Source: Chthoniobacter flavus
GTDB lineage: Bacteria > Verrucomicrobiota > Verrucomicrobiia > Chthoniobacterales > Chthoniobacteraceae
Length of the DNA: 64,000 nt
NCBI GenBank assembly: GCA_945861435.1
Contig: CAMAUX010000005.1
Coordinates: forward strand, 62,001 to 126,000
Direction: 5' to 3'
The notes beneath the pieces were generated by a model. That model searched no databases. It worked only from the letters and a program-made list of their open reading frames with translations, and was not told the origin of the DNA. Shown piece after piece: positions 1 through 64,000 of this stretch; position 1 is the stretch's first letter, and each line of letters begins with the position of its first letter. The position numbers and the translations under genes were made by a program.

Positions 1-1200
1 CTTCTCATCCCGCTCAAAGAACCGGAAGCGGCCGCCCTTCAGAAACTCGCGGATCAGTTCCAATCCCGGGAAGACTCCAAGCGGGTTATGGCCCGCACGG
101 ATCGATTGCTGCAGGCGCCTGTTGCCGCCGACCTCGTCGCAGATGGCTGCCTGATGCGCCCCTACGCAGGGCGCTTGGACGACCTCTTCTTCCACCTCTT
201 CCAAGAGGGCTCCCGCGAAGGGCGCCTCAACTTCTACGCCCTGCTCGAGACGCTGCCAGAACGCACCTACCATCCCGCCACAGGGATCGGAGCCGCGTCC
301 AACGTCCCGCCACTCTGGTTCAGCCTCAGCGACCTGCTCTCCGGCGGCGGCCTCGCCGCGGTTCAAACCTATTCCACCCAGAATCCCTCCGCACGAATCC
401 GCAATCCCTTCGCTGGCATCGCCATCCAACTGCTCCCCCTCCTCTCCACTGCCAGCCTCAATCCAGGCGATACCCTCCAAGTCTCCCGCGACATGATGCG
501 GCACGCCGTGGAAAACCGCCGCAAGCTGACGGCACCCAACGTGCCCACCCTATTCCGAGATCCCAGCCGCTTTCTCGGAGCGCAGCCGCCGCAATGGCTG
601 CCAGTTAAAAACTCCCCCACCTCGGAGGACCCCCCGCTTCCGGAACTTGACCCCTCCGCCAACGAAGCGTTCAGGGCCGGCCCTGCCCCCGATCCCGCGG
701 AGCCCAACCCCCTTCTGCCAAACGGTCCATCCTCCAGCGGCCGCACCGCAGGACCCCAGCCACCCCCGTCCTCCACCACACCTCCACCGACCAACACACA
801 GGACCCGCGGGACATCATTCGCCGCCCGGGATTCACCGTGGCGGTGCTTCTGCCGACCGTGGAGCTCGCAGAACAATACGTGCAGAGCCTCGCTGCCAAC
901 GACGGTGCACTCTCAGAAAACGCACGGCTCTCCAACCGCTGCCGATGCACCCTGGCATGGCTTGCGGAGCTGGATCAGCTGGTTTCCAAAAGCCTCCCGG
1001 AACCTCGCACCGCAGCTGCCAGCAACGCCATCCAACGAGCCGCCGCAGAACTCGCGCGGCTGCGCTCGGAAACCGACACTCTGCGCGCGGAACGCCTGAC
1101 GCTTCTCGATCAGCGGGCCGTCCTCCAGCGGCGTTTGGAACAACAGCTCCGCACCGAACGCACCGCCCAGTTTAAGCGCCTGACCGGGGCTCCTCTCTAA
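1..1200 (+). CDS. Hypothetical protein, 5' end outside the window
   Basis: The frame is open from base 1, so this is the C-terminal 399 residues of a longer protein. I do not recognise the family. The first ~190 visible residues look globular (Leu/Phe/Arg mixed). They are followed by a Pro/Ser/Thr-rich linker at roughly residues 205-270. The last ~60 residues are Ala/Leu/Arg/Glu-rich and probably form a coiled coil. Codon use, with C or G favoured at third positions, matches the neighbours. The stop overlaps the stop of the convergent NtrC-type gene by 3 bp (1197-1200), so there is no room for a terminator between them. Confidence 0.75.
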   Translation, partial: LLIPLKEPEAAALQKLADQFQSREDSKRVMARTDRLLQAPVAADLVADGCLMRPYAGRLDDLFFHLFQEGSREGRLNFYALLETLPERTYHPATGIGAASNVPPLWFSLSDLLSGGGLAAVQTYSTQNPSARIRNPFAGIAIQLLPLLSTASLNPGDTLQVSRDMMRHAVENRRKLTAPNVPTLFRDPSRFLGAQPPQWLPVKNSPTSEDPPLPELDPSANEAFRAGPAPDPAEPNPLLPNGPSSSGRTAGPQPPPSSTTPPPTNTQDPRDIIRRPGFTVAVLLPTVELAEQYVQSLAANDGALSENARLSNRCRCTLAWLAELDQLVSKSLPEPRTAAASNAIQRAAAELARLRSETDTLRAERLTLLDQRAVLQRRLEQQLRTERTAQFKRLTGAPL

Positions 1201-2678
1201 ACCGCACCCTCAGCCCCGTCGGCCCCCTCCTCCGCGCCGACAGCCCCGCCCGCGGCACCCCTGTACTCCGTCAGCTTGTTGCGCAAGGTGCGGATGCTGA
1301 TCTGGAGCAGAGCCGCCGCCTGCGTCCGATTTCCCCCGGTGCTCTCCAGCGCGGCGAAGATCGAAAGCCGTTCCACCTCGTGCAAGGGAAGCACAGGGCC
1401 TGTCGCCCCACCCACCGGAGCAACCCCCTCCGGCCGAGGCTGCGCCTGCGGGGGGGCGGGCACCGGCACGGGATCCACAACCACCGCTGGCGCTGGTCGG
1501 ACCACGGCTTGGATGGGCCCGTCGAGACCGAGCAACTCCGAACCAATGGGGCAGCCCTTCTCCCCCAGAATGGAAGCGCGCTCCACCACGTTCTGGAGTT
1601 CACGCACGTTGCCCGGCCAGCGATGCGCCTTCAGCGCCGCGAGCGCCGCCGGTGAAAAGCCTGTCGGTTCGGAGCCATGCTTGCGTCCGAAGCGCCCCAA
1701 GAAACAACGCGCCAACTCTTCCACATCCTCCACCCGCTCACGCAAGGCCGGAACATGCAGCGGGAAAACGTTGAGCCGATAGTAGAGATCCTCCCGGAAT
1801 TCCCCGTTCGCCACCGCCTTCGGCAGGTCGCGGTTCGTCGTCGCAAGAACCCGCACATCGACCTGGATGGTCTTGTTTCCACCCACCCTCTCGAACTCCC
1901 GCTCCTGCAACACCCGCAAAAGCTTGGCCTGAAGCGCCAGCGGAATCTCCGAAACCTCGTCCAGTAGGATCGTCCCCCCATCCGCCAGCTCGAAACGCCC
2001 GTCCCTCCTCTCCGTCGCCCCGGTGAAGGAGCCCCTTTCATGCCCGAAAAATTCGCTCTCGATGAGCGTCTCGGAGATCGCCGCACAATTGACCCTGATG
2101 AAGGGCTTCTTGTTCCGCCGGCTGTTCAGGAAAATCTCGTTCGCCACCAACTCCTTCCCCGTCCCGTTCTCCCCGCTGATCAGCACCGTTGCATCCGTCC
2201 TCGCCACCCGCTGGATCAATTCCCGCAGCCGCCCCATGCATGGGCTGTGGCCGATGAGTTCGCGGCCACCCACGGTTTCTTGAATGAGGAAGTCCGCCAC
2301 CTTGACCACCCGCTGAAATTCCGCGGCTTTTTTGAGAACCAGCTCGATCTGGCTCATCGAGAAAGGCTTGGCCACGTAATCGAACGCGCCAGCCCTCATG
2401 CAGGCCACCACAGACTGCACGCTGCTGTTACCCGTGATCATCACCACCACCGGCCGCGAAGGCGCATCCGCCAGCTTCTCCAGCAACGCCTGCCCGTCCC
2501 CATCGGGAAGCTTCATGTCTAGGAACATCAGATCGAAGACATCCCTCCCCAGTTGCTTCTCCGCCTCCGCAATCGTTCCCACTGCAGAAACCGCGTAACG
2601 CTTGTTGCGACAGTAGGTCTCCAGAGAACGCCGGATCACCATCTCATCATCCACAATCAGAATGCGTTCCAAAGCCAT
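1197..2678 (-). CDS. Sigma-54-dependent response regulator, NtrC family
   Basis: This 493-residue protein has the full NtrC layout. A receiver domain spans about 1-120, with acidic residues D10/D11 and phospho-acceptor D54. An AAA+ domain follows at about 140-380, with Walker A GENGTGKE, Walker B ILLDEVSE and the sigma-54-contacting loop as GSFTGA, an accepted variant of GAFTGA. A Pro/Ala-rich linker leads to a Fis-type helix-turn-helix at the C terminus (NRTQAAALLQISIRTLRNKL). The start is the ATG at 2678, directly before the receiver strand; the frame stays open ~400 bp further upstream but encodes nothing receiver-like. Such proteins activate sigma-54 promoters after phosphorylation. Because it lies near the flagellar cluster it could be FlrC/FleR-like, but that is inference, and no partner kinase with an intact ATPase domain is visible here. 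Confidence 0.95.
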   Translation of the reverse strand: MALERILIVDDEMVIRRSLETYCRNKRYAVSAVGTIAEAEKQLGRDVFDLMFLDMKLPDGDGQALLEKLADAPSRPVVVMITGNSSVQSVVACMRAGAFDYVAKPFSMSQIELVLKKAAEFQRVVKVADFLIQETVGGRELIGHSPCMGRLRELIQRVARTDATVLISGENGTGKELVANEIFLNSRRNKKPFIRVNCAAISETLIESEFFGHERGSFTGATERRDGRFELADGGTILLDEVSEIPLALQAKLLRVLQEREFERVGGNKTIQVDVRVLATTNRDLPKAVANGEFREDLYYRLNVFPLHVPALRERVEDVEELARCFLGRFGRKHGSEPTGFSPAALAALKAHRWPGNVRELQNVVERASILGEKGCPIGSELLGLDGPIQAVVRPAPAVVVDPVPVPAPPQAQPRPEGVAPVGGATGPVLPLHEVERLSIFAALESTGGNRTQAAALLQISIRTLRNKLTEYRGAAGGAVGAEEGADGAEGAV

Positions 2679-2745
2679 GGCGCGGACAGAAAAAAACCTG
2701 CGGGACTTTGACAGCCCCTTGGTGCAGAGTCGATCAAAGAACGTC

Positions 2746-3069
2746 ATGTTGCGCACCCCTCTCTTCTTCGTCTCCCATATCGAACGCATCCTCCAGGGTT
2801 TGCTCGCAAACGCCGCAACGGATGCATTCGCCAGCACGCGCCTCATCAACTTCCCCGGGCAGGCCACCACCCTCGAAGTCCACATCGAAGGCCGCCTCGC
2901 AGGCTCTCTCTTCCTCCGCAACTCAGGCTCCAACAGCGCCCCTCTCATCGAAGGCTGGATCCTCAACGGCGCCGGAAAAACCTCCGTCCGCATCCCCTCA
3001 GGGCTCGCTGAAATCCAAGGCGCGGAACAGATCGCCCACACTTTCAGAACCGCCCTGCAACCGTCCTGA
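2746..3069 (+). CDS. Small hypothetical protein
   Basis: This 107-residue frame lies between the divergent NtrC-type gene and the convergent TPR gene. I chose the ATG at 2746. The sequence looks like one compact alpha/beta domain (strands such as TLEVHIEGRLAGSLFL and KTSVRIPSGLAEI), with no signal peptide or membrane segment. Codon third positions are strongly C/G as in the neighbouring genes, which is the main reason to accept it. I cannot assign a family. Confidence 0.55.
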   Translation: MLRTPLFFVSHIERILQGLLANAATDAFASTRLINFPGQATTLEVHIEGRLAGSLFLRNSGSNSAPLIEGWILNGAGKTSVRIPSGLAEIQGAEQIAHTFRTALQPS

Positions 3070-3122
3070 AGGACGACCACAGGGATTTCAACAGGGATTC
3101 ACTCTCCCCCCGCCTTCTGCCC

Positions 3123-4571
3123 TTAGTTTGCGGCCGCAGGCGCGGCCTTGCGGACGGCCCCATCCCCGGCGGCCTTCTTGCTCAACAAAGGCGCCACCGT
3201 CGCATCCGTACGCTGGGCCCAGTCCAGATGCTTCATCCGCCACTGCGCCATTTCCCGCAGGGTCCCGATATTCAGCCCCAGATCGCCCACACCACCAGCC
3301 GCCTTGGGCTCACCCGCCTTCGCCTCGTCGGGCTTGGTTCCGCCCGAATGCTCCAGAATAAAGGCATAAGCGGTGCGCGCACGTTCCGGGTGACGGAGGC
3401 GCTCAAAACACAAACCGATCTGGTACACAGCAGGCAGCCGCCAATCCGCCACATCGCTCAACTCCGCAAGGGTCTGGTACACCGTGAGCGCATTCGTGAA
3501 GCTGCCTGACGCATAGAGCTCATTGCCCAGCTCATTTCCCGTGCGCTGCTGCCAGTACGCCCAGCTCTCCGGGTGCTCCTTCGCCACGCTCTGCTCCGCC
3601 TTCAACAGCTTCACCGTCTCCACCACCGCATCCTCCTTGCGGTCGAGCGCCTTCAGATTCTGGATCAGCAGGTACTGGCACTCGGGGGCCTGACGCGCAT
3701 TGGCAAAGAGCGTCAGAAACTCCTTCGCCGCTGCCACCGTCTGCACACGGTCCTTCTCAATGTGCAGCGCCTCCACCGAACGAAAGTACACCTCCGCCTT
3801 CTCCTCCGGCGGCAACTCCAGAAGCTTCAGGCGGGAGTAAAATTTGCCGGCCTCCTGCCAGTTGCCGCTGAGCTGGTGGGTCCGCGCAATCTCCAACTGC
3901 GCATCCAAGGTCACCTTCTTGTAATCAGGCGCGTCCTTCACCCGCAGCGACGCGTACAGAACGTTGTAAAATTTGGCCAGCGCGAGCTTGTACGCACCCA
4001 TCTGACGATACAACCGGCCCAACCTCAGATTCACGTCCGCAGCCTCCGGATCGTTCTGCCAATACGACATCACCTGCTCATACACCGCCACTGCCTTGGC
4101 CGGATTCTTCACCTTCTCCTCCAGCATCCTCCCCAAATCCAGCAGACTCTGCCTCTTGGCCTCCTTCGGATCCGGATAGCTGAGGATCTTCAGAAAGTAA
4201 GCCTCCGCCTTCGCATAATCCCCCTCCTTGATCGCAGCAGCGGCCCATTCCCTGAGCACTTCCTGCTCCGATTTCGTGGCCGCGTCCTCCGCCCTCTTCT
4301 GCTTCAACGCAGAATCCAGATCCCGGAGAACCTCAGGCGCCGTCTTCACGGCAGCAGCCACTGGCGGCACGACAGCCTTCGCCTCCGCCTCCTGCCCCTG
4401 CAATGTGGGCTCCTCAAGACCGGGCACCGCCCTGGCTTGCTCCGGCATCCCAAAGCTCAGCCCCCCCAGAAAAAGGGCAACGACAGGAAGGAAAGAGCTA
4501 TTCTTGGCGGAAATTTGCACGGCTTTGAGCAGGAGGAGGTTGGGCAGAACGGAATACGGTATCCGTAACAT
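3123..4571 (-). CDS. Exported TPR-repeat protein
   Basis: About 480 residues with an N-terminal hydrophobic signal (core FLPVVALFLGGLSFG, cleavage probably after EQARA). A charged Ala/Glu region follows, then many helical repeats at about 110-440 of TPR character, such as GDYAKAEAYFLKIL, NPAKAVAVYEQVMSYW and GAYKLALAKFYNVLY. Proteins of this kind act as scaffolds in the periplasm or envelope. The start is uncertain: ATG 4571 is used here, but GTG 4520 gives a cleaner signal peptide and shortens the overlap with the upstream gene from 74 to 23 bp. The gene follows the KAKE-repeat gene on the same strand and is probably co-transcribed with it. The Ala/Lys-rich C terminus (KKAAGDGAVRKAAPAAAN) is unstructured. 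Confidence 0.85.
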   Translation of the reverse strand: MLRIPYSVLPNLLLLKAVQISAKNSSFLPVVALFLGGLSFGMPEQARAVPGLEEPTLQGQEAEAKAVVPPVAAAVKTAPEVLRDLDSALKQKRAEDAATKSEQEVLREWAAAAIKEGDYAKAEAYFLKILSYPDPKEAKRQSLLDLGRMLEEKVKNPAKAVAVYEQVMSYWQNDPEAADVNLRLGRLYRQMGAYKLALAKFYNVLYASLRVKDAPDYKKVTLDAQLEIARTHQLSGNWQEAGKFYSRLKLLELPPEEKAEVYFRSVEALHIEKDRVQTVAAAKEFLTLFANARQAPECQYLLIQNLKALDRKEDAVVETVKLLKAEQSVAKEHPESWAYWQQRTGNELGNELYASGSFTNALTVYQTLAELSDVADWRLPAVYQIGLCFERLRHPERARTAYAFILEHSGGTKPDEAKAGEPKAAGGVGDLGLNIGTLREMAQWRMKHLDWAQRTDATVAPLLSKKAAGDGAVRKAAPAAAN

Positions 4572-5283
4572 TTTCCATGCCAGAATCCCCACCAACTCGC
4601 CGGGCAGGCTCCCGGAAAAATTCCACCGCAGTGCTCGTCAATGTCTCCGAGCCACCTCCCCCGGCACCCCCACTCCCTCCGTCCGTCCCAGCGGACCCAG
4701 ACCTCCCTCCCTGTTCCATCACAATCCGCGGAAGCAGCGGGGGACGCCGAGGATAAGGAACATCAGCCGCCAAACGCATCGGAACAACCTCCGCCACCAT
4801 ACGCTCCACGCGCCAGGAAAGGCCCACCCGACGTCCCAGTGAGTCGTACCACCTCTCTCCACGAAGCACGTCCGCCACCTCCTTGGACTCAGCGACCGTC
4901 ATGCCCTCGACCGGCGCCTGAACCACAGTCACGGACGCCCGCTTAAGATCAACCTCCTTGGCCTTCGCAACCGGGACCGCTGTCTCCTTGGCCTTCGCAA
5001 CCGGAGCCGCTGCCTCCTTGGCCTTCGCAACCGGGGCCGCTGTCTCCTTGGCCTTCGCAACCGGGGCCGCTGCCTCCTTGGCCTTCGCAACCGGAGCCGC
5101 TGCCTCCTTGGCCTTCGTAACCGGAGCCGCTGCCTCCTTGGCCTTCGTAACCGGAGCCGCTGTCTCCTTGGCCTTCGCGCCCCCGTCCTCCGCGTTTTCA
5201 GAACCAGCAAAGGAGGCACCGACTCCGACGCAAGTCAGAGCCAGACAAAGAAACAGCGATTGCCGTGAAGAAACCGGAGGCAT
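4498..5283 (-). CDS. Exported protein with KAKE(A/T)AAPV repeats
   Basis: This 261-residue protein starts at ATG 5283 after AAGGAAGG, with a signal peptide (core LFLCLALTCVGVGASFAG). Residues ~35-115 are about seven copies of a 10-residue unit, K-A-K-E-(A/T)-A-A-P-V-(A/T), encoded by the 30-bp DNA repeat at 4954-5178. A conserved-looking globular stretch follows (RASVTVVQAPVEGMTVAESKEVADVLRG is its beginning, split here only by description), then a Gly/Ser-rich low-complexity stretch. The 3' end overlaps the start region of the TPR gene, suggesting translational coupling. I do not recognise the family. The Lys/Ala/Pro repeats could span the cell wall as TonB-like linkers do, which is inference. 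Confidence 0.7.
   Translation of the reverse strand: MPPVSSRQSLFLCLALTCVGVGASFAGSENAEDGGAKAKETAAPVTKAKEAAAPVTKAKEAAAPVAKAKEAAAPVAKAKETAAPVAKAKEAAAPVAKAKETAVPVAKAKEVDLKRASVTVVQAPVEGMTVAESKEVADVLRGERWYDSLGRRVGLSWRVERMVAEVVPMRLAADVPYPRRPPLLPRIVMEQGGRSGSAGTDGGSGGAGGGGSETLTSTAVEFFREPARRVGGDSGMENVTDTVFRSAQPPPAQSRANFRQE
4954..5178. repeat. 30-bp tandem repeat inside the KAKE gene
   Basis: About 7.5 direct copies of a 30-bp unit containing TCCTTGGCCTTCGCAACC, differing by a few substitutions (gcaacc/gtaacc, gggg/ggag, gctg(t/c)c). The period is a multiple of three, so copy number can change without breaking the gene. The repeat also keeps other frames open, which produces misleading shadow frames on both strands. 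Confidence 0.95.
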
Positions 5284-5291
5284 TCCTTCCT

Positions 5292-5322
5292 TTATCGGCA
5301 AGAAGCCCCTCCTCCTTTAACT
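5292..5322 (-). promoter_or_regulatory. Possible sigma-28 promoter upstream of the KAKE gene
   Basis: On the minus strand TTAAAGGAG is followed after 16 rather than 15 bases (counted from TAAA) by GCCGATAA, an exact match to the flagellar sigma-28 -10 box. The spacing is one base long. The expected transcript start falls about 2 bases before the ATG at 5283, which would exclude the AAGGAAGG ribosome site from the mRNA. Either the match is accidental or the mRNA is leaderless. Confidence 0.3.
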
Positions 5323-5380
5323 GAAAATTGCCATGGCTCCCTGCCCGATTCCTGCTTTCCAAGGGGTTTATTCCTTTCCC

Positions 5381-6091
5381 ATGCACCTGCTCCGCAAGCC
5401 CCTCCTCCTCGCACTCGCCATCGGAATGACCGCCTGCGAACAGACGCAACTCGGACGCAACCTTCTCCCATCGAGGCCTTTAAGCTACTCAAGGAACTAC
5501 GCCAGGCCGGAGGCCAAGCTTCCCCGCCGCGTCGCCATGCTCCCCCTTGAATTCGATCAGGTCGTCGGGGAAACGCTCCGCGACATCGACGAAATTTTCC
5601 TCATGGAGTTAGGCAAAAAACTCCGCTTTGAGGTCGTAGCCATCACGCGGCCCGAACTGGCAAAGATTATCCGCCGCGAACACCTATCAAGCACGGAGCC
5701 CACGCCGCCCGAACTCCTCACCTACCTGCGCTCCCACTACAACGCAGACGGCGTGCTCTTCACGGAAATTTCTTCCTACCGCCCCTACCGCCCTCTGACC
5801 ATCGGCGTGCGCAGCAAACTGGTCGAACTCCAGAACATGGAGATCTTGTGGTCCGCTGAGACCGTCATGGACGCCGGCAACATCGACGTCAGCCGCGCCG
5901 CCCGACTCTACGCCGCTGATCAGGCCACCAACCCCAACGAACGCTCCAACGAATCCGCGCACGCGGCAGAGATGGTCCTCCAAAGCCCACGCCGCTTCGC
6001 AGGATTCACCGCCTACCACCTCTACGGCGCGATTCCCAAACCGACCCCGGTGGGCCTCAAAGTTTCAGAGACCCCGCCCACGGGAAAGTAA
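5381..6091 (+). CDS. Putative outer-membrane lipoprotein
   Basis: This 236-residue protein starts at ATG 5381, where a lipoprotein signal begins: charged MHLLRK, hydrophobic LLLALAIGMTAC, with Cys at about residue 19 as the lipidated residue. The mature part has an alternating beta/alpha pattern (RVAMLPLEF, ADGVLFTEISSY, MEILWSAETVMD). This resembles the fold of CsgG/LpoB-like lipoproteins, in which a short AVLPFE-type strand leads the domain, but I would not assign a name. It is divergent from the KAKE gene, with about 97 bp between the two starts. Confidence 0.75.
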   Translation: MHLLRKPLLLALAIGMTACEQTQLGRNLLPSRPLSYSRNYARPEAKLPRRVAMLPLEFDQVVGETLRDIDEIFLMELGKKLRFEVVAITRPELAKIIRREHLSSTEPTPPELLTYLRSHYNADGVLFTEISSYRPYRPLTIGVRSKLVELQNMEILWSAETVMDAGNIDVSRAARLYAADQATNPNERSNESAHAAEMVLQSPRRFAGFTAYHLYGAIPKPTPVGLKVSETPPTGK

Positions 6092-6118
6092 GCGACGGAA
6101 ACCCCACTCCGCCCTCCT

Positions 6119-6832
6119 GTGAGCAACCCCCAGAGCCCAGCCCAGACGTTCCCCTTCCGGCAGGAACTCGCTCCTGAGCTCACCCTCGGCCTGCTTCACA
6201 AAATCAACAACCTCCTCACCCGCGTCCATTTCCAGATGGAGGGCTGCAAGGATCAGCTCGACGCCTCCCACCCGGCAGCCGCGCTCATCAACGATCTCGG
6301 CGAAAACATCGAGGCCATCCGCTCCCTGCTGGAGCGCACCTCCCACGTCAATCTTCCCCAGAGCCAAGACGAGGAATCCTGCATCTACGACCTCGAAGCC
6401 GCGCTCGCCCAGCAGATGGACCTCATCCGTCTGATGATCCCGAAAGTCCCGGCGGAATTCACCTCCCTCCTCCCCGAACCCATCCAAGTCCCCCTGCGCG
6501 AGGCGGACCTCGAAATGCTCACCCTCCACGCCGCCAGAGCACTGCGTTCGTTCCCCCTGCCGAAGGGCGCCCGCATCGCCGTTGAACTCCGGCATGCCAG
6601 CGAACTCCCCCTCGGCGCGCCGGACGATTACATCGCCCTTCTGCTCCGCTGCGTGCCGGAAGGTGCACCGCACGCCCTCACCTTCACAGCCAGCACCCCT
6701 CCTCCCTGGATGGACAGGGCGCGAGAAGCAGCTGCAGCCTTCGGCGCCACCCTTGCTCTTCTTGAAACCCCGCCGGAAGGCGCACCCGTGGTGACACTCC
6801 TGCTGCCCCGCCTCCACCTTGGCCAGTCATGA
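6119..6832 (+). CDS. Degenerate histidine-kinase-like protein (possible phosphotransferase)
   Basis: 237 residues from a GTG start. Residues ~20-40 contain LLHKINNLLTRVHFQMEG, which resembles the histidine box of HisKA dimerisation domains (H-x-I-N-N). The region where a catalytic ATPase should sit lacks recognisable N, G1 and G2 boxes, although the end (APVVTLLLPRL) resembles the last strand of an ATPase domain. This is the pattern of ChpT-type phosphotransferases or dead kinases: the His is kept and ATP binding is lost. The 3' end overlaps the ATG of the HD-GYP regulator by 4 bp (ATGA), so the two are translationally coupled and probably act together. The function is inference. Confidence 0.7.
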   Translation: MSNPQSPAQTFPFRQELAPELTLGLLHKINNLLTRVHFQMEGCKDQLDASHPAAALINDLGENIEAIRSLLERTSHVNLPQSQDEESCIYDLEAALAQQMDLIRLMIPKVPAEFTSLLPEPIQVPLREADLEMLTLHAARALRSFPLPKGARIAVELRHASELPLGAPDDYIALLLRCVPEGAPHALTFTASTPPPWMDRAREAAAAFGATLALLETPPEGAPVVTLLLPRLHLGQS

Positions 6833-8031
6833 GTGCGACGCGACACACGCTTCTGGTCGTCGATGACGACCCGATGATCCTGAAGATCCTGCAGGTCATG
6901 CTGACCAACGTGGGCTTCGACGTCGTCACCACCACCGAACCCGAGCAGGCCCTCAGCCTTGCACGCCAGCGCGATTTCGCCGTGGTCATCTCCGACCAGC
7001 AGATGCCCTCCATGTTCGGCTCCGAGCTCCTAAGCCAGATCGCCGTCCTGCAACCCCAAGCCACGCGCATTCTCATCACCGGCGTGCGCTCCCTCGAAAG
7101 CTTCGTCGACGCAGTCAACCGCGGGGAACTCTTCCGCTTTGTGACCAAGCCGTGGGTCCGGGCGGAAATGCTGGCCACCGTTCAAAACGCCATCCAGCGC
7201 TACGAACTGGTGCATGCCAAGGCGATGCTGGAGAAGCAGACCCAAGCGCTGAACCTCGAGCTCGCGGAGGCCAACAAACGCCTCGCACTCCAAGTCCAGG
7301 AACTCGAACGCCAAAGCAACCAACTCGAGCGCTCCCGCACCGCACTCCAGCATAACTTCGACCGCTCCCTTGAGCTCTGCCACAGGATCCTCAGCATCTT
7401 CCACCCCCAACTCGGCGCACAGACCAAAGCCGTCGTCCGTCTCTGCCAACGCATGGCCGATGTCGGCATGTTCACCGCCGAACAAAAGCACGTCCTCATC
7501 GTCAGCGCATGGCTGCACGACATCGGCCTCACCGGCATGGTCCGCGAACTCGCAGCCGGCGACCAGCAGAACCCCAGAAGCTTCCCGCCCGACAGCCGCC
7601 AGATCCTGCTCGACCACCCCATCTACAGCCAGACCCTCGCCTCCTTCGTCGACCACCTTCAGGCCGTAGGCGAAACCGTCCGCGCCCACCACGAACGCTT
7701 CGACGGCTCAGGCTACCCGGATGGCCTCGTCGGCACCGCCATCCCATGGACCGCCCGCTGCCTCGCCGCGGTCGTCCACTACGTGGCCTCCGACCTCCCT
7801 CACGACAAGGTCACCGAAGAACTCATCGCCCAGTCCGGCAAAGCCTTCGACCCGGAGGCAGTCCAACTCCTCCTCCGCTGTCAGCTCGAGCCCGCCATGC
7901 GCCCCGGCAAGACGGTCCTGCCAGAAGACTGGCACGCCCACATGCCCAACCCCTCGGGCACCTACAGCGCCACAGGCACCATCGAACACACCCCGGCAGC
8001 ACCAAGGCTCCACACCACCCAGAGCTCCTGA
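6829..8031 (+). CDS. Response regulator with HD-GYP domain
   Basis: 400 residues. The receiver domain at 1-125 has D12/D13/D14, phospho-acceptor D56 and Lys in FVTKPW. A coiled coil follows at about 130-190 (EKQTQALNLELAEANKRLAL). The HD-GYP domain at about 195-365 has H230-D231 in WLHDIG, DHPIYS, and the signature HHERFDGSGYPDGL from H287. Intact HD-GYP proteins hydrolyse cyclic di-GMP, and all expected metal and substrate residues are visible. The C-terminal ~35 residues are low complexity. The gene is coupled by a 4-bp overlap to the upstream kinase-like gene. Lying beside the flagellar operon, it may tie c-di-GMP level to motility (inference). Confidence 0.95.
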   Translation: MSATRHTLLVVDDDPMILKILQVMLTNVGFDVVTTTEPEQALSLARQRDFAVVISDQQMPSMFGSELLSQIAVLQPQATRILITGVRSLESFVDAVNRGELFRFVTKPWVRAEMLATVQNAIQRYELVHAKAMLEKQTQALNLELAEANKRLALQVQELERQSNQLERSRTALQHNFDRSLELCHRILSIFHPQLGAQTKAVVRLCQRMADVGMFTAEQKHVLIVSAWLHDIGLTGMVRELAAGDQQNPRSFPPDSRQILLDHPIYSQTLASFVDHLQAVGETVRAHHERFDGSGYPDGLVGTAIPWTARCLAAVVHYVASDLPHDKVTEELIAQSGKAFDPEAVQLLLRCQLEPAMRPGKTVLPEDWHAHMPNPSGTYSATGTIEHTPAAPRLHTTQSS

Positions 8032-8051
8032 TCCGACAGGCTGCCCCGGGA

Positions 8052-8336
8052 TCACTGCGCCGTCGATCCTGGCGATTGAGGCGATTCAGGAGCCACGAGC
8101 GGACGCTTCAACCGCAGCCTGCTCAAGTCGAGCCCGCCCTGCCTCGCACGCCCCGCGCTCAACGCCTCCAGATTGCTCGCCTTGATCTCCTCGTAAACCT
8201 CCCCGCGCAAAATCGGCACCTCCCGCGGCGCCTCGATCCCAATCCTCACCACATCCCCATCGATCCGCTTGATCCGGATCTCGATGTGATCCCCAATCCG
8301 GATCGTCTCGTTCAGCTTGCGGGAAAGCGTCAGCAT
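8052..8336 (-). CDS. csrA: Carbon storage regulator CsrA
   Basis: CsrA is a small dimeric RNA-binding protein that usually represses translation by covering ribosome-binding sites. The first ~60 residues are canonical: [20 protein letters not shown], then [22 protein letters not shown]. At 94 residues it is longer than the usual 61-75; the extra Arg/Pro/Ser-rich tail is probably disordered. The gene overlaps the upstream fliW by 7 bp. FliW is the known protein antagonist of CsrA in flagellin control, so the overlap fits a FliW-CsrA switch acting on a flagellin gene outside this window. Confidence 0.97.
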
Positions 8337-8767
8337 GGTGCAACCGCCTCCTCCGCGCCCTCGTCAATCAACGGGTACGCGGTCGAGTACTTCTGGTAAT
8401 TAGTCAGCACCACCTGCTTGCCCAACCCGCGCCCACGATTCACCACAATCGGAGCCACGAGGTTCGCCGTCACCCGTTGCGGCTCCCAGGAACGGATCGT
8501 AGCGATCACCAACACCAGCGCCTCAGGCCCATCCGCCGACAACCCCAGCTCCGCAGCGTCCTCGTCCGAAAGTTCCACCCGGTAGTCAGGCACAATCCCC
8601 TCGGGCCGGATCGCCACAAACTCGATCTGCTCGGGCTCCATCGACCGCAGGAGAAGGAAGGGTTCCGCTCCGGAGTCAGCACCCAACTCGAACTGCTTGA
8701 GTTCCGCAAATCCGACCAGACCTGCAGGAAGCTCAAACCGAATCGCCCCGCCGCCGGAAACACTCAT
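8330..8767 (-). CDS. fliW: Flagellar assembly factor FliW
   Basis: About 145 residues matching FliW: an early [13 protein letters not shown], a central [14 protein letters not shown], then [29 protein letters not shown] and a [16 protein letters not shown] ending. FliW binds flagellin and, when flagellin is scarce, binds and inhibits CsrA. ATG 8767 is used here; an upstream in-frame TTG at 8782 overlaps the flgL stop and is a possible alternative. The gene sits between flgL and csrA, the usual order. Confidence 0.95.
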
Positions 8768-8778
8768 GCCAGCGGTGC

Positions 8779-9900
8779 TCAACGCAAGTAATCCAGCAGC
8801 GACTGGCTCGCGATGCGCGCCGCACTCTGCAGGGCAGCCTGATACGCCGTCTGCGTCCTGTTCAAATTCAAAGTCACCTGCGCGAAGTCAATGTCCACCT
8901 GCTGTCCGAACTCCTTGTCCAACGCTGCAAAAGTGTTCGTCGCCTGCGTTCTCGCAAAATCCAGCCGGTACTGAATCGTTCCCAAGCGGGTGATGCTGGA
9001 CATCAGGCCGTCCTCCGACGTGTTGAGCGCCGTGCGCGCAGCCACCACCGCCGCACTGTTCCCGGCGGTCATCCCATCCCGCAAGGCCACCAGATTGTTG
9101 ATGAAGGTCGCAAGCGCCGCGTTCTCATCCCCCGAAGTCCCCGGATGCACCATCTCCGATGCCGAGACTCTGATCCCTGCGCCCTCATCGCCGCTGAAAA
9201 CCGCGGCGGCCCCGGCCTGCGTGGTGGTGGGCGCATCGGCCAGCGTGATGGTGTTGTTGGTCGTATCCACGGCCACGATGGTTGAAGAGAACGCACCGAC
9301 CGTCACCTTCATCCCCGCCGCGAGACCCGCTGCAGAACCAACAGGCACAGCAACAGTCGTAGAATTCGCCGTGGTGTCCACCGTGGCAGGCGGACTCGTC
9401 GGCGTAGCCGGGCCTCCTACGTAACTCGCCGCGCTGACCTTGCCCGTGAGAGTGCTACGAGTGACCGTAAATGGAGCGTTCCCAGTGTTGCTCCCGGCAA
9501 AAAGATAGTCCCCTTGAAACTGGCCATTCGCCGAATCCACCGCATTCTCGATCAACTCGTTGATTTCCGTCGCGTAGGTTTTGAGTTCCGCGGCTGAAGA
9601 GGTGCCACTGGCCTGCGAGGAGAGCTCGCTCACGCGGCTGGAGATGTCGGTGAGGTGCTGAAGCTGCGAAAACGTCGCGTCACACACGTCCTTCGCGTGC
9701 CCCCCGTTCTGGTAGTATTGCTGCTCGCGGTTCTTGCGCGTCTCCAGTTGCAGCCCGCGGTTCACCGCCAGCGGATCGTCGCTGGCCCGTGTCACACGCT
9801 GGCCGCTCGCCAGCTGGCTCATCGCCTTGTTCTGCGCCTCCGAGAGGTTTTGCAGCCGCGGAAGCAGGGTGTTGTTAAAGGCGCTGAAGGGAACTCGCAT
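8779..9900 (-). CDS. flgL: Flagellar hook-filament junction protein FlgL
   Basis: 373 residues of flagellin-like architecture. The N terminus (residues ~10-75) has a heptad-rich helix with the signature LASGQRVTRASDDPLAVNRG. The C terminus has RLDFARTQATNTFAALDKEFGQQVDIDFAQVTLNLN, cited here as two joined helices, and ends in ARIASQSLLDYLR. The middle (~150-280) is variable, Thr/Ala-rich and beta-rich. FlgL (HAP3) joins the FlgK ring to the filament and is exported by the flagellar type III system, so no signal peptide is expected. It lies 69 bp downstream of flgK. Confidence 0.93.
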   Translation of the reverse strand: MRVPFSAFNNTLLPRLQNLSEAQNKAMSQLASGQRVTRASDDPLAVNRGLQLETRKNREQQYYQNGGHAKDVCDATFSQLQHLTDISSRVSELSSQASGTSSAAELKTYATEINELIENAVDSANGQFQGDYLFAGSNTGNAPFTVTRSTLTGKVSAASYVGGPATPTSPPATVDTTANSTTVAVPVGSAAGLAAGMKVTVGAFSSTIVAVDTTNNTITLADAPTTTQAGAAAVFSGDEGAGIRVSASEMVHPGTSGDENAALATFINNLVALRDGMTAGNSAAVVAARTALNTSEDGLMSSITRLGTIQYRLDFARTQATNTFAALDKEFGQQVDIDFAQVTLNLNRTQTAYQAALQSAARIASQSLLDYLR

Positions 9901-9969
9901 AAGCTGAAAACAGTTTGGGTTCGGAAGAAAATTAGTCTGCGGTGATCAATTTCACGGGCCTGCGCGCCC

Positions 9970-11382
9970 TTAGACTCCGAGCCGGTTCACCACCAGATCC
10001 AGCAGCTCGTCAACCACGTTCACGTACCGGGCGGATGCCTGGAACGCACGCTGGTACTTCAGCATGTCCGCCAGCTCCTCGTCCTGCGAAACACCGCTCG
10101 TCGCATCCCGCTGCTCGCGCACCATCTGCTCGCTGATCGTCTGGTCCTCCACCTTCGTCCCAGTCAGCGCCAGCGTGCTCCCCAGCCGGCTCACCACACC
10201 CGCAAGATGCCCGGAGAGCGTGCCATCAATATAACCGCTGTTCGTGGTCGAAAAAACACTCGTAGAAACGGACCCCACCGCGAGCGCGCGGTCGTTCGTC
10301 CCGGCAAACGCTCCCGAACCCGCCCGCAACGTCGCCACGCTGATGGCGGTGTTCAAGGATAGCAACCCGGACGAGGTGTTGAAAAACTGCACCGTCCCAC
10401 TCGGATCGTACGCCGCATTCACCGAAGTCCGCAGCTGCGTGGCCAAGGCGCTCAACCCATCCCGCGCGTCCTGAATCCCCCCCGTGCTGGCGTTGTAAGT
10501 CCCAACGATACTGCCTCCGTGGAAGTTCATCGCAGTCCCGGCGTACGTGAAGCCATTCGTTACGCTGAACTCCACGTCCCCGCTCTTCGTGGCACCGTCC
10601 ACCAACAGCACCTCTGCATTGTTTGAATCGCGCCCCACCAGCTGGATCTGCCCCTCGCTGTCGGGCTTCGCCCTCACTTCAAAATCCATGATCTTCGCAA
10701 GATCTTCCAACTGCGACTGCCGTTCGTCGCGCAAATCCACCGCGCCCGCCGGCAGCCCGTTCTCCACCCGGCCAATCTGCAGGTTCAGATCAGCAATCCG
10801 CTGGAGGATCACGTTCGCCTTACCCAGATCCTGGTTGATCTGCTCCGTGCAATCCGTCTGCACCTGAGCGAGGTTCGTATCCGCATCGTTGATGCGCTGC
10901 GACAGGAGATCCGCCCGGGCAATCAACTGCTGCTTGATCCCCACGTCCGTGGGCTTCGCCGCAAGGCTCTCGAACGCATTGAAAAAGTCGCTCATCGCCG
11001 CGTTGATCCCACCCGCACTGCTCTGCGCGTTGTCATCGATGAACCCGGATGACTGCGAACGGTCGATCGAATGCCCGATCGACGTCTCGCCCCGCTGCAG
11101 CATCGCCTGCTCCGCCGTCAATGCCTCGGTGCGCGACGACTCCCTCATCACCTGCCGGTCGAGGAGCGGGTCGCGGCTCTGCCGGATGGCCACGGCCTGC
11201 ACGCCCATGCCCTCGTAGCCCACGCCGGTGTAGTAATGCCCCACCTGCCCCTGAATCACACGCTGCCGCGCGTAGGCCGGGTTGTTGATGTTGGCAAGAT
11301 TCTTGCCCGCGATCTCAACCGCTTTGCCGTGCGTTTCCAGCGCGCGAGCGCCGGCTTGGAGTTGGAAGTAAAGTCCAGACAT
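9970..11382 (-). CDS. flgK: Flagellar hook-associated protein FlgK
   Basis: 470 residues. The N terminus carries the flagellar rod/hook motif (SGLYFQLQAGARALETHGKA, then AGKNLANINNPAYARQR). The C terminus has the matching motif DMLKYQRAFQASARYVNVVDELLDLVVNRLG, cited across two helices. FlgK (HAP1) is the first junction protein between hook and filament. The gene is 3 bp downstream of the flgN-like chaperone gene. That matches the known partnership, since FlgN escorts FlgK and FlgL to the export gate. Confidence 0.95.
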   Translation of the reverse strand: MSGLYFQLQAGARALETHGKAVEIAGKNLANINNPAYARQRVIQGQVGHYYTGVGYEGMGVQAVAIRQSRDPLLDRQVMRESSRTEALTAEQAMLQRGETSIGHSIDRSQSSGFIDDNAQSSAGGINAAMSDFFNAFESLAAKPTDVGIKQQLIARADLLSQRINDADTNLAQVQTDCTEQINQDLGKANVILQRIADLNLQIGRVENGLPAGAVDLRDERQSQLEDLAKIMDFEVRAKPDSEGQIQLVGRDSNNAEVLLVDGATKSGDVEFSVTNGFTYAGTAMNFHGGSIVGTYNASTGGIQDARDGLSALATQLRTSVNAAYDPSGTVQFFNTSSGLLSLNTAISVATLRAGSGAFAGTNDRALAVGSVSTSVFSTTNSGYIDGTLSGHLAGVVSRLGSTLALTGTKVEDQTISEQMVREQRDATSGVSQDEELADMLKYQRAFQASARYVNVVDELLDLVVNRLGV

Positions 11383-11385
11383 AGT

Positions 11386-11880
11386 TTATGCCACTTGGGC
11401 GGGGATGGAACTGCGACCGGGCACCCCTTGCAGGGCCCCGTGGGAAGAATAAGTGCCGGGCAGCGCATGCGGATCCACCGCGCTCAGCCGCTGCCGCGCA
11501 AGATCGAGGGACTGCGAGAGCAGCATCCGGTTCTGCTGCGTCCGCCGATGCGCACGCCCAATCAGATCGTTGATCTCGTCCATCAACGCCCTCAGCAGCG
11601 GCTGGAACGCCGCAGGCAGCGACGGAAGAAGCCCTCCAAGAGGGCTGTCCGCCGGTCGGCCAAGCCTCGCAGCCAGTTCACGCACCAACCGCTCCCTCGC
11701 TTGCCGGCATTCGGCAATCTTCTGGAGCTGCTCATCCACCACAGCGTTCTGGGAAAGGAACTGCGCCGGGTCGCGACCCATGATGGAACGCTGCTGCTCA
11801 TCGAACACCTGCATCAAGCCGGCGTACTCCTGAAGCTCCTTCCGAAGGGCTCCCAGCAGCGTTTCCATTTCCTGGCTCAT
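11386..11880 (-). CDS. FlgN-like export chaperone
   Basis: 164 residues, almost entirely predicted helix and rich in Gln, Glu, Arg and Leu. The long N-terminal helix (ETLLGALRKELQEYAGLMQV) and a second helix (IAECRQARERLVRELAARLG) match the FlgN family pattern. FlgN binds the C-terminal helices of FlgK and FlgL before export. Sequence conservation in this family is low, so the call rests on size, helicity and position directly before flgK. It overlaps the flgJ-type gene by 4 bp. Confidence 0.75.
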   Translation of the reverse strand: MSQEMETLLGALRKELQEYAGLMQVFDEQQRSIMGRDPAQFLSQNAVVDEQLQKIAECRQARERLVRELAARLGRPADSPLGGLLPSLPAAFQPLLRALMDEINDLIGRAHRRTQQNRMLLSQSLDLARQRLSAVDPHALPGTYSSHGALQGVPGRSSIPAQVA

Positions 11881-12194
11881 GGCGTGTGGTTGCCCCGAGC
11901 ACGAGGGGTGAGCTGCTGTTCAAGAATCTGCGCGAAACTGCGCGGAGCACCTGCAACCGCCTGCGCGAGGTGGTCGCTCACAAAATAATTGTACACCCCC
12001 GTCTTATCCGCTCCCTGCGCACCCTCGGACTGCGAAAGCATCGGCGTCATCGCCTTGTCCACCACCTGCCGCCAGAGAATCGCTTCAAACTGGCGGCAAG
12101 ATTCAGCCAAGCCACCCGCTTCCAGCTCCTTGCGGCCAGGCTCGGCAGGGGGCAGCATCGATGCGCTAGCAGCGCCTAGAGGAGGGAGGTTCAT
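11877..12194 (-). CDS. flgJ: Rod-binding protein, FlgJ N-terminal domain only
   Basis: 105 residues containing the rod-binding domain: CRQFEAILWRQVVDKAMTPML followed by ADKTGVYNYFVSDHLAQAVA (quoted in pieces). In enterobacteria FlgJ carries a second, muramidase domain; here there is none, as in many other phyla, so a separate peptidoglycan hydrolase must open the wall. No such gene is visible in this window. The start overlaps the flgI stop by one base (TGATG) and the stop overlaps the flgN-like start (ATGA). Confidence 0.88.
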   Translation of the reverse strand: MNLPPLGAASASMLPPAEPGRKELEAGGLAESCRQFEAILWRQVVDKAMTPMLSQSEGAQGADKTGVYNYFVSDHLAQAVAGAPRSFAQILEQQLTPRARGNHTP

Positions 12195-13330
12195 CAGTTG
12201 AGCACCAGTTCCGCCTGCAATGCGCCGGCGCGTTTCATCGACTGGAAAATCGCCATCATGTCGCGGGTGGAAACCCCAAGCGCGTTGAGCGCCGCAGCCA
12301 CCCGTTCAATGCTGGGCGCATCCTCCACCACCTTGAACCCACCCTTCTGCTCACGCACATCGGTCGTCGTGCTCGGAGTCACCACCGTGTTGCCCCCAGC
12401 CAGCGCGTTGGGCTGGCTCACGTTCAAGTTCGACGCAATCGAGATCGTCAGCGACCCGTGGCTGATCGCCGTCGTCGCCACCCGCACGTTCGCCGTGGCG
12501 ATGATCGTGCCAGTCCGCTCGTTGATCACCACACGCGCCACACGGTCCGGCGCCACCTCAATGGCCCCCACCGTGGCAATGAAATTCACCTCGTAGGGCA
12601 GGTACTCCTTCGGCACCAGCACGTTGATCGTCGCCGCATCCCGCGCCACAGAGGATCCCGGGAAAAGCTGGTTCACCGCCTCCGCCATCCGAGCTGCCGT
12701 CGTGAAATCCGGCTCGCGCAAAAGCAAGCTGATCGCCCCGTTCTGCACCACCTTCGCCGGAATCTCGCGTTCCACGAGCGCCCCATTGCTGATCATCCCC
12801 ACCGTCGGATGATTCTTCTGCACCGTCGCCCCACCGGGACCGCCGGTTCCTCCAAGAAAGCCACCAATCGCCACCGCCCCCTGCGCCACCGCATAGACCG
12901 TCCCGTCCGCACCAATCAGCGGCGTTTGAAGAAGCACACCCCCCTGCAGACTCTTCGCATCGCCGATCGAAGCCACCGTCACATCCAACCGCGTTCCAGG
13001 CCGCGCAAACGGCCCGATGTCCGCCGTGATCATCACCGCCGCCACGTTACCGCTCTTGATCGTGTCCGACGGCACGTTCACTCCCTGCTTCTGCAACACG
13101 TTCGCGATACTCTGCAAAGTCTGCGTGATCTTACTGTCGCCCGAGTTGGCGAGACCCGTCACCAAGCCATACGCCGTCAACTGGTTGTCCCGGGCCCCTT
13201 CCACCATCGTCAGATCCTTGATCCGCGACCCCCCCGTGCTGGTGAGCGTCAGCGAGGGCACCTCCCCCACCTGCGCGCGGGCGCAGAGGACAAGGCTCAG
13301 AAGCGGGAGAATGATACGCAGGGTCTTCAC
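12194..13330 (-). CDS. flgI: Flagellar P-ring protein FlgI
   Basis: 378 residues with a signal peptide (MKTLRIILPLLSLVLCARA) and a mature protein that follows FlgI closely: SRIKDLTMVEGARDNQLTAY, GLVTGLANSGDS, DIGPFARPGTRLDVTVASIG, LLQTPLIGADG, and the end GVSTRDMMAIFQSMKRAGAL. FlgI forms the ring around the rod in the peptidoglycan layer. It is exported by the Sec route, unlike the axial proteins around it. Its presence together with FlgH implies a Gram-negative-type envelope. Confidence 0.97.
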   Translation of the reverse strand: MKTLRIILPLLSLVLCARAQVGEVPSLTLTSTGGSRIKDLTMVEGARDNQLTAYGLVTGLANSGDSKITQTLQSIANVLQKQGVNVPSDTIKSGNVAAVMITADIGPFARPGTRLDVTVASIGDAKSLQGGVLLQTPLIGADGTVYAVAQGAVAIGGFLGGTGGPGGATVQKNHPTVGMISNGALVEREIPAKVVQNGAISLLLREPDFTTAARMAEAVNQLFPGSSVARDAATINVLVPKEYLPYEVNFIATVGAIEVAPDRVARVVINERTGTIIATANVRVATTAISHGSLTISIASNLNVSQPNALAGGNTVVTPSTTTDVREQKGGFKVVEDAPSIERVAAALNALGVSTRDMMAIFQSMKRAGALQAELVLN

Positions 13331-13344
13331 GAGATCAGGAGGCT

Positions 13345-14013
13345 TTAGTACGCACGCAGTTTGTCGCTAATCCGCAGCAGCCATCCCCGGCGCTGCGACT
13401 CGGTCAGGCTGCCCTCCGGCACAAACTCCACGCGGGCATCTGCAATGCTGCCGGAAAGCACGGTGTTATCCCTGAGCACATCCGCCGCGCGGATGATCCC
13501 GCGCAGGTAGCCATACAGGGTCTCCTTCCCGGAAGTGACTACCCGCGTGCCCTCGATCACCATGTTCCCGTTGGGCAGCACATCCGTCACCGTCACCGCC
13601 GCACGACTCGTCACCGTCGTCGTGTTGGTGATTGTACCACCCCCCTTGAACCCGTTCGTTCCGGTGTTCGGAATGCTGTTGGTCAAATTACCAGCCGCAT
13701 CCCGCGCGAACGGCGAGACACCCGCAATCTTGGCGGACTTGGCAGTCAGAAAATTGTTCACCAAGTTCAATCCGACGTCCCCCGTCCCAGCTGAGGTGCT
13801 CGTCTTGAAAGTCGTGGTCGTCTGGCTCTGCGTGGAAACCGCACTCTCCTGAACCACAATCGTCACGAGATCACCCACGTTCTTCGCGCGCGGATCAGCA
13901 AACATCCCGCGTTCGTTGTTGGTCGGCTTCGTCCACAGCGAGTCGGCCCTCAACACCCCGGGAAGGAGAGTCCCAAGTACAAGGAGAGCCGTGATGCGCA
14001 TCATCTTTTTCAT
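13345..14013 (-). CDS. flgH: Flagellar L-ring protein FlgH, without lipobox
   Basis: 222 residues with a Sec signal (MKKMMRITALLVLGTLLPGV). The mature part has the FlgH landmarks SLWTKPTNN, DLVTIVVQESAVSTQSQTTT, LPNGNMVIEGTRVV and GIIRAADVLRDNTVLSGSIA. FlgH builds the outer-membrane ring. In most Gram-negatives it is a lipoprotein with Cys right after the signal; here the signal ends LLPGVLRADSLW with no Cys, so it cannot be lipidated in the usual way. The gene lies 7 bp after flgA and 14 bp before flgI. Confidence 0.95.
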   Translation of the reverse strand: MKKMMRITALLVLGTLLPGVLRADSLWTKPTNNERGMFADPRAKNVGDLVTIVVQESAVSTQSQTTTTFKTSTSAGTGDVGLNLVNNFLTAKSAKIAGVSPFARDAAGNLTNSIPNTGTNGFKGGGTITNTTTVTSRAAVTVTDVLPNGNMVIEGTRVVTSGKETLYGYLRGIIRAADVLRDNTVLSGSIADARVEFVPEGSLTESQRRGWLLRISDKLRAY

Positions 14014-14020
14014 CGGTAAA

Positions 14021-14830
14021 TTAAAAGGCGACTTGAACCGTATTTGAACGAAGCACCTTCGCGGGAAAATCCTTCCGGCTGTCCAAGTTCCTCACAAGAA
14101 TCGACTCCCCCACGCCGCCGCTCGCCATCGCCATCCCTTTCATCGCAATATTCAAAGCCCCGTCCTTCACGGTCACATCCACGATCTGCCCCTTGCGCAC
14201 CAGCGGCTTCGCCACCAGATCGCGCCATGTCAGCGGCCGATCCTGACTAATCGTCTGCGCCAGCTCGTAATTGGCCAGATCCGTCTCCACGGGCACGACA
14301 GCCTGCTTCTCACGCAGCACATCCACCGTCTGCTGCACGCACAACGAAGAATCCATCGTCTGCCCGCGATCCAAACGGCGCCCCGTCACCCACACCGGCC
14401 GCCAAAGCTGCGCACGAAGCGACATCTGCCAGTCCCCCAACACCTTCCCCTCCGCCTCAATCTCAAAACGCACCAGCGACGACGGAGAAAGCCCGCCGGC
14501 AGGCACCTGCGTCAGCCGCAACGTCCACCGCGCCCCATCCGCCAGCGGAATCGGCGCCCACGCCCGCCCAAAACTGAGCCGCAACTCCCCGGTCAGACTC
14601 AGCTGGTTGGTCAATTCCCGCTCCAACGCCGACAGCACGTCCTTTTCTTCGATAAACGCCGCCGCCACCCGCGCCGCCCCCCCACGCAAGGGCGCCGCCC
14701 CAGCCCCCCCCGCCTGCCCCCCCGCGGAGCGCGGACGCTCCAAGGGCGCGAGCAAACCGCCGAGGTCGCCGGCAAATGCGGCACCTCCGAGCAGCAGGCT
14801 CAGACTGAGGGCGACGGCTGATTTCATCAC
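14021..14830 (-). CDS. flgA: P-ring assembly chaperone FlgA
   Basis: 269 residues with an N-terminal signal (ALSLSLLLGGAAFA). The C-terminal SAF-type domain (~150-269) has the FlgA pattern RPVWVTGRRLDRGQTMDSSL, DRPLTWRDLVAKPLVRKGQIVDV (in pieces) and a terminal repeat-like ESILVRNLDSRKDFPAKVL. FlgA helps FlgI polymerise in the periplasm. The start overlaps the flgG stop by 4 bp. A Gly/Ala/Arg-rich insertion at residues ~30-55 is unusual and probably a disordered linker. Confidence 0.92.
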   Translation of the reverse strand: MMKSAVALSLSLLLGGAAFAGDLGGLLAPLERPRSAGGQAGGAGAAPLRGGAARVAAAFIEEKDVLSALERELTNQLSLTGELRLSFGRAWAPIPLADGARWTLRLTQVPAGGLSPSSLVRFEIEAEGKVLGDWQMSLRAQLWRPVWVTGRRLDRGQTMDSSLCVQQTVDVLREKQAVVPVETDLANYELAQTISQDRPLTWRDLVAKPLVRKGQIVDVTVKDGALNIAMKGMAMASGGVGESILVRNLDSRKDFPAKVLRSNTVQVAF

Positions 14831-15609
14831 CGTTTGAGCTGGTTCACCTGTTCGAGCATCTGATCCGAGGTCTGAATCGCCTTCGAGTTCACCTCGTACG
14901 CACGCTGCGCAAGGATCATGTTCACCATCTCCTCCGCCACGTTCACGTTCGAGGTCTCAAGATACCCCTGCACCATGCTCCCAAACCCCGCCTCCGAAGG
15001 GCTCCCAGTCGTCGGGGTGCCGCTCGCCGGCGTCTCCTCGTAAATGTTACCGCCCAAGCTGCGCAATCCGCTCGGGTTGTTGAATCGAATGAGCTGCAGA
15101 CGGAATTTTTGAAAGCCGTCCGGCGTCTCCACAGTCACCTCCCCGGTGGACGACACCGACACGCCCAAGGCATTGCCTGGGATCGGCTGCATCCCGCTGA
15201 GCACCGGCAAACCGTCGCTCGTCACCACACGTCCGTCATTGGCCAGCTTGAACGCTCCGTCGCGCGAATAAGCGCTCGTGCCGTCCGCACGCTGGATCTC
15301 AAAAAACCCGTCGCCGTTGATCGCAAGATCCAGCTTCTCTCCCGTCTGGGTGAGCTGCCCCTGGGTGAAGATCTTCGCCGTGGATACCACCCGGCTGCCG
15401 TTGCCAATTTCCACGCCGGTAGGCACCACTGTGCCACCACCCACCTCCGCACCCGCCGTGCGCGGCTTCTCGTAAAGCATGTCCTGAAACTCGATCTTGC
15501 TGCGCTTGAACCCCGTCGTGTTCACGTTCGCCAAGTTGTTGGCAATCGTGTTGAGGTTCATCTGCTGGGCCTCCATGCCGGAAGCGCCTGAGTTAAGAGA
15601 GAGAAGCAT
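14827..15609 (-). CDS. flgG: Distal rod protein FlgG
   Basis: 260 residues, the standard FlgG length. Landmarks are the N-terminal GMEAQQMNLNTIANNLANVN and TTGFKRSKIEFQDMLYE, the central AINGDGFFEIQRADG, and the C-terminal VQGYLETSNVNVAEEMVNMI with AQRAYEVNSKAIQTSDQMLE. It forms the distal rod through the P and L rings. No signal peptide is present, as expected for an axial protein. It follows flgF by 54 bp. Confidence 0.98.
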   Translation of the reverse strand: MLLSLNSGASGMEAQQMNLNTIANNLANVNTTGFKRSKIEFQDMLYEKPRTAGAEVGGGTVVPTGVEIGNGSRVVSTAKIFTQGQLTQTGEKLDLAINGDGFFEIQRADGTSAYSRDGAFKLANDGRVVTSDGLPVLSGMQPIPGNALGVSVSSTGEVTVETPDGFQKFRLQLIRFNNPSGLRSLGGNIYEETPASGTPTTGSPSEAGFGSMVQGYLETSNVNVAEEMVNMILAQRAYEVNSKAIQTSDQMLEQVNQLKR

Positions 15610-15663
15610 AATTCTGTGTCAGCTAGGGGTTGGTTAAATAAGGAAAACGGAAGGGCCGCAGGA

Positions 15664-16413
15664 TTAACTCGGCGACCCAAGACTCTGGATCGCCGACCGC
15701 ATCAGCTCATCTTGCGAACTGATCACCTTCGCGGACGCCTCGTACGCCCGCGAAACCGAAATCATGCTCACCATCTCCGCAAGAGGCGACACGTTGGCCA
15801 TCTCCAAGGAACCCTGATCGATCACCGACTGCTCCTCAACGGCCGGCGGCACCCCGCCGCGCGGAATAAAATACCCACTCCCGGCAGACTCCAGCCCATC
15901 CCCGTTCCCAAAATCATAAAGCGCCATCCGCCCCAACTGGTTGTTCCCCTGCGACATCGTCCCGTCCTGCGTGATCGAAATCGGCCCCAACTCCGGGTCC
16001 AGTTCCACGGGACCAGCATCCCCCTGCACCTCATACCCCTCCTTGGACACCAGCACATTGCCCGGATTCACGTGAAACTCGCCGTTCCTCGTGTAAACCA
16101 GCGACCCATCAGGACGCCGCAGCTGAAAATAGCCCTGCGAACGTGCCGCAAAATCCGTCCGATTCCCCGTGTGCTTCGACTCCCCCGGGGAAAAATCAGT
16201 CTTCACCATCGAATTCGGCTCCTGCGCCGGCGTCGGACGGGAAGCCCTTCCTCCGGCCTGCGGATCGGCCGAACCGCTTAAGAAACCCTCGAAGGCGAAC
16301 TCCGTACGCTTGAAGCCGGACACCCCGCTCGAGGCGAGGTTCTTGGAGATGGCCTCCTGCCAGCGCTGCAGCGCGCTCATCGAGGCGGCTCCGGTATAGA
16401 TTCCGTGGAACAT
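15664..16413 (-). CDS. flgF: Proximal rod protein FlgF
   Basis: 249 residues, a paralogue of FlgG. The start ATG 16413 is fixed by a strong ribosome site (GAGGGAGG, 6 bp upstream) and by the N-terminal rod motif MSALQRWQEAISKNLASSGV. Further landmarks are FAARSQGYFQLRRPDGSLVY, TRNGEFHVNP and the C-terminal LEMANVSPLAEMVSMISVSR with AYEASAKVISSQDELM. The frame runs open upstream for 660 bp but that part is not FlgF and runs opposite the receiver gene. This is the first gene of the flagellar operon, which continues to csrA. Confidence 0.95.
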   Translation of the reverse strand: MFHGIYTGAASMSALQRWQEAISKNLASSGVSGFKRTEFAFEGFLSGSADPQAGGRASRPTPAQEPNSMVKTDFSPGESKHTGNRTDFAARSQGYFQLRRPDGSLVYTRNGEFHVNPGNVLVSKEGYEVQGDAGPVELDPELGPISITQDGTMSQGNNQLGRMALYDFGNGDGLESAGSGYFIPRGGVPPAVEEQSVIDQGSLEMANVSPLAEMVSMISVSRAYEASAKVISSQDELMRSAIQSLGSPS

Positions 16414-16426
16414 TACAACCTCCCTC

Positions 16427-16443
16427 AGCATCGCCTGTGCCAA
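16427..16443 (-). promoter_or_regulatory. Sigma-54-like element upstream of flgF
   Basis: Read on the minus strand, TTGGCACAGGCGATGCT has the invariant GG-N10-GC of sigma-54 promoters (consensus TGGCAC-N5-TTGC). However, the -12 GC lies only about 14 bp from the flgF ATG, so the transcript would start almost at the start codon and lack the ribosome site. It is therefore either accidental or used with an unusual leader. Confidence 0.3.
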
Positions 16444-16653
16444 AGCTTCAAATTCCCCGATCCCCCAGCCAGCCCCACCTCCTCCCCCCGCCTCCACCCA
16501 CCCACAACGGCACTTTTTGCCGCATCCCCGCCCTTTTTGCCGATCCGCACCCACAACCCCTGATTTTCCGCTCGACGAACTCCTCAGGCGCCGCCTTGAT
16601 TGACTCCCCCCCAGAACACCGCCTCTCCGGGACGCCCCCGCCCACTGAGGCTG

Positions 16654-17079
16654 ATGACCGCCGTAATGATACCCGCAGAAAAAAGCCACACGCCCCTCAC
16701 GCCCCCGGCACCAGCCACCATCCTCCTCGTCGAGGACGACCAGATGGTACGGCGCTGGGAAGTCACCGTCTTGAAGCGCAGCGGTTATCACGTCCTCGAA
16801 GCCACCGACGGCGAGCAAGCCCTCCAACTCCTTGCCGAGCACATCGATACAAGCGTCCGCCTGATCATCACTGATCTCGAGATGCCAAAAATCTGCGGCG
16901 CAGAACTCGTCCGCCAGACGGAAACGCTCTACCCCCACGCCCGCATCCTTTTCACCTCGGGCTATTCCGACGACGCCCTTCAAGGCGTCCGCCCCAAAAA
17001 CGCATTCGCCTTCATTCGCAAGCCCTTCGCCCCAGCGGCCTTTCTCGATGCTGTCAGCGCCCTGCTTGCCGATTCCTGA
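16654..17079 (+). CDS. Single-domain response regulator
   Basis: About 141 residues with a short Pro/Thr-rich N terminus and then one receiver domain: ATILLVEDDQMVRRWEV with paired acids, phospho-acceptor Asp in LIITDLEMP, Ser/Thr in FTSGYSD and Lys in FIRKPF. There is no output domain, so it resembles CheY-type or phosphorelay proteins. The ATG at 16654 is used; ATG 16666 is possible. It is divergent from flgF across ~240 bp. An association with motility is suggested only by position. Confidence 0.88.
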   Translation: MTAVMIPAEKSHTPLTPPAPATILLVEDDQMVRRWEVTVLKRSGYHVLEATDGEQALQLLAEHIDTSVRLIITDLEMPKICGAELVRQTETLYPHARILFTSGYSDDALQGVRPKNAFAFIRKPFAPAAFLDAVSALLADS

Positions 17080-17123
17080 CACAGCCGAGGCCCCCGCCTC
17101 CGAAAAAGCGTCACAAAAAAACC

Positions 17124-17150
17124 TAAAGTTCCGGCCAGAGCGTCCGATTT
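17124..17150 (+). promoter_or_regulatory. Sigma-28 (FliA) flagellar class 3 promoter
   Basis: TAAAGTTC, then exactly 11 bases, then TCCGATTT. The flagellar sigma-28 consensus is TAAAGTTT-N11-GCCGATAA, so 7 of 8 bases match in the -35 box, 5 of 8 in the -10 box, and spacing is exact. The expected transcript start is about 20 bp before the ATG at 17178. This supports late-flagellar control of the FlgM-like and fliS genes. Confidence 0.7.
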
Positions 17151-17177
17151 CTCAAAGGGTAACAACCTTTCAATTTT

Positions 17178-17468
17178 ATGGAAATCCGCCCTCAAAACGA
17201 ACTCATCACGCCAGTCGCTCTTCCGACCAAGCCGCTGAACGCTGCCCCCACTCCGATCGCCGTCGCTGAGACCACCAACGACACCTTCCGCACCCCACTC
17301 GCACAGCGCCTGCGCGCCGTGCTCGCGAACAACACCCCGGAAAACCGCAGCGAAGCAGTGGCCCACGGCCGCTTCCTCGCCTCAGATCCAGCCTACCCGC
17401 CCATGGAGCGCCTCAACGCCCTGGCGGAGCTTCTGGTTCTTGGCGCGAGCCGCGCCAAGGGCGAGTAA
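17178..17468 (+). CDS. FlgM-like small protein (candidate anti-sigma-28 factor)
   Basis: 96 residues. The first ~45 are Pro/Thr/Ala-rich and probably disordered. The rest is helical: LAQRLRAVLANNTPENRSEA followed by VAHGRFLASDPAYPPMERLN and ALAELLVLGA. FlgM has the same design, with a disordered N terminus and C-terminal helices containing a pattern like R-x-x-I-x-x-G-x-Y/F-x-x-D-x-x-x-I-A. The AVAHGRFLASDPAYPPMERL segment fits that loosely. The sigma-28 promoter just upstream and fliS just downstream match typical flgM context. Sequence alone would not prove it. Confidence 0.5.
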   Translation: MEIRPQNELITPVALPTKPLNAAPTPIAVAETTNDTFRTPLAQRLRAVLANNTPENRSEAVAHGRFLASDPAYPPMERLNALAELLVLGASRAKGE

Positions 17469-17511
17469 AGCGCGAAACATCCAGCTCACTCCCTCCTAGC
17501 ACTCCCGGCTC

Positions 17512-17937
17512 ATGCTCGCCCACCAACAGGCGAAGGTTTATCGTGAGGCTGCGGCCCGCAGCGCCTCCCCAGGTCAACTCGTTCTGATGCTCTTCGATGG
17601 AGCCTTGCGCTTCATGCAGAGCTCCCTCGACGGATTCCTCGAAACCGACCTCATCCGTCGTCACGAGGCGGTTCACAACAACCTTCAAAAGACTCAGGCC
17701 GTCCTCACCGAACTCCAAGCCACACTCAATCTTGAGGTCGGCGGCGAATTCGGCATGACGATGTATCGACTGTACGACTTCATGAAGGATGAACTGCGCA
17801 AGGCGAACCAGACCAAGGACCGCAGTTCCATCGAGGTGGTCATTGAGTTGCTAAGCCCCATCCGGGACGCCTGGTCCCAGATGCTCCAGCAGAGCGCCCC
17901 CCCTCGCCCACAAGGTCAGCTCGCCGTGGCGTGCTGA
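17512..17937 (+). CDS. fliS: Flagellin export chaperone FliS
   Basis: 141 residues, usual FliS length, all helical. The landmark is YREAAARSASPGQLVLMLFDGALRFMQ (quoted in two overlapping pieces: ASPGQLVLMLFDGALRF), followed by RRHEAVHNNLQKTQAVLTEL and a late MYRLYDFMKDELRKAN. FliS binds the C terminus of flagellin and keeps it from polymerising in the cytoplasm. The gene overlaps the next one by 7 bp and lies 43 bp after the FlgM-like gene. Confidence 0.95.
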   Translation: MLAHQQAKVYREAAARSASPGQLVLMLFDGALRFMQSSLDGFLETDLIRRHEAVHNNLQKTQAVLTELQATLNLEVGGEFGMTMYRLYDFMKDELRKANQTKDRSSIEVVIELLSPIRDAWSQMLQQSAPPRPQGQLAVAC

Positions 17938-18323
17938 CACCGGCGCCACGTCCCTCCCCTGAGGTCAGGGACTTCGAGACCCTCCTCGCCCTCCTCGAAA
18001 GACAGCTCGCAGAGCAGCTCGCCCTCATCGCTCAGGCAGAAACTGAGCCCCTCGCCATTCTCGCAGGACACGTCGCGGAAACCCTCACCGCACTCGAGTC
18101 CAAAGTCGCTCGGATCCCCCCAGAGCGTCTCAAGCCTTTTTCCGACCGCCTCCGCGCGATCCCGGCCTCCATCCAATCATGCAGCGAGCATGCGGCCCGC
18201 CTCTCTGCCGAGTTGCGGACCGCCCTCGAGCAGAACCGTCAGGCCACGGCCAAGCTGCAACAGCTGAGCCGCAACAACTCCAAGCCGGACGCCGGACAGG
18301 GGCCCGCATCCAGCTGGGCCTGA
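17931..18323 (+). CDS. Small helical protein, FliT/FlgN-like
   Basis: 130 residues from a GTG start that overlaps the fliS stop. It is predicted to be mostly helix: FETLLALLERQLAEQLALIA, then LAGHVAETLTALESKVARIP and SEHAARLSAELRTALEQNRQ. FliT, the chaperone of the filament cap, commonly sits right after fliS and has this size and helical content. Conservation in that family is weak, so the name is not assigned. The Ser/Asn-rich C terminus is probably disordered. Confidence 0.65.
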   Translation: MLTPAPRPSPEVRDFETLLALLERQLAEQLALIAQAETEPLAILAGHVAETLTALESKVARIPPERLKPFSDRLRAIPASIQSCSEHAARLSAELRTALEQNRQATAKLQQLSRNNSKPDAGQGPASSWA

Positions 18324-18352
18324 ACCGCCCCCGCACCGGCCAGCCCCTCCCG

Positions 18353-19549
18353 CTAATGTGCAGCGGAAGGCATCGACACCACCGGGTCCGACTCCGCCTC
18401 GTAATCGACCCCAGCCAGACCAAACCCAAAGAGGCGGAGAAACTCCTCCTGATATCCCTTGATATCTGAAAGCGCGCCGAGGTTCTCAGTCGCCACCTCC
18501 GGCCAAAGCTTCGCCACCGCACCCTGCACCTCCTCCCGCATCTCCCAGTCATCCAGGCGAACCCGCCCCGCCCCGTCCAGCTGTGGATCAACCCCGGGCG
18601 CAAGCCGCTCCGCAAGCAGCCGATAAATCTGCTCGATGCACCCCTCGTGCGTCCCCAGCCCCTTCATAACCTTGTACAAAAGCGAAATGTACAACGGCAC
18701 CACCGGAATCGCCGAACTGGCCTGCGTCACCAACGCCTTGTTCACCGACACCAAGGCCCGCCCACCCGTGGGCGCCAGCTTCGCCGTCAACCGCTGCGCC
18801 GCCGATTCCAAGTCCTCCTTCGCCCTGCCAATCGTCCCCTGACGATAGATCGCCCAAGTCAGGTCCGGCCCAATGTAGCTGTAGGCCACCGTCTGAGCCC
18901 CGGGCGCAAGCACCCCCGCCGCACTCAGCGCATCCATCCACATCTCCCAGTCCTCACCCCCCATCACCGCCACCGTGTCGGCAACCTCCTGCTCCGAAGC
19001 CGCCTCCAGCGTCACCTCGCTCACCAAGCCCCGGTCCGTGTCGACCGTCTTCGCCGTGAACGCCGCCCCAATGGGCTTCAACGTCGACTTGTGCACCGCA
19101 CCCGTCTTCGGATGCGCGCGCCGCGGCGACGCAAGACTGTACACCACCGCATCCACCTGACCGAGATCCGCCTTGATCGCCGCAATCACCTCCTGCTTCA
19201 CCGCATCCGAATAGGCATCTCCATTGATACTCCGCGCATACAGCCCGGCCCCGTGCGCCGCACGCTCAAACGCCGCGGAATTGTACCAACCCGCCGACCC
19301 GCACCGATCCGCCTCACCCGCACGCTCAAAAAACACCCCGAGCGTCGCGGACCCCCCCGCAAACGCAGGCACAATGCGGCTCGCCAGCCCGTAGCCCGTG
19401 GATGCACCGATCACCAGCACCCGCCCGGGCAACCCCTTCACCGCCCCCTTCGAGCGCACATAATCAATCTGCTGCTGCACGTGCGCTGCACATCCCTGCG
19501 GGTGCGCAGTCACGCAAATGAACCCACGGACTTTCGGCTTGATGATCAT
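18353..19549 (-). CDS. fabV: Trans-2-enoyl-ACP/CoA reductase FabV
   Basis: 398 residues, the normal FabV length. FabV carries out the last, NADH-dependent reduction in each fatty-acid elongation cycle and is the triclosan-insensitive alternative to FabI. It starts with the family signature [20 protein letters not shown], has the nucleotide-binding segment [16 protein letters not shown], and [10 protein letters not shown]. The catalytic pair Tyr-x8-Lys is in [10 protein letters not shown]. The end, [17 protein letters not shown], is also typical. It stands alone, convergent with the fliS operon and divergent from the next gene. Confidence 0.97.
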
Positions 19550-19673
19550 CAGGCCAAAATGCGCGCTCTCTTCCGCGACCGTCGAGGCTTTTTAACTGCC
19601 CCCCTTCCCCGCATTCCCCTTGGAAATCCGGCACCGCCTCGTCTAAGAGTTACCACCCCGGTCGCTTCCCCAA

Positions 19674-20642
19674 ATGAAAATTCTTCTCCTGCCATCCCTT
19701 CTCCTCTGCTGCGCTGCCGCGGACGGCGCCGACACCGCCCTCGCCGCTCTCAAGCAACTCCCCCCCAGCCAGGCCAAGCTGCTTGCACGCGTGGAGGCTC
19801 GCGCGGTTTCCAACCAGGGCACCAGTTCGACAACCCCTCTCACCCGCTGGCACTTCATCGTCCTCGACAAGGCCGCCGCTTCTGGTCTCCACGAATACGT
19901 CATTGTCGGCGGCGAACTCGTCGCCTCCCGCGACCGGTCCCAATTCGTCGACAAACTCACCGAAGCAGACGTCATCGGCGCCGACGCTCTCAAACTCGAT
20001 ACCGACACCGCAGCCAAGTCCCTCGCCGACTTCGCCAAATCCCACAACATCTCCGTCCAGTCCGTCCAGTTTTCCCTCCACAAGGACGGCTCCCCACTCT
20101 GGGAAGTCTCCGCTTTGGACGCCTCCGGCAACGCTCTCGGCTCCCTCCGCCTTTCCATCGCAGACGGCCGCGTCCTCGGACAGAAAGGCTTCGACGGATC
20201 CTCCCGCCCGCCCGCACGCATCGCATCCGCCACCCCTCCGCCCACCCCAGAGCCGCCCGCTCCAACCCCGGAGCCCACTCCTACTCCCGCTCCCGCTCCC
20301 ATCCCGGCCCCGAGTCCGGCGCCTACACCCTCCGCAGCCCCGCCAGCACCCACCTCACAGCCCACTCCCCCGCCGACCCCGGAAGTTGCAGAATCCACGC
20401 CGCCACCCAAAAAGCCCGAACCAACGCGCAGCGTCGGCGCCACCCCCGCCCCCAAACCCGCCGCAATGCCTCCGGCTCCAAAGGCCCCGGTGGCGGACGT
20501 ACGCCCCGTTCCATCTCCCACAGTCCCGCCACCTGCGGCCACGCCAAAACCGCGTCCACAGCAGGCCGCAGCTACACCGACCCCGGCAGGCGCCTTCCGC
20601 CGTTTCGGTGAGAAACTCGGCCGCCTCTTCGGCAGGGACTAG
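19674..20642 (+). CDS. Exported Pro/Thr-rich protein
   Basis: 322 residues with a signal peptide (MKILLLPSLLLCCAAADGA). Residues ~20-170 form a compact domain with repeated alpha/beta elements that recalls the PepSY style (LWEVSALDASGNALGSLRLS, ADGRVLGQKGF). Residues ~180-295 are a long Pro/Thr/Ala/Glu linker (PTPEPPAPTPEPTPTPAP is a sample), and the end is short and basic (RRFGEKLGRLFGRD). I do not recognise the family. The layout suggests a domain held away from the membrane or wall by a flexible spacer. It is followed after 24 bp by glcD. Confidence 0.75.
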   Translation: MKILLLPSLLLCCAAADGADTALAALKQLPPSQAKLLARVEARAVSNQGTSSTTPLTRWHFIVLDKAAASGLHEYVIVGGELVASRDRSQFVDKLTEADVIGADALKLDTDTAAKSLADFAKSHNISVQSVQFSLHKDGSPLWEVSALDASGNALGSLRLSIADGRVLGQKGFDGSSRPPARIASATPPPTPEPPAPTPEPTPTPAPAPIPAPSPAPTPSAAPPAPTSQPTPPPTPEVAESTPPPKKPEPTRSVGATPAPKPAAMPPAPKAPVADVRPVPSPTVPPPAATPKPRPQQAAATPTPAGAFRRFGEKLGRLFGRD

Positions 20643-20666
20643 GAAAGCACACCAAGGCATCAGCCG

Positions 20667-22055
20667 ATGAAGTCTCCCGCCTCCGCGCTCAAAAAACTGC
20701 TCGGCACCGAGGCGGTGAGCGACGACCCCTCCGTCCTCGCCTTGCACAGTGGGGACAAGTGGTTTGCAAGCCACCCCCCGGAGGTCGTGGTCTTTGCTCA
20801 ATCCACCGCCCAAGCCAGCTCCCTGCTCGCCTTCGCGTCCAAGCACAACATCCCCGTCACAGCCCGTGGCGCAGGCTTCGGCTACGTCGGTGGCTGCGTA
20901 CCCTCCCGCGGAGGCATCGTGCTCTCCCTCGCGCGGATGAACCGCATCAAGGAAATCCACTTCGCGGATGGCGTGGCCGTCGTCGAACCCGGCGTCATCA
21001 CCGCCCACCTCCAAGAAGCCGCACGCAAAAAAGGCCTCTTCTATCCTCCCGATCCGGCCAGCCTCAAAGATTGCAGCCTCGGCGGCAACATCGCCACCAA
21101 CGCCGGAGGCCCTCGCTGCCTCAAATACGGCGTCACCCGCCAGTACGTCCTCGGCCTTGAGGTCGTCCTCGCCAATGGCGAAGTACTCCGCGCCGGCAGC
21201 CGCACCCACAAGAACAAGACCGGCTTCGATCTCTGCGGCCTCTTCGTCGGCTCCGAAGGCCTTCTCGGCGTCGTCACCGAAGCCACTCTCCGCCTCCTCC
21301 CGCTTCCACCCGCACGCGCCGTCCTCTCCGCAAGCTTCCGCACCTTCGCCCAAGCAGCCAAGGCGGCTCAGGAAATCTTCCGCGCCGGATTCCTCCCAGC
21401 CGCACTGGAAATCGCCGACAGCTTCACCCTTGAAGCCGCGCGCAAACACCTCGGCCGCGCCATCGTCCCCGCCGGCGAGGGCCACCTCCTCGTCGAACTC
21501 GACGGACAGTCGGCCTCCGTCCGCTCCGAAAGCCGCTCCCTCGCCCGCCTGCTCAAGGGCGGGGACCTCGGCTCACTCCACCTCCGCACCGCCCTCAGCG
21601 AGGACGACTGCAATGCCCTCTGGCAACTGCGCCGCAAGTTCTCCGAATCCCTCAAGTCCACCGGCCTCACCAAACTCAACGAGGACATCGTGGTGCCCCG
21701 CGGTTGCCTCGTCAAACTGGCCCGCTTCGCAGCCGGCCTGCGCCGCAAGCACGGCTACCCGGTCGCGTGTTTCGGACATGCAGGCGATGGCAACATCCAC
21801 GTCAACATCATGGCCGCTCGCTATCACGAGGATCCCGACGTCCATGCTCGTGTCGAAAAAGCCCTCGACGAACTCTTCGCCCAAGTCCTCGCATGGGGCG
21901 GCGTCATCACTGGTGAACACGGCGTCGGCCTCGCAAAGAAACGCTGGTGGCCCCAAGCCACCTCCACCACCAGCCGCACGGTCCATCAGCAGATCAAGGA
22001 CGCCCTCGATCCCATGGGCATCCTCAACCCCGGCAAGTTCGTCGCCTCCCGCTGA
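20667..22055 (+). CDS. glcD: FAD-linked oxidase, glycolate oxidase GlcD family
   Basis: 462 residues. The N-terminal PCMH-type FAD domain (~30-215) shows PVTARGAGFGYVGGCVPSRG, GLFYPPDPASLKDCSLGGNI and NAGGPRCLKYG. The C-terminal FAD-oxidase domain has CFGHAGDGNIHVNIMAARYH and GEHGVGLAKKRW, both diagnostic for the GlcD/D-lactate dehydrogenase group. These enzymes oxidise 2-hydroxy acids such as glycolate or D-lactate. No glcE or glcF subunit is next to it, so it may be a stand-alone dehydrogenase; the exact substrate cannot be read from the sequence. Confidence 0.93.
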   Translation: MKSPASALKKLLGTEAVSDDPSVLALHSGDKWFASHPPEVVVFAQSTAQASSLLAFASKHNIPVTARGAGFGYVGGCVPSRGGIVLSLARMNRIKEIHFADGVAVVEPGVITAHLQEAARKKGLFYPPDPASLKDCSLGGNIATNAGGPRCLKYGVTRQYVLGLEVVLANGEVLRAGSRTHKNKTGFDLCGLFVGSEGLLGVVTEATLRLLPLPPARAVLSASFRTFAQAAKAAQEIFRAGFLPAALEIADSFTLEAARKHLGRAIVPAGEGHLLVELDGQSASVRSESRSLARLLKGGDLGSLHLRTALSEDDCNALWQLRRKFSESLKSTGLTKLNEDIVVPRGCLVKLARFAAGLRRKHGYPVACFGHAGDGNIHVNIMAARYHEDPDVHARVEKALDELFAQVLAWGGVITGEHGVGLAKKRWWPQATSTTSRTVHQQIKDALDPMGILNPGKFVASR

Positions 22056-22113
22056 ACCCCGGAGACAGGAAACACAGGGACAGAGCCGCAGTGCCATCCG
22101 GCACCCTCGCGCC

Positions 22114-23592
22114 TCACTCCACCTCCACCCCGTACATCTTCAGCGAGGTCCCCGTCTCCCGATAATATCCGGCCACCGCCTTGTTGTAATCGGAACGCGC
22201 CCGCAATTCCGCAGCCTCCGCCTCCGCCAGGCGCTTCTGCAACTCGAGCACCTCAAACGTCGTACCCGTGCCCGCCCGCAACCGCTCCTCGCCCGCCTCC
22301 AGACTCTCCAGCGCCAGCTTCCGCGCCTCCCCAGTCGAAGTGATCCGCTCCCGCGCCGTCGTCACCTGTCCGGACGCATTGTCCACCTCCACCACCACCT
22401 GCTGCTCCAGACGCTTGAGCTCCACCAACGCACGCGTCGATTCGAGCCTCGCAGACTCCGCGCCCGCAAGCGCCTCCCGGTTCGGAATCGGAACGCTGAA
22501 TACCACCCCCGCACTCCAATCCGTCTGATCACGCCGCAACGTCCGATCCACGCTCCCACGATAACTCCCATCCACCCCGAGCAGGCCGACGCTCGCCTCA
22601 AGGTCCAGCCGCGGCAACGCCTGGTTCTTCGCATACACCAAGTTGATCTTCCTGCGCTCAATCACCAGAAGCGCACTCCGGAAGTCCGGCCGCAGCTCCA
22701 ATCCCACACGAATCCCCCCCTTCACATCCGCCTCAAACCGCGGCGCCACCGGCGGCGAAATCTCCACACGCATCCGCAGGATCCGCTCCACATCATTGGT
22801 CACGAGCTGCTTGAGAAAATTCTCGTTGTCCTTCACCTGTCGCTCCGCCAGCAGCACAAACTCCTCCCGCGCAGCTGCCTCCGCTCGCGCCGTCGTGATG
22901 TTCAGCGGCGACATCACCCCCACCTCCGCACGCCGGATGTTGTCCGCCAGCAGCTGCCTCGCAAGCCCCCTCGACCGCACCGCCACCCGCAGATTCTCAT
23001 GCGCAAGATAAAGCTCGTTATACACAAACACCGTCTGCGTCAGCGTATCGATCACCTTCTGCCTCAAATCCCACTGCGATACCTGCAGGTTCAACCGCGC
23101 AATCCGTACCTGCGCTAGATTCGCGTCCAACCCCGCCCCCTTCAACAACGGCTGGCGGAAAATCAGATCCGCACTGGAGGTGAAAGAGTCCGCCACCCCC
23201 TCCGAGGGCCGGAACGCCCCGGTCGTTTTCAGTCCAAAGTCGTACGTCATCCCCCATGGCAGACGCCCGCTCAGCCCCCCACCAAACACATCCCCCTGCG
23301 TCACCAACCGGAACCGTTCATGCCGGCCAGACTCGAAAAGATCCCCCTGCGTTTTCTCCTGGCGCCGCGCAGAGAAGCTGATCGTCGGATCAAACGCCCC
23401 CAACTCCGCGCGCAGACTCTGCAGCGCAATCCGCGGCACATACCGCTGCGACTCGATGCTGAAATTCTTCGCCAGACTCATCCGCAGCGCCCCCCCAAGA
23501 TCCAGCTTCAAAGCCGCCGTCCCCACGTCCCCCGCCCTGCCCGCTGCCGCGAACAAGCTCACCACACAAAGACACACAGAGGGAATTTTCAT
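22114..23592 (-). CDS. TolC-family outer membrane channel protein
   Basis: 492 residues. ATG 23592 begins a signal peptide (MKIPSVCLCVVSLFAAAGRA). The mature protein has the two-fold OEP repeat: LDLGGALRMSLAKNFSIESQ and, in the second half, GIRVGLELRPDFRSALLVIE. Long helices follow each, such as RALVELKRLEQQVVVEVDNA. The ending LQKRLAEAEAAELRARSDYN-KAVAGYY with ETGTSL is typical of TolC/OprM-like channels. They form the exit duct for efflux or type I secretion. No membrane-fusion or inner-membrane pump gene is adjacent, so its partners lie elsewhere. Confidence 0.92.
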   Translation of the reverse strand: MKIPSVCLCVVSLFAAAGRAGDVGTAALKLDLGGALRMSLAKNFSIESQRYVPRIALQSLRAELGAFDPTISFSARRQEKTQGDLFESGRHERFRLVTQGDVFGGGLSGRLPWGMTYDFGLKTTGAFRPSEGVADSFTSSADLIFRQPLLKGAGLDANLAQVRIARLNLQVSQWDLRQKVIDTLTQTVFVYNELYLAHENLRVAVRSRGLARQLLADNIRRAEVGVMSPLNITTARAEAAAREEFVLLAERQVKDNENFLKQLVTNDVERILRMRVEISPPVAPRFEADVKGGIRVGLELRPDFRSALLVIERRKINLVYAKNQALPRLDLEASVGLLGVDGSYRGSVDRTLRRDQTDWSAGVVFSVPIPNREALAGAESARLESTRALVELKRLEQQVVVEVDNASGQVTTARERITSTGEARKLALESLEAGEERLRAGTGTTFEVLELQKRLAEAEAAELRARSDYNKAVAGYYRETGTSLKMYGVEVE

Positions 23593-23907
23593 GAATCGGA
23601 CAGTTCTCCTCACAGAAAGACCGTCCGCACCCCTCGACCTTAGGACCAGACCGGACCGCTTGCCAACTCCACTCCCTCCCGACAAGAGCCAGAGCGCCCT
23701 TTGACACCACCTCGCACCCCCCCTAACATCCAGAGCTCCCTTACCCATGGCCTCTGCCCCACAGGCCGCCACGCCCACAGTCCCAAAATCCGTTGGCTCC
23801 CTCGCAAGCGTCCACTATAAACGCCACGCCCAGAACCTCCCTGCCAGCCCGCCACACCCCCCCGGGTTTCTCAATGCCCGGCACTCGCCAACCCTCCATC
23901 GCCCCCA
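23593..23907. other. Intergenic region between divergent genes
   Basis: 315 bp between the TolC-family gene (minus) and the receiver-pseudokinase-FGE gene (plus). It must hold both promoters, but I see no convincing -35/-10 pair or operator. A 54-codon frame (23747-23911) ends in an ATGA overlap with the next gene, but it is low complexity and I do not accept it as a gene. Confidence 0.6.
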
Positions 23908-26568
23908 ATGAAAATCCTCATCGCTGATGACGAAGCCGCATGGCTCGAGGCCCTCCACGCCTTCCTCTCACAAGAACTCCCGGGACACCAGATTCTCGCC
24001 GTACCTAGCGGCCCGGCCGCACTCCAGTCCATTGAGAACCATGCAGGTGTGGACCTTCTCATCACCGACGTCGTCATGGATCCCATGGACGGCTTCACCC
24101 TCGCAAACACCGTCCAGACCACGCATCCCCAAACACAGGTCCTTTTCATTAGCGGATACGACCTCAGCGAACACGGCACCTCCCTCGCTGGCCGCCCACT
24201 CCTGACAAAGCCATTCCAATTCGAGGATTTTCAGCAGGCCATCGAACGTCAAATCCCTGGCATCTTCAGCTCTGCCACGCCTCAAGCACAAAGTCCTGAG
24301 CCTGTCGCAGCCGCAACTCCCGCAGCAACGCCCGTCGCAGTCGCAGCCGCAACTCCCACAGCAACGCCCGTTGCAGTCGCAGCCGCAGCCCCCGCTGCAA
24401 AGCCCGTCGCAGTCGCAGCCGCAACTCCCACAGCAACGCCCGTTGCAGTCGCAGCCGCAACTCCCACAGCAACGCCCGTTGCAGTCGCAGCCGCAGCCCC
24501 CGCTGCAAAGCCCGTTGCAGTCGCAGCCGCAGCTCCCGCAGCAACGCCCGTTGCAGTCGCAGCCGCAACTCCCACAGCAACGCCCGTTGCAGTCGCAGCC
24601 GCAGCCCCCGCTGCAAAGCCCGTCGCAATCGCAGCCGCAGCCCCCGCTGCAAAGCCCGTCGCAGTCGCAGCCGCAACTCCCGCAGCAAAGCCCGTTGCAG
24701 TCGCAGCCGCCGCTCCCGCAGCAAAGCCCGTTGCAGTCGCAGCCGCCGCTCCCGCAGCAAAGCCCGTTGCAGTCGCAGCCGCAGCTCCCGCAGCAAAGCC
24801 CGTTGCAGTCGCAGCCGCAGCTCCCGCAGCAAAGCCCGTTGCAGCCTCAGCCGCAGCTCCCGCAGCAAAACCCGTCGCAGTCGCAGCCGCAACTCCCGCA
24901 GCAAAGCCCGCCGCAGTCGCAGCCGCAAAGCCAGCCGCAAAGCCAGCCGCCCCTCTACCACAGCTCTCCACCGACGGCACGGAGCGCATCAACTCCACGT
25001 TCGGCGGATTCCAAATCAACACCCTGCTCGCGCCCGAACGCTGGGGACATGTTTACAAAGCGATCCAGATCTCCATCAACAGGCCCGTCGCGCTTTGCAT
25101 CCTCGATGCAAAGCTGGCCGAGGATTCCGCCCAAAAGGCACGCTTCATCGCCCAAGCCCGCGCGAAAGCCAACGTCCAGCATCCGGCGGTGCTTGCCGTT
25201 TACGAAGCCGGCGAGGTCGATGGCCAGCACTTCTGCGCGCACGAGTTCATCGAACACCAGACGCTGGCGGAATGCGCACGCTCCGGCCGGCGCCTGAGCG
25301 AGGCCGCAGCCCTCAAGGTCCTCCGCTCGGTGGCGGAAGGCATGGCCTATCTTCAAGACCACAACATCGTCCATGCGCCCCTCGCCGCTGGCAGCGTCCT
25401 GCTCGGCTCCGATGGTCAACCCCGCCTCGCAAACCTCGCCACGGACATCGCGGAGGACAAACGCACGCCCGCCCAGGAAATCCAACTCCTCGGCCAGATC
25501 ATCTCGGGCATCCTCGAACCTGCCGCGAGCGCTGCCGCCGGGTTGCGCGCCCTGCTCGGACGCATCAGCAAGCCCGGCGCAGCCGGCATCCCCGCATGGG
25601 CGGCCCTCATACAGGCACTCAAAGCCCGCGAACCCAAGATCGTCCCCAAGAACGCGGCGGAGATGAGCGCTCAGGAGACCTCCACCATCGAACACCAGGC
25701 TAAACTGGCGAAGCAACAACGTCGCTCCTTCCTGATCAGCATTGGAACGGTGGCCGCCATGTCCCTCGCCACCATTGGCGCCGGATTGAAGTTCTTCGTC
25801 TTCAAGGGCGGAGACGAGCAACTGGACGGAGACCAAATCGAAATCCCCGCCGGCACCTACATCATCGGCGACAAGCAAAAGCACAAACTCGGCAACCCCT
25901 TCTGGATCGACAAATACGAGGTCACCATCGGCCAGTACGCAAAGTTCCTCGATTACCTCGAAAAAAACCCCACGGCCGACGCCGACCTCAACCACCCGCG
26001 CCAACCGCGCAGCCTCAGTCACGAACCAAAGGACTGGAGCCTCTACTACAAACGCGCCGCCAGAAAACTCCCCGTCCACGGCGTCCCCTCATCCCTCAAC
26101 TCCCCCATGCTCATGGTCACTTGGTGGGACGCCTACGCCTACGCCAAGTGGAAGGGGCGCGAACTTCCAACCGCTGAAGAATGGGAAATCGCAGGCCGCG
26201 GCGCCGAAGGTTACATCTACCCGTGGGGCAACGAATGGGAGGAGGACAATGCCAACACCAACGCGGACTACAACGCTCGCGACCCGGCAGCAAAGGCAAC
26301 GGTCGACGGCTTCAACTTCTGGGGCGATGTGAACCGCATGAAATCCGACAGCAGCCCCTTCGGCGTCATCGGCCTTGCTGGCAACGTCAGCGAATGGGTC
26401 GCATGGCCCCAGGACGCCAGCGCACCCCTCCTCAAGGGCGGCAACTTCCAGGCAGACAAAAACGCCGCGCGCCTCGACAAGCAGATCGCCGACCGCAAAG
26501 CAGACGACGCTCAGGAATTCATCGGCTTCCGCACCATCTCCCGCACTCCGCCGGCCGCTGATAAATGA
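23908..26568 (+). CDS. Receiver - Ala-rich repeat - pseudokinase - TM - FGE-sulfatase protein
   Basis: 886 residues with an unusual domain order. Residues 1-120 are an intact receiver (IADDEA, phospho-acceptor in LLITDVVMD, FISGYD, LLTKPF). Residues ~130-350 are about 18 copies of a 12-residue unit such as PVAVAAATPTAT or PVAVAAAAPAAK. Residues ~357-540 follow the protein-kinase fold (FGGFQINTLLAPERWGHVYK, FIEHQTLAECARSGRRLSEA, VAEGMAYLQDHNIVHAPLAA) but the catalytic residues are gone: the beta3 Lys is Cys (VALCIL), HRD is HAP and DFG is LAN. One membrane helix lies at ~607-630 (LISIGTVAAMSLATIGAGL). Residues ~640-880 are an FGE/SUMF1-type domain (IDKYEVTIGQYAKF, RELPTAEEWEIAGRG, PWGNEWEE, GLAGNVSEWV). 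It overlaps the next gene by 4 bp. The likely role is a membrane-bound signalling adaptor; this is inference. Confidence 0.9.
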   Translation: MKILIADDEAAWLEALHAFLSQELPGHQILAVPSGPAALQSIENHAGVDLLITDVVMDPMDGFTLANTVQTTHPQTQVLFISGYDLSEHGTSLAGRPLLTKPFQFEDFQQAIERQIPGIFSSATPQAQSPEPVAAATPAATPVAVAAATPTATPVAVAAAAPAAKPVAVAAATPTATPVAVAAATPTATPVAVAAAAPAAKPVAVAAAAPAATPVAVAAATPTATPVAVAAAAPAAKPVAIAAAAPAAKPVAVAAATPAAKPVAVAAAAPAAKPVAVAAAAPAAKPVAVAAAAPAAKPVAVAAAAPAAKPVAASAAAPAAKPVAVAAATPAAKPAAVAAAKPAAKPAAPLPQLSTDGTERINSTFGGFQINTLLAPERWGHVYKAIQISINRPVALCILDAKLAEDSAQKARFIAQARAKANVQHPAVLAVYEAGEVDGQHFCAHEFIEHQTLAECARSGRRLSEAAALKVLRSVAEGMAYLQDHNIVHAPLAAGSVLLGSDGQPRLANLATDIAEDKRTPAQEIQLLGQIISGILEPAASAAAGLRALLGRISKPGAAGIPAWAALIQALKAREPKIVPKNAAEMSAQETSTIEHQAKLAKQQRRSFLISIGTVAAMSLATIGAGLKFFVFKGGDEQLDGDQIEIPAGTYIIGDKQKHKLGNPFWIDKYEVTIGQYAKFLDYLEKNPTADADLNHPRQPRSLSHEPKDWSLYYKRAARKLPVHGVPSSLNSPMLMVTWWDAYAYAKWKGRELPTAEEWEIAGRGAEGYIYPWGNEWEEDNANTNADYNARDPAAKATVDGFNFWGDVNRMKSDSSPFGVIGLAGNVSEWVAWPQDASAPLLKGGNFQADKNAARLDKQIADRKADDAQEFIGFRTISRTPPAADK
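24295..24945. repeat. 36-bp tandem repeat encoding P-V-A-V-A-A-A units
   Basis: About 18 direct copies of a 36-bp unit (CCCGTTGCAGTCGCAGCC plus an 18-bp half ending in gcaac or gcaaa). There are two main variants, ending P-T-A-T or P-A-A-K, in a mosaic order: mixed in the first half, nearly all PAAK in the second. That pattern fits repeated unequal exchange. All three plus frames and several minus frames stay open across it, producing spurious long frames. Confidence 0.95.
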
Positions 26569-27473
26569 CCACACTCCACCGCATCCTCCTCACCCTCGTC
26601 CTCAGCTGCGCCGCGTTGGTGGACGCTAGCGGCCAGATCTCCGTCGACCTGCACTTCAATCGCACAGGCTTCCTGCGCTACGAACCCATACTCGCCACCA
26701 TCGGAATCACCAACCTCTCCGGACGCGATATCGTGCTCGAAGACGGCTCCTCCCAGTGGTTCGGGTTCGAGATCAACGAGCAGTCAGGCAGCCTCGCCGT
26801 CGGCCCCCGCAACCCCTTCTACAAACTCGAACCCCTCGAGATCAAAGCGGGCGCTTCCTTGAAGCGAACAGTCAATCTCAACACCCTCTTCCCCATCAAC
26901 GAACTGGGCCGCTACCGCGTCAAGGGCGTCATCTATTTCAAGGAATTGGACCGCTACTTCGGCTCCAAGCCCGCCTTCCTCGACATCTTCGACGGCCAGG
27001 TCATGTGGCGCCAGAACGTCGGCGTCCCTCCCGGCCAGCCCAACGCAGGCGACACCCACTCCCTTTCCATTCTCACCAGCCGCATGGGCGAACACCAGTA
27101 CACCTACGCCCGTGTCGAGGACCCACGCAGCGGCTTCGTCTTCTGCACCTACCGTCTCGGACAGCTGATCCACGATCAACCCCCACAAATGCAGGTCGAC
27201 GCCGCAAACAACCTCTTCGTCCTCCAGTTCACAACCCCGCGCGCCTATCTCCTCTCCAAAATCAGCCCAAACGGCGAGTTCCTCGGCCAAACCAACTACA
27301 CCTCCTCAAAGTCCAGACCCTACCTGCGCCGCCTCCCCTCCGGCGAACTCCAGATCGTCGGCGGCATCCGACAAGCTCCCACCACCCCAGACGCCATACC
27401 CACAGAAATGATCGTCCCCAAAATCTCCGACCGCCCTCCAGGCCTCCCCCCCGCCCCAGCCTCCAATCCCTAA
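26565..27473 (+). CDS. Exported hypothetical protein coupled to the FGE protein
   Basis: 302 residues with a signal peptide (ILLTLVLSCAALVDASGQ). The first ~120 mature residues look like an Ig-like beta sandwich (ISVDLHFNRTGFLRYEPILA, ATIGITNLSGRDIVLEDGSS, then GRYRVKGVIYFKELDRYFGS). This resembles domains that handle relative strength or load in exported proteins. The rest is beta-rich and ends in a Pro-rich tail. I cannot name the family. The start overlaps the stop of the receiver-pseudokinase-FGE gene (ATGA), so the two are co-translated and probably work in the same envelope process. Confidence 0.75.
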   Translation: MTTLHRILLTLVLSCAALVDASGQISVDLHFNRTGFLRYEPILATIGITNLSGRDIVLEDGSSQWFGFEINEQSGSLAVGPRNPFYKLEPLEIKAGASLKRTVNLNTLFPINELGRYRVKGVIYFKELDRYFGSKPAFLDIFDGQVMWRQNVGVPPGQPNAGDTHSLSILTSRMGEHQYTYARVEDPRSGFVFCTYRLGQLIHDQPPQMQVDAANNLFVLQFTTPRAYLLSKISPNGEFLGQTNYTSSKSRPYLRRLPSGELQIVGGIRQAPTTPDAIPTEMIVPKISDRPPGLPPAPASNP

Positions 27474-27489
27474 GCCGCCCCCCGGCTCC

Positions 27490-28908
27490 TCACGCGGACG
27501 CCGGCAACGTCTTCAAATCCGCGCGCCGCGCCTCGTAGCTCTCCGCGTATCCAAGAACCGCCGCATCCGGCTCCCTCCCCTGCGCCACGCAGTATTCGCC
27601 GTACACGTCCGGCCACCAGTTCCGGTGCGTGGTCAGCCCCTGCTCCCGCCAGTCCCGCCATCCCACCACCACCTTCGACCAGCATCGGTCCCCCCATTCC
27701 ACCGCCTCCTTGGGATTCTCAAACTGCGAGACGTACCAGTCCCGCCCCACCCGCGCGTGGAGCACCTCGTCCGCCCAGTCGTAGTCCTGAAACAACGTCG
27801 ATAGCGCACTCCCAGCCGCCTGCGCCACCTCCCATTCAAAGCGTTTCCCCGTCTTGGGCATCAACCCCTGCTCGATGAAATACAGCACCCCGTGCCGCTC
27901 CTTCGCGCTCAGCTGCGTATTCAGCCCCAGCGACCACGTGAAGTTCACCATCGCCCTCGTCCAGTCCACCCCAAGACTCACAAACCCCACCTCCCCCATC
28001 ATCGCATGCCGCGCCTCGTCCCATAGCTGCCGCGTCATGTCCCGGTAATACCCCCACGGCTTCCCCTTCGTCTCCGAAACAATCGACGCCATCATCTCCG
28101 GCACGTCGATCTCCCGCAGCCGCTTGAAGTACATCATCAGCACCTTCGCATCCGCAGGGCGCTCCGCATCGTACAAGAACGCCTCCGCGTTCACCCCCAT
28201 GTTGTACGGATCCGGAAACCGCGCGTCCCTCCGCGGCACACCGTCATACTCAAACGCCTTCCCCGAATAAAACCGCTCAACCACCGGCCCCCGTTCCGCC
28301 GTTCCATCCAGCCCACCCGCTCCGCGCAGCGCCCCCTCGAGCACCGCCAGCCATCCAGCCGCCGCCGCCCGTGCCGCGTCATCCACCATCCTCACCACCG
28401 CCACCGCCCCGTAAGCCTCCATCTCCCCGAGCTCAAGAAGCGCAAACTTGCACAGCCGCACCGACGGCGCATCCGCCAGCGGATTCGTCTCCGCCATGTG
28501 ACGCCGCATCCCCGCAATCAACGCGGGCACAGCGTACTCGTACAACCCCATCAACAACTCTCCCGTCGTCGGCGCCGCCAGCACCTCGTCAAAGAACATC
28601 CCCAGCTGCGCATCCGGCACCAGATCCAAGCCCAACGGCGGCTCCCGCATCTCCCCAACCCGCTGGCGCAGCACAGCCACATGCTCCGCACACCAGTGTG
28701 CATGCAGCGAAAACGCCATCTTCAACTCGTACACAGGCTCCGCCGCCAGCCGCGCCAGCAGCACCTCGTGCATCCGCCGCAGCCCGTAATGATACCGCTT
28801 CAACCGCCCCACGCACTCCCCCACCGAGAGCCCCGGCTTCATTGCATCGGCAAAACCCGCCAGCCCGGCCAGCGGCGGAAGATCGTGAAGCGGACGGTAT
28901 TCCTTCAT
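27490..28908 (-). CDS. Ferritin-like (diiron-type) protein
   Basis: 472 residues, mainly helical, no signal peptide. It has a helix with WDEARHAMMGEVGF, the E-A-R-H pattern of ferritin-like four-helix proteins, and earlier helices with FSLHAHWCAEHVAVL and LLELGEMEAYGAVAVVRM that could supply the other metal ligands. Late Trp/Tyr-rich helices (ARVGRDWYVSQFENPKEAVE) complete the domain. The metal-binding role is inferred from these motifs. It lies divergent from the AraC-type gene across a short AT-rich promoter region. Confidence 0.7.
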   Translation of the reverse strand: MKEYRPLHDLPPLAGLAGFADAMKPGLSVGECVGRLKRYHYGLRRMHEVLLARLAAEPVYELKMAFSLHAHWCAEHVAVLRQRVGEMREPPLGLDLVPDAQLGMFFDEVLAAPTTGELLMGLYEYAVPALIAGMRRHMAETNPLADAPSVRLCKFALLELGEMEAYGAVAVVRMVDDAARAAAAGWLAVLEGALRGAGGLDGTAERGPVVERFYSGKAFEYDGVPRRDARFPDPYNMGVNAEAFLYDAERPADAKVLMMYFKRLREIDVPEMMASIVSETKGKPWGYYRDMTRQLWDEARHAMMGEVGFVSLGVDWTRAMVNFTWSLGLNTQLSAKERHGVLYFIEQGLMPKTGKRFEWEVAQAAGSALSTLFQDYDWADEVLHARVGRDWYVSQFENPKEAVEWGDRCWSKVVVGWRDWREQGLTTHRNWWPDVYGEYCVAQGREPDAAVLGYAESYEARRADLKTLPASA

Positions 28909-28952
28909 TCACCCCACCCTGCATCCGCCCGGCCCGAATGTCCCCGCCCGCA

Positions 28953-28980
28953 TTGACCTTTTTTGATACTTTATTGACTA
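28953..28980 (+). promoter_or_regulatory. Promoter of the AraC-type gene
   Basis: A very AT-rich stretch in GC-rich surroundings: TTGACC followed by TTTTTTGATACTTTATTGAC. TTGACC is a good -35 box, and an AT-rich -10 lies about 17 bp on. If this is a promoter, the AraC protein should start downstream at GTG 28989 rather than at ATG 28938, whose first residues would be encoded by the promoter itself. Confidence 0.5.
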
Positions 28981-28988
28981 TCCTCGGC

Positions 28989-29897
28989 GTGAACAAGGAC
29001 GCCCCACGCAGACCCGCCTTCGAAAAAGTTCACCCAGACCAGACCCACTCCTTCGTCTGCCGTTCCGTCGTCGGCTCCCGCTTCAACGCTCCCTACCACT
29101 ACCACCCAGAAGTCGAACTCACCCTCATCACCCACAGCCATGGCCACCGATTCATCGGCTCCCATGCAGGCCCATTCAAGCCCGGCGACCTCGTCCTCGT
29201 CGGCGCTCTCCTCCCCCACGTCTGGCTCAACCCCCCGGGCTGCCGCCGCGCCGAAGCCATCGTCCTCCAGTTCGACCCCAAACTCGGCGGCGACCCCTTC
29301 TGGAACCTGCCGGAACTCCACCCCGTAAACCGCCTCCTCGCACGTGCCGGCCACGGCCTCGTCTTCACTGGAAAAACCCGCAATAAAGTATCGGACATCC
29401 TCGGCTCACTGCTCTCCACACAAGGCCCCGGCCGCCTCCTGCTCCTCCTCGAAATCCTTTCCCTCCTCGCCGCCGCCCGCCCCGCATCCATCCTCTCCAC
29501 CGGATCCCCCCATCCCGCTTCCCCCACGCAGCCTCATTCCGACACGGAAACCCGCATCGACCGTGTCTACAGGCACCTCGCCGCACACTTCCACGAGCCT
29601 ATCGCGCAACCCGCCATCGCGCGCAATGCAGGCCTCAGCCCTGCAGCCTTCAGCAGATTCTTCCATCGCGTCACGGGGCGCACCTTCTCCAGCGTGCTCA
29701 TCGACATGCGGCTCGGCGAAGCCTGCAGGCTCCTTCAGGAAACCGATCTCCCCATCACCGACATCTGCCACAGGGCGGGCTTTCAGAACCTCTCCAACTT
29801 CAACCGCCAGTTCCTCGCCCGCTTCCACCTTCCTCCCCGTGCATGGCGCTCTCGGTTCGCTCCGGAAAGTTTGCGCACAGCCCCCGCTTCCGCCTAA
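28989..29897 (+). CDS. AraC-family transcriptional regulator
   Basis: About 302 residues. The N-terminal cupin domain (~15-120) has YHYHPEVELTLITHSHGHRF and FKPGDLVLVGALLPHVWL, typical of sugar-responsive AraC proteins. The C-terminal domain has two helix-turn-helix units: AIARNAGLSPAAFSRFFHRV and ITDICHRAGFQNLSNFNRQF, the second matching the AraC signature. GTG 28989 is chosen because the upstream codons fall in an AT-rich promoter-like stretch; ATG 28938 is the alternative. The regulator is followed after 58 bp by the secreted PHP-domain gene, which may be its target. Confidence 0.92.
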   Translation: MNKDAPRRPAFEKVHPDQTHSFVCRSVVGSRFNAPYHYHPEVELTLITHSHGHRFIGSHAGPFKPGDLVLVGALLPHVWLNPPGCRRAEAIVLQFDPKLGGDPFWNLPELHPVNRLLARAGHGLVFTGKTRNKVSDILGSLLSTQGPGRLLLLLEILSLLAAARPASILSTGSPHPASPTQPHSDTETRIDRVYRHLAAHFHEPIAQPAIARNAGLSPAAFSRFFHRVTGRTFSSVLIDMRLGEACRLLQETDLPITDICHRAGFQNLSNFNRQFLARFHLPPRAWRSRFAPESLRTAPASA

Positions 29898-29955
29898 CTT
29901 TCCGCCTCCCCTGCGGGTGGTCCCCCTGCCCACTCCGCCTCCACCCCTTCCCGCC

Positions 29956-32565
29956 ATGAAATCCGCACGCGCACTGTGCAGACCGGCCCTTGTTGCCGCA
30001 CTGCTTCTCTCGCCCCTCGCAGCTTCCGCAAAGCCCGAAGCCTTCGAAGTCACCGCCGACACCGTCTCGCTCCTGCCCCTGGGACGCGAGGCCGACGGCA
30101 TCATCGGCGATTTCGTCCTGCGCAACGACCTCGTCGAAGCCGTCATCAGCGCCAATCTCCCCAACCGCCGCGCCAACATGTCCACCTTCTACGGACCGGA
30201 CGGCATCACCCCGGGCTGTCTCTACGACCTCTCTCTGCGCGGAGCTCACAACGACCAGATCACCATCTTCTGCCCCGCCCAGCAGCAGGGCCGCGTCTCC
30301 TGGGTGCGGATCCTCACAGAACCGCGGGATAACGGCCGCCCCGAAGCCGCCGTCGAATGTGTCACCACCGCCGAAGCTGGAGACGGCATCGCGCGCCGAC
30401 ACGTCTACCGACTCCAGGACGGATGGCCCGGCCTCCGCATCACCACCACTCTCACCAACGCCACCTCCAAACCCCGCAAAATCCCCGCGCAGGATCGCTG
30501 GACCAACTTCCTCCAAACAGGCTTCGCTCCCGGCGGCATCCTCTGGGCCAACTCCGTCGACCCCGCCGACCACTGCGGCTACGCCGTCGGCCCGCTCGAG
30601 GATCCCTCCAACGCCCTCTCACTTCCACCACTCGAAATCCCGCCCGGCGCCTCCCTCACCTTCACCCGCTTCCTCGCCGTCGGCACCTCGCCCGCCGCAG
30701 CCGTGGGCGCAGTCGCTTCCCAACAAGGAATCACCTCCAGCCTCACAGGCTCCATCACAGGGCCCGATGGCGCACCCGTTGCCGACGCATCCCTCTGGCT
30801 GCGCCCGCTCTTCAAGATCGACGTCCCTCACCACACGCCGCCCAAGACCGGAGCCACCCTGCCAGACTCCAACGGCCGTCTCTCCGCCATCGCCACACCG
30901 GACGCCTCCGGTCGCTTCGACTTCGCCCTGCCTCCCGGCCGCTACCGCGCCACCGTCACCGCCCCCGGCAGACCGAACGCTGAATCCGAAATCCAGATCT
31001 CCTCCGGGAGCGCCACCAGAGCCGACTTCCACCTCGACCCCGCAAGCCGGATCACACTCGACATCCGCGACGAAGCCGGCGCGCCCATCCCCTGCAAGGC
31101 CCAGTTCCTCGCGCTCGACGGCACCGAACCCGTCCGCCTCGGCCCAGACCAGCGCGCACACGGCTGCCGCGACCAGTACCACAGCGAAAACGGCCAGTTC
31201 ACCGTCGGCCTCCCCGCCGGCCGCTACCGGGTCGTCGTCACCCGCGGCATCGAATACAACCACCTCGAACGCGAAGTCGAAATCGCCCCGGGTGCAAACG
31301 TCCCATTCACGGGCACGCTCAAGCGCCTCGTCGACACCCGCGGCTGGGTCAGCGCCGATTACCACAACCACTCCACTCCCAGCGGGGACAACATCTGCGG
31401 CACCCCGGACCGCCTCATCAATCTCGCCGCAGAACACGTCGAGTTCGCCCCCACCACCGAACACAACCGCCTCTTCGACTGGCGCCCGGAGATCAACCGA
31501 CTCGGCCTCGCCCCCTTCCTCCAAACCGTCAGCGGCATGGAACTCACAGGCCAGAAAGCGCACCTCAACGCCTTCCCTTTCGAACCCGTCCCCTTCACCC
31601 AGAACAACGGTGCACCCACATGGGATCCCGACCCGCGCATCACCGCTCTCACCCTGCGCGAATGGCAGAAGGTCGAAGCCGACCGCTGGATCCAGATCAA
31701 CCACCCGGACCTCTTCGCGAACTTCTTTGAGGACCGCTCCACAGGCCAGCAGGAACGCGGCTTCGCGGGCCTCGTCTCCCTCATCGACGGTTACGAAACC
31801 CAGAATAGCGACCCCTCCCGCCTCCTCTCCGGCCTCCCCTTCTCCATCGGCCGCAGCAAGGAAGGCACCGAGCAGCTCACATGGAGCCGCGAATTCCTCT
31901 GGCTCCAAATGCTCAACCAAGGCCGCCGCACCGCCGCCGTCGCCGTCTGCGATGCACACGCCGTCTTCGGCAACGGCGTCGGCGGCTGGCGCATGTACCT
32001 CCCCTCCGCCTCCGACAACCCCGCTCAAATCGACTGGCGCGAAAATATCCGCGCCGCCAAGGCCGGCCGCTCCTACCTCACCACCGGCCCCTTCCTCCAA
32101 GCCCGCACCGCCGACGGCATTGAACCCGGCGGCACCGCCCGCCCATCCAAGGGCCTCGTCACCCTCCACGTCAGCGTCCAATGCACCGACTGGATCGCCA
32201 TCGACCGCGTCCAAGTCCTCGTCAACGGACGCACCCCGCCCGAGCTCAACTTCACCCGCGCCTCTCATCCGCAGCTCTTCAAGGAGGGCGTGCTCCGATT
32301 CCAACACACCATCCCCGTGAAACTCACGGCCGACGCCCACCTCATCGTCGCCGTCAGCGGCGACAACGACAGCCTCAAGACCTGCTACGGCTCCAGCGAC
32401 CAGTCCAAGCTCAAGCCCTTCGCCTACCACAACCCCATCCTCGTCGATATCGACGGCAACGGCTTCACCCCCAACGGCGATGATCTCGGCTTCCCTGTCA
32501 CCGGCAAGCGCATCACCCTCGATGCCGCAAAAGCCTTCCTCGAAGCCCGCAAACAGAATCACTGA
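29956..32565 (+). CDS. Secreted CehA/McbA-type metallohydrolase with PHP-like domain
   Basis: 869 residues with a signal peptide (ALVAALLLSPLAASA). The N-terminal ~250 residues are beta-rich. Residues ~255-450 hold two carboxypeptidase-regulatory-like beta domains (GSITGPDGAPVADASLWLRP, DASGRFDFALPPGRYRATVT, DIRDEAGAPIPCKAQFLALD). From ~460 a PHP-like metal site appears: ADYHNHSTPSGDN and FAPTTEHNRLFDW, later WIQINHPDLFANFFED and CDAHAVFG, all of which supply His/Asp ligands. The CehA/McbA group includes esterase-like hydrolases such as carbaryl hydrolases, but most are uncharacterised. It probably acts outside the inner membrane. A VCBS-repeat gene follows after 77 bp. Confidence 0.85.
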   Translation: MKSARALCRPALVAALLLSPLAASAKPEAFEVTADTVSLLPLGREADGIIGDFVLRNDLVEAVISANLPNRRANMSTFYGPDGITPGCLYDLSLRGAHNDQITIFCPAQQQGRVSWVRILTEPRDNGRPEAAVECVTTAEAGDGIARRHVYRLQDGWPGLRITTTLTNATSKPRKIPAQDRWTNFLQTGFAPGGILWANSVDPADHCGYAVGPLEDPSNALSLPPLEIPPGASLTFTRFLAVGTSPAAAVGAVASQQGITSSLTGSITGPDGAPVADASLWLRPLFKIDVPHHTPPKTGATLPDSNGRLSAIATPDASGRFDFALPPGRYRATVTAPGRPNAESEIQISSGSATRADFHLDPASRITLDIRDEAGAPIPCKAQFLALDGTEPVRLGPDQRAHGCRDQYHSENGQFTVGLPAGRYRVVVTRGIEYNHLEREVEIAPGANVPFTGTLKRLVDTRGWVSADYHNHSTPSGDNICGTPDRLINLAAEHVEFAPTTEHNRLFDWRPEINRLGLAPFLQTVSGMELTGQKAHLNAFPFEPVPFTQNNGAPTWDPDPRITALTLREWQKVEADRWIQINHPDLFANFFEDRSTGQQERGFAGLVSLIDGYETQNSDPSRLLSGLPFSIGRSKEGTEQLTWSREFLWLQMLNQGRRTAAVAVCDAHAVFGNGVGGWRMYLPSASDNPAQIDWRENIRAAKAGRSYLTTGPFLQARTADGIEPGGTARPSKGLVTLHVSVQCTDWIAIDRVQVLVNGRTPPELNFTRASHPQLFKEGVLRFQHTIPVKLTADAHLIVAVSGDNDSLKTCYGSSDQSKLKPFAYHNPILVDIDGNGFTPNGDDLGFPVTGKRITLDAAKAFLEARKQNH

Positions 32566-32642
32566 TCCCTCGACACAAGCCACTCCCCAAGCGCCCAACA
32601 CCCTCCCAGCGCTCATACTCATCCCCAAAACCATTCACCGCC

Positions 32643-33845
32643 ATGAAACCGTTCCTCCCGCTCCTCCCCCTCGCCGCGCTCGCCTTCACCGCCACCGCCG
32701 CCGATCCCACCTTCAAGAAAATCACCCTCAGCGAGGAGTTCTTCGCTGAAGGCGCGCACTTCGCCGACTTCGACCACGACGGCAATGTCGACATCTGCGC
32801 CGGCCCCTACATCTGGAAGGGCCCGGATTTCAAAACCCGCGTCGAATTCACCAAACCCGCCGAAAAGCCCTACGACCCCGCCAAAGGCTACAGCGACTAT
32901 TTCCTCACCTACACCTACGACTTCAACAACGACGGCTGGACCGACATCCTCGTCTTCTCGTGGCCCGGCAAGGAAACATGGGTCTTCGAGAACCCCAAAA
33001 ACCAGGACGGCCCCTGGAAACGCCACTCCATCTTCGGCGTCACCGACAACGAATCCCCAGCTCTCGGCGACATGAACCGCGACGGCAAACCCGAACTCAT
33101 CTGCCACAGCGGCGGACAGCTCGGTTACGCCGAAATCGACTGGGCAAACCCCTTCGGCCCCGCGCGTTACCGCCCCATCACCCCGGCCTCCGCTGAAAAT
33201 GCGAAGAAGTACTTCCGCTATACCCACGGCTACGGCTTCGGCGACATCAACGGCGACGGCCGCAACGACATCCTCACCAAGGACGGCTGGTTCGAACAAC
33301 CCACCAACACCAACGAAGACTCCAACTGGACCTTCCACCAAACCCCCTTCGGCCCCAAAGGCGCCCGCGGCGGCTCCCATATGCTCGTCTACGACGTCAA
33401 CGCCGACGGCCGCAACGACGTCATCACCAGCTACGATGCCCATGGTTACGGCTTCGGCTGGTTCGAACAAAACACCGACGGCTCCTTCACCGAACACAAA
33501 ATCATGGGCAGCACCCCGGAGGAAAATCCGCACGGCGTGAAGTTCAGCCAGCTCCACTCCATGGCCCTCGTCGACATCGACGGCGACGGCATCCTCGACG
33601 TCGTCACCGGCAAACGCCGCTGGGCCCACGGCCCCAACGGTGATGCCGAACCCGGCGCAGATCCCGTCCTCTACTGGTTCCAGATCAAGCGCGACGGCAA
33701 GGGCGGCGCTCAGTTCATCCCCCACCTCATCGACAACGACAGCGGCGTCGGCACCGAGGTCACACCCGGCGACCTCAACAAAGACGGCAAACCCGACATC
33801 GTCGTCGCCAACAAACGCGGCGTCTTCGTCTTCCTCCAGCAGTAA
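32643..33845 (+). CDS. Exported FG-GAP/VCBS-repeat protein
   Basis: 400 residues with a signal peptide (FLPLLPLAALAFTATAA). At least six calcium-type blades recur: FADFDHDGNVDICAG, YDFNNDGWTDILVF, GDMNRDGKPELIC, GDINGDGRNDILT, YDVNADGRNDVIT, VDIDGDGILDVVTG and GDLNKDGKPDIVVA. These D-x-D/N-x-D-G-x-x-D loops belong to FG-GAP/VCBS beta-propellers, which usually mediate binding rather than catalysis. The gene follows the PHP-domain gene on the same strand and may be co-transcribed. No partner or ligand can be deduced. Confidence 0.9.
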   Translation: MKPFLPLLPLAALAFTATAADPTFKKITLSEEFFAEGAHFADFDHDGNVDICAGPYIWKGPDFKTRVEFTKPAEKPYDPAKGYSDYFLTYTYDFNNDGWTDILVFSWPGKETWVFENPKNQDGPWKRHSIFGVTDNESPALGDMNRDGKPELICHSGGQLGYAEIDWANPFGPARYRPITPASAENAKKYFRYTHGYGFGDINGDGRNDILTKDGWFEQPTNTNEDSNWTFHQTPFGPKGARGGSHMLVYDVNADGRNDVITSYDAHGYGFGWFEQNTDGSFTEHKIMGSTPEENPHGVKFSQLHSMALVDIDGDGILDVVTGKRRWAHGPNGDAEPGADPVLYWFQIKRDGKGGAQFIPHLIDNDSGVGTEVTPGDLNKDGKPDIVVANKRGVFVFLQQ

Positions 33846-33856
33846 CCACGCACCTC

Positions 33857-34069
33857 ATGGAAGAACTCTCCTTCTCTCTGGAACAGGAATTCATCGAACT
33901 CCAGCAACTCCTCAAACTCCTCGGCCTCGCAGAAAGCGGCGGCGGCGCCAAAGCCCTCATCGCCAGCGGATCCGTCCGCGTCGACGATGTCCCGGAGATC
34001 CGCCGCGGCCGCAAGATCCGCACCGGCATGGTCGTCGCCATCCCGGGCGCGCGCATCACCGTGAGCTGA
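33857..34069 (+). CDS. Small S4-domain RNA-binding protein
   Basis: 70 residues forming a single S4 domain: ELQQLLKLLGLAESGGGAKA, then LIASGSVRVDDVPEIRRGRK and IRTGMVVAIPG. This is the YbcJ/RlbA-type stand-alone S4 protein, which binds RNA and may act in ribosome quality control or assembly. The start is ATG 33857, 11 bp after the previous stop, so it may be read from the same transcript. Confidence 0.9.
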   Translation: MEELSFSLEQEFIELQQLLKLLGLAESGGGAKALIASGSVRVDDVPEIRRGRKIRTGMVVAIPGARITVS

Positions 34070-34103
34070 GCCCGCCACCCGGCAGGGATCGGCACCCGCC
34101 CAC

Positions 34104-35024
34104 TCAGGCGATCCAGCCGAAGAACCCGAGCGCCTCCAGCTCCCCGCGCAGGATCCGCGCCTGCTCCGCGCTGAGCGATGCATTCGGAAGACGCGCGGGC
34201 CCCACGTCCACTCCCAACATCGCCATCGTCGCCTTCGCGGCGCCCATGTATCCGTGCCGCGCCAGCAGCGCGATCAGCTGCGTGCTCCGATACTGCGCCT
34301 CCCTCGCCGCCGCGAGATCCCCCCGCTCAAACGCCGCCATCAGCCCCAGATACAGCGGCGCCGCAAAGTTGAAGCTGCTCCCCACCGCCCCGCGTGCGCC
34401 CGTTGCGAGCGCCCCCAGCATCCACTCGTCCAGACCCCACGGGATATCCCAGTCCCCGGCTCGCAGACACTGCAGGTACGCCATCAAATCCGGGTTCGTG
34501 AACTTCAACCCCGCAAGATTCGGAATCCGTCCGGACGCCTTCTCCAAAAACTCCCGCGGCGGCAGCACAACTCCGGTCAGCGCAGGAATGTCGTAATAAT
34601 AGAAGGGAAGGCCGGGTGCCGCCGCCGCGATTTCCGCGCAGCAGTCCACCAACAGATCCACCGTGCGGGGCTTGAAATAGGACGGCGCCAGAGCCGAGAC
34701 CGCCACAGCACCCACCTTCTCCGCATGCGCCGCGAGGGCCCGCGCATCCGCAATGCAGTTCGCGCCCGCATGCACCACCACGCGCATTCCCGCAACCTCC
34801 CGCGCCACCTCGCACCAGCGCACCGCCAGCTCCATCCGCTCATCCAGCGTCAGCGATGCACTCTCCCCCGTCGTGCCACCGATGAACACCGTGCGCACCC
34901 CCGCCGCCCACAGATGCGCCGCCTGCCGTTCCACCCCGCCAAGGTTCAACGATCCATCCGCATGGAACGGCGTGTGGGTCGCGGCAACGATGCTGTGAAG
35001 GCGGACGGTATTCGCAAGATTCAT
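34104..35024 (-). CDS. nanA: N-acetylneuraminate lyase-like aldolase (DapA/NanA family)
   Basis: 306 residues, a class I aldolase barrel. The Schiff-base Lys is K174 in GLKFTNPD, the catalytic Tyr is in FYYYDIPALTG (142-144), and the carboxylate-binding motif is GGTTGES (49-55). The start IVAATHTPFHADGSLNL is closer to sialic-acid lyases than to DapA. NanA splits N-acetylneuraminate into N-acetylmannosamine and pyruvate. ATG 35024 overlaps the MFS gene stop by 4 bp, and a mutarotase gene lies upstream of that. This context favours NanA, though other members of the family cannot be excluded from sequence alone. Confidence 0.82.
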   Translation of the reverse strand: MNLANTVRLHSIVAATHTPFHADGSLNLGGVERQAAHLWAAGVRTVFIGGTTGESASLTLDERMELAVRWCEVAREVAGMRVVVHAGANCIADARALAAHAEKVGAVAVSALAPSYFKPRTVDLLVDCCAEIAAAAPGLPFYYYDIPALTGVVLPPREFLEKASGRIPNLAGLKFTNPDLMAYLQCLRAGDWDIPWGLDEWMLGALATGARGAVGSSFNFAAPLYLGLMAAFERGDLAAAREAQYRSTQLIALLARHGYMGAAKATMAMLGVDVGPARLPNASLSAEQARILRGELEALGFFGWIA

Positions 35025-36283
35025 GGGGTGGAGGATCCGCAATCATGCCGCGGCCGGATCAGCAACACCAGCACGACAGACAACGCCGCCCCACCCGCGA
35101 ACACGCCGAAAATCCACAGCAACGGCACCTCACGATCGCGCAGTACGCCAAACCCCCAGTCGGCCAGCCCCCCCGCGCTGATGCCCACGAGATTCATCAG
35201 ACCGTAACCCGTTCCCCGCAGCTCGGGCCGCGCCACCTGGCAGAGAATCGGCATGTTGTTGCTGTCAAAAAAACCCCAGCCCAAACCGAACAAAGCAAGG
35301 AACGCCACCGCCACCCACAGCATCCCAGTCTGTGGCGCAAACCCCACCCCGAACATCGCGGGAATCAGCAGCGCCATCCCCAACGCACTCACGAAAGTCC
35401 GCCCGCGCGGGGTCCGCTTCATCCAGCGGTCCGCAAGCCAGCCGCCCACCACCGCCCCCACAATCGCGGCCCCCTGCCAGTAAAGCGTCGCAGAAACGCC
35501 CGCCTTTCCCTGCCCAATCTGGAACTCCGCCTTCAGGATCGCAGGCATCCAGTCCCGCACGATCCACGCTGCCAGCGCGGGAAGCGTGAAGCACGCCACC
35601 AGCAGCAGGAACGCACGATTCACCACAAGCTCCCGCACCGCCTCCCACGGCGCAATCGAGGCGCGCTCTGCCCCGGATGACGGCACATCCCGCAGCAGCA
35701 GGAGCAAAGGCAGCGCATACACCACACCCGCAATCCCGCACACTTCAAACGCCCACCGCCATCCCAGCCCCGGCGCGTCCGCCACATAGCCGCTGAATCC
35801 ACCGACAATCACCCCGCAGTAAATCCCCATCTGATGCACACCCACCGCCCGCGAACGCGTCCCGCCCGTGTGATAATCCGCAATCAACGCCAGCGCCGCC
35901 GGAATGTAGAACGCCTCGCTCAGACCCATCAGCGAGCGCGCCGTGAGCAGCTCCGCGTACGTCCCCACATGGGCCGTCCACCATGTCACCAAAGACCATG
36001 CACACAAACTCCCGCAGATCGTCACCCGCTTCCCAAACCGATCCGCCAGATACCCTCCCACCGGACTCAGGAACGCATACACCCACTTGAACTGCCCCAG
36101 CATCCGCCCCCAGTTCGCCTCCGTCCCGATGTCCGGCAGATCCGCCATCACAGAGGTTTTCATCGCCGCGAGCATCTGCCGGTCGAGGTAGTTGAGCAGC
36201 GCCACTGGCGCCAGCAACAACACCACCATCCACGGCCACCTCAACCACCGCCCGACACCACTGGTTTCCGCCGACGCACTCAT
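35021..36283 (-). CDS. MFS transporter, probable sialic-acid carrier
   Basis: 420 residues with about 12 membrane helices. It has the anion:cation symporter-type start WMVVLLLAPVALLNYLDRQM, the loop 2-3 motif GGYLADRFGKR, and a second-half equivalent ADRWMKRTPRGRTFVSALG. The ATG at 36283 sits directly before the first helix. It overlaps both neighbours by 4 bp (nanM-like upstream, nanA-like downstream), a tight three-gene unit. Substrate is inferred from that context: sialic acid, or its anhydro or epimer form. Confidence 0.85.
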   Translation of the reverse strand: MSASAETSGVGRWLRWPWMVVLLLAPVALLNYLDRQMLAAMKTSVMADLPDIGTEANWGRMLGQFKWVYAFLSPVGGYLADRFGKRVTICGSLCAWSLVTWWTAHVGTYAELLTARSLMGLSEAFYIPAALALIADYHTGGTRSRAVGVHQMGIYCGVIVGGFSGYVADAPGLGWRWAFEVCGIAGVVYALPLLLLLRDVPSSGAERASIAPWEAVRELVVNRAFLLLVACFTLPALAAWIVRDWMPAILKAEFQIGQGKAGVSATLYWQGAAIVGAVVGGWLADRWMKRTPRGRTFVSALGMALLIPAMFGVGFAPQTGMLWVAVAFLALFGLGWGFFDSNNMPILCQVARPELRGTGYGLMNLVGISAGGLADWGFGVLRDREVPLLWIFGVFAGGAALSVVLVLLIRPRHDCGSSTP

Positions 36284-37311
36284 CGAATCCTCCAAACCTC
36301 GGGCGAACGCACCCCGGGACGCACCTCCCCACTCGGCAACACAAACCCTCCCCGCCACTCGACACACCCGACCGTCGCGCGCACCACGGGCGCCACACCC
36401 TCGTCCCTCCAACGGTCTCCCTGCGGCTCATACGCGAGCATCCGGCCGGCAAATCCAGGATGCTTCTCCATCGGTGTGAAGCCCACCCGCGACCCATCGT
36501 CCCCGCCCAGAATCCACAGCGCTCCGTCCATCAACGGCGCCGGCGAGGGAGCCGCAGCCACCGGCGATGGAAGATCCGCAAGCCGCTTCCAGCCTCGATC
36601 CGCACGGTATGCCCATGCATCCCGCAGATACCTCCGCTCCATCTTCCCGTCCGGGCCGGACTCCAACGCCGCCCCGCCAAAAACAAGAAACTCGCCTTCC
36701 CACACTGCAGCCACCGGCAGAATCCGCGGCACACCTGGCAGCGGCTCGATCTCGCGCCATGCTGAACGCGCATCAGCAAGACGCAGGGTGAACACGCGCC
36801 CGAGCGCCGATTGCTCGCCCGGCCTCTCGCTCCCACAGGCCACATAAAATGTCCCGCCCACCAGCGCGCCCGCCGCCATCGCAAGCGGCAGAGGAAGCGG
36901 CGCGAGCGGCTCCTGCTCAAGCGCCGACCCGTTCCATTTCAACCGAAACACGTCTGCATGATGTCCCGCCGCATCGCTCCCTCCTGCACACACCATCGCC
37001 CCCTCTCCGCCCACACAAACCCCGTAAGCAAGAGGCCGCGCGAGTCGCCCCGCCTCACGCCATTGGGAGCCCGGCTCCGCCAGCACCCATGCACGGTCGT
37101 GCCACACCTTCACCCCGCCCTGCCATGGCATCCCCTTGGGAAAATTGGCCCCACCCGCCACCACAAGCGCCCCTCCGCTCGCTCCAGCAAACGCACCCGC
37201 AAATCCCATCGAATCCGGCAGGGGTTCCATTGGCGTCCACTCCAACCCAAACGCCGCTCCGACAAGGCGGGACAGGACAACGACGAGGCCGACAGCAGCG
37301 AAAGAGCGCAT
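36280..37311 (-). CDS. nanM: Cyclically permuted mutarotase family protein (NanM-like)
   Basis: 343 residues with a signal peptide (FAAVGLVVVLSRLVGAA), so it acts outside the cytoplasm. Kelch-type beta-propeller blades are clear: GALVVAGGANFPKGMPWQGG, GAMVCAGGSDAAGHHADVFR, GEFLVFGGAALESGPDG and GALWILGGDDGSRVG. The GGANFPKGMPW segment is typical of the permuted mutarotase group that accompanies nanA and an MFS carrier in Bacteroidota and PVC bacteria. NanM speeds the alpha-to-beta conversion of free sialic acid before uptake. Start ATG 37311 is chosen for the signal peptide. Confidence 0.85.
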   Translation of the reverse strand: MRSFAAVGLVVVLSRLVGAAFGLEWTPMEPLPDSMGFAGAFAGASGGALVVAGGANFPKGMPWQGGVKVWHDRAWVLAEPGSQWREAGRLARPLAYGVCVGGEGAMVCAGGSDAAGHHADVFRLKWNGSALEQEPLAPLPLPLAMAAGALVGGTFYVACGSERPGEQSALGRVFTLRLADARSAWREIEPLPGVPRILPVAAVWEGEFLVFGGAALESGPDGKMERRYLRDAWAYRADRGWKRLADLPSPVAAAPSPAPLMDGALWILGGDDGSRVGFTPMEKHPGFAGRMLAYEPQGDRWRDEGVAPVVRATVGCVEWRGGFVLPSGEVRPGVRSPEVWRIR

Positions 37312-37412
37312 GGGGTGGATGCGAGGGACAACTCGACCGTCACTCTGCCCATCCACGGCCGGACGCGCAACCATCCGCTCACATCCGCTTCCGCAAAGAC
37401 AACCGCGACACG

Positions 37413-37767
37413 TCAGCGGACTCCCTCAGTCCCAGCCTCGACCGGCGCAGTGAAGGGCAGCGCCGGCAGTCCGGCGCTGTTCACAAGATTGCAGTTCGAA
37501 TCCGACTTCCAGCCGAGACGCACAGCACCAGGCAGCCCCACGGATGCAGCACTCACGCTCACCGTGGATCCGGAACACCGCACCTCGGCAGGGACAAATC
37601 CACCGTCTACTGTCCAAGCACTTTGGCCTGTGGCTTGTCCCCTGGCTCCAGCTTCCACACGAACCACTCGCGCGCCGCCCCCTCCCTGTCCACAGGGATC
37701 AAGACCACGGGCATGCCAAAAGCGCGACCAGCCGAACGCCAATAAAGAGCAGACTGCGCCGGTTCAT
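37413..37767 (-). pseudogene. Decayed sialate O-acetylesterase remnant
   Basis: A signal-peptide-like start (MNRRSLLFIGVRLVALLACP) begins at 37767, 3 bp after the SGNH gene, but stops within 22 codons. About 65 residues at the 3' end, in another frame, match the C terminus of sialate O-acetylesterases: GGFVPAEVRCSGSTVSVS, AVRLGWKSDSNCNLVNSAGL, PALPFTAP. The catalytic domain of ~400-500 residues is absent. This looks like an internal deletion plus frameshift in a gene that would have deacetylated sialic acid for the nan genes directly downstream. Confidence 0.65.
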
Positions 37768-37770
37768 GGC

Positions 37771-39021
37771 TTACTTCGCAGCTGCATGCAGGATCGCCAT
37801 CACTTGCGGAATGATCTCCGCTGCAAAGACCGCGTGCCCACGGTCGTTCGGATGCAGGCCGCCCATCAGCCCGTTCTTCGCCGCGAGCGTCGCTGCCACT
37901 GTCCGCCCCAGATCGATCATCGCGAGCTTCGTGTCGGTGGGATGATTCGTCCGATGAACAGCCACGGCTTCCTTCAACTCCTTCGCGTAGTACTGCCCAA
38001 ATGGAACGATCAGAATAATCTGCGCGTCGGGCGCACTCCGTCGCAGCGCTCCCAAGCTCTGCACGATGCTCGCCCGGGTGTCGCTCGGATTGGATTGATG
38101 CAGCGCATCGTTCGTCCCGTAATTGATCAGGATCAGCGACGGCTCCTGACCAACACCCCCCTGCCCGCTGAGATGCCCCGCGGCATCCAGCAGCGAATGC
38201 CGGTTCCCGTCGATCTTGTTCCAGCGGCTCGCCGCATCATCATATCGCCCTCCCGCGCCGCCGCTGGAATTGGTGATCACGTAATACCCGGGAACATCGC
38301 CGGGCGGATTGTCACCCCGGTTAATCCAACCACTCCAGCCGCACGCGCTGACACAGTATCCGTAGCCCTGGGTTTGGAGCGCCTGCCCCACCAGATGAGA
38401 ATAAGCCGCCAACTCCGTGGCACCCACGCCCTCGGTGATGCTGTCCCCAATGATCATCGCCCATTTCGATTCCGGCACCCCGGGAATGGGTTTGCTCTCC
38501 GCATCCAACTGCAATCCGGTGACCCGGAGCACGTTCACCCCGCTCTTCCCTTCGCTCCCCCAGCGCTCCCTTTGCTGAGATTGATGCAGAATGACACGCA
38601 GCTCATGCCGCCCTGCGCCCTTGATGTCCTCGATCACAATCTCAGCCGCACACGGAATCTTGGATTTCCAGACGCCATCAATGCTGTACGCGATGAACGG
38701 CGGCTTGAAGTCCGGCGGATAAGTCGCAGTGTCCAAAAGAATCTTCGCCGTCGGCGTGGAATTACTCGTCTCCCATGTCGCCCAGAAGTAGGCGCCCGAA
38801 TTCCATGTCTGGCGAAAAACCTTTCCGCCGCGCCCCTCATCACCGGTCCAGTTTCCCGGCGAGAAAACCATCGCCGATGAATCCACCGCAATCGTTGTCG
38901 AGTCGGCCGCATGCAGGAACGCGAGCGGCGCAATGAGCAGGGCGGCGAGAGCCAGGCGAAGCGAGCCAGCAGGTGATGCTGGGCGCCATAGCGGGAAGCC
39001 AGTCGTGAGGGTGCGTTTCAT
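37771..39021 (-). CDS. Exported SGNH/GDSL-family esterase, CE2-like
   Basis: 416 residues with a signal peptide (LRLALAALLIAPLAFLHAAD). Residues ~40-175 are a beta-rich domain like the jelly-roll of CE2 esterases. The SGNH domain follows: MIIGDSITEG with the nucleophile Ser (~190), ILINYGTNDALH (~300) and GGLHPNDRGHAVFA with the catalytic His (~392). The Asp usually found three residues before that His is Gly here; CE2 enzymes are known to work with a Ser-His dyad, which fits. The likely reaction is removal of acetyl groups from a carbohydrate. It sits between two broken esterase fragments and upstream of the nan genes. Confidence 0.82.
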   Translation of the reverse strand: MKRTLTTGFPLWRPASPAGSLRLALAALLIAPLAFLHAADSTTIAVDSSAMVFSPGNWTGDEGRGGKVFRQTWNSGAYFWATWETSNSTPTAKILLDTATYPPDFKPPFIAYSIDGVWKSKIPCAAEIVIEDIKGAGRHELRVILHQSQQRERWGSEGKSGVNVLRVTGLQLDAESKPIPGVPESKWAMIIGDSITEGVGATELAAYSHLVGQALQTQGYGYCVSACGWSGWINRGDNPPGDVPGYYVITNSSGGAGGRYDDAASRWNKIDGNRHSLLDAAGHLSGQGGVGQEPSLILINYGTNDALHQSNPSDTRASIVQSLGALRRSAPDAQIILIVPFGQYYAKELKEAVAVHRTNHPTDTKLAMIDLGRTVAATLAAKNGLMGGLHPNDRGHAVFAAEIIPQVMAILHAAAK

Positions 39022-39056
39022 CAGTGTTCCGTTGGTTTGCATTGAAGTGGGCGGGC

Positions 39057-39215
39057 TCAGTTTTTCACCGGCAGTAGTTTGAGAACGGCTTCGGCGACAG
39101 TCTCGCCTTGGATCTTCTTCGCCGCGCCCTTCCAGTGAAAGTCATTCTCCTTCAGGTCGAGCCGACCGACCGAAAGCGTGTAGAGGTCATTCACAGGAAT
39201 ATCCATCTCCACCCT
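39057..39215 (-). pseudogene. 3' fragment of a second SGNH hydrolase gene
   Basis: About 50 codons before the stop match the C-terminal end of SGNH hydrolases: MDIPVNDLYTLSVGRLDLKE then NDFHWKGAAKKIQGETVAEA. This fits the family pattern of an N-D-L-Y segment, a catalytic D-x-x-H and a final helix. Nothing corresponding to the Ser-containing first two thirds is present. The sequence upstream is unrelated and runs into larA, so the 5' part was deleted. Confidence 0.6.
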
Positions 39216-39256
39216 CACCTTTGCTGAACGCTCTCGTGTGCAAAACCCCCAACCCC

Positions 39257-40582
39257 TCAGGCAGGCGGACACGCAATCGAAAGCGGCCCCTCAGGAAGAA
39301 TCGCCGTCGAAACCGGCCCCCCGCCCATCGACGCGATGATCTCCCGGATCACGGCCACTGGATCTGCCGTGTGCTCCGTCCGATTGCGGCGGCGATCTTC
39401 CACGGACAACTCCGAGTACAGAACCACACGCGCTTTCTCCAAACATTGCAGAAGCGTCTGAACCTGCCACTGATCGTGCCGGGTCACCTTCGTCGCGAGG
39501 ATCTTCGCGTGCAGTGCGTCGTTTCCGCATGGCTCGGAAAGGATCTCCGCAAACTCGCCCTCCAAGGGCAGCCCGTTGTTGCAGCGGCTCAGCGCTAGAA
39601 TCACTCCACCCGGCTCCACAATGCGCGCCGCAGCCGATATCCCCTTCACCGTCTGGTAAAAGTTCTGATCCAGCGGGAAACCTGAGTTCGTGGTGATCAC
39701 CAGCGGATAGCGCCGCGGCACCTGCACCGTCGCCTCCTCCAATGCGGCTGCGCAACCCGCGTTGTGCGCCGACTCCATGTCCCCGGCAAAAACCCCCGTG
39801 ATCGCCTTGGCGTGGTTGAGCGTCACGTTGACGATGAAGTGCGGAGGCGCGAGCAATGCCATCTCACGCGTGAGCGCCTGCAGGGGATTGTCAAAAATCC
39901 GCGCCCACGTCGCATGCGGATGCGCAATCAACGAGGCCCGGTGAAAATGACGCACGGTTTCCAGTCCCGCGATCCCGGGCACCACGGCCTTCGAGCCTCC
40001 AGAAAAACCCGCGTAAAAATGGGGCTCAATGAAACCCGTGGCGATCCGCAGATCGGCCTCCACCCAACGTCTGTTCATCCAGCACTCCCCTCCGCACGAC
40101 GACCGCCCGACCAGAACCAGATTCTCCATGTCCTGGCAGTCGTGATTCACCACGGAGAAGCGGTCCGCCGCCTCCCCAAGCATCCTCCCCAACTCCTCAC
40201 GCGTGGAACCCCTGTGCGTCCCCGTGCCAATCAGGATCGTCACGCAAGCGTCCGGCAGTCCCAACTCCGCCGCGATCCACGGAACCAGAAGATGATCGGG
40301 AACGGGCCGCGTGTGGTCCGCCACCGCAATCACCACCCTCGGCTCGCGCCCTTCAGCACGCGCATTCGCAACCGCCAGCGCCGCAACCTCCACGAGCGGG
40401 CGCGATCCGATCGGATGGCACACAGCCCCCTTGAATACAGCCTCCGCGTTATCAAGCGCCCTAGGATTGGCCGGCAGAAACACCTCCGGAACCAGCCCCG
40501 GAATATCCAATGGCAACTCATAACCTGCACTGCCGTAAGCAAGCCTCACCGACTTCACCGCGCTGCTTTTAGAGGATTCCAT
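39257..40582 (-). CDS. larA: LarA-family (nickel-pincer) racemase/epimerase
   Basis: 441 residues. The DUF2088 region has VIAVADHTRPVPDHLL (D89-H90), GTGTHRGST (119-127) and ATGFIEPHFYAGFSGGSKAV, which carries the His and Lys known to bind the nickel-pincer cofactor in lactate racemase. LarA enzymes racemise or epimerise 2-hydroxy acids. The cofactor-making genes larB, larC and larE are not here. Many LarA homologues act on other hydroxy acids, so the substrate is open. It is the first of a run of minus-strand genes that ends with the nan cassette. Confidence 0.88.
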   Translation of the reverse strand: MESSKSSAVKSVRLAYGSAGYELPLDIPGLVPEVFLPANPRALDNAEAVFKGAVCHPIGSRPLVEVAALAVANARAEGREPRVVIAVADHTRPVPDHLLVPWIAAELGLPDACVTILIGTGTHRGSTREELGRMLGEAADRFSVVNHDCQDMENLVLVGRSSCGGECWMNRRWVEADLRIATGFIEPHFYAGFSGGSKAVVPGIAGLETVRHFHRASLIAHPHATWARIFDNPLQALTREMALLAPPHFIVNVTLNHAKAITGVFAGDMESAHNAGCAAALEEATVQVPRRYPLVITTNSGFPLDQNFYQTVKGISAAARIVEPGGVILALSRCNNGLPLEGEFAEILSEPCGNDALHAKILATKVTRHDQWQVQTLLQCLEKARVVLYSELSVEDRRRNRTEHTADPVAVIREIIASMGGGPVSTAILPEGPLSIACPPA

Positions 40583-41164
40583 CTTTAGTTTCGTTATAGC
40601 TCTCGATTGATCCGACGCGTCCGCCTCGCTTCACACCGGCCGCAAGCGCATCGTGACTCGCCGGAGTGTTAGCGCGTCCATCGCCCCACGCGCAACGCCG
40701 GGAATACTCGGCCCCAGTTTCATCCGGCGATCGATCCGCCTGCCAATCCCCCCCCAAGGCCGCGCCACAGCCCTCTGACAAGCGCACCATCACTGCCAGG
40801 GTTTCCCCCGATCAGCTTGACGCGCCCCCCCACGTACTGGCCCGCCAGAGCGCGCCCCTCCCTTCTCAACCTCAGTCCCACGCCGCTCGCGCCGGACCCC
40901 AAGGAGAATCAGCAACAGCGGGACACTCCAGAATGGTCCTCAGAGCAGGGCATCGGCCATGCCTCGATGGGTTAGCTCGGCCACGAATCAGTCGCTCTCA
41001 CCGTCCGCATGCCGGAGGCATGAAAGCAATGAGCCGGTCGGTGAACGCAATCCGCAAAGCGGATGGAGGGAACCACCGGTGCCCGTTCCCCACCCGACGC
41101 GCCCCGGGCTGGGGCGCGAGAAGGACGATGATGCGATGAACTTTTGCCTGTCTTTATCATCTTC
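40583..41164. other. Intergenic region with a dispersed structured element
   Basis: 582 bp without an acceptable gene between larA and an esterase gene, both on the minus strand. The right part (41007-41126) is one copy of the structured repeat listed separately. The rest shows no clear promoter, terminator or RNA gene; frames across it are Ser/Pro/Arg-rich and look non-coding. Confidence 0.6.
41007..41126 (+). repeat. Structured interspersed repeat, copy A
   Basis: 120 bp that aligns along its length with 51290-51410. Conserved blocks are GCATGCCGGAGGCATGA, AGCCGGTCGGTGA, GAGGGAACCACCGG (GAAGGGAACCACCGG in copy B) and GCGCGAGAAGGAC. Hairpins are visible: CATGCC/GGCATG, ATCCGC/GCGGAT, and CGCGCCCC/GGGGCGCG before GAGAAGGAC. 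Two copies 10 kb apart, both intergenic, point to a mobile or structured RNA-like element. Confidence 0.8.
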
Positions 41165-42061
41165 TCAAAGCACTCCCACCCTCATCAACCACTGCCGGCA
41201 TTTCTCCGGCCAGACACCCACCTCCTTGTCGGACCGCAGGCCGTACCCATGACCGCCTGTGGCACAGAGGAAGAACTCGTTCGCAACCTGCGCTGCTTCC
41301 AACGCCGCGTGATACACTTTGCTCCCGGCCACCAAGGATCGATCATCCTCCGTGTGCACGATGAACGTCGGCGGCGTCCGGCCGCTGACAGGCAAATCCG
41401 CAGCCAGCTTTCCCGCCACCCGCGAGAGATACGCGGGGTAAATCAGAAGGGCAAAATCCGGCCGAAGCTTTTCCTCATCCACACCATCTAAACTCAAATA
41501 ACTGGCCTGGTCCGCATTGGTGCTCAACCGCGCGCACAGATGACCGCCGGCGGAAAAACCCATCACCCCCACACGGTCCGCGGCAATGTTCCATGCAGAA
41601 GCATTGTGACGGACCATCCGCACCGCGCGCTGCAAATCTTGGAACGCTCCGTCCTGATTCCCCGGCACCCGGTATTTGAGGACGATCCCGGTGATCCCAA
41701 TGGAGTTGAGCCACGCCACCACCTCGCTTCCCTCCTTGTTGTAAGCCAGAAGGTTGTAGCCGCCCCCCGGGCAGATGATCACCGCCGGGGTCGCCTTTCC
41801 AACTCCACGCGCCCTGAACACCGTGATCGTCGGCTCGCTGATATCCGTGATCCGCACCACGTTGTCGCCCCTCGCCGGCAGTTCCTTCTCCGAACCCGCC
41901 GCTACATGCCCCGGCATCTTACCGTCCTTCCACAGTGCGACGACCTCGGCGGCTGTTTCCCCCGCGCGACTTGGCATTCCCACACCAATCCACAAGACCG
42001 CGGCGAGGAAGCACACTAAAGCATTCACCTTCATCGTTTGAGTAAAGAGGCGCTGGTTCAT
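41165..42061 (-). CDS. Exported alpha/beta hydrolase (esterase-like)
   Basis: 298 residues, or 289 from ATG 42034, with a signal peptide (VNALVCFLAAVLWIGVGMP). The alpha/beta fold motifs are VIICPGGGYNLLAYNKEGSE (oxyanion region), the nucleophile elbow GVMGFSAGGHLCARL, an acid in FIVHTEDDRSLVAGS and a His in TGGHGYGLR. It resembles the BD-FAE/acetyl-esterase group that removes acetyl or feruloyl groups from polysaccharides. It follows the larger hydrolase gene by 28 bp and is probably in its operon. Confidence 0.85.
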   Translation of the reverse strand: MNQRLFTQTMKVNALVCFLAAVLWIGVGMPSRAGETAAEVVALWKDGKMPGHVAAGSEKELPARGDNVVRITDISEPTITVFRARGVGKATPAVIICPGGGYNLLAYNKEGSEVVAWLNSIGITGIVLKYRVPGNQDGAFQDLQRAVRMVRHNASAWNIAADRVGVMGFSAGGHLCARLSTNADQASYLSLDGVDEEKLRPDFALLIYPAYLSRVAGKLAADLPVSGRTPPTFIVHTEDDRSLVAGSKVYHAALEAAQVANEFFLCATGGHGYGLRSDKEVGVWPEKCRQWLMRVGVL

Positions 42062-42089
42062 TTCTCCGACTCGCAGGAACTGATCGGCA

Positions 42090-44180
42090 TCATTTCTTCC
42101 GATCCTGCTTCTCCTGTTCCAACGACTTCTTGATCGCGTCGTTGAACGCCTTCTCGTGCTCGGCCGAATCGACCCCACCTGCCTTCGCTCCCGCGCGCAC
42201 GTATTCGCCACCCTCCCAGCGCAGGTTCCGGATCTCCCGAGGCCCCTGCCAAGCCTTCCCGTCCAGCTTGAGCTTCTGCCCATCTTTGGCGACCGCGCCG
42301 CTCGGACTAATGCTCAGCTCGCAGGCCGACTGCCAGTTTGCCAGAGGCGCGGTGAATTTCGGATCCGTGGCCGCGAGTTCCTCCAGGCCCACGGACACCA
42401 CCTGCCAGTCGGGCGAGCCTTTCAAGGGCTTCAACACGGAGTAATCCACCGGAGGTTTGCCGGGAGCCACCGCTCCCCATTCGTTGCAGAGGAATGTCAC
42501 CACCAGCGCGTTGTCCGTTTGGCTGCGGATCTCGAACACCAGCCGCGCGCCGTCCGGGCCGCGCCATTTGGCATCCTTGATCTTGCGGGTGTAAGCGTTC
42601 CAAAGCGGTGGGTGGCCCCAGTTGATCTGGTACCAGTCGTGCCAGCCACGCGCGCCGTCATCGATAAGCCGCTCGGGTTTGTCCGTCGACTTGACGCCCG
42701 CCGCCTGCAATTGCGCCGCCCCCGCCGACAGCACCCGCGAGCTGAGTGCAAACGTCGCACTGCTTCCCGGTTCACTGCGATAGGGTTCCGGCGTGTCATA
42801 CACCACATTGGCATAAGCAAAGAGCGGCTCCCCCAGATCCATCACGGGACACGATCCCTCCCATTGCTTACCCACCCTCACCGCACCCGCATCGCGCCAA
42901 AACCGGGTCAATGCATGCGGGTCCACCGAGTAATAAATGTCCACGCGCCGGACCCGATCCGCCTCATCCGGCACAAGGCTGAGCCGGGGCACTCCGTCGC
43001 TCTGTTTGAGCAGGAGCCGAAGCTGCGGAGTTTGCGGCAGCTTGAGCGCTCCCTTGAGATGCTCCTCAAACCACAGGTGCTGCGTGATGACATGCTCCTC
43101 CGTGTGCCGATGGTTGAGGTGCGGCGCAATGCTCAGCCGGAGCCGCTCGTCGGCCACGTTCCGCCAGTTCCATGCCATGTTGTCGATGTGCGCGTGGAAG
43201 TCGTTCGTCGGCGACAACCAAAGCGTCGGGCACGTGATCAGCGGGATGTAGGCGTTGTCGGAAATACACGCCAGCTTGAGCGGATCCACTTTGCTCTTCA
43301 GCCCGCCGGGCAGATCCGCCTGGCTCTCCAAAAGATCCCCGGATCCGCCACAGGAGGGCACCGCAGCTTTGATCCGCTTGTCGATCCCCGCCAGATTCGT
43401 CGTCAGCTTTCCGCCCATCGAATGTCCCGTCGCACCGATCCGCGCCGGATCCACCTCCGGTTGCTGCTGCAAAAAGGTAATCGCCCGCCGGGCGGCGGTG
43501 AGAACCACAAACCAGTTGCTGTTGCGGGGCGATTCCACCGCATCCAGCGTGTACTCATTCGGCAGCAACGGCCCCGCGAAATGGTTGATTTTATCGCGCT
43601 GCGGCGGATGGGTGGCGTCGAGATTGCCCCAGTCTGTCTGCGGCCCTTCGTAAGTCACATTGCTCCGTCCAGAATTCATCCCGGTGCCGCCCCACTTCAA
43701 AGTCACATTGCTCCGTCCAAAATTCAGCCGGTTCCCGCCCCAGTTCAGCGACATCGCCGCATAACCGCGACGGGCCCATTGCATCACGGCGTCGCTGGAG
43801 GCCGACTGCCCGCCCCCGTGCATCTCCAGCACCGCAGGCAATTTGCTGCCCCCTTTCGGAAACGCATAAAACGCGGCTACCCGCGACGGCGCCCCCTTGA
43901 AAACACCGACCTGATACCGGACCAGCCGGCAGACCACACCGTCCGCCTCCCACTCCTTCAAAACCTCGCCCTCCATGGGCGTGGCCTTGTCGAACTCCTC
44001 AAAGCCCGCCCAAAGCTCGGTGACGGTTTTCGGAATGGTATCGGAGGTCGCGAATCCACCCGGCGCAGCGGCAACCGCAACACGCCCAAACAGCAACAAG
44101 ACAAAGGCAGCCGCCCTCCACAAAGGGACGATGGGACACAGATTGAGCGCTGTAAGAAGCCGGGATCGGTGGGGGTTCAT
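42090..44180 (-). CDS. Exported dienelactone-hydrolase/acetyl-xylan-esterase-like protein
   Basis: 696 residues with a signal peptide (AAAFVLLLFGRVAVAAA). The central hydrolase domain (~95-400) has AVLEMHGGGQSASSDA, the nucleophile in IGATGHSMGGKLTTNLA, LITCPTLWLSPTNDFH and the probable catalytic His in APHLNHRHTEEH. The C-terminal ~270 residues form a separate beta-rich domain, probably carbohydrate-binding. A 48-bp tandem duplication gives the doublet NFGRSNVTLKWGG / NSGRSNVTYEG near residue 150. The start ATG 44180 is set by the signal peptide; the upstream frame is spurious. A polysaccharide esterase role is inferred. Confidence 0.82.
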   Translation of the reverse strand: MNPHRSRLLTALNLCPIVPLWRAAAFVLLLFGRVAVAAAPGGFATSDTIPKTVTELWAGFEEFDKATPMEGEVLKEWEADGVVCRLVRYQVGVFKGAPSRVAAFYAFPKGGSKLPAVLEMHGGGQSASSDAVMQWARRGYAAMSLNWGGNRLNFGRSNVTLKWGGTGMNSGRSNVTYEGPQTDWGNLDATHPPQRDKINHFAGPLLPNEYTLDAVESPRNSNWFVVLTAARRAITFLQQQPEVDPARIGATGHSMGGKLTTNLAGIDKRIKAAVPSCGGSGDLLESQADLPGGLKSKVDPLKLACISDNAYIPLITCPTLWLSPTNDFHAHIDNMAWNWRNVADERLRLSIAPHLNHRHTEEHVITQHLWFEEHLKGALKLPQTPQLRLLLKQSDGVPRLSLVPDEADRVRRVDIYYSVDPHALTRFWRDAGAVRVGKQWEGSCPVMDLGEPLFAYANVVYDTPEPYRSEPGSSATFALSSRVLSAGAAQLQAAGVKSTDKPERLIDDGARGWHDWYQINWGHPPLWNAYTRKIKDAKWRGPDGARLVFEIRSQTDNALVVTFLCNEWGAVAPGKPPVDYSVLKPLKGSPDWQVVSVGLEELAATDPKFTAPLANWQSACELSISPSGAVAKDGQKLKLDGKAWQGPREIRNLRWEGGEYVRAGAKAGGVDSAEHEKAFNDAIKKSLEQEKQDRKK
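43654..43750. repeat. 48-bp tandem duplication inside the hydrolase gene
   Basis: Two adjacent copies of a 48-bp unit beginning GTCACATTGCTCCGTCCA, differing at several bases. The unit is 16 codons long, so the frame is kept. The insert falls between the oxyanion strand and the nucleophile elbow, a place where this family tolerates insertions. Confidence 0.85.
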
Positions 44181-44265
44181 ATGGAGTGACTTTTTGAAAC
44201 AGCTCAGACGCACGGTCCGACGGCACGGGCTCTTTGCATTTTCGCGCAGACGCGGAGAGCCCTTC

Positions 44266-46656
44266 TCACGGCCCCCACTGCGCAAGGATCTTCCCGTCCG
44301 GCCCCAGCAAACGCACCTGACCCGCCGCATCGCCCACCATCTGCACACGCCCATCCGCAGACGCTCCGGCCGCCGTCACAAACCTGTCGAACCCCGGCGT
44401 CTCTCCGCGCGCCTCGGCCCCCGCAAACAGGATCTTGCTCCCCTTCAACTCGCTGCTCCCGGTGTCCTGCAGGATGCGCACCGCCGGCATCGCGCTCGCC
44501 ACCAGCATGTCCGCGCTGCGCCCGAGGTAGCGCACGAAGTTCACCTCCTTCGTGAAATTCGAAAACGTCCCCACCACGTCCGAGCGCTCGACATCCCATG
44601 TCTTCACGGTGTTGTCGGCTCCCGCACTTGCCACACGCCGCCCATCCCCGCGCACGCTCACCGAAAGCACATGACTCGAGTGCGCCTCGAGATTCCGATA
44701 CATCTTGCCTGTCCCCACCTCCCAAAGCCGCACCGCTCGGTCCGCCGAGCCGCTCGCCAGCAGCCGCCCATCCGGGGTGACGTCCAGCGCCAGCACCGCA
44801 TCCCGGTGCGCTTTGGGAAAGTCACGCACCAGCGCTCCGCTCCCCGGATCCCACAACTTCAACTCCCCGCTCCGCGAAGGATCACCGCTGCCCGACGCCA
44901 GCCACTTTCCATTCGGCGAAAACACAAGGGCATTCACCCGGCCCGCGATCGGCGAGTCCACCTTCGACGCATCGCCGATGGTGCGCGCCAGATCCCAACG
45001 CGGGTGCAGATCCGTCGACGAAAGCGGCAACCCGGACGCAACCGCCCACGCACGCAGCGTGCCGTCCACATGCCGGCTCCAGACCGCCGTACCATCCCCG
45101 CTGAAAACCGCAGCCTCCGCGTCCGGCAGCGTACACGAGGAACTCGCGAGCGCCGCAGCCTTCTGCGCCTCCTCCGCTTTGCGCACAGACTCCCGCGCGC
45201 TCTCCAACGCCGCCGTCCGCTGCGCGCGCTCCTCGCGGCTCCGAGCCAGCACCTCCCGCGAGTTCGCCGTGTTGCGCTCCAGCGTCTTGCTGTTGGAAAG
45301 CGTCGTGGCCGCGGTCCCCACCGACTTGATCGTCTCCTCGTACTCCTTCTGCTTTGCAGCCCGCGCATCCTTCGCCGTCTTCACCCCAGCCGTGGCGGCC
45401 TTCTGCTGTTCATCGGCCTTCGCCAATGCCGCCTTCGCCACCGACTCGGATTCCGCTGCAGCTGCCTTCGCCTCGGGCGTGGCATTCTTCAACGCGAGCG
45501 CCGCAGCCTTCAAACTCTCATCGGCCGCAGCCTTGTCGCGACCCGCTTTCTCAAGAGCGACCACAGCGGCAGCTTCCGCTTCTTCACTCGACTCGCGCGC
45601 CATCATCACCTGGCCGCGCTTGGACTCCGCATCGGCCAGCGCCTTCTCATGTTCCGCGCGCTTCGGCTCCACTGCGGCCAGCTCCTTTTCCGACTTTTCC
45701 AGATCCGCGGATACCTTCGTGATCCGCTCCTCCACCGTCTTGATTTCCGCTTCAAGAAACGCCACTTCAAACCGAACACCGGCCAGCCCCAGCTCCGCCT
45801 CCGCGAGCGCATTCAACAAACCACGGTCGGCGCTCAGCTTCGCCACCTCCGATCCGCCCGCAGCCTTCACAATACGGATCGGTTTGCCCGGGGTCAGCTC
45901 CGCCTTCCACGCACCGTCCGCACTCGCCACCAACACCGGCTCCGCTCCACCACCGGTGGTTCCCGCCGACACCGTCGATGCCCCACCACCCGCTCCGGCA
46001 CCGGCACCGGGAAGCGCAGGCAATGACGTCGTCTTCTTCCTCCAAACCTTGATCTCCCCACGGCTCCCGGATGCCAGCAACCCCGCATCCGTACTGAAAG
46101 CCAGCGCCCCCACAATGTCCGGATGCGCCGCAAAACGCGCCACCTCCTGCCGCAAAACCAAATCGTAAACCGCCACCATGCTGCCACGCGCGGCCGCCCC
46201 AAATTGTCCGTCCGCAGAAACCGCCACCGCGCTGACCGCCTGCACACCCGCCGGCATCGGCTTCCAAACCACCGGCTGACGCGGCTTCGGATTTCCCGAG
46301 GCACCCTCGTCGATCCAGCGCCGGAGGATCTCGAGCTCGTTCGAATTGAGCGCGGGCGCCTTTGCCTTGTTGGCTTCCGGCGGCATGTACGGCTTCTTCT
46401 CACGCGCCGCTGTCTGGTACAGCAGGCTTTCCGCGCCGTGATTCAACTTCAGCGCTGCACCTGACTCGCCCCCGTCCAGCATCGCCTTGGGATTCTCAAG
46501 GATGAGTCCGCCCTCGGACTTCGTCGCGTTGTGACAGGGCAGACAGCTGCGTTCCAGCAGCGGCTGGATGTCGGTCGCAAACGACAGGGGTGCCGCCTCA
46601 AGCGAAGGCCGCGCAAACAACGCAGCCGCCATCCACGCCCCACCCATCCACCGCAT
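44266..46656 (-). CDS. Exported c-type-cytochrome-domain/WD40 protein (PVC type)
   Basis: 796 residues from ATG 46656; GTG 46674, overlapping the previous stop, is possible. After a signal peptide comes a planctomycete-type cytochrome c domain with the haem motif CLPCHN (~residue 34) and distal KKPYMPPEANKAKAP. WD40 blades follow at ~120-200 (VSAVAVSADGQFGAAARG, VGALAFSTDAGLLASGSRGE). A coiled coil at ~290-510 is rich in Ala/Lys/Glu. More blades lie at ~530-790 (VNALVFSPNGKWLASGSGDP, VLALDVTPDGRLLASGSADR, VLSVSVRGDGRRVASAGADN). Such proteins are nearly confined to Planctomycetota and Verrucomicrobiota and accompany DUF1549/DUF1553 proteins, as here. Function is unknown. Confidence 0.88.
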   Translation of the reverse strand: MRWMGGAWMAAALFARPSLEAAPLSFATDIQPLLERSCLPCHNATKSEGGLILENPKAMLDGGESGAALKLNHGAESLLYQTAAREKKPYMPPEANKAKAPALNSNELEILRRWIDEGASGNPKPRQPVVWKPMPAGVQAVSAVAVSADGQFGAAARGSMVAVYDLVLRQEVARFAAHPDIVGALAFSTDAGLLASGSRGEIKVWRKKTTSLPALPGAGAGAGGGASTVSAGTTGGGAEPVLVASADGAWKAELTPGKPIRIVKAAGGSEVAKLSADRGLLNALAEAELGLAGVRFEVAFLEAEIKTVEERITKVSADLEKSEKELAAVEPKRAEHEKALADAESKRGQVMMARESSEEAEAAAVVALEKAGRDKAAADESLKAAALALKNATPEAKAAAAESESVAKAALAKADEQQKAATAGVKTAKDARAAKQKEYEETIKSVGTAATTLSNSKTLERNTANSREVLARSREERAQRTAALESARESVRKAEEAQKAAALASSSCTLPDAEAAVFSGDGTAVWSRHVDGTLRAWAVASGLPLSSTDLHPRWDLARTIGDASKVDSPIAGRVNALVFSPNGKWLASGSGDPSRSGELKLWDPGSGALVRDFPKAHRDAVLALDVTPDGRLLASGSADRAVRLWEVGTGKMYRNLEAHSSHVLSVSVRGDGRRVASAGADNTVKTWDVERSDVVGTFSNFTKEVNFVRYLGRSADMLVASAMPAVRILQDTGSSELKGSKILFAGAEARGETPGFDRFVTAAGASADGRVQMVGDAAGQVRLLGPDGKILAQWGP

Positions 46657-46670
46657 CGAAAACCCGGAGA

Positions 46671-48632
46671 TCACTTCTTCACCGCCTCCTTCAACCGCAG
46701 CACCACCGGATTCGAGCACAGCACGAGCGGCACATCCGCAGGCTTCCCCTTCACCTCGCGCTTCACCTTCTCCTCTCCGCGGAACCACACCGTGTAACTC
46801 CCCGGCCCAAGCTTCAACGGCGCAAGGTCCAGCTCGTATTCCCCGCCCTCCGCGCTCACCGGCACCTCGAACTCCTTCGCCTTGTCGAGCCCGTCAAAAC
46901 CCTGCGGCTTCACCTTCACTGCAGCGCCTCCCTCCCCACTGCGCTCCAGCTTCAACCCAATCCGGACCTTGTCTGCGACCGTAGCCTCCACCTCGGTCGT
47001 CCGAGCCTTCAAGACCACGGGGAAACTCGCATCCGCCACCACCGCCACCGCCGTCTCCGCACAAAAACGCGACCGCGCAGGCTCCACAAACTCGCTCCCT
47101 GTGCTTTCCCAAAGCGGCGTGGAGGGATGCGCCTCGTGCCGCACATCTGTCTCCCCGATCCGCCCCTCGCCGTGCACGCGCACCGCACCACACCACGGCG
47201 CCGCATCCGCAGCAGCACGCAGCAGCAGCGTCCCCTCCGATTGCCGCGCACCGATCAGACACTCCTCAGCCGTCACTCCGGCCGGAAGCCCCTCCGCGCG
47301 CAACCGGATCTCGCCCTGGAACCCGTCGCGCCGCACCGCCATCACCCGCAAAGGCAGCACCTGCCCCGGCCGGAGGTTGACCCCACGCACAGCGACCGCA
47401 GGACCAGTGAACGTCTTGAATGCCTTGTTCACCACGGGCGGCAGCGGCGCGCACACCAATGCAAAGTCCGGCGCCGCCTTCCGCACCGACAGCACATAAC
47501 GCCCGCCCGAATCCGCATCCCCATGGTGGTGCAAGTCTCGAATCGCAATCCTGAAACTCCCATCCGCCTTCGGCTCGAACAGCCCGACGGGATCGAAATG
47601 CTGCCCGTCAAAATCCGGATCGCCCGGAAACCATGGCGCAGGCTTGATCTCCACCACATCGGTGAACACCTCGCCGCCCTCCTTGGTCTGAGAACTGCGC
47701 TCGATCACCACCCGCGGAAGGGTCGGCTGCCCAAACCGGTTCGACACGCATTCCACCCACCAAGCCTCGCCCTTCTTGGCTTCAAACCGGAACGCATCCA
47801 CATCGCGCGCCGGGAAAAAACGGCCCTCCACCTCGAACGGCGCCGTGAGCCTCGCCGCATGCTCGAGATCATTCGGCTCGCCCTCCTTCACGACATCCCC
47901 CGCGCCCTTCCACAACACCAGCGGTGACTCCGCAGCCACCAAAGGCAGATCCGAAGGCCCGCCCACATGCAGGCGGTAGAAATGCTCCACCCCGCCGTTC
48001 CCAATGAAATCGCGCACCGCCACAAACAAGGGCTGATCGGCTTTCGCGGTCCATTCCAGCGACCTGCCGCGGGTGCGGACCAATTCATGCCCCGCGCTGT
48101 CGGCAAGCACCAGGAGCGGATCCATGCGCGAGTCCAGTTCAGCGGCGTGGCATTCAATCCGCAGCACACGCCCCGCAACCACCGGCACCTTGAACCAACT
48201 CGTTTGCTGCTTGATCGCCGCACCGCGCACCACACAGGGCGGCTGGAGCTCCTGCGCCTCCGCACGCGACCCCGCCTTCGCCGATGCCTCCACCTCCGGC
48301 AGCTTCCCCACCTCGAACCGGCGCGGATTTGTCACCCCATGGATCCCGAGCACACGCACATCGTGCAGACCCGCGGGCACTCCGGCGGCAACCGTGACAG
48401 TGAACTTCTTCGGATCCTTCTCGTCACGCACCGCGGTGATTTCAGGATGCGAGAACCGCAGCGCTGGTTCCTCGAGATCCACTCCGGCCACCGTCAGCGT
48501 CACACTCTCCCCTGCACGCCCACCCGGGGACGACAGGGAGGTGAGACGCGGCTCGGGAAACTGCGCCAGCACAGCCCCGCCCCACAGGAGCACAAGCGCC
48601 GCACCCAACAAGACTCGGGGATTCGCCATCAT
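46671..48632 (-). CDS. Exported protein with PPC-like domains (PVC type)
   Basis: 653 residues with a signal peptide (VLLGAALVLLWGGAVLAQ). The mature protein starts with an IPT/Ig-like domain (LTSLSSPGGRAGESVTLTVA). Two beta-rich pre-peptidase C-terminal-like regions follow (WFKVPVVAGRVLRIECHAAE, LDSRMDPLLVLADSAGHELV, later FEVEGRFFPARDVDAFRFEA). The C-terminal part is a further set of Ig-like strands. This type is regularly found between a DUF1549/DUF1553 gene and a cytochrome/WD40 gene. It lies 9 bp after the former and 14 bp before the latter, a single operon. Confidence 0.82.
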   Translation of the reverse strand: MMANPRVLLGAALVLLWGGAVLAQFPEPRLTSLSSPGGRAGESVTLTVAGVDLEEPALRFSHPEITAVRDEKDPKKFTVTVAAGVPAGLHDVRVLGIHGVTNPRRFEVGKLPEVEASAKAGSRAEAQELQPPCVVRGAAIKQQTSWFKVPVVAGRVLRIECHAAELDSRMDPLLVLADSAGHELVRTRGRSLEWTAKADQPLFVAVRDFIGNGGVEHFYRLHVGGPSDLPLVAAESPLVLWKGAGDVVKEGEPNDLEHAARLTAPFEVEGRFFPARDVDAFRFEAKKGEAWWVECVSNRFGQPTLPRVVIERSSQTKEGGEVFTDVVEIKPAPWFPGDPDFDGQHFDPVGLFEPKADGSFRIAIRDLHHHGDADSGGRYVLSVRKAAPDFALVCAPLPPVVNKAFKTFTGPAVAVRGVNLRPGQVLPLRVMAVRRDGFQGEIRLRAEGLPAGVTAEECLIGARQSEGTLLLRAAADAAPWCGAVRVHGEGRIGETDVRHEAHPSTPLWESTGSEFVEPARSRFCAETAVAVVADASFPVVLKARTTEVEATVADKVRIGLKLERSGEGGAAVKVKPQGFDGLDKAKEFEVPVSAEGGEYELDLAPLKLGPGSYTVWFRGEEKVKREVKGKPADVPLVLCSNPVVLRLKEAVKK

Positions 48633-48641
48633 CCGCAGCGG

Positions 48642-50897
48642 TCAGTGATTCACCAGAAACTCACCGCTGCTCACCACCGCCCACACCAGATCCTCCCACG
48701 CACGCTGCAGGGTGGCCGCGGGAACCCGAGCGGATGCGGCTGCAGCCTTGGCAAGATGCGCGCGCGCAATCCGCACTTCCTGCTCCGTGGGCTTGCGTGC
48801 AAAGGCGCCAAGATACAGCTCCTCAAGCTTGTCCGCATCCGAACGCTGGGCGTCCTTTGCAAACCGGCTCGCGGTGCCAGAGGGATTCGCCAGCTTGCCC
48901 TGGACTTGGTCCGACGTCGCAAGCAGCAGGCTCTGACCAAGGCTCGCATTTCCCTGACGCTCGCACGTGCAGGCCGTCGACGAATCCGGCCGACCGAACT
49001 CCCGCAGAATCCCGCCCGTGTTGTAAGAGTTGTCCGGCAGCTGCACCGCGCGCGTGCCGGCGGGTTGGTTGGCCCAGTTGTCCGTCGTGCCAGCCACCGC
49101 ATTCACCGCGTCCAACAACTGCTCCGCCGAAAGACGGCGCGCGTAGAACCGTGAGAAATACTGCGTGTCCGGCCCGTTGTGCGCGTTCGGCGCGGAATCC
49201 ATCTGGAACGTGCTGGAGTTCACCAGCACACGCACAAGGTGCTTGAGGTCGAACCCGCTCCGCACAAATTCCGCGGCGAGTTGCTCGAGCAACTCAGGAT
49301 GCGAAGGCGGGTTCGTGTCCCGCATGTCGTCCTCGGGATCCACCAGCCCGCGGTTGAACAGAATCTTCCAGTACCGGTTCACGAGCGCCTTCGCAAAGAA
49401 GGGATTCTTCGGGTCGGCCATCCAGTCCGCCAGCGCCTCGCGCGCATCGTCATCCGCGGTCAATGCAGGGGCTGTCGCTCCGATGGCCGCAGGCTTGAGC
49501 TTTTCCCCGGTCTTCTTGTGCACCGCCTCCGGAGCCATGCGCTTGAGCGATACCGTGAACTCCGCCATGCGACTCGGCGAAGCGGTCCGGTCCACCTGCG
49601 AAAAGAACGCACCCAGCGCATAATAGTCCCGCTGACTCCACTGCTCGTAAGGATGATGATGACACTGCGCGCACTGGATTCGCACTCCAAGGAACAGCTG
49701 CGCAGAGTCCTCCGTCTGCATGATCTGGCTGTGCACCTGCCGGTACCATGTCACCGGCGGCGCCTCCGCCGATCCACCAGTCGCCGTCAGCACCTCGCGC
49801 ACGATCCGGTCGTACGGCTTGTTCCGGTACAAACTCTCGCGCAGCCATCCATGAAAGGCGAAGTTGCCCCGCATGTGCGATGGATCGCGCGTCCCGTCCA
49901 AGTCCCCGCGCCGGTTCCGCAGCAGCGTGCTCCAGTAATTGGCAAACGTGTCCGCGTATTCCCCACTCTCCAAAAGCATGTCGATCCACGCCGCGCGCTT
50001 GTTCGGATCTGCATCCGCAAGAAACCGGCGCACCTCCTCCACATGGGGCAACCGTCCCGCGAGCACGAGCGTGGTGCGCCGCAAAAACGTCGGATCATCA
50101 CACAGACCCGAAGGCGGAACCCCCACCTCCCGCAGGCGCGCAAAGATCGCCCGGTCGATGAAACTGCGTTCCGGAGGCAGCGCACCCACTGGCGCACCCA
50201 GAGGCAAGGTGGCGCGGAACACCGACACCTTGTCCTGATAACGCGCCATCACCGCAACGGTGCCCGGCAGGGTCCCCATCGTCACGGATCCTGAATGCTC
50301 GTCGATCACCGCCATGCCCTTCGTGTTGGGCTCCAGCGTGGCGAGATGCGTCACATCGCGCGTCTCCCCGTCGGAAAACCGCGCCCGCACCGACAGCTTC
50401 TGCGTCTCGCCCGCCTTCATCAGCCGCGTCGCAGGCTCGATCGTGATCCCCGTGAGACGCGGCCGCTTCGCATCTGCAAAGTCATCCGCCAATCCCTCCG
50501 CGATCCAGCGCCGGAGTGTCTCGTAAGCCGGTGTGCCGGGCTCCAATCGTTTCCCGCCCCCATGCGGAACGATCGCCGCGCCCTTGGTCAGCAACAGGCT
50601 TTCATCAGGTGCCGCGGGCGACACCCGGCGTCCGCGCTGCTCCAGCACAAGGCGCTCGTAGTCCTCATCCGGCTCGAAGCCGAAGAGCGAGAGCTTGAAG
50701 TTGTTTTGTCCGGCGGACTTTCCGTGGCATGTGCCGCCGTTGCACCCCTGCTTCGTCAGCACAGGCACCACCTCGTTCACAAAACTCACGGGCTTCTCAA
50801 CCGCACAAACCTGCGCCGCCGCCAAAAGCAGCGGACAGAGGCCTGCGACCCATCCGTGAAAAATCGATCGCGCGGAGCGCTTGGGGGTGGTGCTCAT
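48642..50897 (-). CDS. DUF1549/DUF1553 cytochrome-domain protein (PVC type)
   Basis: 751 residues. After a signal peptide (GLCPLLLAAAQVCAVE) comes the PSCyt1-like motif GCNGGTCHGKSAGQNNFKLS, then a BIG2-type Ig domain (~150-240). DUF1549 (~245-430) has SFIDRAIFARLREVGVPPSG and RIQCAQCHHHPYEQWSQRDY with a second CxxCH. DUF1553 (~470-740) has ADWMADPKNPFFAKALVNRY and YARRLSAEQLLDAVNAV. ATG 50897 is chosen for the signal peptide. The family is abundant in PVC bacteria; a role in redox-linked polysaccharide breakdown has been proposed, without firm proof. Confidence 0.93.
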   Translation of the reverse strand: MSTTPKRSARSIFHGWVAGLCPLLLAAAQVCAVEKPVSFVNEVVPVLTKQGCNGGTCHGKSAGQNNFKLSLFGFEPDEDYERLVLEQRGRRVSPAAPDESLLLTKGAAIVPHGGGKRLEPGTPAYETLRRWIAEGLADDFADAKRPRLTGITIEPATRLMKAGETQKLSVRARFSDGETRDVTHLATLEPNTKGMAVIDEHSGSVTMGTLPGTVAVMARYQDKVSVFRATLPLGAPVGALPPERSFIDRAIFARLREVGVPPSGLCDDPTFLRRTTLVLAGRLPHVEEVRRFLADADPNKRAAWIDMLLESGEYADTFANYWSTLLRNRRGDLDGTRDPSHMRGNFAFHGWLRESLYRNKPYDRIVREVLTATGGSAEAPPVTWYRQVHSQIMQTEDSAQLFLGVRIQCAQCHHHPYEQWSQRDYYALGAFFSQVDRTASPSRMAEFTVSLKRMAPEAVHKKTGEKLKPAAIGATAPALTADDDAREALADWMADPKNPFFAKALVNRYWKILFNRGLVDPEDDMRDTNPPSHPELLEQLAAEFVRSGFDLKHLVRVLVNSSTFQMDSAPNAHNGPDTQYFSRFYARRLSAEQLLDAVNAVAGTTDNWANQPAGTRAVQLPDNSYNTGGILREFGRPDSSTACTCERQGNASLGQSLLLATSDQVQGKLANPSGTASRFAKDAQRSDADKLEELYLGAFARKPTEQEVRIARAHLAKAAAASARVPAATLQRAWEDLVWAVVSSGEFLVNH

Positions 50898-51106
50898 CGA
50901 AGAGGAACAGACAGGTTGCGTATTGAGAAGACACCCCAGACGCAAGTCTCTTAGGCCTTTGGTTCGCCTCTGCCACCCATCGACCCCGCACGATCACCGA
51001 GCCTCACCTCAACAAGACCCCCACCCGGACCCAATGGCTCCACGCACAAGAGCCCACGGAATGGTCTCCGATGGAGATTTTGCCTGAGCTTGCAGGCGTT
51101 CCCAAT

Positions 51107-51199
51107 GGCCCACGGAACGCACTGAATGCACGGAACATGAAACACTCCCTCTCCACATTCCCCTCATACTTTCCGTGTAGTCCGTGTAGTCCGTGGGCC
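51107..51199. repeat. Imperfect inverted repeat of CACGGA/TCCGTG words
   Basis: The left arm begins GGCCCACGGAACGCACTG and continues with ATGCACGGAACATG. The right arm is TTTCCGTGTAGTCCGTGTAG followed by TCCGTGGGCC. The outer 9 bases (GGCCCACGG) are exactly complementary to the last 9. Similar word-based hairpins are common between genes in Verrucomicrobiota; their role is unknown. Confidence 0.75.
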
Positions 51200-51289
51200 A
51201 ACCCTCCTTCCGTCACTCTCGTGCATCGGCGCGCGAAGGTGTTCCCCGATGGAAATTTTGCCTGCCCCGATCGGTTCACCACGCCGTCA

Positions 51290-51410
51290 GCATGCCGGAG
51301 GCATGAGAGAAATTAGCCGGTCGGTGACCGCAGTCCGCAACGCGGATGAAGGGAACCACCGGATCGCGATTCCAATCGCGACGCGCCCCGTCAGCGGGCG
51401 CGAGAAGGAC
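51290..51410 (+). repeat. Structured interspersed repeat, copy B
   Basis: 121 bp homologous to 41007-41126. The hairpin positions are shared but some stems differ in sequence: CGCGCCC/GGGCGCG here against CGCGCCCC/GGGGCGCG in copy A, and a perfect TCGCGATT/AATCGCGA stem where copy A has a weak one. Keeping stems while changing bases suggests structure matters. Confidence 0.8.
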
Positions 51411-51556
51411 AACCATGCAGGCTGATTTTCCCCGTCTCAATCGTCTCCGTTGGTGAGGGATCCCAGGCAGGAAACACACTCCCGGCATGACGTCAAAACC
51501 CCGCGTGGGGTTTAAGCCCCGGTAGACCGACAGGACCCAGCGTGCGAGGGAGGGAC

Positions 51557-52105
51557 ATGAATCAGAGAATGCGCTGGACGTCGCGGATGTTGGGGTTTGC
51601 AGGGGTTTTGGGAATTGCTGCGGGCATGGCGTGCCTGCCGCTCGTTCCCTGTACACAGGCGGTGGAAAAGGACGGCACAGAGGAAAATGCAGGCGGTGCC
51701 GAGGCCGAAGTGCTGGCGGCCGCGGGGAAGTTCTATGAGGCGCTCAATCAACTCTTCACCGGTGAATTGGGGGCGATGGAAGAGGTGTGGTCGCACTCGA
51801 CGGAGGCCACGTACATGGGGCCCGCGGGCGGGTTCCAGGTGGGGTGGACGCAGGTGCGCTCGGAGCTGGAGAAGCAGGCGGCTATGAAACTCGGCGGCAA
51901 GATCGAAGCCTCCGACATGCACGTCACCATGGGCCCTGAACAGGTCATGGCCGTCGTCAGTAATTATGAGAAGGGCGAGAACAAGAACGCGAAGGGTGAA
52001 AGCCGCGAAATCGCCATCCGCGCCACCAACGTGTTCCGCAAGGAAGGCGACGCATGGAAAATGGTGGGACATCATACGGATATCCTCCCCTTCATGAAGG
52101 AGTGA
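51557..52105 (+). CDS. Exported SnoaL/NTF2-like protein
   Basis: 182 residues. ATG 51557 follows GGAGGGAC and begins a signal peptide (MLGFAGVLGIAAGMACLPLV). The mature part fits the SnoaL-like/DUF4440 cone fold: VLAAAGKFYEALNQLFTGEL, VWSHSTEATYMGPAGGFQVG, WTQVRSELEKQAAM, and the ending RATNVFRKEGDAWKMVGHHT. This family includes ketosteroid isomerase-like enzymes and non-catalytic binding proteins, so function is open. The gene stands alone with repeats on both sides. Confidence 0.82.
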   Translation: MNQRMRWTSRMLGFAGVLGIAAGMACLPLVPCTQAVEKDGTEENAGGAEAEVLAAAGKFYEALNQLFTGELGAMEEVWSHSTEATYMGPAGGFQVGWTQVRSELEKQAAMKLGGKIEASDMHVTMGPEQVMAVVSNYEKGENKNAKGESREIAIRATNVFRKEGDAWKMVGHHTDILPFMKE

Positions 52106-52540
52106 GGGCGCGGGGGTAGCGCCGCTGGGGGGAGTGGAACTCGGACTCGGACTCGGACTCGGACTCGAAGTAGAAGTAGAAGTAGAAGTAGAAGTAGGAG
52201 TAGGAGCAGAAGTAGGAGTACGAGTAAGTGGTAGGAGGAAGATAAAAGAAGCAGGGAAGAGAACCGGAAGGCGGTCGCGGCTGCAGTGCGTGCGGGGTGT
52301 GAACAACACCCCGCCACGGCTGCAGCCGCGACTTTCCGCGTACCGCCCCCAACAGAGCTCCCGCCTGTTCCCTCGACACGGTTGCCCTCCATCTCGTCTT
52401 ACTCTTACTCTTACTCTTACTCTTACTCTTACTCTTACTTTTACTCTTACTTTTACTCTTACTCCCACCCCCACCCGCGAGAAAGCATCGTCTCAGCCCC
52501 CCCTGCGCCCGCACCTTCCCGCCGCGCTCAGCCCTCCTCC
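52106..52540. repeat. Palindrome with hexanucleotide microsatellite arms
   Basis: After the SnoaL-like gene, 52141-52230 is a run of hexamers: TCGGAC x4, TCGAAG, TAGAAG x4, then TAGGAG variants. At 52396-52465 an inverted counterpart runs TCTTAC x6 and more. Between them is a perfect hairpin: GTCGCGGCTGCAG (52274-52286) pairs with CTGCAGCCGCGAC (52320-52332), and inside it GCGGGGTGT pairs with ACACCCCGC around GAACA. No gene is credible here; the translated frames are dipeptide runs. Confidence 0.85.
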
Positions 52541-53838
52541 CACCCTTAGTGCCTTTGTGCCTTGGTGTGAAATCCGCAGCTCCGGCGGCCCCACCGACGT
52601 CATCCCCGATCGAGCGGGAGGAAACTCACACAAAGGCACCAAGGCACAAAGAAATACCCAAACATACAAAGCGCCTCACCTCCCTCCCTTGGTGCCTTTG
52701 TGCCTTGGTGTGAGACCCGCAGTTCCGGCGGCCCCACCGACGCCATCCCCGCGCGAGCGGGAGGAAACTCACACAAAGGCACCAAGGCACAAAGAAATGC
52801 CCCGACATACAAAGCGCCTCACCTCCCCCCTTGGTGCCTTTGTGCCTTGGTGTGAGATCCGCAGTTCCGGCGGCCCCACCGACGCCATCCCCGATCGAGC
52901 GGGAGGAAACTCACACAAAGGCACCAGGGCACAAAGAAATACCCAAACATACAAAGCGCCTCACCTCCCACCCTTGGTGCCTTTGTGCCTTGGTGTGAAA
53001 TCCGCAGTTCCGGCGGCCCCGCCGACGCCATCCCCGATCGAGCGGGCGGAAACTCACACAAAGGCACCAAGGCACAAAGAAATACCCAAACATACAAAGC
53101 GCCACGCCTCCCTCCCTTGGTGCCTTTGTGCCTTGGTGTGAGATCCGCAGTTCCGGCGGCCCCACCGACGCCATCCCCGATCGAGCGGGAGGAAACTCAC
53201 ACAAAGGCACCAAGGCACAAAGAAATACCCAAACATACAAAGCGCCGCACCTCCCACCCTTGGTGCCTTTGTGCCTTGGTATGAAATCCGCAGCTCCTGC
53301 GGCCCCACCGACGCCATCCCCGATCGAGCGGGCGGGAACTCACACAAAGGCACAAAGGCACAAAGAAATACCCCAACATACAAAGCGCCACGCCTCCCTC
53401 CCTTGGTGCCTTTGTGCCTTGGTGTGAGATCCTCAGTTCCGGCGGCCCCGCCGACGCCATCCCCGCGCGAGCGGGAGGAAACTCACACAAAGGCACAAAG
53501 AAATACCCAAACATACAAAGCGCCTCACCTCCCCCCTTGGTGCCTTTGTGCCTTGGTGTGAGATCTGCAGTTCCGGCGGCCCCGCCGCCGCCATCCCCGC
53601 GCGAGCGGGAGGAAACTCACACAAAGGCACCAAGGCACAAAGAAACACCCAAACATACAAAGCGCCACGCCTCCCTCCCTTGGTGCCTTGGTGTGAGATC
53701 CTCAGTTCCGGCGGCCCCACCGACGCCATCCCCGATCGAGCGGGCGGGAACTCACACAAAGGCACCAAGGCACAAAGAAATACCCCAACATACAAAGCGC
53801 CTCACCTCCCACCCTTTGTGCCTTGGTGTGAGATCCTC
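52541..53838. repeat. Tandem array of about nine 143-bp units
   Basis: Units start near 52549, 52690, 52831, 52974, 53117, 53260, 53403, 53537 and 53680, with a partial one from 53815. Each has a left arm TTGGTGCCTTTGTGCCTTGG followed by TGTGAG, a GC-rich core (GTTCCGGCGGCCCC), a right arm CTCACACAAAGGCACCAAGG complementary to the left arm, and an AT-richer linker (AAATACCCAAACATACAAAG). Whole units are about 90% identical, so this is tandem duplication of a hairpin element. The last unit ends inside the stop codon of the VWA gene. Confidence 0.95.
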
Positions 53839-55159
53839 AGATCGCCGCGGGTGGCGGTGGTTGGGTCGGGTCTGTCGGCTCCTGTGTGGGCGGCCTGTAA
53901 AAGGAGCTCTGCTTGGCTGCACGCATCGACGCCAGCTTCATCTCCTTGCGCCCCCGCGCGGACCATTCGCGGGCGGAATATTCGAAGGCGGCGAGGTGCG
54001 CGAGCGCTTTCTTGATCTTCTCATCGCACCCGTAATGGGCGAGCTTGCTCTTGAGCGCCTCGATGCGGCGTTGCATCTCTCCGAGGTCATCGCGGTCGCG
54101 CAGATGAATCGCCTCGGAGATGAAGCGCCCAGTCTCCTGGGTGGCCACCCACTCAATGGCCTGCTCGTTGACCTTCACCTGCGCCGGATCCTGCGTGGCC
54201 GCGACCCGCACCGTGTGCGCCTCGGTGCGGGACACCACTCCCGTCGGGGTGATCTCATCGTAGACAAGCTCGAGTTCGAGCAGCGCCTCGCCGTCCACGC
54301 TGGCCGCGGGTGTGCCGTCGCCCATGGTGGGGATGGGCAGCACCTCGAGCGCGAGCACCAGCACGCGTTCCTCCGCGCTCACCAGATCCCCCACCATGAT
54401 CTCCACGCCCCCATCGGGCTGCGCCACCACCGGGTACTGGCTCAACACCGCCACACCGCTGCAGTAGTGCAACCGGCGCAGGCGGACCCGGAGATTCTGC
54501 GCGCTCAGGCACAGAAGCGACTCGAGCTCCTGACGAAACACCTCCGGGAACTTCTCCGGCGAAGTCACATCGTGCAGCGCTCCACCACCTTGGTTGGCAA
54601 GTTGCTCGAGAAGATCCTCGTTGTATCCGTCCCCAAACCCAAGGCAGCTCGTCCGAATCTGGTGGCGCTCCATCCCGTCCGCCACGATCTGGCGCACCTG
54701 CTCCGGCTCGGTGATCCCGTGGTTCAAGTGCCCGTCCGTGAGAACGAGAAGTTTGCGGGGAAGCCCTGCGGGCGCCTTGGAAAGCTCGTCGCGGCCGAGC
54801 ATCCAGCCTCCCGTGAGGTTGGTCGAGCCACGCGCTTCAATCGCATCGATCCGGCCATCGAGCGCCGCCCGCTGGGAAGGAATTTGCAGCGGAATAATGG
54901 TCTGCGCGCTGTTCTCAAACACCACGAGGCTGAACCAGTCCTCCGCTCCCATGTTTCTCAAGACCACCTTCGCGGCCTCCTTCGCGCACTGCAAAGGCGC
55001 GCCTCCCATCGATCCGCTGCGGTCCAGCACAAGGCCGAATGCGAACGCTCCGCTGCGTGTGGAAGGCTGCTTCTCCGCTTGGAACTGGAGCGCCAGATGC
55101 ACGACTTCGGAACGGCCCGCGAGGATGGTCGGGTAGTCGAGATGATATTGCGTCTTCAT
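53837..55159 (-). CDS. von Willebrand factor type A domain protein
   Basis: 440 residues from ATG 55159, no signal peptide. The VWA domain (~40-220) has a complete metal site: DRSGSMGG, the Thr in GSTNLTGG and the Asp in LVLTDGHLNHG. The remaining ~220 residues are beta-rich followed by a helix pair (LGEMQRRIEALKSKLAHYGC) and a Pro-rich tail (PTQEPTDPTQPPPPAAI). It resembles cytosolic VWA proteins that bind partners through the metal site. The TGA stop lies within the sequence of the adjoining 143-bp repeat unit, so the repeat array begins at the end of the coding region. Confidence 0.9.
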   Translation of the reverse strand: MKTQYHLDYPTILAGRSEVVHLALQFQAEKQPSTRSGAFAFGLVLDRSGSMGGAPLQCAKEAAKVVLRNMGAEDWFSLVVFENSAQTIIPLQIPSQRAALDGRIDAIEARGSTNLTGGWMLGRDELSKAPAGLPRKLLVLTDGHLNHGITEPEQVRQIVADGMERHQIRTSCLGFGDGYNEDLLEQLANQGGGALHDVTSPEKFPEVFRQELESLLCLSAQNLRVRLRRLHYCSGVAVLSQYPVVAQPDGGVEIMVGDLVSAEERVLVLALEVLPIPTMGDGTPAASVDGEALLELELVYDEITPTGVVSRTEAHTVRVAATQDPAQVKVNEQAIEWVATQETGRFISEAIHLRDRDDLGEMQRRIEALKSKLAHYGCDEKIKKALAHLAAFEYSAREWSARGRKEMKLASMRAAKQSSFYRPPTQEPTDPTQPPPPAAI

Positions 55160-55331
55160 GGCGCCCATCTTTCCCCATGGGGTCAGACATTGGCTGACCC
55201 AGCCAATCCCTTTCAGCCTTTATGACACAATGAACCGCACGCACCCGGCAACCACGGGCTGCAGCGTCTTTCCGGAATGCACAGCAGGATCGGTTTGTGC
55301 CCGGCACACACCCGGCGCTACGGTGCTGCCC

Positions 55332-55658
55332 ATGACACAGCCTGAATGCCCCGAATGCTCCATGGCCGAAGTTCTCGAGCACTCAGGCCGCTGGGAATGC
55401 GTCACCTGCGGCCACGAGTGGGAAAAGCCCGAGGCGGCCGAAGGGCCACGCGTGGTTCGCGACGCTCACGGCACCGTGCTGGTCGACGGCGACTCCGTCA
55501 CGCTCATCAAAGATCTCAAACTCAAGGGCTCCTCCGAGGTGATCAAGGGCGGGACCAAGGCGAAGAACATCCGACTGGTCGATGGCGACCATGAAATCTC
55601 CTGCAAGATCGAGGGCAGCGCCATCGGCTTGAAAGCCTGCTTCGTGCGCAAGGCCTGA
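55332..55658 (+). CDS. Zinc-ribbon protein, YjdM/PhnA family
   Basis: 108 residues. The N-terminal zinc ribbon has CPECSMAEVLEHSGRWECVT with a final CG pair (C-x2-C ... C-x2-C). The C-terminal domain is DGDSVTLIKDLKLKGSSEVI, KGGTKAKNIRLVDGDHEISC and KIEGSAIGLKACFVRK, diagnostic for YjdM (formerly PhnA). Despite the old name it is not required for phosphonate use and its biochemical role is unclear. ATG 55332 is chosen because the conserved domain begins there. Confidence 0.92.
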   Translation: MTQPECPECSMAEVLEHSGRWECVTCGHEWEKPEAAEGPRVVRDAHGTVLVDGDSVTLIKDLKLKGSSEVIKGGTKAKNIRLVDGDHEISCKIEGSAIGLKACFVRKA

Positions 55659-55709
55659 GAACCCACCACGCGCCGCCGCGCCATCCGTTTTCGATCGCGC
55701 GCCCACCCC

Positions 55710-57677
55710 ATGCAAACACCGCGCCTCCCCTTTCAACTCGCCGCCGAAGCCCCCGGATCGCGAGCCCGCGCAGGCGCATTCCGGACGCTGCATGGCGAGG
55801 TGCGCACGCCCACCTTCATGCCGGTCGGCACGCGCGCGACCGTGAAGGCGCAGCTCACCCAGACGCTGGAGGAATGCGGCGCGCAGGTGCTCCTCGCCAA
55901 CACCTACCACCTCCTCCTCCGGCCCGGGCCCGAGGTCTTCGAGCGGCTCGGCGGCATCCACAAGTTCATGACATGGGAGCGCTCGGTGCTCACGGACTCG
56001 GGCGGCTTCCAGATCTTCTCGCTGCCAAAAGAGCGCGCGATGCTGGAGGAGGGGGCGCTTTTCAAGAACCCGTACACCGGACGCGATGTGCTGCTGAGTC
56101 CGGAGGTGAGCATCGGCATGCAGCGTTCCATCGGCAGCGACATCATGATGGCGCTCGACCAGTGCATCCCCTCCACCGCGGACCACGCCACCGCGCGGGC
56201 CGCTTTGGAACTCACCCAACGCTGGGCCGTCCGCAGTCTTGAGGCCCGCGGCGACTCACCCCAGGCGCTCTTTGGCATCGTTCAGGGCGCACTCTTCAAA
56301 GACCTGCGCCAACTCAGCGCGGAAGGTCTCACCGCCCTCCCCTTCGACGGCTTTGCCATCGGCGGCCTTGCTGTCGGCGAGGGACGCGAAGCGCGCGAGT
56401 CCATGTGCGAGTTCACCGCCCCGCTGCTCCCCGCCACCCGGCCCCGCTACCTCATGGGCGTGGGCACACCGCTCGACATCCTCGAGGCCGTCCACCGCGG
56501 CATGGACATGTTCGACTGCATCATGCCCACGCAACTCGCGCAGCGCGGCGGCGCGTTCACCTCCCGCGGCTTTCTCCAGATGCGGCGCGGCGTGTACCGC
56601 TTCGCCGAAGAGGCGCTCGATCCGGCGTGCGGTTGCCCGACCTGCAGACGCTACTCGCGCGCCTACCTCCACCACCTCACCAAGAGCAAGGAAACCCTCG
56701 GCTGGCAGTTGCTCGGAGCGCACAACCTGCACTTTTACCAAAGCCTCATGCGCGACATCCGCGCCAGCATCCTCGACGGCTCTTTCCTCCGCCTCTACCA
56801 CGAACGCCGCGCTTACCTCCACGCGCCGGACCTCGATCATCCCACCGACGGCAAACCCTCCACGCCCCGCCCCAGCGGCCCGCCCCGCGTGCTCGGCGCG
56901 TACGAGGTCCATGGGGCGCAGCCCAGCAGCACCAGCACCAGCCCGGGCCTCAGCATCGTCCACCGGCCATCTGGCGCAGTCATGCACCCACCCGCGCCGC
57001 CGACCGGGACGTCCCGTCTGCCCTTCATCGGCAGCATTAGCAACATTAGGGACAGGCTCTTGGAGCTCCTCCGCACCCCGGATTCCGCCAACGAACCAGT
57101 CGTCCTCTGGGACGTAACGATGGGCACCGCAGGCAACGCCATGGCCGCCGTGGCCTGCTACGAAGAGGCTGCCGCGGCCGGACCGCTGCGCCCGCTTCAC
57201 CTCATCAGCTTCGAAGACGATCCCGACCTGCTCCGACTCGCCCTGCTCCATCACGGACATTTCACCTACCTGCGCCATGCCGGTCCACCCGCCCTGCTCC
57301 GCGACGGTGCATGGCAGTCCCGCAAACTCCCCGGCCTCCAGTGGCGGCTCGTGCAGGGCGATTTTCCCGTCGCAATCTCCGAGACTTCACAGCCGCTGCC
57401 CCGCCCGGACCTTGTCCTCCACGATTGTTTCGCGACGCAACGGCGCGGAGAACAGTGGACTCGCGACGCGTTCGCCGCACTCGCGTCTGCCTGTGCCACA
57501 CACGACACCGAACTCCATTCCGCCGACTGCTCCCCGCAAAGGCGCGCCGCGCTCCTAGCCGGAGGATTCCACGCCGTGCATCCAGCGCCCGGCGACGGAG
57601 GATCCGAGGCCACGGTCGCCCTCACCGCTTCGGCCGCCGCACGCAGGGCTTCCGTCCCGCGGCCCGGCATCGGGTGA
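55710..57677 (+). CDS. tgt: tRNA-guanine transglycosylase fused to an MnmC-like methyltransferase domain
   Basis: 655 residues, about 280 longer than bacterial Tgt. Residues 1-375 are a complete Tgt: GEVRTPTFMPVGTRATVKAQ, active-site LTDSGGFQIFSL (~95), GIVQGALFKDLR, the nucleophile region GMDMFDCIMPTQLAQRG (~265), and the zinc site CGCPTCRRYSRAYLHHL (~305). After a Pro/Ser/Thr linker (~376-440), residues ~445-645 resemble an MnmC-type SAM-dependent methyltransferase: VVLWDVTMGTAGNAMAAVAC, HLISFEDDPDLLRLALLHHG, RPDLVLHDCFATQRRGEQWT, AALLAGGFHAVH. Tgt inserts preQ1 at G34 of certain tRNAs, and MnmC methylates U34. The fusion joins two wobble-base activities. Activity of the C-terminal part is not proven. 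Confidence 0.92.
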   Translation: MQTPRLPFQLAAEAPGSRARAGAFRTLHGEVRTPTFMPVGTRATVKAQLTQTLEECGAQVLLANTYHLLLRPGPEVFERLGGIHKFMTWERSVLTDSGGFQIFSLPKERAMLEEGALFKNPYTGRDVLLSPEVSIGMQRSIGSDIMMALDQCIPSTADHATARAALELTQRWAVRSLEARGDSPQALFGIVQGALFKDLRQLSAEGLTALPFDGFAIGGLAVGEGREARESMCEFTAPLLPATRPRYLMGVGTPLDILEAVHRGMDMFDCIMPTQLAQRGGAFTSRGFLQMRRGVYRFAEEALDPACGCPTCRRYSRAYLHHLTKSKETLGWQLLGAHNLHFYQSLMRDIRASILDGSFLRLYHERRAYLHAPDLDHPTDGKPSTPRPSGPPRVLGAYEVHGAQPSSTSTSPGLSIVHRPSGAVMHPPAPPTGTSRLPFIGSISNIRDRLLELLRTPDSANEPVVLWDVTMGTAGNAMAAVACYEEAAAAGPLRPLHLISFEDDPDLLRLALLHHGHFTYLRHAGPPALLRDGAWQSRKLPGLQWRLVQGDFPVAISETSQPLPRPDLVLHDCFATQRRGEQWTRDAFAALASACATHDTELHSADCSPQRRAALLAGGFHAVHPAPGDGGSEATVALTASAAARRASVPRPGIG

Positions 57678-57765
57678 TCAGCCCTGATCCACCGGAAGGA
57701 CAGCCCGGCACAACCTCGGCGCGTGGGAGTGCGATCAAGGGGGGAGGGCCGTTGCCCCACCATGC

Positions 57766-58323
57766 ATGAACACCAAGCGCGGCCTCCTGCTTCTCCCCGT
57801 CCTCTTCCAATCAAGCACCGCAGTCTTCTGTGGCGAGGACCCTTCCGTGGTGCCTTCTGTGGTCCCGTCTGTGGTGCCTTCAGAAACGCTGGTCACCCGC
57901 TGGCTGCGGACCAAGTCCCTCGCGGCGCCGACGGCACTGGTGCGCAAGGGCATGTCCGCGGAAGCCACGGTGGATGCGCAAACCGGGGCGTCCTTCCAGA
58001 ACATCCACTTCGAGCGCGACAGCGCGCTGCTGCTCCCGGGCATCACCCAGGTGCAGTTGGCGGAAGTGGCTCGCGCCATGGAAACGGCGGCCTCGGAACG
58101 CTTCGTGATTGAGGGCCACACCTGCGACCTCGGATCCGACACCCACAACGCAGCCCTCTCCCAGCGCCGCGCCCTCGCTGTGAAGGACGCCCTGTGCGCA
58201 CTCGGCGTTGCGCCCGAACGCCTGCTGGTCCTCGGCATGGGCTCGACCGACCCGGCCGCCCCCAACCTCGACGAGTCCCTTCGCGCGCGAAACCGCCGCG
58301 TGCAGGTCTTCCGCCGCCTGTGA
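57766..58323 (+). CDS. OmpA-like peptidoglycan-associated protein
   Basis: 185 residues with a signal peptide (GLLLLPVLFQSSTAVFCG). A short repeat SVVPSVVPSVVPS follows, encoded by a tandem run at 57848-57880. The OmpA C-terminal domain (~85-180) has FQNIHFERDSALLLPG, VIEGHTCDLGSDTHNAALSQ and the motif SQRRALAVKDALCALGV, ending RARNRRVQVFRR. These domains bind diaminopimelate in the peptidoglycan. The stop overlaps the GTG start of the caspase-FGE gene by 4 bp, so both are co-translated. Confidence 0.9.
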   Translation: MNTKRGLLLLPVLFQSSTAVFCGEDPSVVPSVVPSVVPSETLVTRWLRTKSLAAPTALVRKGMSAEATVDAQTGASFQNIHFERDSALLLPGITQVQLAEVARAMETAASERFVIEGHTCDLGSDTHNAALSQRRALAVKDALCALGVAPERLLVLGMGSTDPAAPNLDESLRARNRRVQVFRRL

Positions 58324-60020
58324 ACACCGCGCGTCACCGCCGCAGGGCACTGTTGCGGACCGCCCTCTGGCTGAGCGTTGCCGCCTGCTGCGCAACCGCC
58401 CATGCGCAGAAGCGCATCGCCCTCGTCATCGGCAACGGCTCCTACAGCCAGCTGCCACCCCAGCTCCAACTGCAAAGCCCCGCGGCCGATGCCGCCGACA
58501 CCGCACGCGCACTCGCCTCGCTGGGTTACCAGATCGTGGGCGGGGAGGCCCATACCAACCTCCCAAAAGAACCCTTCCGTGCGCTCCTGCAGCGTTTCGC
58601 ACTCGAGGCGCGCGGAGCAGAGGGCGCTCTCTTCTACTACTCCGGACACGGGGTGCAGGTCGGCGCCGACAACTATCTGCTCCCCACGGACACTCCGCAG
58701 CTCACGGGTCTCACAGTGCTTAAAAATCACGCATTGAGACTGCGCGACACCGTCATGACCGCCCTCGAGGAGGCGGGCGCCGTGCACAAGATCCTCATAC
58801 TCGACTGCTGCCGCGACAACCCCTTCGCCGCTCAGTTCCAGCCTGCAACGGAAGCCTCAACAAACGATCCCGGCGATCCCCGCGACGATCCACGGACATT
58901 GTTGCAAACCCTGCCGCCGGGATACGGCCCCGGCTTCTACCTCGCCTTCGCCACCAGTCCCGGCTGGACGACGCCCGATGGCAATGGCCGCCGCAACAGC
59001 CCGTTCACCGAAGCTCTCCTGAAGGTCCTCCCACAGAGCCGCGGCAGAGACATCGACCTCTGTTTCCGCGAGGTGAAAAGGGTGCTGCCCGCGGGCCAAG
59101 TCAGCTGGACCACGCACAGCCTCCAAGGCGCATTCAGCATTGCCGAAGCACCCGCCGCTGCCGCGTTGCAGGTCCTCTCCCCCGGGGCACCGCAGTCAAA
59201 CACCGAGCCCGGCGCACGCTGGGTCAACGGCATGGCCACCCCCTTCCGCTGGTGCCCGCCAGCAGAGCTGCTGACCATGGGCCGCGGCCCGGAGGATCAG
59301 AAGAGCACCCCGATCACCGAAGGCTTCTGGTTGAGCGAACACGAGGTGACCCAGACAGAGTGGCGCATCGTCACCGGACGCACCGCGCGCGACCAGACAC
59401 GGCTGAAGCTCCGCGACGAAATCGAGTTCCTCGCACGCAGCGGCCCACAGACCCGCGGAGCGGCAGCGGAAGGGAATCCTCTGTCCCTCCTCGCGGGCGA
59501 GGGACCGGATCTGCCCGTGTACTGCGTGAGCTGGGAGGAGGCTGCCGACTACTGCGCTCGCCTCACCCAGCGAGACCGCGCTGACGGCCGAATCCCGGCT
59601 GCCTGGCGTTACTCCCTCCCCTCCGAGTCCCAGTGGGAATACGCGTGCCGCGCCGGTTCTCCACTCCACTCTCCGACCGGTACGCCCCAGTCGGACGAAG
59701 CACCGGATATCATCTCCCTGGACCTGGTGGCGTGGCATCAAGACAACAGCCGCCCCGGCCGCAACGGACGCGAATCCTCCGGGGGCGCAGGCGTGCATGC
59801 GACCGGCACCAAACAGCCAAACGCATGGGGGTTGCACGACATGCTCGGCAACGTGTGGGAATGGTGCGCAGACGCGACAAACAGCTCCGAGCGCGCGCTC
59901 CGAGGCGGCGGCTGGACCAGTCGCCCCGCCCAGATCTCCGCAGCCGCACGGCTCACCTACGGACAGGAGATCCGGTTCAACCACGTCGGATTCCGCCCCG
60001 CCTTGGTTCGCGATCCATAG
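58320..60020 (+). CDS. Exported caspase-like (C14) and FGE/SUMF1-domain protein
   Basis: 566 residues from a GTG overlapping the OmpA-like stop, with a signal peptide (LWLSVAACCATAHAQ). The caspase-like domain (~25-260) has KRIALVIGNGSYSQLPP, the catalytic His in LFYYSGHGVQVGADNYLLPT (~104) and the catalytic Cys in ILILDCCRDNPF (~162), so it looks active. The FGE-type domain (~300-565) has GFWLSEHEVTQTEWRIVTGR, VYCVSWEEAADYCARLTQRD, RYSLPSESQWEYACRAG, GLHDMLGNVWEWCADA and ALRGGGWTS. FGE-like domains in such fusions often bind ligands rather than make formylglycine. A role in envelope stress or regulated proteolysis is inference. Confidence 0.92.
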   Translation: MNTARHRRRALLRTALWLSVAACCATAHAQKRIALVIGNGSYSQLPPQLQLQSPAADAADTARALASLGYQIVGGEAHTNLPKEPFRALLQRFALEARGAEGALFYYSGHGVQVGADNYLLPTDTPQLTGLTVLKNHALRLRDTVMTALEEAGAVHKILILDCCRDNPFAAQFQPATEASTNDPGDPRDDPRTLLQTLPPGYGPGFYLAFATSPGWTTPDGNGRRNSPFTEALLKVLPQSRGRDIDLCFREVKRVLPAGQVSWTTHSLQGAFSIAEAPAAAALQVLSPGAPQSNTEPGARWVNGMATPFRWCPPAELLTMGRGPEDQKSTPITEGFWLSEHEVTQTEWRIVTGRTARDQTRLKLRDEIEFLARSGPQTRGAAAEGNPLSLLAGEGPDLPVYCVSWEEAADYCARLTQRDRADGRIPAAWRYSLPSESQWEYACRAGSPLHSPTGTPQSDEAPDIISLDLVAWHQDNSRPGRNGRESSGGAGVHATGTKQPNAWGLHDMLGNVWEWCADATNSSERALRGGGWTSRPAQISAAARLTYGQEIRFNHVGFRPALVRDP

Positions 60021-60259
60021 ACCGTGGTGTGCGGAACCACAAATCTCGGACGCGCCCAAAAAAGCGGAGCTCATCTTTCCTTGTCCCACGGTCTCTTGGT
60101 GCCGTGGTGCCTTGGTGTGAGAACCCGCGTCTAAAGCTCACCCGAAGGCTCCAAAGTGGAGCTGGGCCGCTGACGCGCGCAGTCCACGGATAAGAAGCCG
60201 CACGGAAGGCAGTCGCGAAGGCTCATAACTGCTAATGACTGAGATATCCGCGAAGTTCG

Positions 60260-60373
60260 CTATACAACGAACCCCCCGGGTATCTGCGTTGGCTGCACAG
60301 ACTCTATAGTCTCGAGGAACGACAACATTCCAACCACCGCCTCAATTTCCTTCTCTTCCTTATTCAGCTTCAA
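60260..60373 (-). pseudogene. Short antitoxin-like fragment
   Basis: A 37-codon frame starts at TTG 60373 after AAAGGAG. It reads MKLNKEEKEIEAVVGMLSFL and so on. The first ~12 residues resemble the N terminus of small type II antitoxins of the CopG/BrnA kind (M-K-L-x-x-E-E-K-E-I), but the rest does not, and no toxin gene is next to it. It could be a broken antitoxin gene or chance. Confidence 0.25.
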
Positions 60374-60689
60374 TGTCTCCTTTCGGCACTCCGCTCGCCT
60401 GCTCGGCATGATGGTGATCAACCAAAAAACGAAAGCCCTGATCGCGTAGGGCACGATGTAAACAGCGTCGCTGATCAGGACAAAAAACAGCCGCTGAACC
60501 GGACATCCTTTTCCAGAAGCGCATGGATCTCCGCAGCCCTGCGCCGACGCTTCCAGAAGGTACATCCAGAAGGATCTTGGTTTCACGCAGCAACCCTCCG
60601 CGATCCCGCTCTGGAAAGAATGATGCGGTTGGCTGTCTGGTTAACACCGCCAATCCCCTTGCGCTTGCGGCGATTGAGGCGCATATTCA

Positions 60690-60704
60690 CCGCAGATTCT
60701 GCGG
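60690..60704. promoter_or_regulatory. Palindrome overlapping the Fic ribosome-binding site
   Basis: CCGCAG-ATT-CTGCGG, with perfect 6-bp arms. The right arm overlaps GCGGAG, the ribosome site of the Fic gene (ATG 60710). It could be an operator or an mRNA hairpin that hides the ribosome site; either would lower expression. The role is inferred from position only. Confidence 0.35.
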
Positions 60705-60709
60705 AGTTT

Positions 60710-61810
60710 ATGGCGTTGATTCACCAACGAGTTGGCTGGCCGGATTTCCAATGGGATGCCCGCAGCCTCTCTCCCCTTCTCGCTAATGTGCGAAATGCCC
60801 AGGGGCGATTGTTGGGACGCATGGATGGCCTCGGACTTCCTCTGAGGGCTCAGGCCACCCTCACCACCCTCACCGCGGATGTCACCAAATCCAGCGCCAT
60901 TGAGGGGGAACTCCTCAATCAAGACCAAGTGCGGTCATCCATTGCACGCAGACTCGGACTGGATGTTGCCGGATTGGTTTCTTCATCACGGAACATCGAT
61001 GGGGTTGTGGAGATGATGCTGGATGCCTCGCAGAACTTCCGACAACCGCTCACTTCTGACCGGCTCTTTGCATGGCAGGCAGCTCTTTTTCCCACCGGAA
61101 GAAGCGGCATGGCGCGTATCGCCGTGGGAAGTTGGCGCACAGCTGAATCCGGCCCCATGCAGGTGGTTTCAGGAGCCATCGGAAGGGAGCGCGTCCACTT
61201 CGAAGCGCCCGCTGCCGAGCGGATACCGCAGGAGATGGAGAAATTCCTTTTGTGGCTCGAGCAAGACCAAGGACTCGACCCTGTCCTGAAAGCCGGAATC
61301 GCCCATTTTTGGTTCGTAACCCTCCACCCTTTTGAAGACGGGAACGGGCGCATTGGCCGGGCGATTGCCGACTTGCTGCTCGCGCGGAGTGATGGAATGT
61401 CCGAGCGCTTCTACAGCTTGTCGTCTCAAATCGAGACGGAAAGGAAAGCGTACTACGAAAAGCTGGAGGCCTGTCAGCGAGGGGGCCTCGACATCACCGT
61501 CTGGCTGAGGTGGTTTTTGGAATGCTTCGGCCGCGCCCTGAAGGGAGCGGAGGGATTATTGGGACAGGTTTTACGCAAGGCGCGTTTGTGGGAGCGAATC
61601 AATCAATCCCCCGTCAACGATCGGCAGCGGGCGGTGATCAACCGGCTTCTGGAGGGGTTCGACAGCAAGCTCACTTCCTCGAAGTACAGCAAGTTAGCCA
61701 AATGCTCCCCGGACACAGCGCTTCGAGACATTCAAGACTTGGTGCGTCGAGGGGTAATGTTTCAAAGCACCTCGGGCGGCCGCAGCACGAGTTACGAACT
61801 GGCGGAATAA
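60710..61810 (+). CDS. Fic-family protein with DUF4172 N-terminal domain
   Basis: 366 residues. ATG 60710 has a ribosome site (GCGGAG) and begins the DUF4172 domain (VGWPDFQWDARSLSPLLANV). An inhibitory helix carries SSAIEG, which fits the (S/T)xxxE(G/N) motif of class II Fic proteins that block their own ATP site. The Fic domain has the full catalytic motif HPFEDGNGRIGR (~205). A C-terminal winged-helix-like region follows (KLAKCSPDTALRDIQDLVRR). Fic enzymes usually AMPylate target proteins. It lies 48 bp before the CRISPR array, on the opposite strand to the cas genes, and may be a defence-island neighbour. Confidence 0.92.
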   Translation: MALIHQRVGWPDFQWDARSLSPLLANVRNAQGRLLGRMDGLGLPLRAQATLTTLTADVTKSSAIEGELLNQDQVRSSIARRLGLDVAGLVSSSRNIDGVVEMMLDASQNFRQPLTSDRLFAWQAALFPTGRSGMARIAVGSWRTAESGPMQVVSGAIGRERVHFEAPAAERIPQEMEKFLLWLEQDQGLDPVLKAGIAHFWFVTLHPFEDGNGRIGRAIADLLLARSDGMSERFYSLSSQIETERKAYYEKLEACQRGGLDITVWLRWFLECFGRALKGAEGLLGQVLRKARLWERINQSPVNDRQRAVINRLLEGFDSKLTSSKYSKLAKCSPDTALRDIQDLVRRGVMFQSTSGGRSTSYELAE

Positions 61811-61858
61811 TTCCCCAGCAAATAAGGGCGGCAGGGTGAGCATTTAATTCGGGCCCGT

Positions 61859-63320
61859 GTTTTGATCGTGCCCCCACCGGGGCAATCTGCTAATTCAATG
61901 CCGAGATGCCACTAAGAGCTGTCACGTTTTGATCGTGCCCCCACCGGGGCAATCTGCTAATGACGCAGGTGGGTCCTCCAATATGGCGCGAGCGTTTTGA
62001 TCGTGCCCCCACCGGGGCAATCTGCTAATGATATCTACGAAGCTCATGCACGGGCTACGATGTTTTGATCGTGCCCCCACCGGGGCAATCTGCTAATCCA
62101 ATCGCATCGAGCACAGCTTCGATCATCGAGTTTTGATCGTGCCCCCACCGGGGCAATCTGCTAATGTGGGGAGGCGACTGGAAGAGCATTGTGGACGGTT
62201 TTGATCGTGCCCCCACCGGGGCAATCTGCTAATCACAAGAGTGAAATGGACAGCAGCATCCCTGCGTTTTGATCGTGCCCCCACCGGGGCAATCTGCTAA
62301 TGTGTCCACGATCATCCGCGTCGGTGTAATTCCGTTTTGATCGTGCCCCCACCGGGGCAATCTGCTAATCACAAGGCCCTCTGCGGGCATCCTGATGCGT
62401 CGTTTTGATCGTGCCCCCACCGGGGCAATCTGCTAATAAAGAGTGGTATGTGGATGGAGAACTGGTTCAGTTTTGATCGTGCCCCCACCGGGGCAATCTG
62501 CTAATTTTGCCGGAGATCGGCGCTGTCATTGGATTGGTTTTGATCGTGCCCCCACCGGGGCAATCTGCTAATATTTCCGGGCCTGCAATTGTCGCAATCG
62601 GATGGTTTTGATCGTGCCCCCACCGGGGCAATCTGCTAATTTCAAAGCTCGCGAGCAGACGTGGCTATAATTGTTTTGATCGTGCCCCCACCGGGGCAAT
62701 CTGCTAATCCTAGTGAGTGTTCCGATCATGGATCGCTTGTGTTTTGATCGTGCCCCCACCGGGGCAATCTGCTAATTGGACGACTGTCTTGGGAACTCTA
62801 TGTGAGGTGTTTTGATCGTGCCCCCACCGGGGCAATCTGCTAATGCGGTGCGCTCACTGGCAGTTATCCAAACCCGGTTTTGATCGTGCCCCCACCGGGG
62901 CAATCTGCTAATTCGCGAGCTCTCGCTGGCCAAGCAAGTGTTTGGTTTTGATCGTGCCCCCACCGGGGCAATCTGCTAATATCCGCTGATGCTCCGGCAG
63001 GCGCACCGTTCTGTTTTGATCGTGCCCCCACCGGGGCAATCTGCTAATGATCCAGTGGCGCTGGACTGGCACCATGAGCGGTTTTGATCGTGCCCCCACC
63101 GGGGCAATCTGCTAATGCCCGTCGCATCGCGGAGGCAATCGCCTTGAGGTTTTGATCGTGCCCCCACCGGGGCAATCTGCTAATGGGATGGTATCGAGTG
63201 GATACTGCATCAGATTGTTTTGATCGTGCCCCCACCGGGGCAATCTGCTAATCGACCTCCTCCAAGGCGTCCGCGTCCAGTAGCGTTTTGATCGTGCCCC
63301 CACCGGGGCAATCTGCTAAT
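61859..63320 (-). CRISPR. CRISPR array, 22 repeats and 21 spacers
   Basis: The 36-bp repeats are all identical. On the plus strand they start GTTTTGATCG and end GCAATCTGCTAAT, with a stem TGCCCC-CACC-GGGGCA in the middle. Spacers are 32 bp except two of 31 bp (the first and tenth from the left), so the period is 67-68 bp. Repeat starts run from 61859 (61926, 61994, 62062, 62130 ...) to 63285. I favour transcription on the minus strand, like cas1-cas2, because the repeat then ends in GATCAAAAC, similar to the common GAAAC-type 3' end, and the cas2 side would be the leader. Lack of any degenerate repeat means direction is not certain. Confidence 0.97.
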
Positions 63321-63328
63321 GGCAGTCA

Positions 63329-63357
63329 TCCAACCCCCTCTATCTGAGGGGGTTGGA
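63329..63357. promoter_or_regulatory. 12-bp hairpin between cas2 and the array
   Basis: TCCAACCCCCTC and GAGGGGGTTGGA are perfect 12-bp inverted arms around TATCT. It starts 2 bp after the cas2 stop and ends 8 bp from the nearest repeat. There is no T-run on either side, so it is not a classic intrinsic terminator. It may be an mRNA end structure or a leader element used in spacer integration. Confidence 0.7.
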
Positions 63358-63359
63358 CA

Positions 63360-63659
63360 CTACCAGAACTCTATCAATCGTGGAAATTTCGGGGGTTCAT
63401 TCGGGGGCGGTGTGACCGCCATGCTCAAAATAATCTGAGCATCCCAGACGCTCCGCTCCATCGACAGCAGCCGGATATCCCCGGGAATCCCCCGCGCGAC
63501 GCGCTGCATATACCTCACCACCCGCTCACACTCGTGGGGTTCCCCCTCGAAAAGATAGATCGAGTACTGAACCCGGTGGCCCCCCACCCTCTGGAACTCC
63601 TGCCGGAGAAAACTCTGATCCCGCTGCTCAGGCGTGTCGTAGGCCAATAGGACAAGCAT
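63360..63659 (-). CDS. cas2: CRISPR-associated endoribonuclease Cas2
   Basis: 99 residues, typical Cas2 length. The ferredoxin-like start MLVLLAYDTPEQRDQSFLRQ carries the conserved Asp after the first strand, and GGHRVQYSIYLFEGEPHECE matches the R-V-Q-x-S-V/I-Y/F motif. GDIRLLSM is the third strand. Cas2 dimers hold two Cas1 dimers in the spacer-integration complex. It starts 6 bp after the cas1 stop and ends 39 bp before the array. Confidence 0.95.
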   Translation of the reverse strand: MLVLLAYDTPEQRDQSFLRQEFQRVGGHRVQYSIYLFEGEPHECERVVRYMQRVARGIPGDIRLLSMERSVWDAQIILSMAVTPPPNEPPKFPRLIEFW

Positions 63660-63665
63660 GAAAGG

Positions 63666-64000
63666 TCAAATGCAGGCGTCCCGGGCGTGCAGTTCGAAGG
63701 GCCGAAACCGACTTTCACCATCGAGTGCCCTCACGAAACTCTCCACGCTCAAGCGCAGAATCGACCGGAGCCGGAACGCCTGAGCCCGGTAGCACCACTT
63801 GCTCTCGAGCATGGACGCGAAATGGGCAGCCATCGCCTTCTTATCCGTCATCTGGTCCATGTGCCGGATCACGGTGAGCTCCACGCAGCACCGGAAGGGC
63901 TCAATCAGGTCGCACACAAGGCTGGGGCGGTTCCTCCGGAGCTTGTGGATGATCCCGATTGTCGGGTCCATGCCGCTGGCGAGCACCTGCCATTCGAGAG
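63666..64000 (-). CDS. cas1: CRISPR integrase Cas1, C-terminal part (5' end beyond the window)
   Basis: About 111 residues are visible; the frame runs off the right edge. The segment ASGMDPTIGIIHKLRRNRPS, then LVCDLIEPFRCCVE, matches the Cas1 C-terminal domain, with the catalytic His in GIIH and the catalytic acid in the D-L-I-E segment; the first catalytic Glu lies outside. Cas1 integrates new spacers with Cas2. Whether it is fused to Cas4, which would point to certain subtypes, cannot be seen. The effector genes are also outside, so the CRISPR type is unassigned. Confidence 0.93.
   Translation of the reverse strand, partial: LEWQVLASGMDPTIGIIHKLRRNRPSLVCDLIEPFRCCVELTVIRHMDQMTDKKAMAAHFASMLESKWCYRAQAFRLRSILRLSVESFVRALDGESRFRPFELHARDACI

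Follow-up and report, generated by a model that had tools for sequence, protein, structure and literature searches.

Two intergenic stretches of the window (the whole 64,000-nucleotide piece of Chthoniobacter flavus DNA analysed here) carry the same structured sequence, which raises the question whether this is a non-coding RNA, a mobile hairpin, an att-like recombination site or a signal serving the neighbouring genes. A preliminary description made from the sequence alone had placed the two copies at 41007-41126 and 51290-51410. Both were found there, with slightly wider boundaries (Table 1). Over 127 bp they share 83% identity, both lie on the plus strand, and the common blocks, hairpins and variable stems noted between them are all present.

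Anatomy and covariation of the element

The element begins with hairpin I, which has a CCGGAGG apex, followed by a linker of about 10 nucleotides ending in NTAG, the long two-part hairpin II (CCGGTGG/CCACCGG), a variable stretch, hairpin III (GCGCCCC/GGGGCGC) and the motif GAGAA, giving a unit of about 105-135 nucleotides. The fold into hairpins I, II and III was derived from a MAFFT alignment of 32 copies from the same genome. Of the three or four hairpins described earlier, three hold, whereas comparison across genera gives little support for the small fourth stem. The foot 5' of hairpin II reads TTAG in 38, ATAG in 11 and GTAG in 9 of 66 aligned copies (58 of 66 together), the strict GTAG being a minority form.

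Table 1. Positions of the two element copies and their parts in the window; R1 is a covariance model built from the element family.
Feature	Position	Strand	Basis
Copy 1, element (~130 nt)	41004..41134	+	model R1, 136.6 bits, E 1.4e-26; sequence
Copy 1, hairpin I, CATGCC-GGA-GGCATG	41008..41022	+	stem covaries across genera
Copy 1, foot TGAG, 5' of hairpin II (NTAG in most copies)	41030..41033	+	foot statistics, 66 aligned copies
Copy 1, hairpin II: outer stem CCGGTCGGT/ACCACCGG, inner stem ATCCGC-AAA-GCGGAT	41034..41079	+	alignment, fold
Copy 1, hairpin III, CGCGCCC/GGGCGCG	41098..41118	+	covaries across genera
Copy 1, conserved tail AGAAGGAC	41119..41126	+	alignment
Copy 2, element (~130 nt)	51287..51418	+	model R1, 142.8 bits, E 7.6e-28; sequence
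Copy 2, hairpin I, CATGCC-GGA-GGCATG	51291..51305	+	alignment, fold
Copy 2, foot TTAG	51313..51316	+	sequence; foot statistics
Copy 2, hairpin II	51317..51362	+	alignment, fold
Copy 2, variable fourth hairpin TCGCGATT..AATCGCGA	51364..51381	+	fold; without cross-genera support as a conserved stem
Copy 2, hairpin III, CGCGCCC/GGGCGCG	51382..51402	+	alignment, fold
Copy 2, conserved tail AGAAGGAC	51403..51410	+	alignment

The stems change in sequence and stay paired, as had been noticed from the two window copies, and the covariation is strong both within the genome and across genera. Within the genome we counted 19 two-sided cells compared to 7.3 expected, and across genera 226 compared to 77.5 in 66 copies whose alignment was fitted to the structure; both values lie above all shuffles. 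The covariation score of the same 66 copies was 0.238; shuffling gave 0.093 (sd 0.005), and slid pairings did not exceed 0.034. In a separate MAFFT alignment of 51 copies, made independently and with the pairs projected from one sequence, there were 187 two-sided cells compared to 83 (shuffle maximum 106, slides 46-55). Hairpins I and III are best supported, with up to four standard pair types per position in hairpin I. In hairpin II the outer part hardly varies, and we therefore infer its pairing from complementarity. In terms of folding energy copy 1 is unexceptional (z -0.94) and copy 2 exceptional (z -4.5). The preliminary description was right in proposing selection for structure: it had named a lack of further copies and of covariation as evidence against its proposal, and the opposite was found in both respects.

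Flank profiles of the copies in this genome did not yield clean element ends. They revealed a conserved downstream module of about 30 nucleotides and a variable upstream module beyond the core. The downstream module (GAGGAAATTTTGCCTGTCCCTATCGGCTCC) follows most of the genome's copies (e.g. at 41135-41165 in the window) and was also found alone or inverted, e.g. near 51252-51275; it may be a repeat in its own right or a target for insertion.

Copy number and distribution

An element "present twice" turned out to be a large undercount. A blastn search of the whole genome gave 47 matches, a covariance model search at least 84 copies, and collecting copies by region resulted in 100 distinct copies in the genome DNA examined. 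Many of them form clusters, spaced 150-500 bp and mostly pointing the same way, and several lie at contig ends. Copies in this genome are mostly single or in such same-direction clusters, tail-to-tail pairs being rare. The clusters suggested an integron-like cassette array, which we rejected as the copies that were read have no genes between them.

When genes were called with a simple, approximate codon model, only 3 of 89 copies were found to overlap one. With the same approximate gene calls, 37 intergenic intervals containing copies comprise 19 tandem, 11 convergent and 7 divergent arrangements. In the tandem intervals, 16 copies are oriented like the genes and 9 opposite to them, i.e. there is no fixed relation to the neighbours; a riboswitch-like leader was rejected on account of this mixed orientation. 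Both window copies are single copies and not pairs. Copy 1 sits between two minus-strand genes encoding a lactate racemase-like LarA and an alpha/beta hydrolase; the genes on either side of copy 2 are divergent and encode a PSD1/PSCyt2-type and a SnoaL-like protein. Both copies are probably passive members of the family, and any influence on adjacent genes would be incidental. A contig scan with the neighbouring hydrolase recovered relatives and nothing informative on the element.

A DNA similarity search in three other genomes of the genus gave no match to the element. The species-specific repeat that this seemed to indicate is ruled out by the covariance model search across Verrucomicrobiota genomes, which had been suggested as a check. 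Of 40 genomes of the family, 28 gave the same architecture with other stem sequences, many of these matches having E-values of only 1e-4 to 1e-6 with a rough model calibration, and a broader model detected the element in 25 of 194 genomes sampled from the phylum. Each genome has its own stem sequences on the common frame. At one locus (L037 1375-1665) a longer inverted repeat (TGTCATGCACTTTG..AAAGTGCATGACA) surrounds an element pair, the whole lying in a GC-rich array of repeats.

Y1 transposase genes, gene-less pairs and Acido-Lenti-1

The genome contains one full-length Y1_Tnp gene, with inverted elements on both sides whose 3' tails point toward the gene. Such two-sided inverted flanking was found at 21 of the 63 Y1 (HUH) genes of the family, this gene included, and one-sided flanking at 5 more; the remaining 37 are not flanked by the element. 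At the 21 genes the start codon has one element next to it and the stop codon the inverted one, within about 20 bp in most cases and up to about 180 bp in a few. Flanked genes occur on either strand, and some relatives possess several Y1 genes per genome. On the transposase tree the flanking label is clustered (8 label changes compared to 17.4 after shuffling), with 17 of the 21 flanked genes in a single clade of 20. The copies flanking the genome's own Y1 gene score 49-72 bits with the family model compared to about 100-156 bits for most dispersed copies. It had been suggested to look for a common transposase or integrase type next to the copies: the Y1 transposase, the enzyme type covered systematically, is the one found consistently beside the element, and an att-like site for an integrase is accordingly unsupported.

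Many Y1 genes outside the main clade have strong inverted flanks of different sequence and apparently the same layout. A second flanking element of this kind was observed next to 150-aa Y1 genes (L087 1316-2108, also L086, L110 and L122). It consists of CATACCAGCCTGGGGC..GCCCCAGG and a CGCCGAAGGCG-type hairpin and, judged by eye from a few loci, comprises a hairpin, a linker, a CCAG-footed hairpin and a third hairpin, a three-hairpin layout with a sequence unlike that of the first element. Furthermore, there are five larger reading frames of 391-481 aa with a partial Y1-like domain (L069-L073; G000 C20, C86, C15, C64 and C78), and no significant element match was obtained within the stretches examined around them.

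In relatives, tail-to-tail element pairs without a gene between them are frequent, measuring about 190-300 bp in all. Genomes G028 and G033 carry one such pair in frame within a long reading frame (L036 1386-1616 and L047 1389-1625), identified as a DNA methylase from its motifs and not by a family search. The pair keeps the frame open and adds roughly 80-110 residues. In the homologous methylase genes of G025 and G017 the site is empty: 15 bp of unaligned sequence in G025 face 345 bp in G028, with flanks of 90-96% identity. This comparison represents one site, where G028 and G033 perhaps share one event, and the junctions are too unclean to define the element ends.

The enzyme of about 148 aa carries the motifs DH[VI]H, WQ and YxxxQxxHH and a C-terminal extension (alignment A4). 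NCBIfam places it in the IS200/IS605 family (NF033573, 56.9 and 61.1 bits, cut-off 55), while the score of 20.6 bits with the RAYT model NF047646 is far below the cut-off of 80. By length and motifs it fits TnpAY1 subclass 1.2, an assignment made by comparing the alignment motifs with Table 1 and the text of PMC6006769 and not with a subclass HMM. The predicted structure (pLDDT 87.8) has IS608 and ISDra2 TnpA as best matches by E-value and aligns to TnpA_REP (4er8) with a TM score of 0.60 and the lowest rmsd of these. Hence, the enzyme is predicted to have an HUH fold like IS608 TnpA and TnpA_REP.

Part of the element may already be catalogued under another name. Acido-Lenti-1 (RF01687) appears in Weinberg et al. 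2010 (PMC2864571) as a probable RNA found in Acidobacteria and Lentisphaerae. An Rfam search of the window at the gathering threshold gave no match, RF01687 included; a permissive search gave weak RF01687 matches antisense on the 5' end of the element. Across the phylum RF01687 exceeds the gathering score in 26 of 194 genomes. Among 27 RF01687 loci scanned with the element model 11 gave a match at the same place, always on the opposite strand and starting 4-5 nucleotides outside. Of the 30 close neighbours among the best 150 RF01687 matches, 12 are oriented as expected for tail-to-tail elements. Eight Y1 genes have one of these 150 matches within 300 bp; three of them (in G211, G217 and G228) have RF01687 on both sides in the expected orientation, and the Y1 gene of G105 also has it on both sides, the second match being sub-threshold. 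The 46 positions of Acido-Lenti-1 correspond to hairpin I, the linker and the hairpin II base, but on the opposite strand, covering less than half of the element and described as RNA. Compared within this phylum, Acido-Lenti-1 appears to be one end of the element read from the other strand. In the AT-rich genome G168 (L199 820-1060) an AT-rich hairpin-linker-TAGCC version occurs as an inverted pair matched by Acido-Lenti-1.

Interpretation and comparison with known systems

Very probably, the element is an unusually large REP/REPIN-like mobile DNA unit that is served in trans by the Y1 (HUH) transposase of about 148 aa and subclass 1.2 type. The RAYT-type mobile hairpin mentioned among the early options is thereby supported by the inverted copies bracketing a Y1/HUH gene, the gene-less pairs and the site found both occupied and empty. 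The complete form would consist of an element, the transposase gene and an inverted element, the 3' tails facing the gene; REPIN-like tail-to-tail pairs, single copies and local clusters would be its non-autonomous forms. Judging from the enzyme family, the hairpins may fold when the strand becomes single-stranded, the enzyme would recognise a hairpin together with the NTAG foot, and cutting and rejoining of single-stranded DNA would copy or move the unit. We infer that all 100 copies of the family in this genome, and not just the variants flanking the Y1 gene, are served by its single Y1 enzyme.

A non-coding RNA acting in trans or in cis and present as many paralogues, in line with the Rfam label of Acido-Lenti-1, would account for the covarying stems and the conserved unpaired stretches, and an overlapping family is indeed catalogued as probable RNA. 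We nevertheless regard it as very unlikely, considering the approximately 100 copies in a single genome, their placement in tandem, convergent and divergent intervals in both orientations, and the transposase gene repeatedly bracketed on both sides by inverted elements; moreover, the catalogued RNA lies on the opposite strand. The free-standing or cis-acting RNA put forward in the preliminary description thus finds no support. That the hairpins are bidirectional transcription terminators or mRNA-stabilising structures retained for gene expression is hardly credible in spite of their intergenic location, their GC-rich stems and the tail-to-tail pairs in relatives: copies lie between divergent genes in 7 of 37 intervals, window copy 2 among them, one pair is located inside the open methylase frame, and the conserved three-part anatomy is more than a terminator needs. 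A secondary effect of the element on neighbouring transcripts is conceivable.

The NCBIfam label of the enzyme as an IS200/IS605 family transposase, its fold nearest to IS608 and ISDra2 TnpA and the organisation element-gene-element would suit a classic insertion sequence of the IS200 type, mobile as one unit, with the elements as its ends and the dispersed copies as deletion remnants (MITEs). This is improbable, too, and like the terminator it was rejected as a main reading. The two flanks are the same element in inverted orientation, whereas the left and right ends of IS608-type elements are not known to be inverted copies; one full-length gene faces about 100 elements in the genome, and gene-less tail-to-tail pairs are frequent. 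Furthermore, enzyme length and motifs match subclass 1.2, which was set apart from insertion sequences by Quentin et al.

Returning to the REP/REPIN-like mobile unit, a wider picture that we consider likely, with less confidence, is a phylum-wide REP-like class in which subclass 1.2 enzymes co-evolve with large three-hairpin elements that keep their architecture and change their stem sequences, 150-aa sister enzymes have a parallel CATACCAGCCTGGGGC-type element, and the Acido-Lenti-1 'RNA' is a wrong-strand piece. This would explain a repeat that is widespread in these genomes, and it suggests that an sRNA family catalogued for bacteria is in fact one end of a mobile DNA hairpin. It also offers a concrete putative enzyme-substrate pair with which to study the reading of large structured single-stranded DNA by HUH enzymes and the co-evolution of enzyme and repeat.

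Among known systems, IS200/IS605 elements (IS608, ISDra2) share the Y1/HUH fold and subterminal hairpins, but here the three-hairpin flanks are inverted and repeated, with many gene-less copies and one gene. TIRtrons/TIRYT (Di Nocera 2013, PMC3733652) likewise have a Y1 gene between inverted repeats that are also copied elsewhere in the genome; however, most of their enzymes belong to class 2.1, and their repeats contain GGGGWSAS, motifs not seen here. With REP/REPIN-RAYT systems (BIMEs, REPtrons; TnpA_REP) the element shares many intergenic palindromic copies, inverted pairs (as gene-less doublets in relatives), one Y1/HUH gene flanked by repeats and, loosely, the foot, its NTAG being comparable to the GTAG of REPs (PMC3733652, PMC6006769). 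REPs are single hairpins of 20-40 bp (REP unit 21-65 nt, PMC6006769), whereas the three-hairpin element of about 105-135 nucleotides is 3-5 times longer than canonical REPs, and its enzyme is of class 1 (Y---Q--HH) and not, like RAYT, of class 2 (Y--NP). Element and enzyme would function in the manner of a REP-RAYT system, but because the short single-hairpin repeat and the class 2 TnpA_REP enzyme are lacking, we do not file them as one.

TnpAY1 class 3 (PMC6006769) includes a Y1 gene flanked by atypical high-copy secondary structures (about 600 in Solibacter usitatus), but it is characterised by NHVH, W[TA], YV[VI]xEQ, a median of 178 aa and a CnGA foot, compared to DHVH, WQ, YxxxQxxHH, 148 aa and NTAG here. 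Subclass 1.2 (PMC6006769) agrees in the length of 148 aa, DH[IV]H, WQ, Y---Q--HH, the C-terminal extension and the low gene copy number. It was described as without REPs and generally without IS ends, mostly from Cyanobacteria and Bacteroidetes (Quentin et al. 2018, PMC6006769), whereas here it occurs in Verrucomicrobiota-type genomes with large structured repeats. Contrary to that description, repeats do flank the enzyme gene. We propose to amend it on this point, which concerns an absence and not a defining trait; the element is a candidate DNA partner for a Y1 transposase subclass reported without one.
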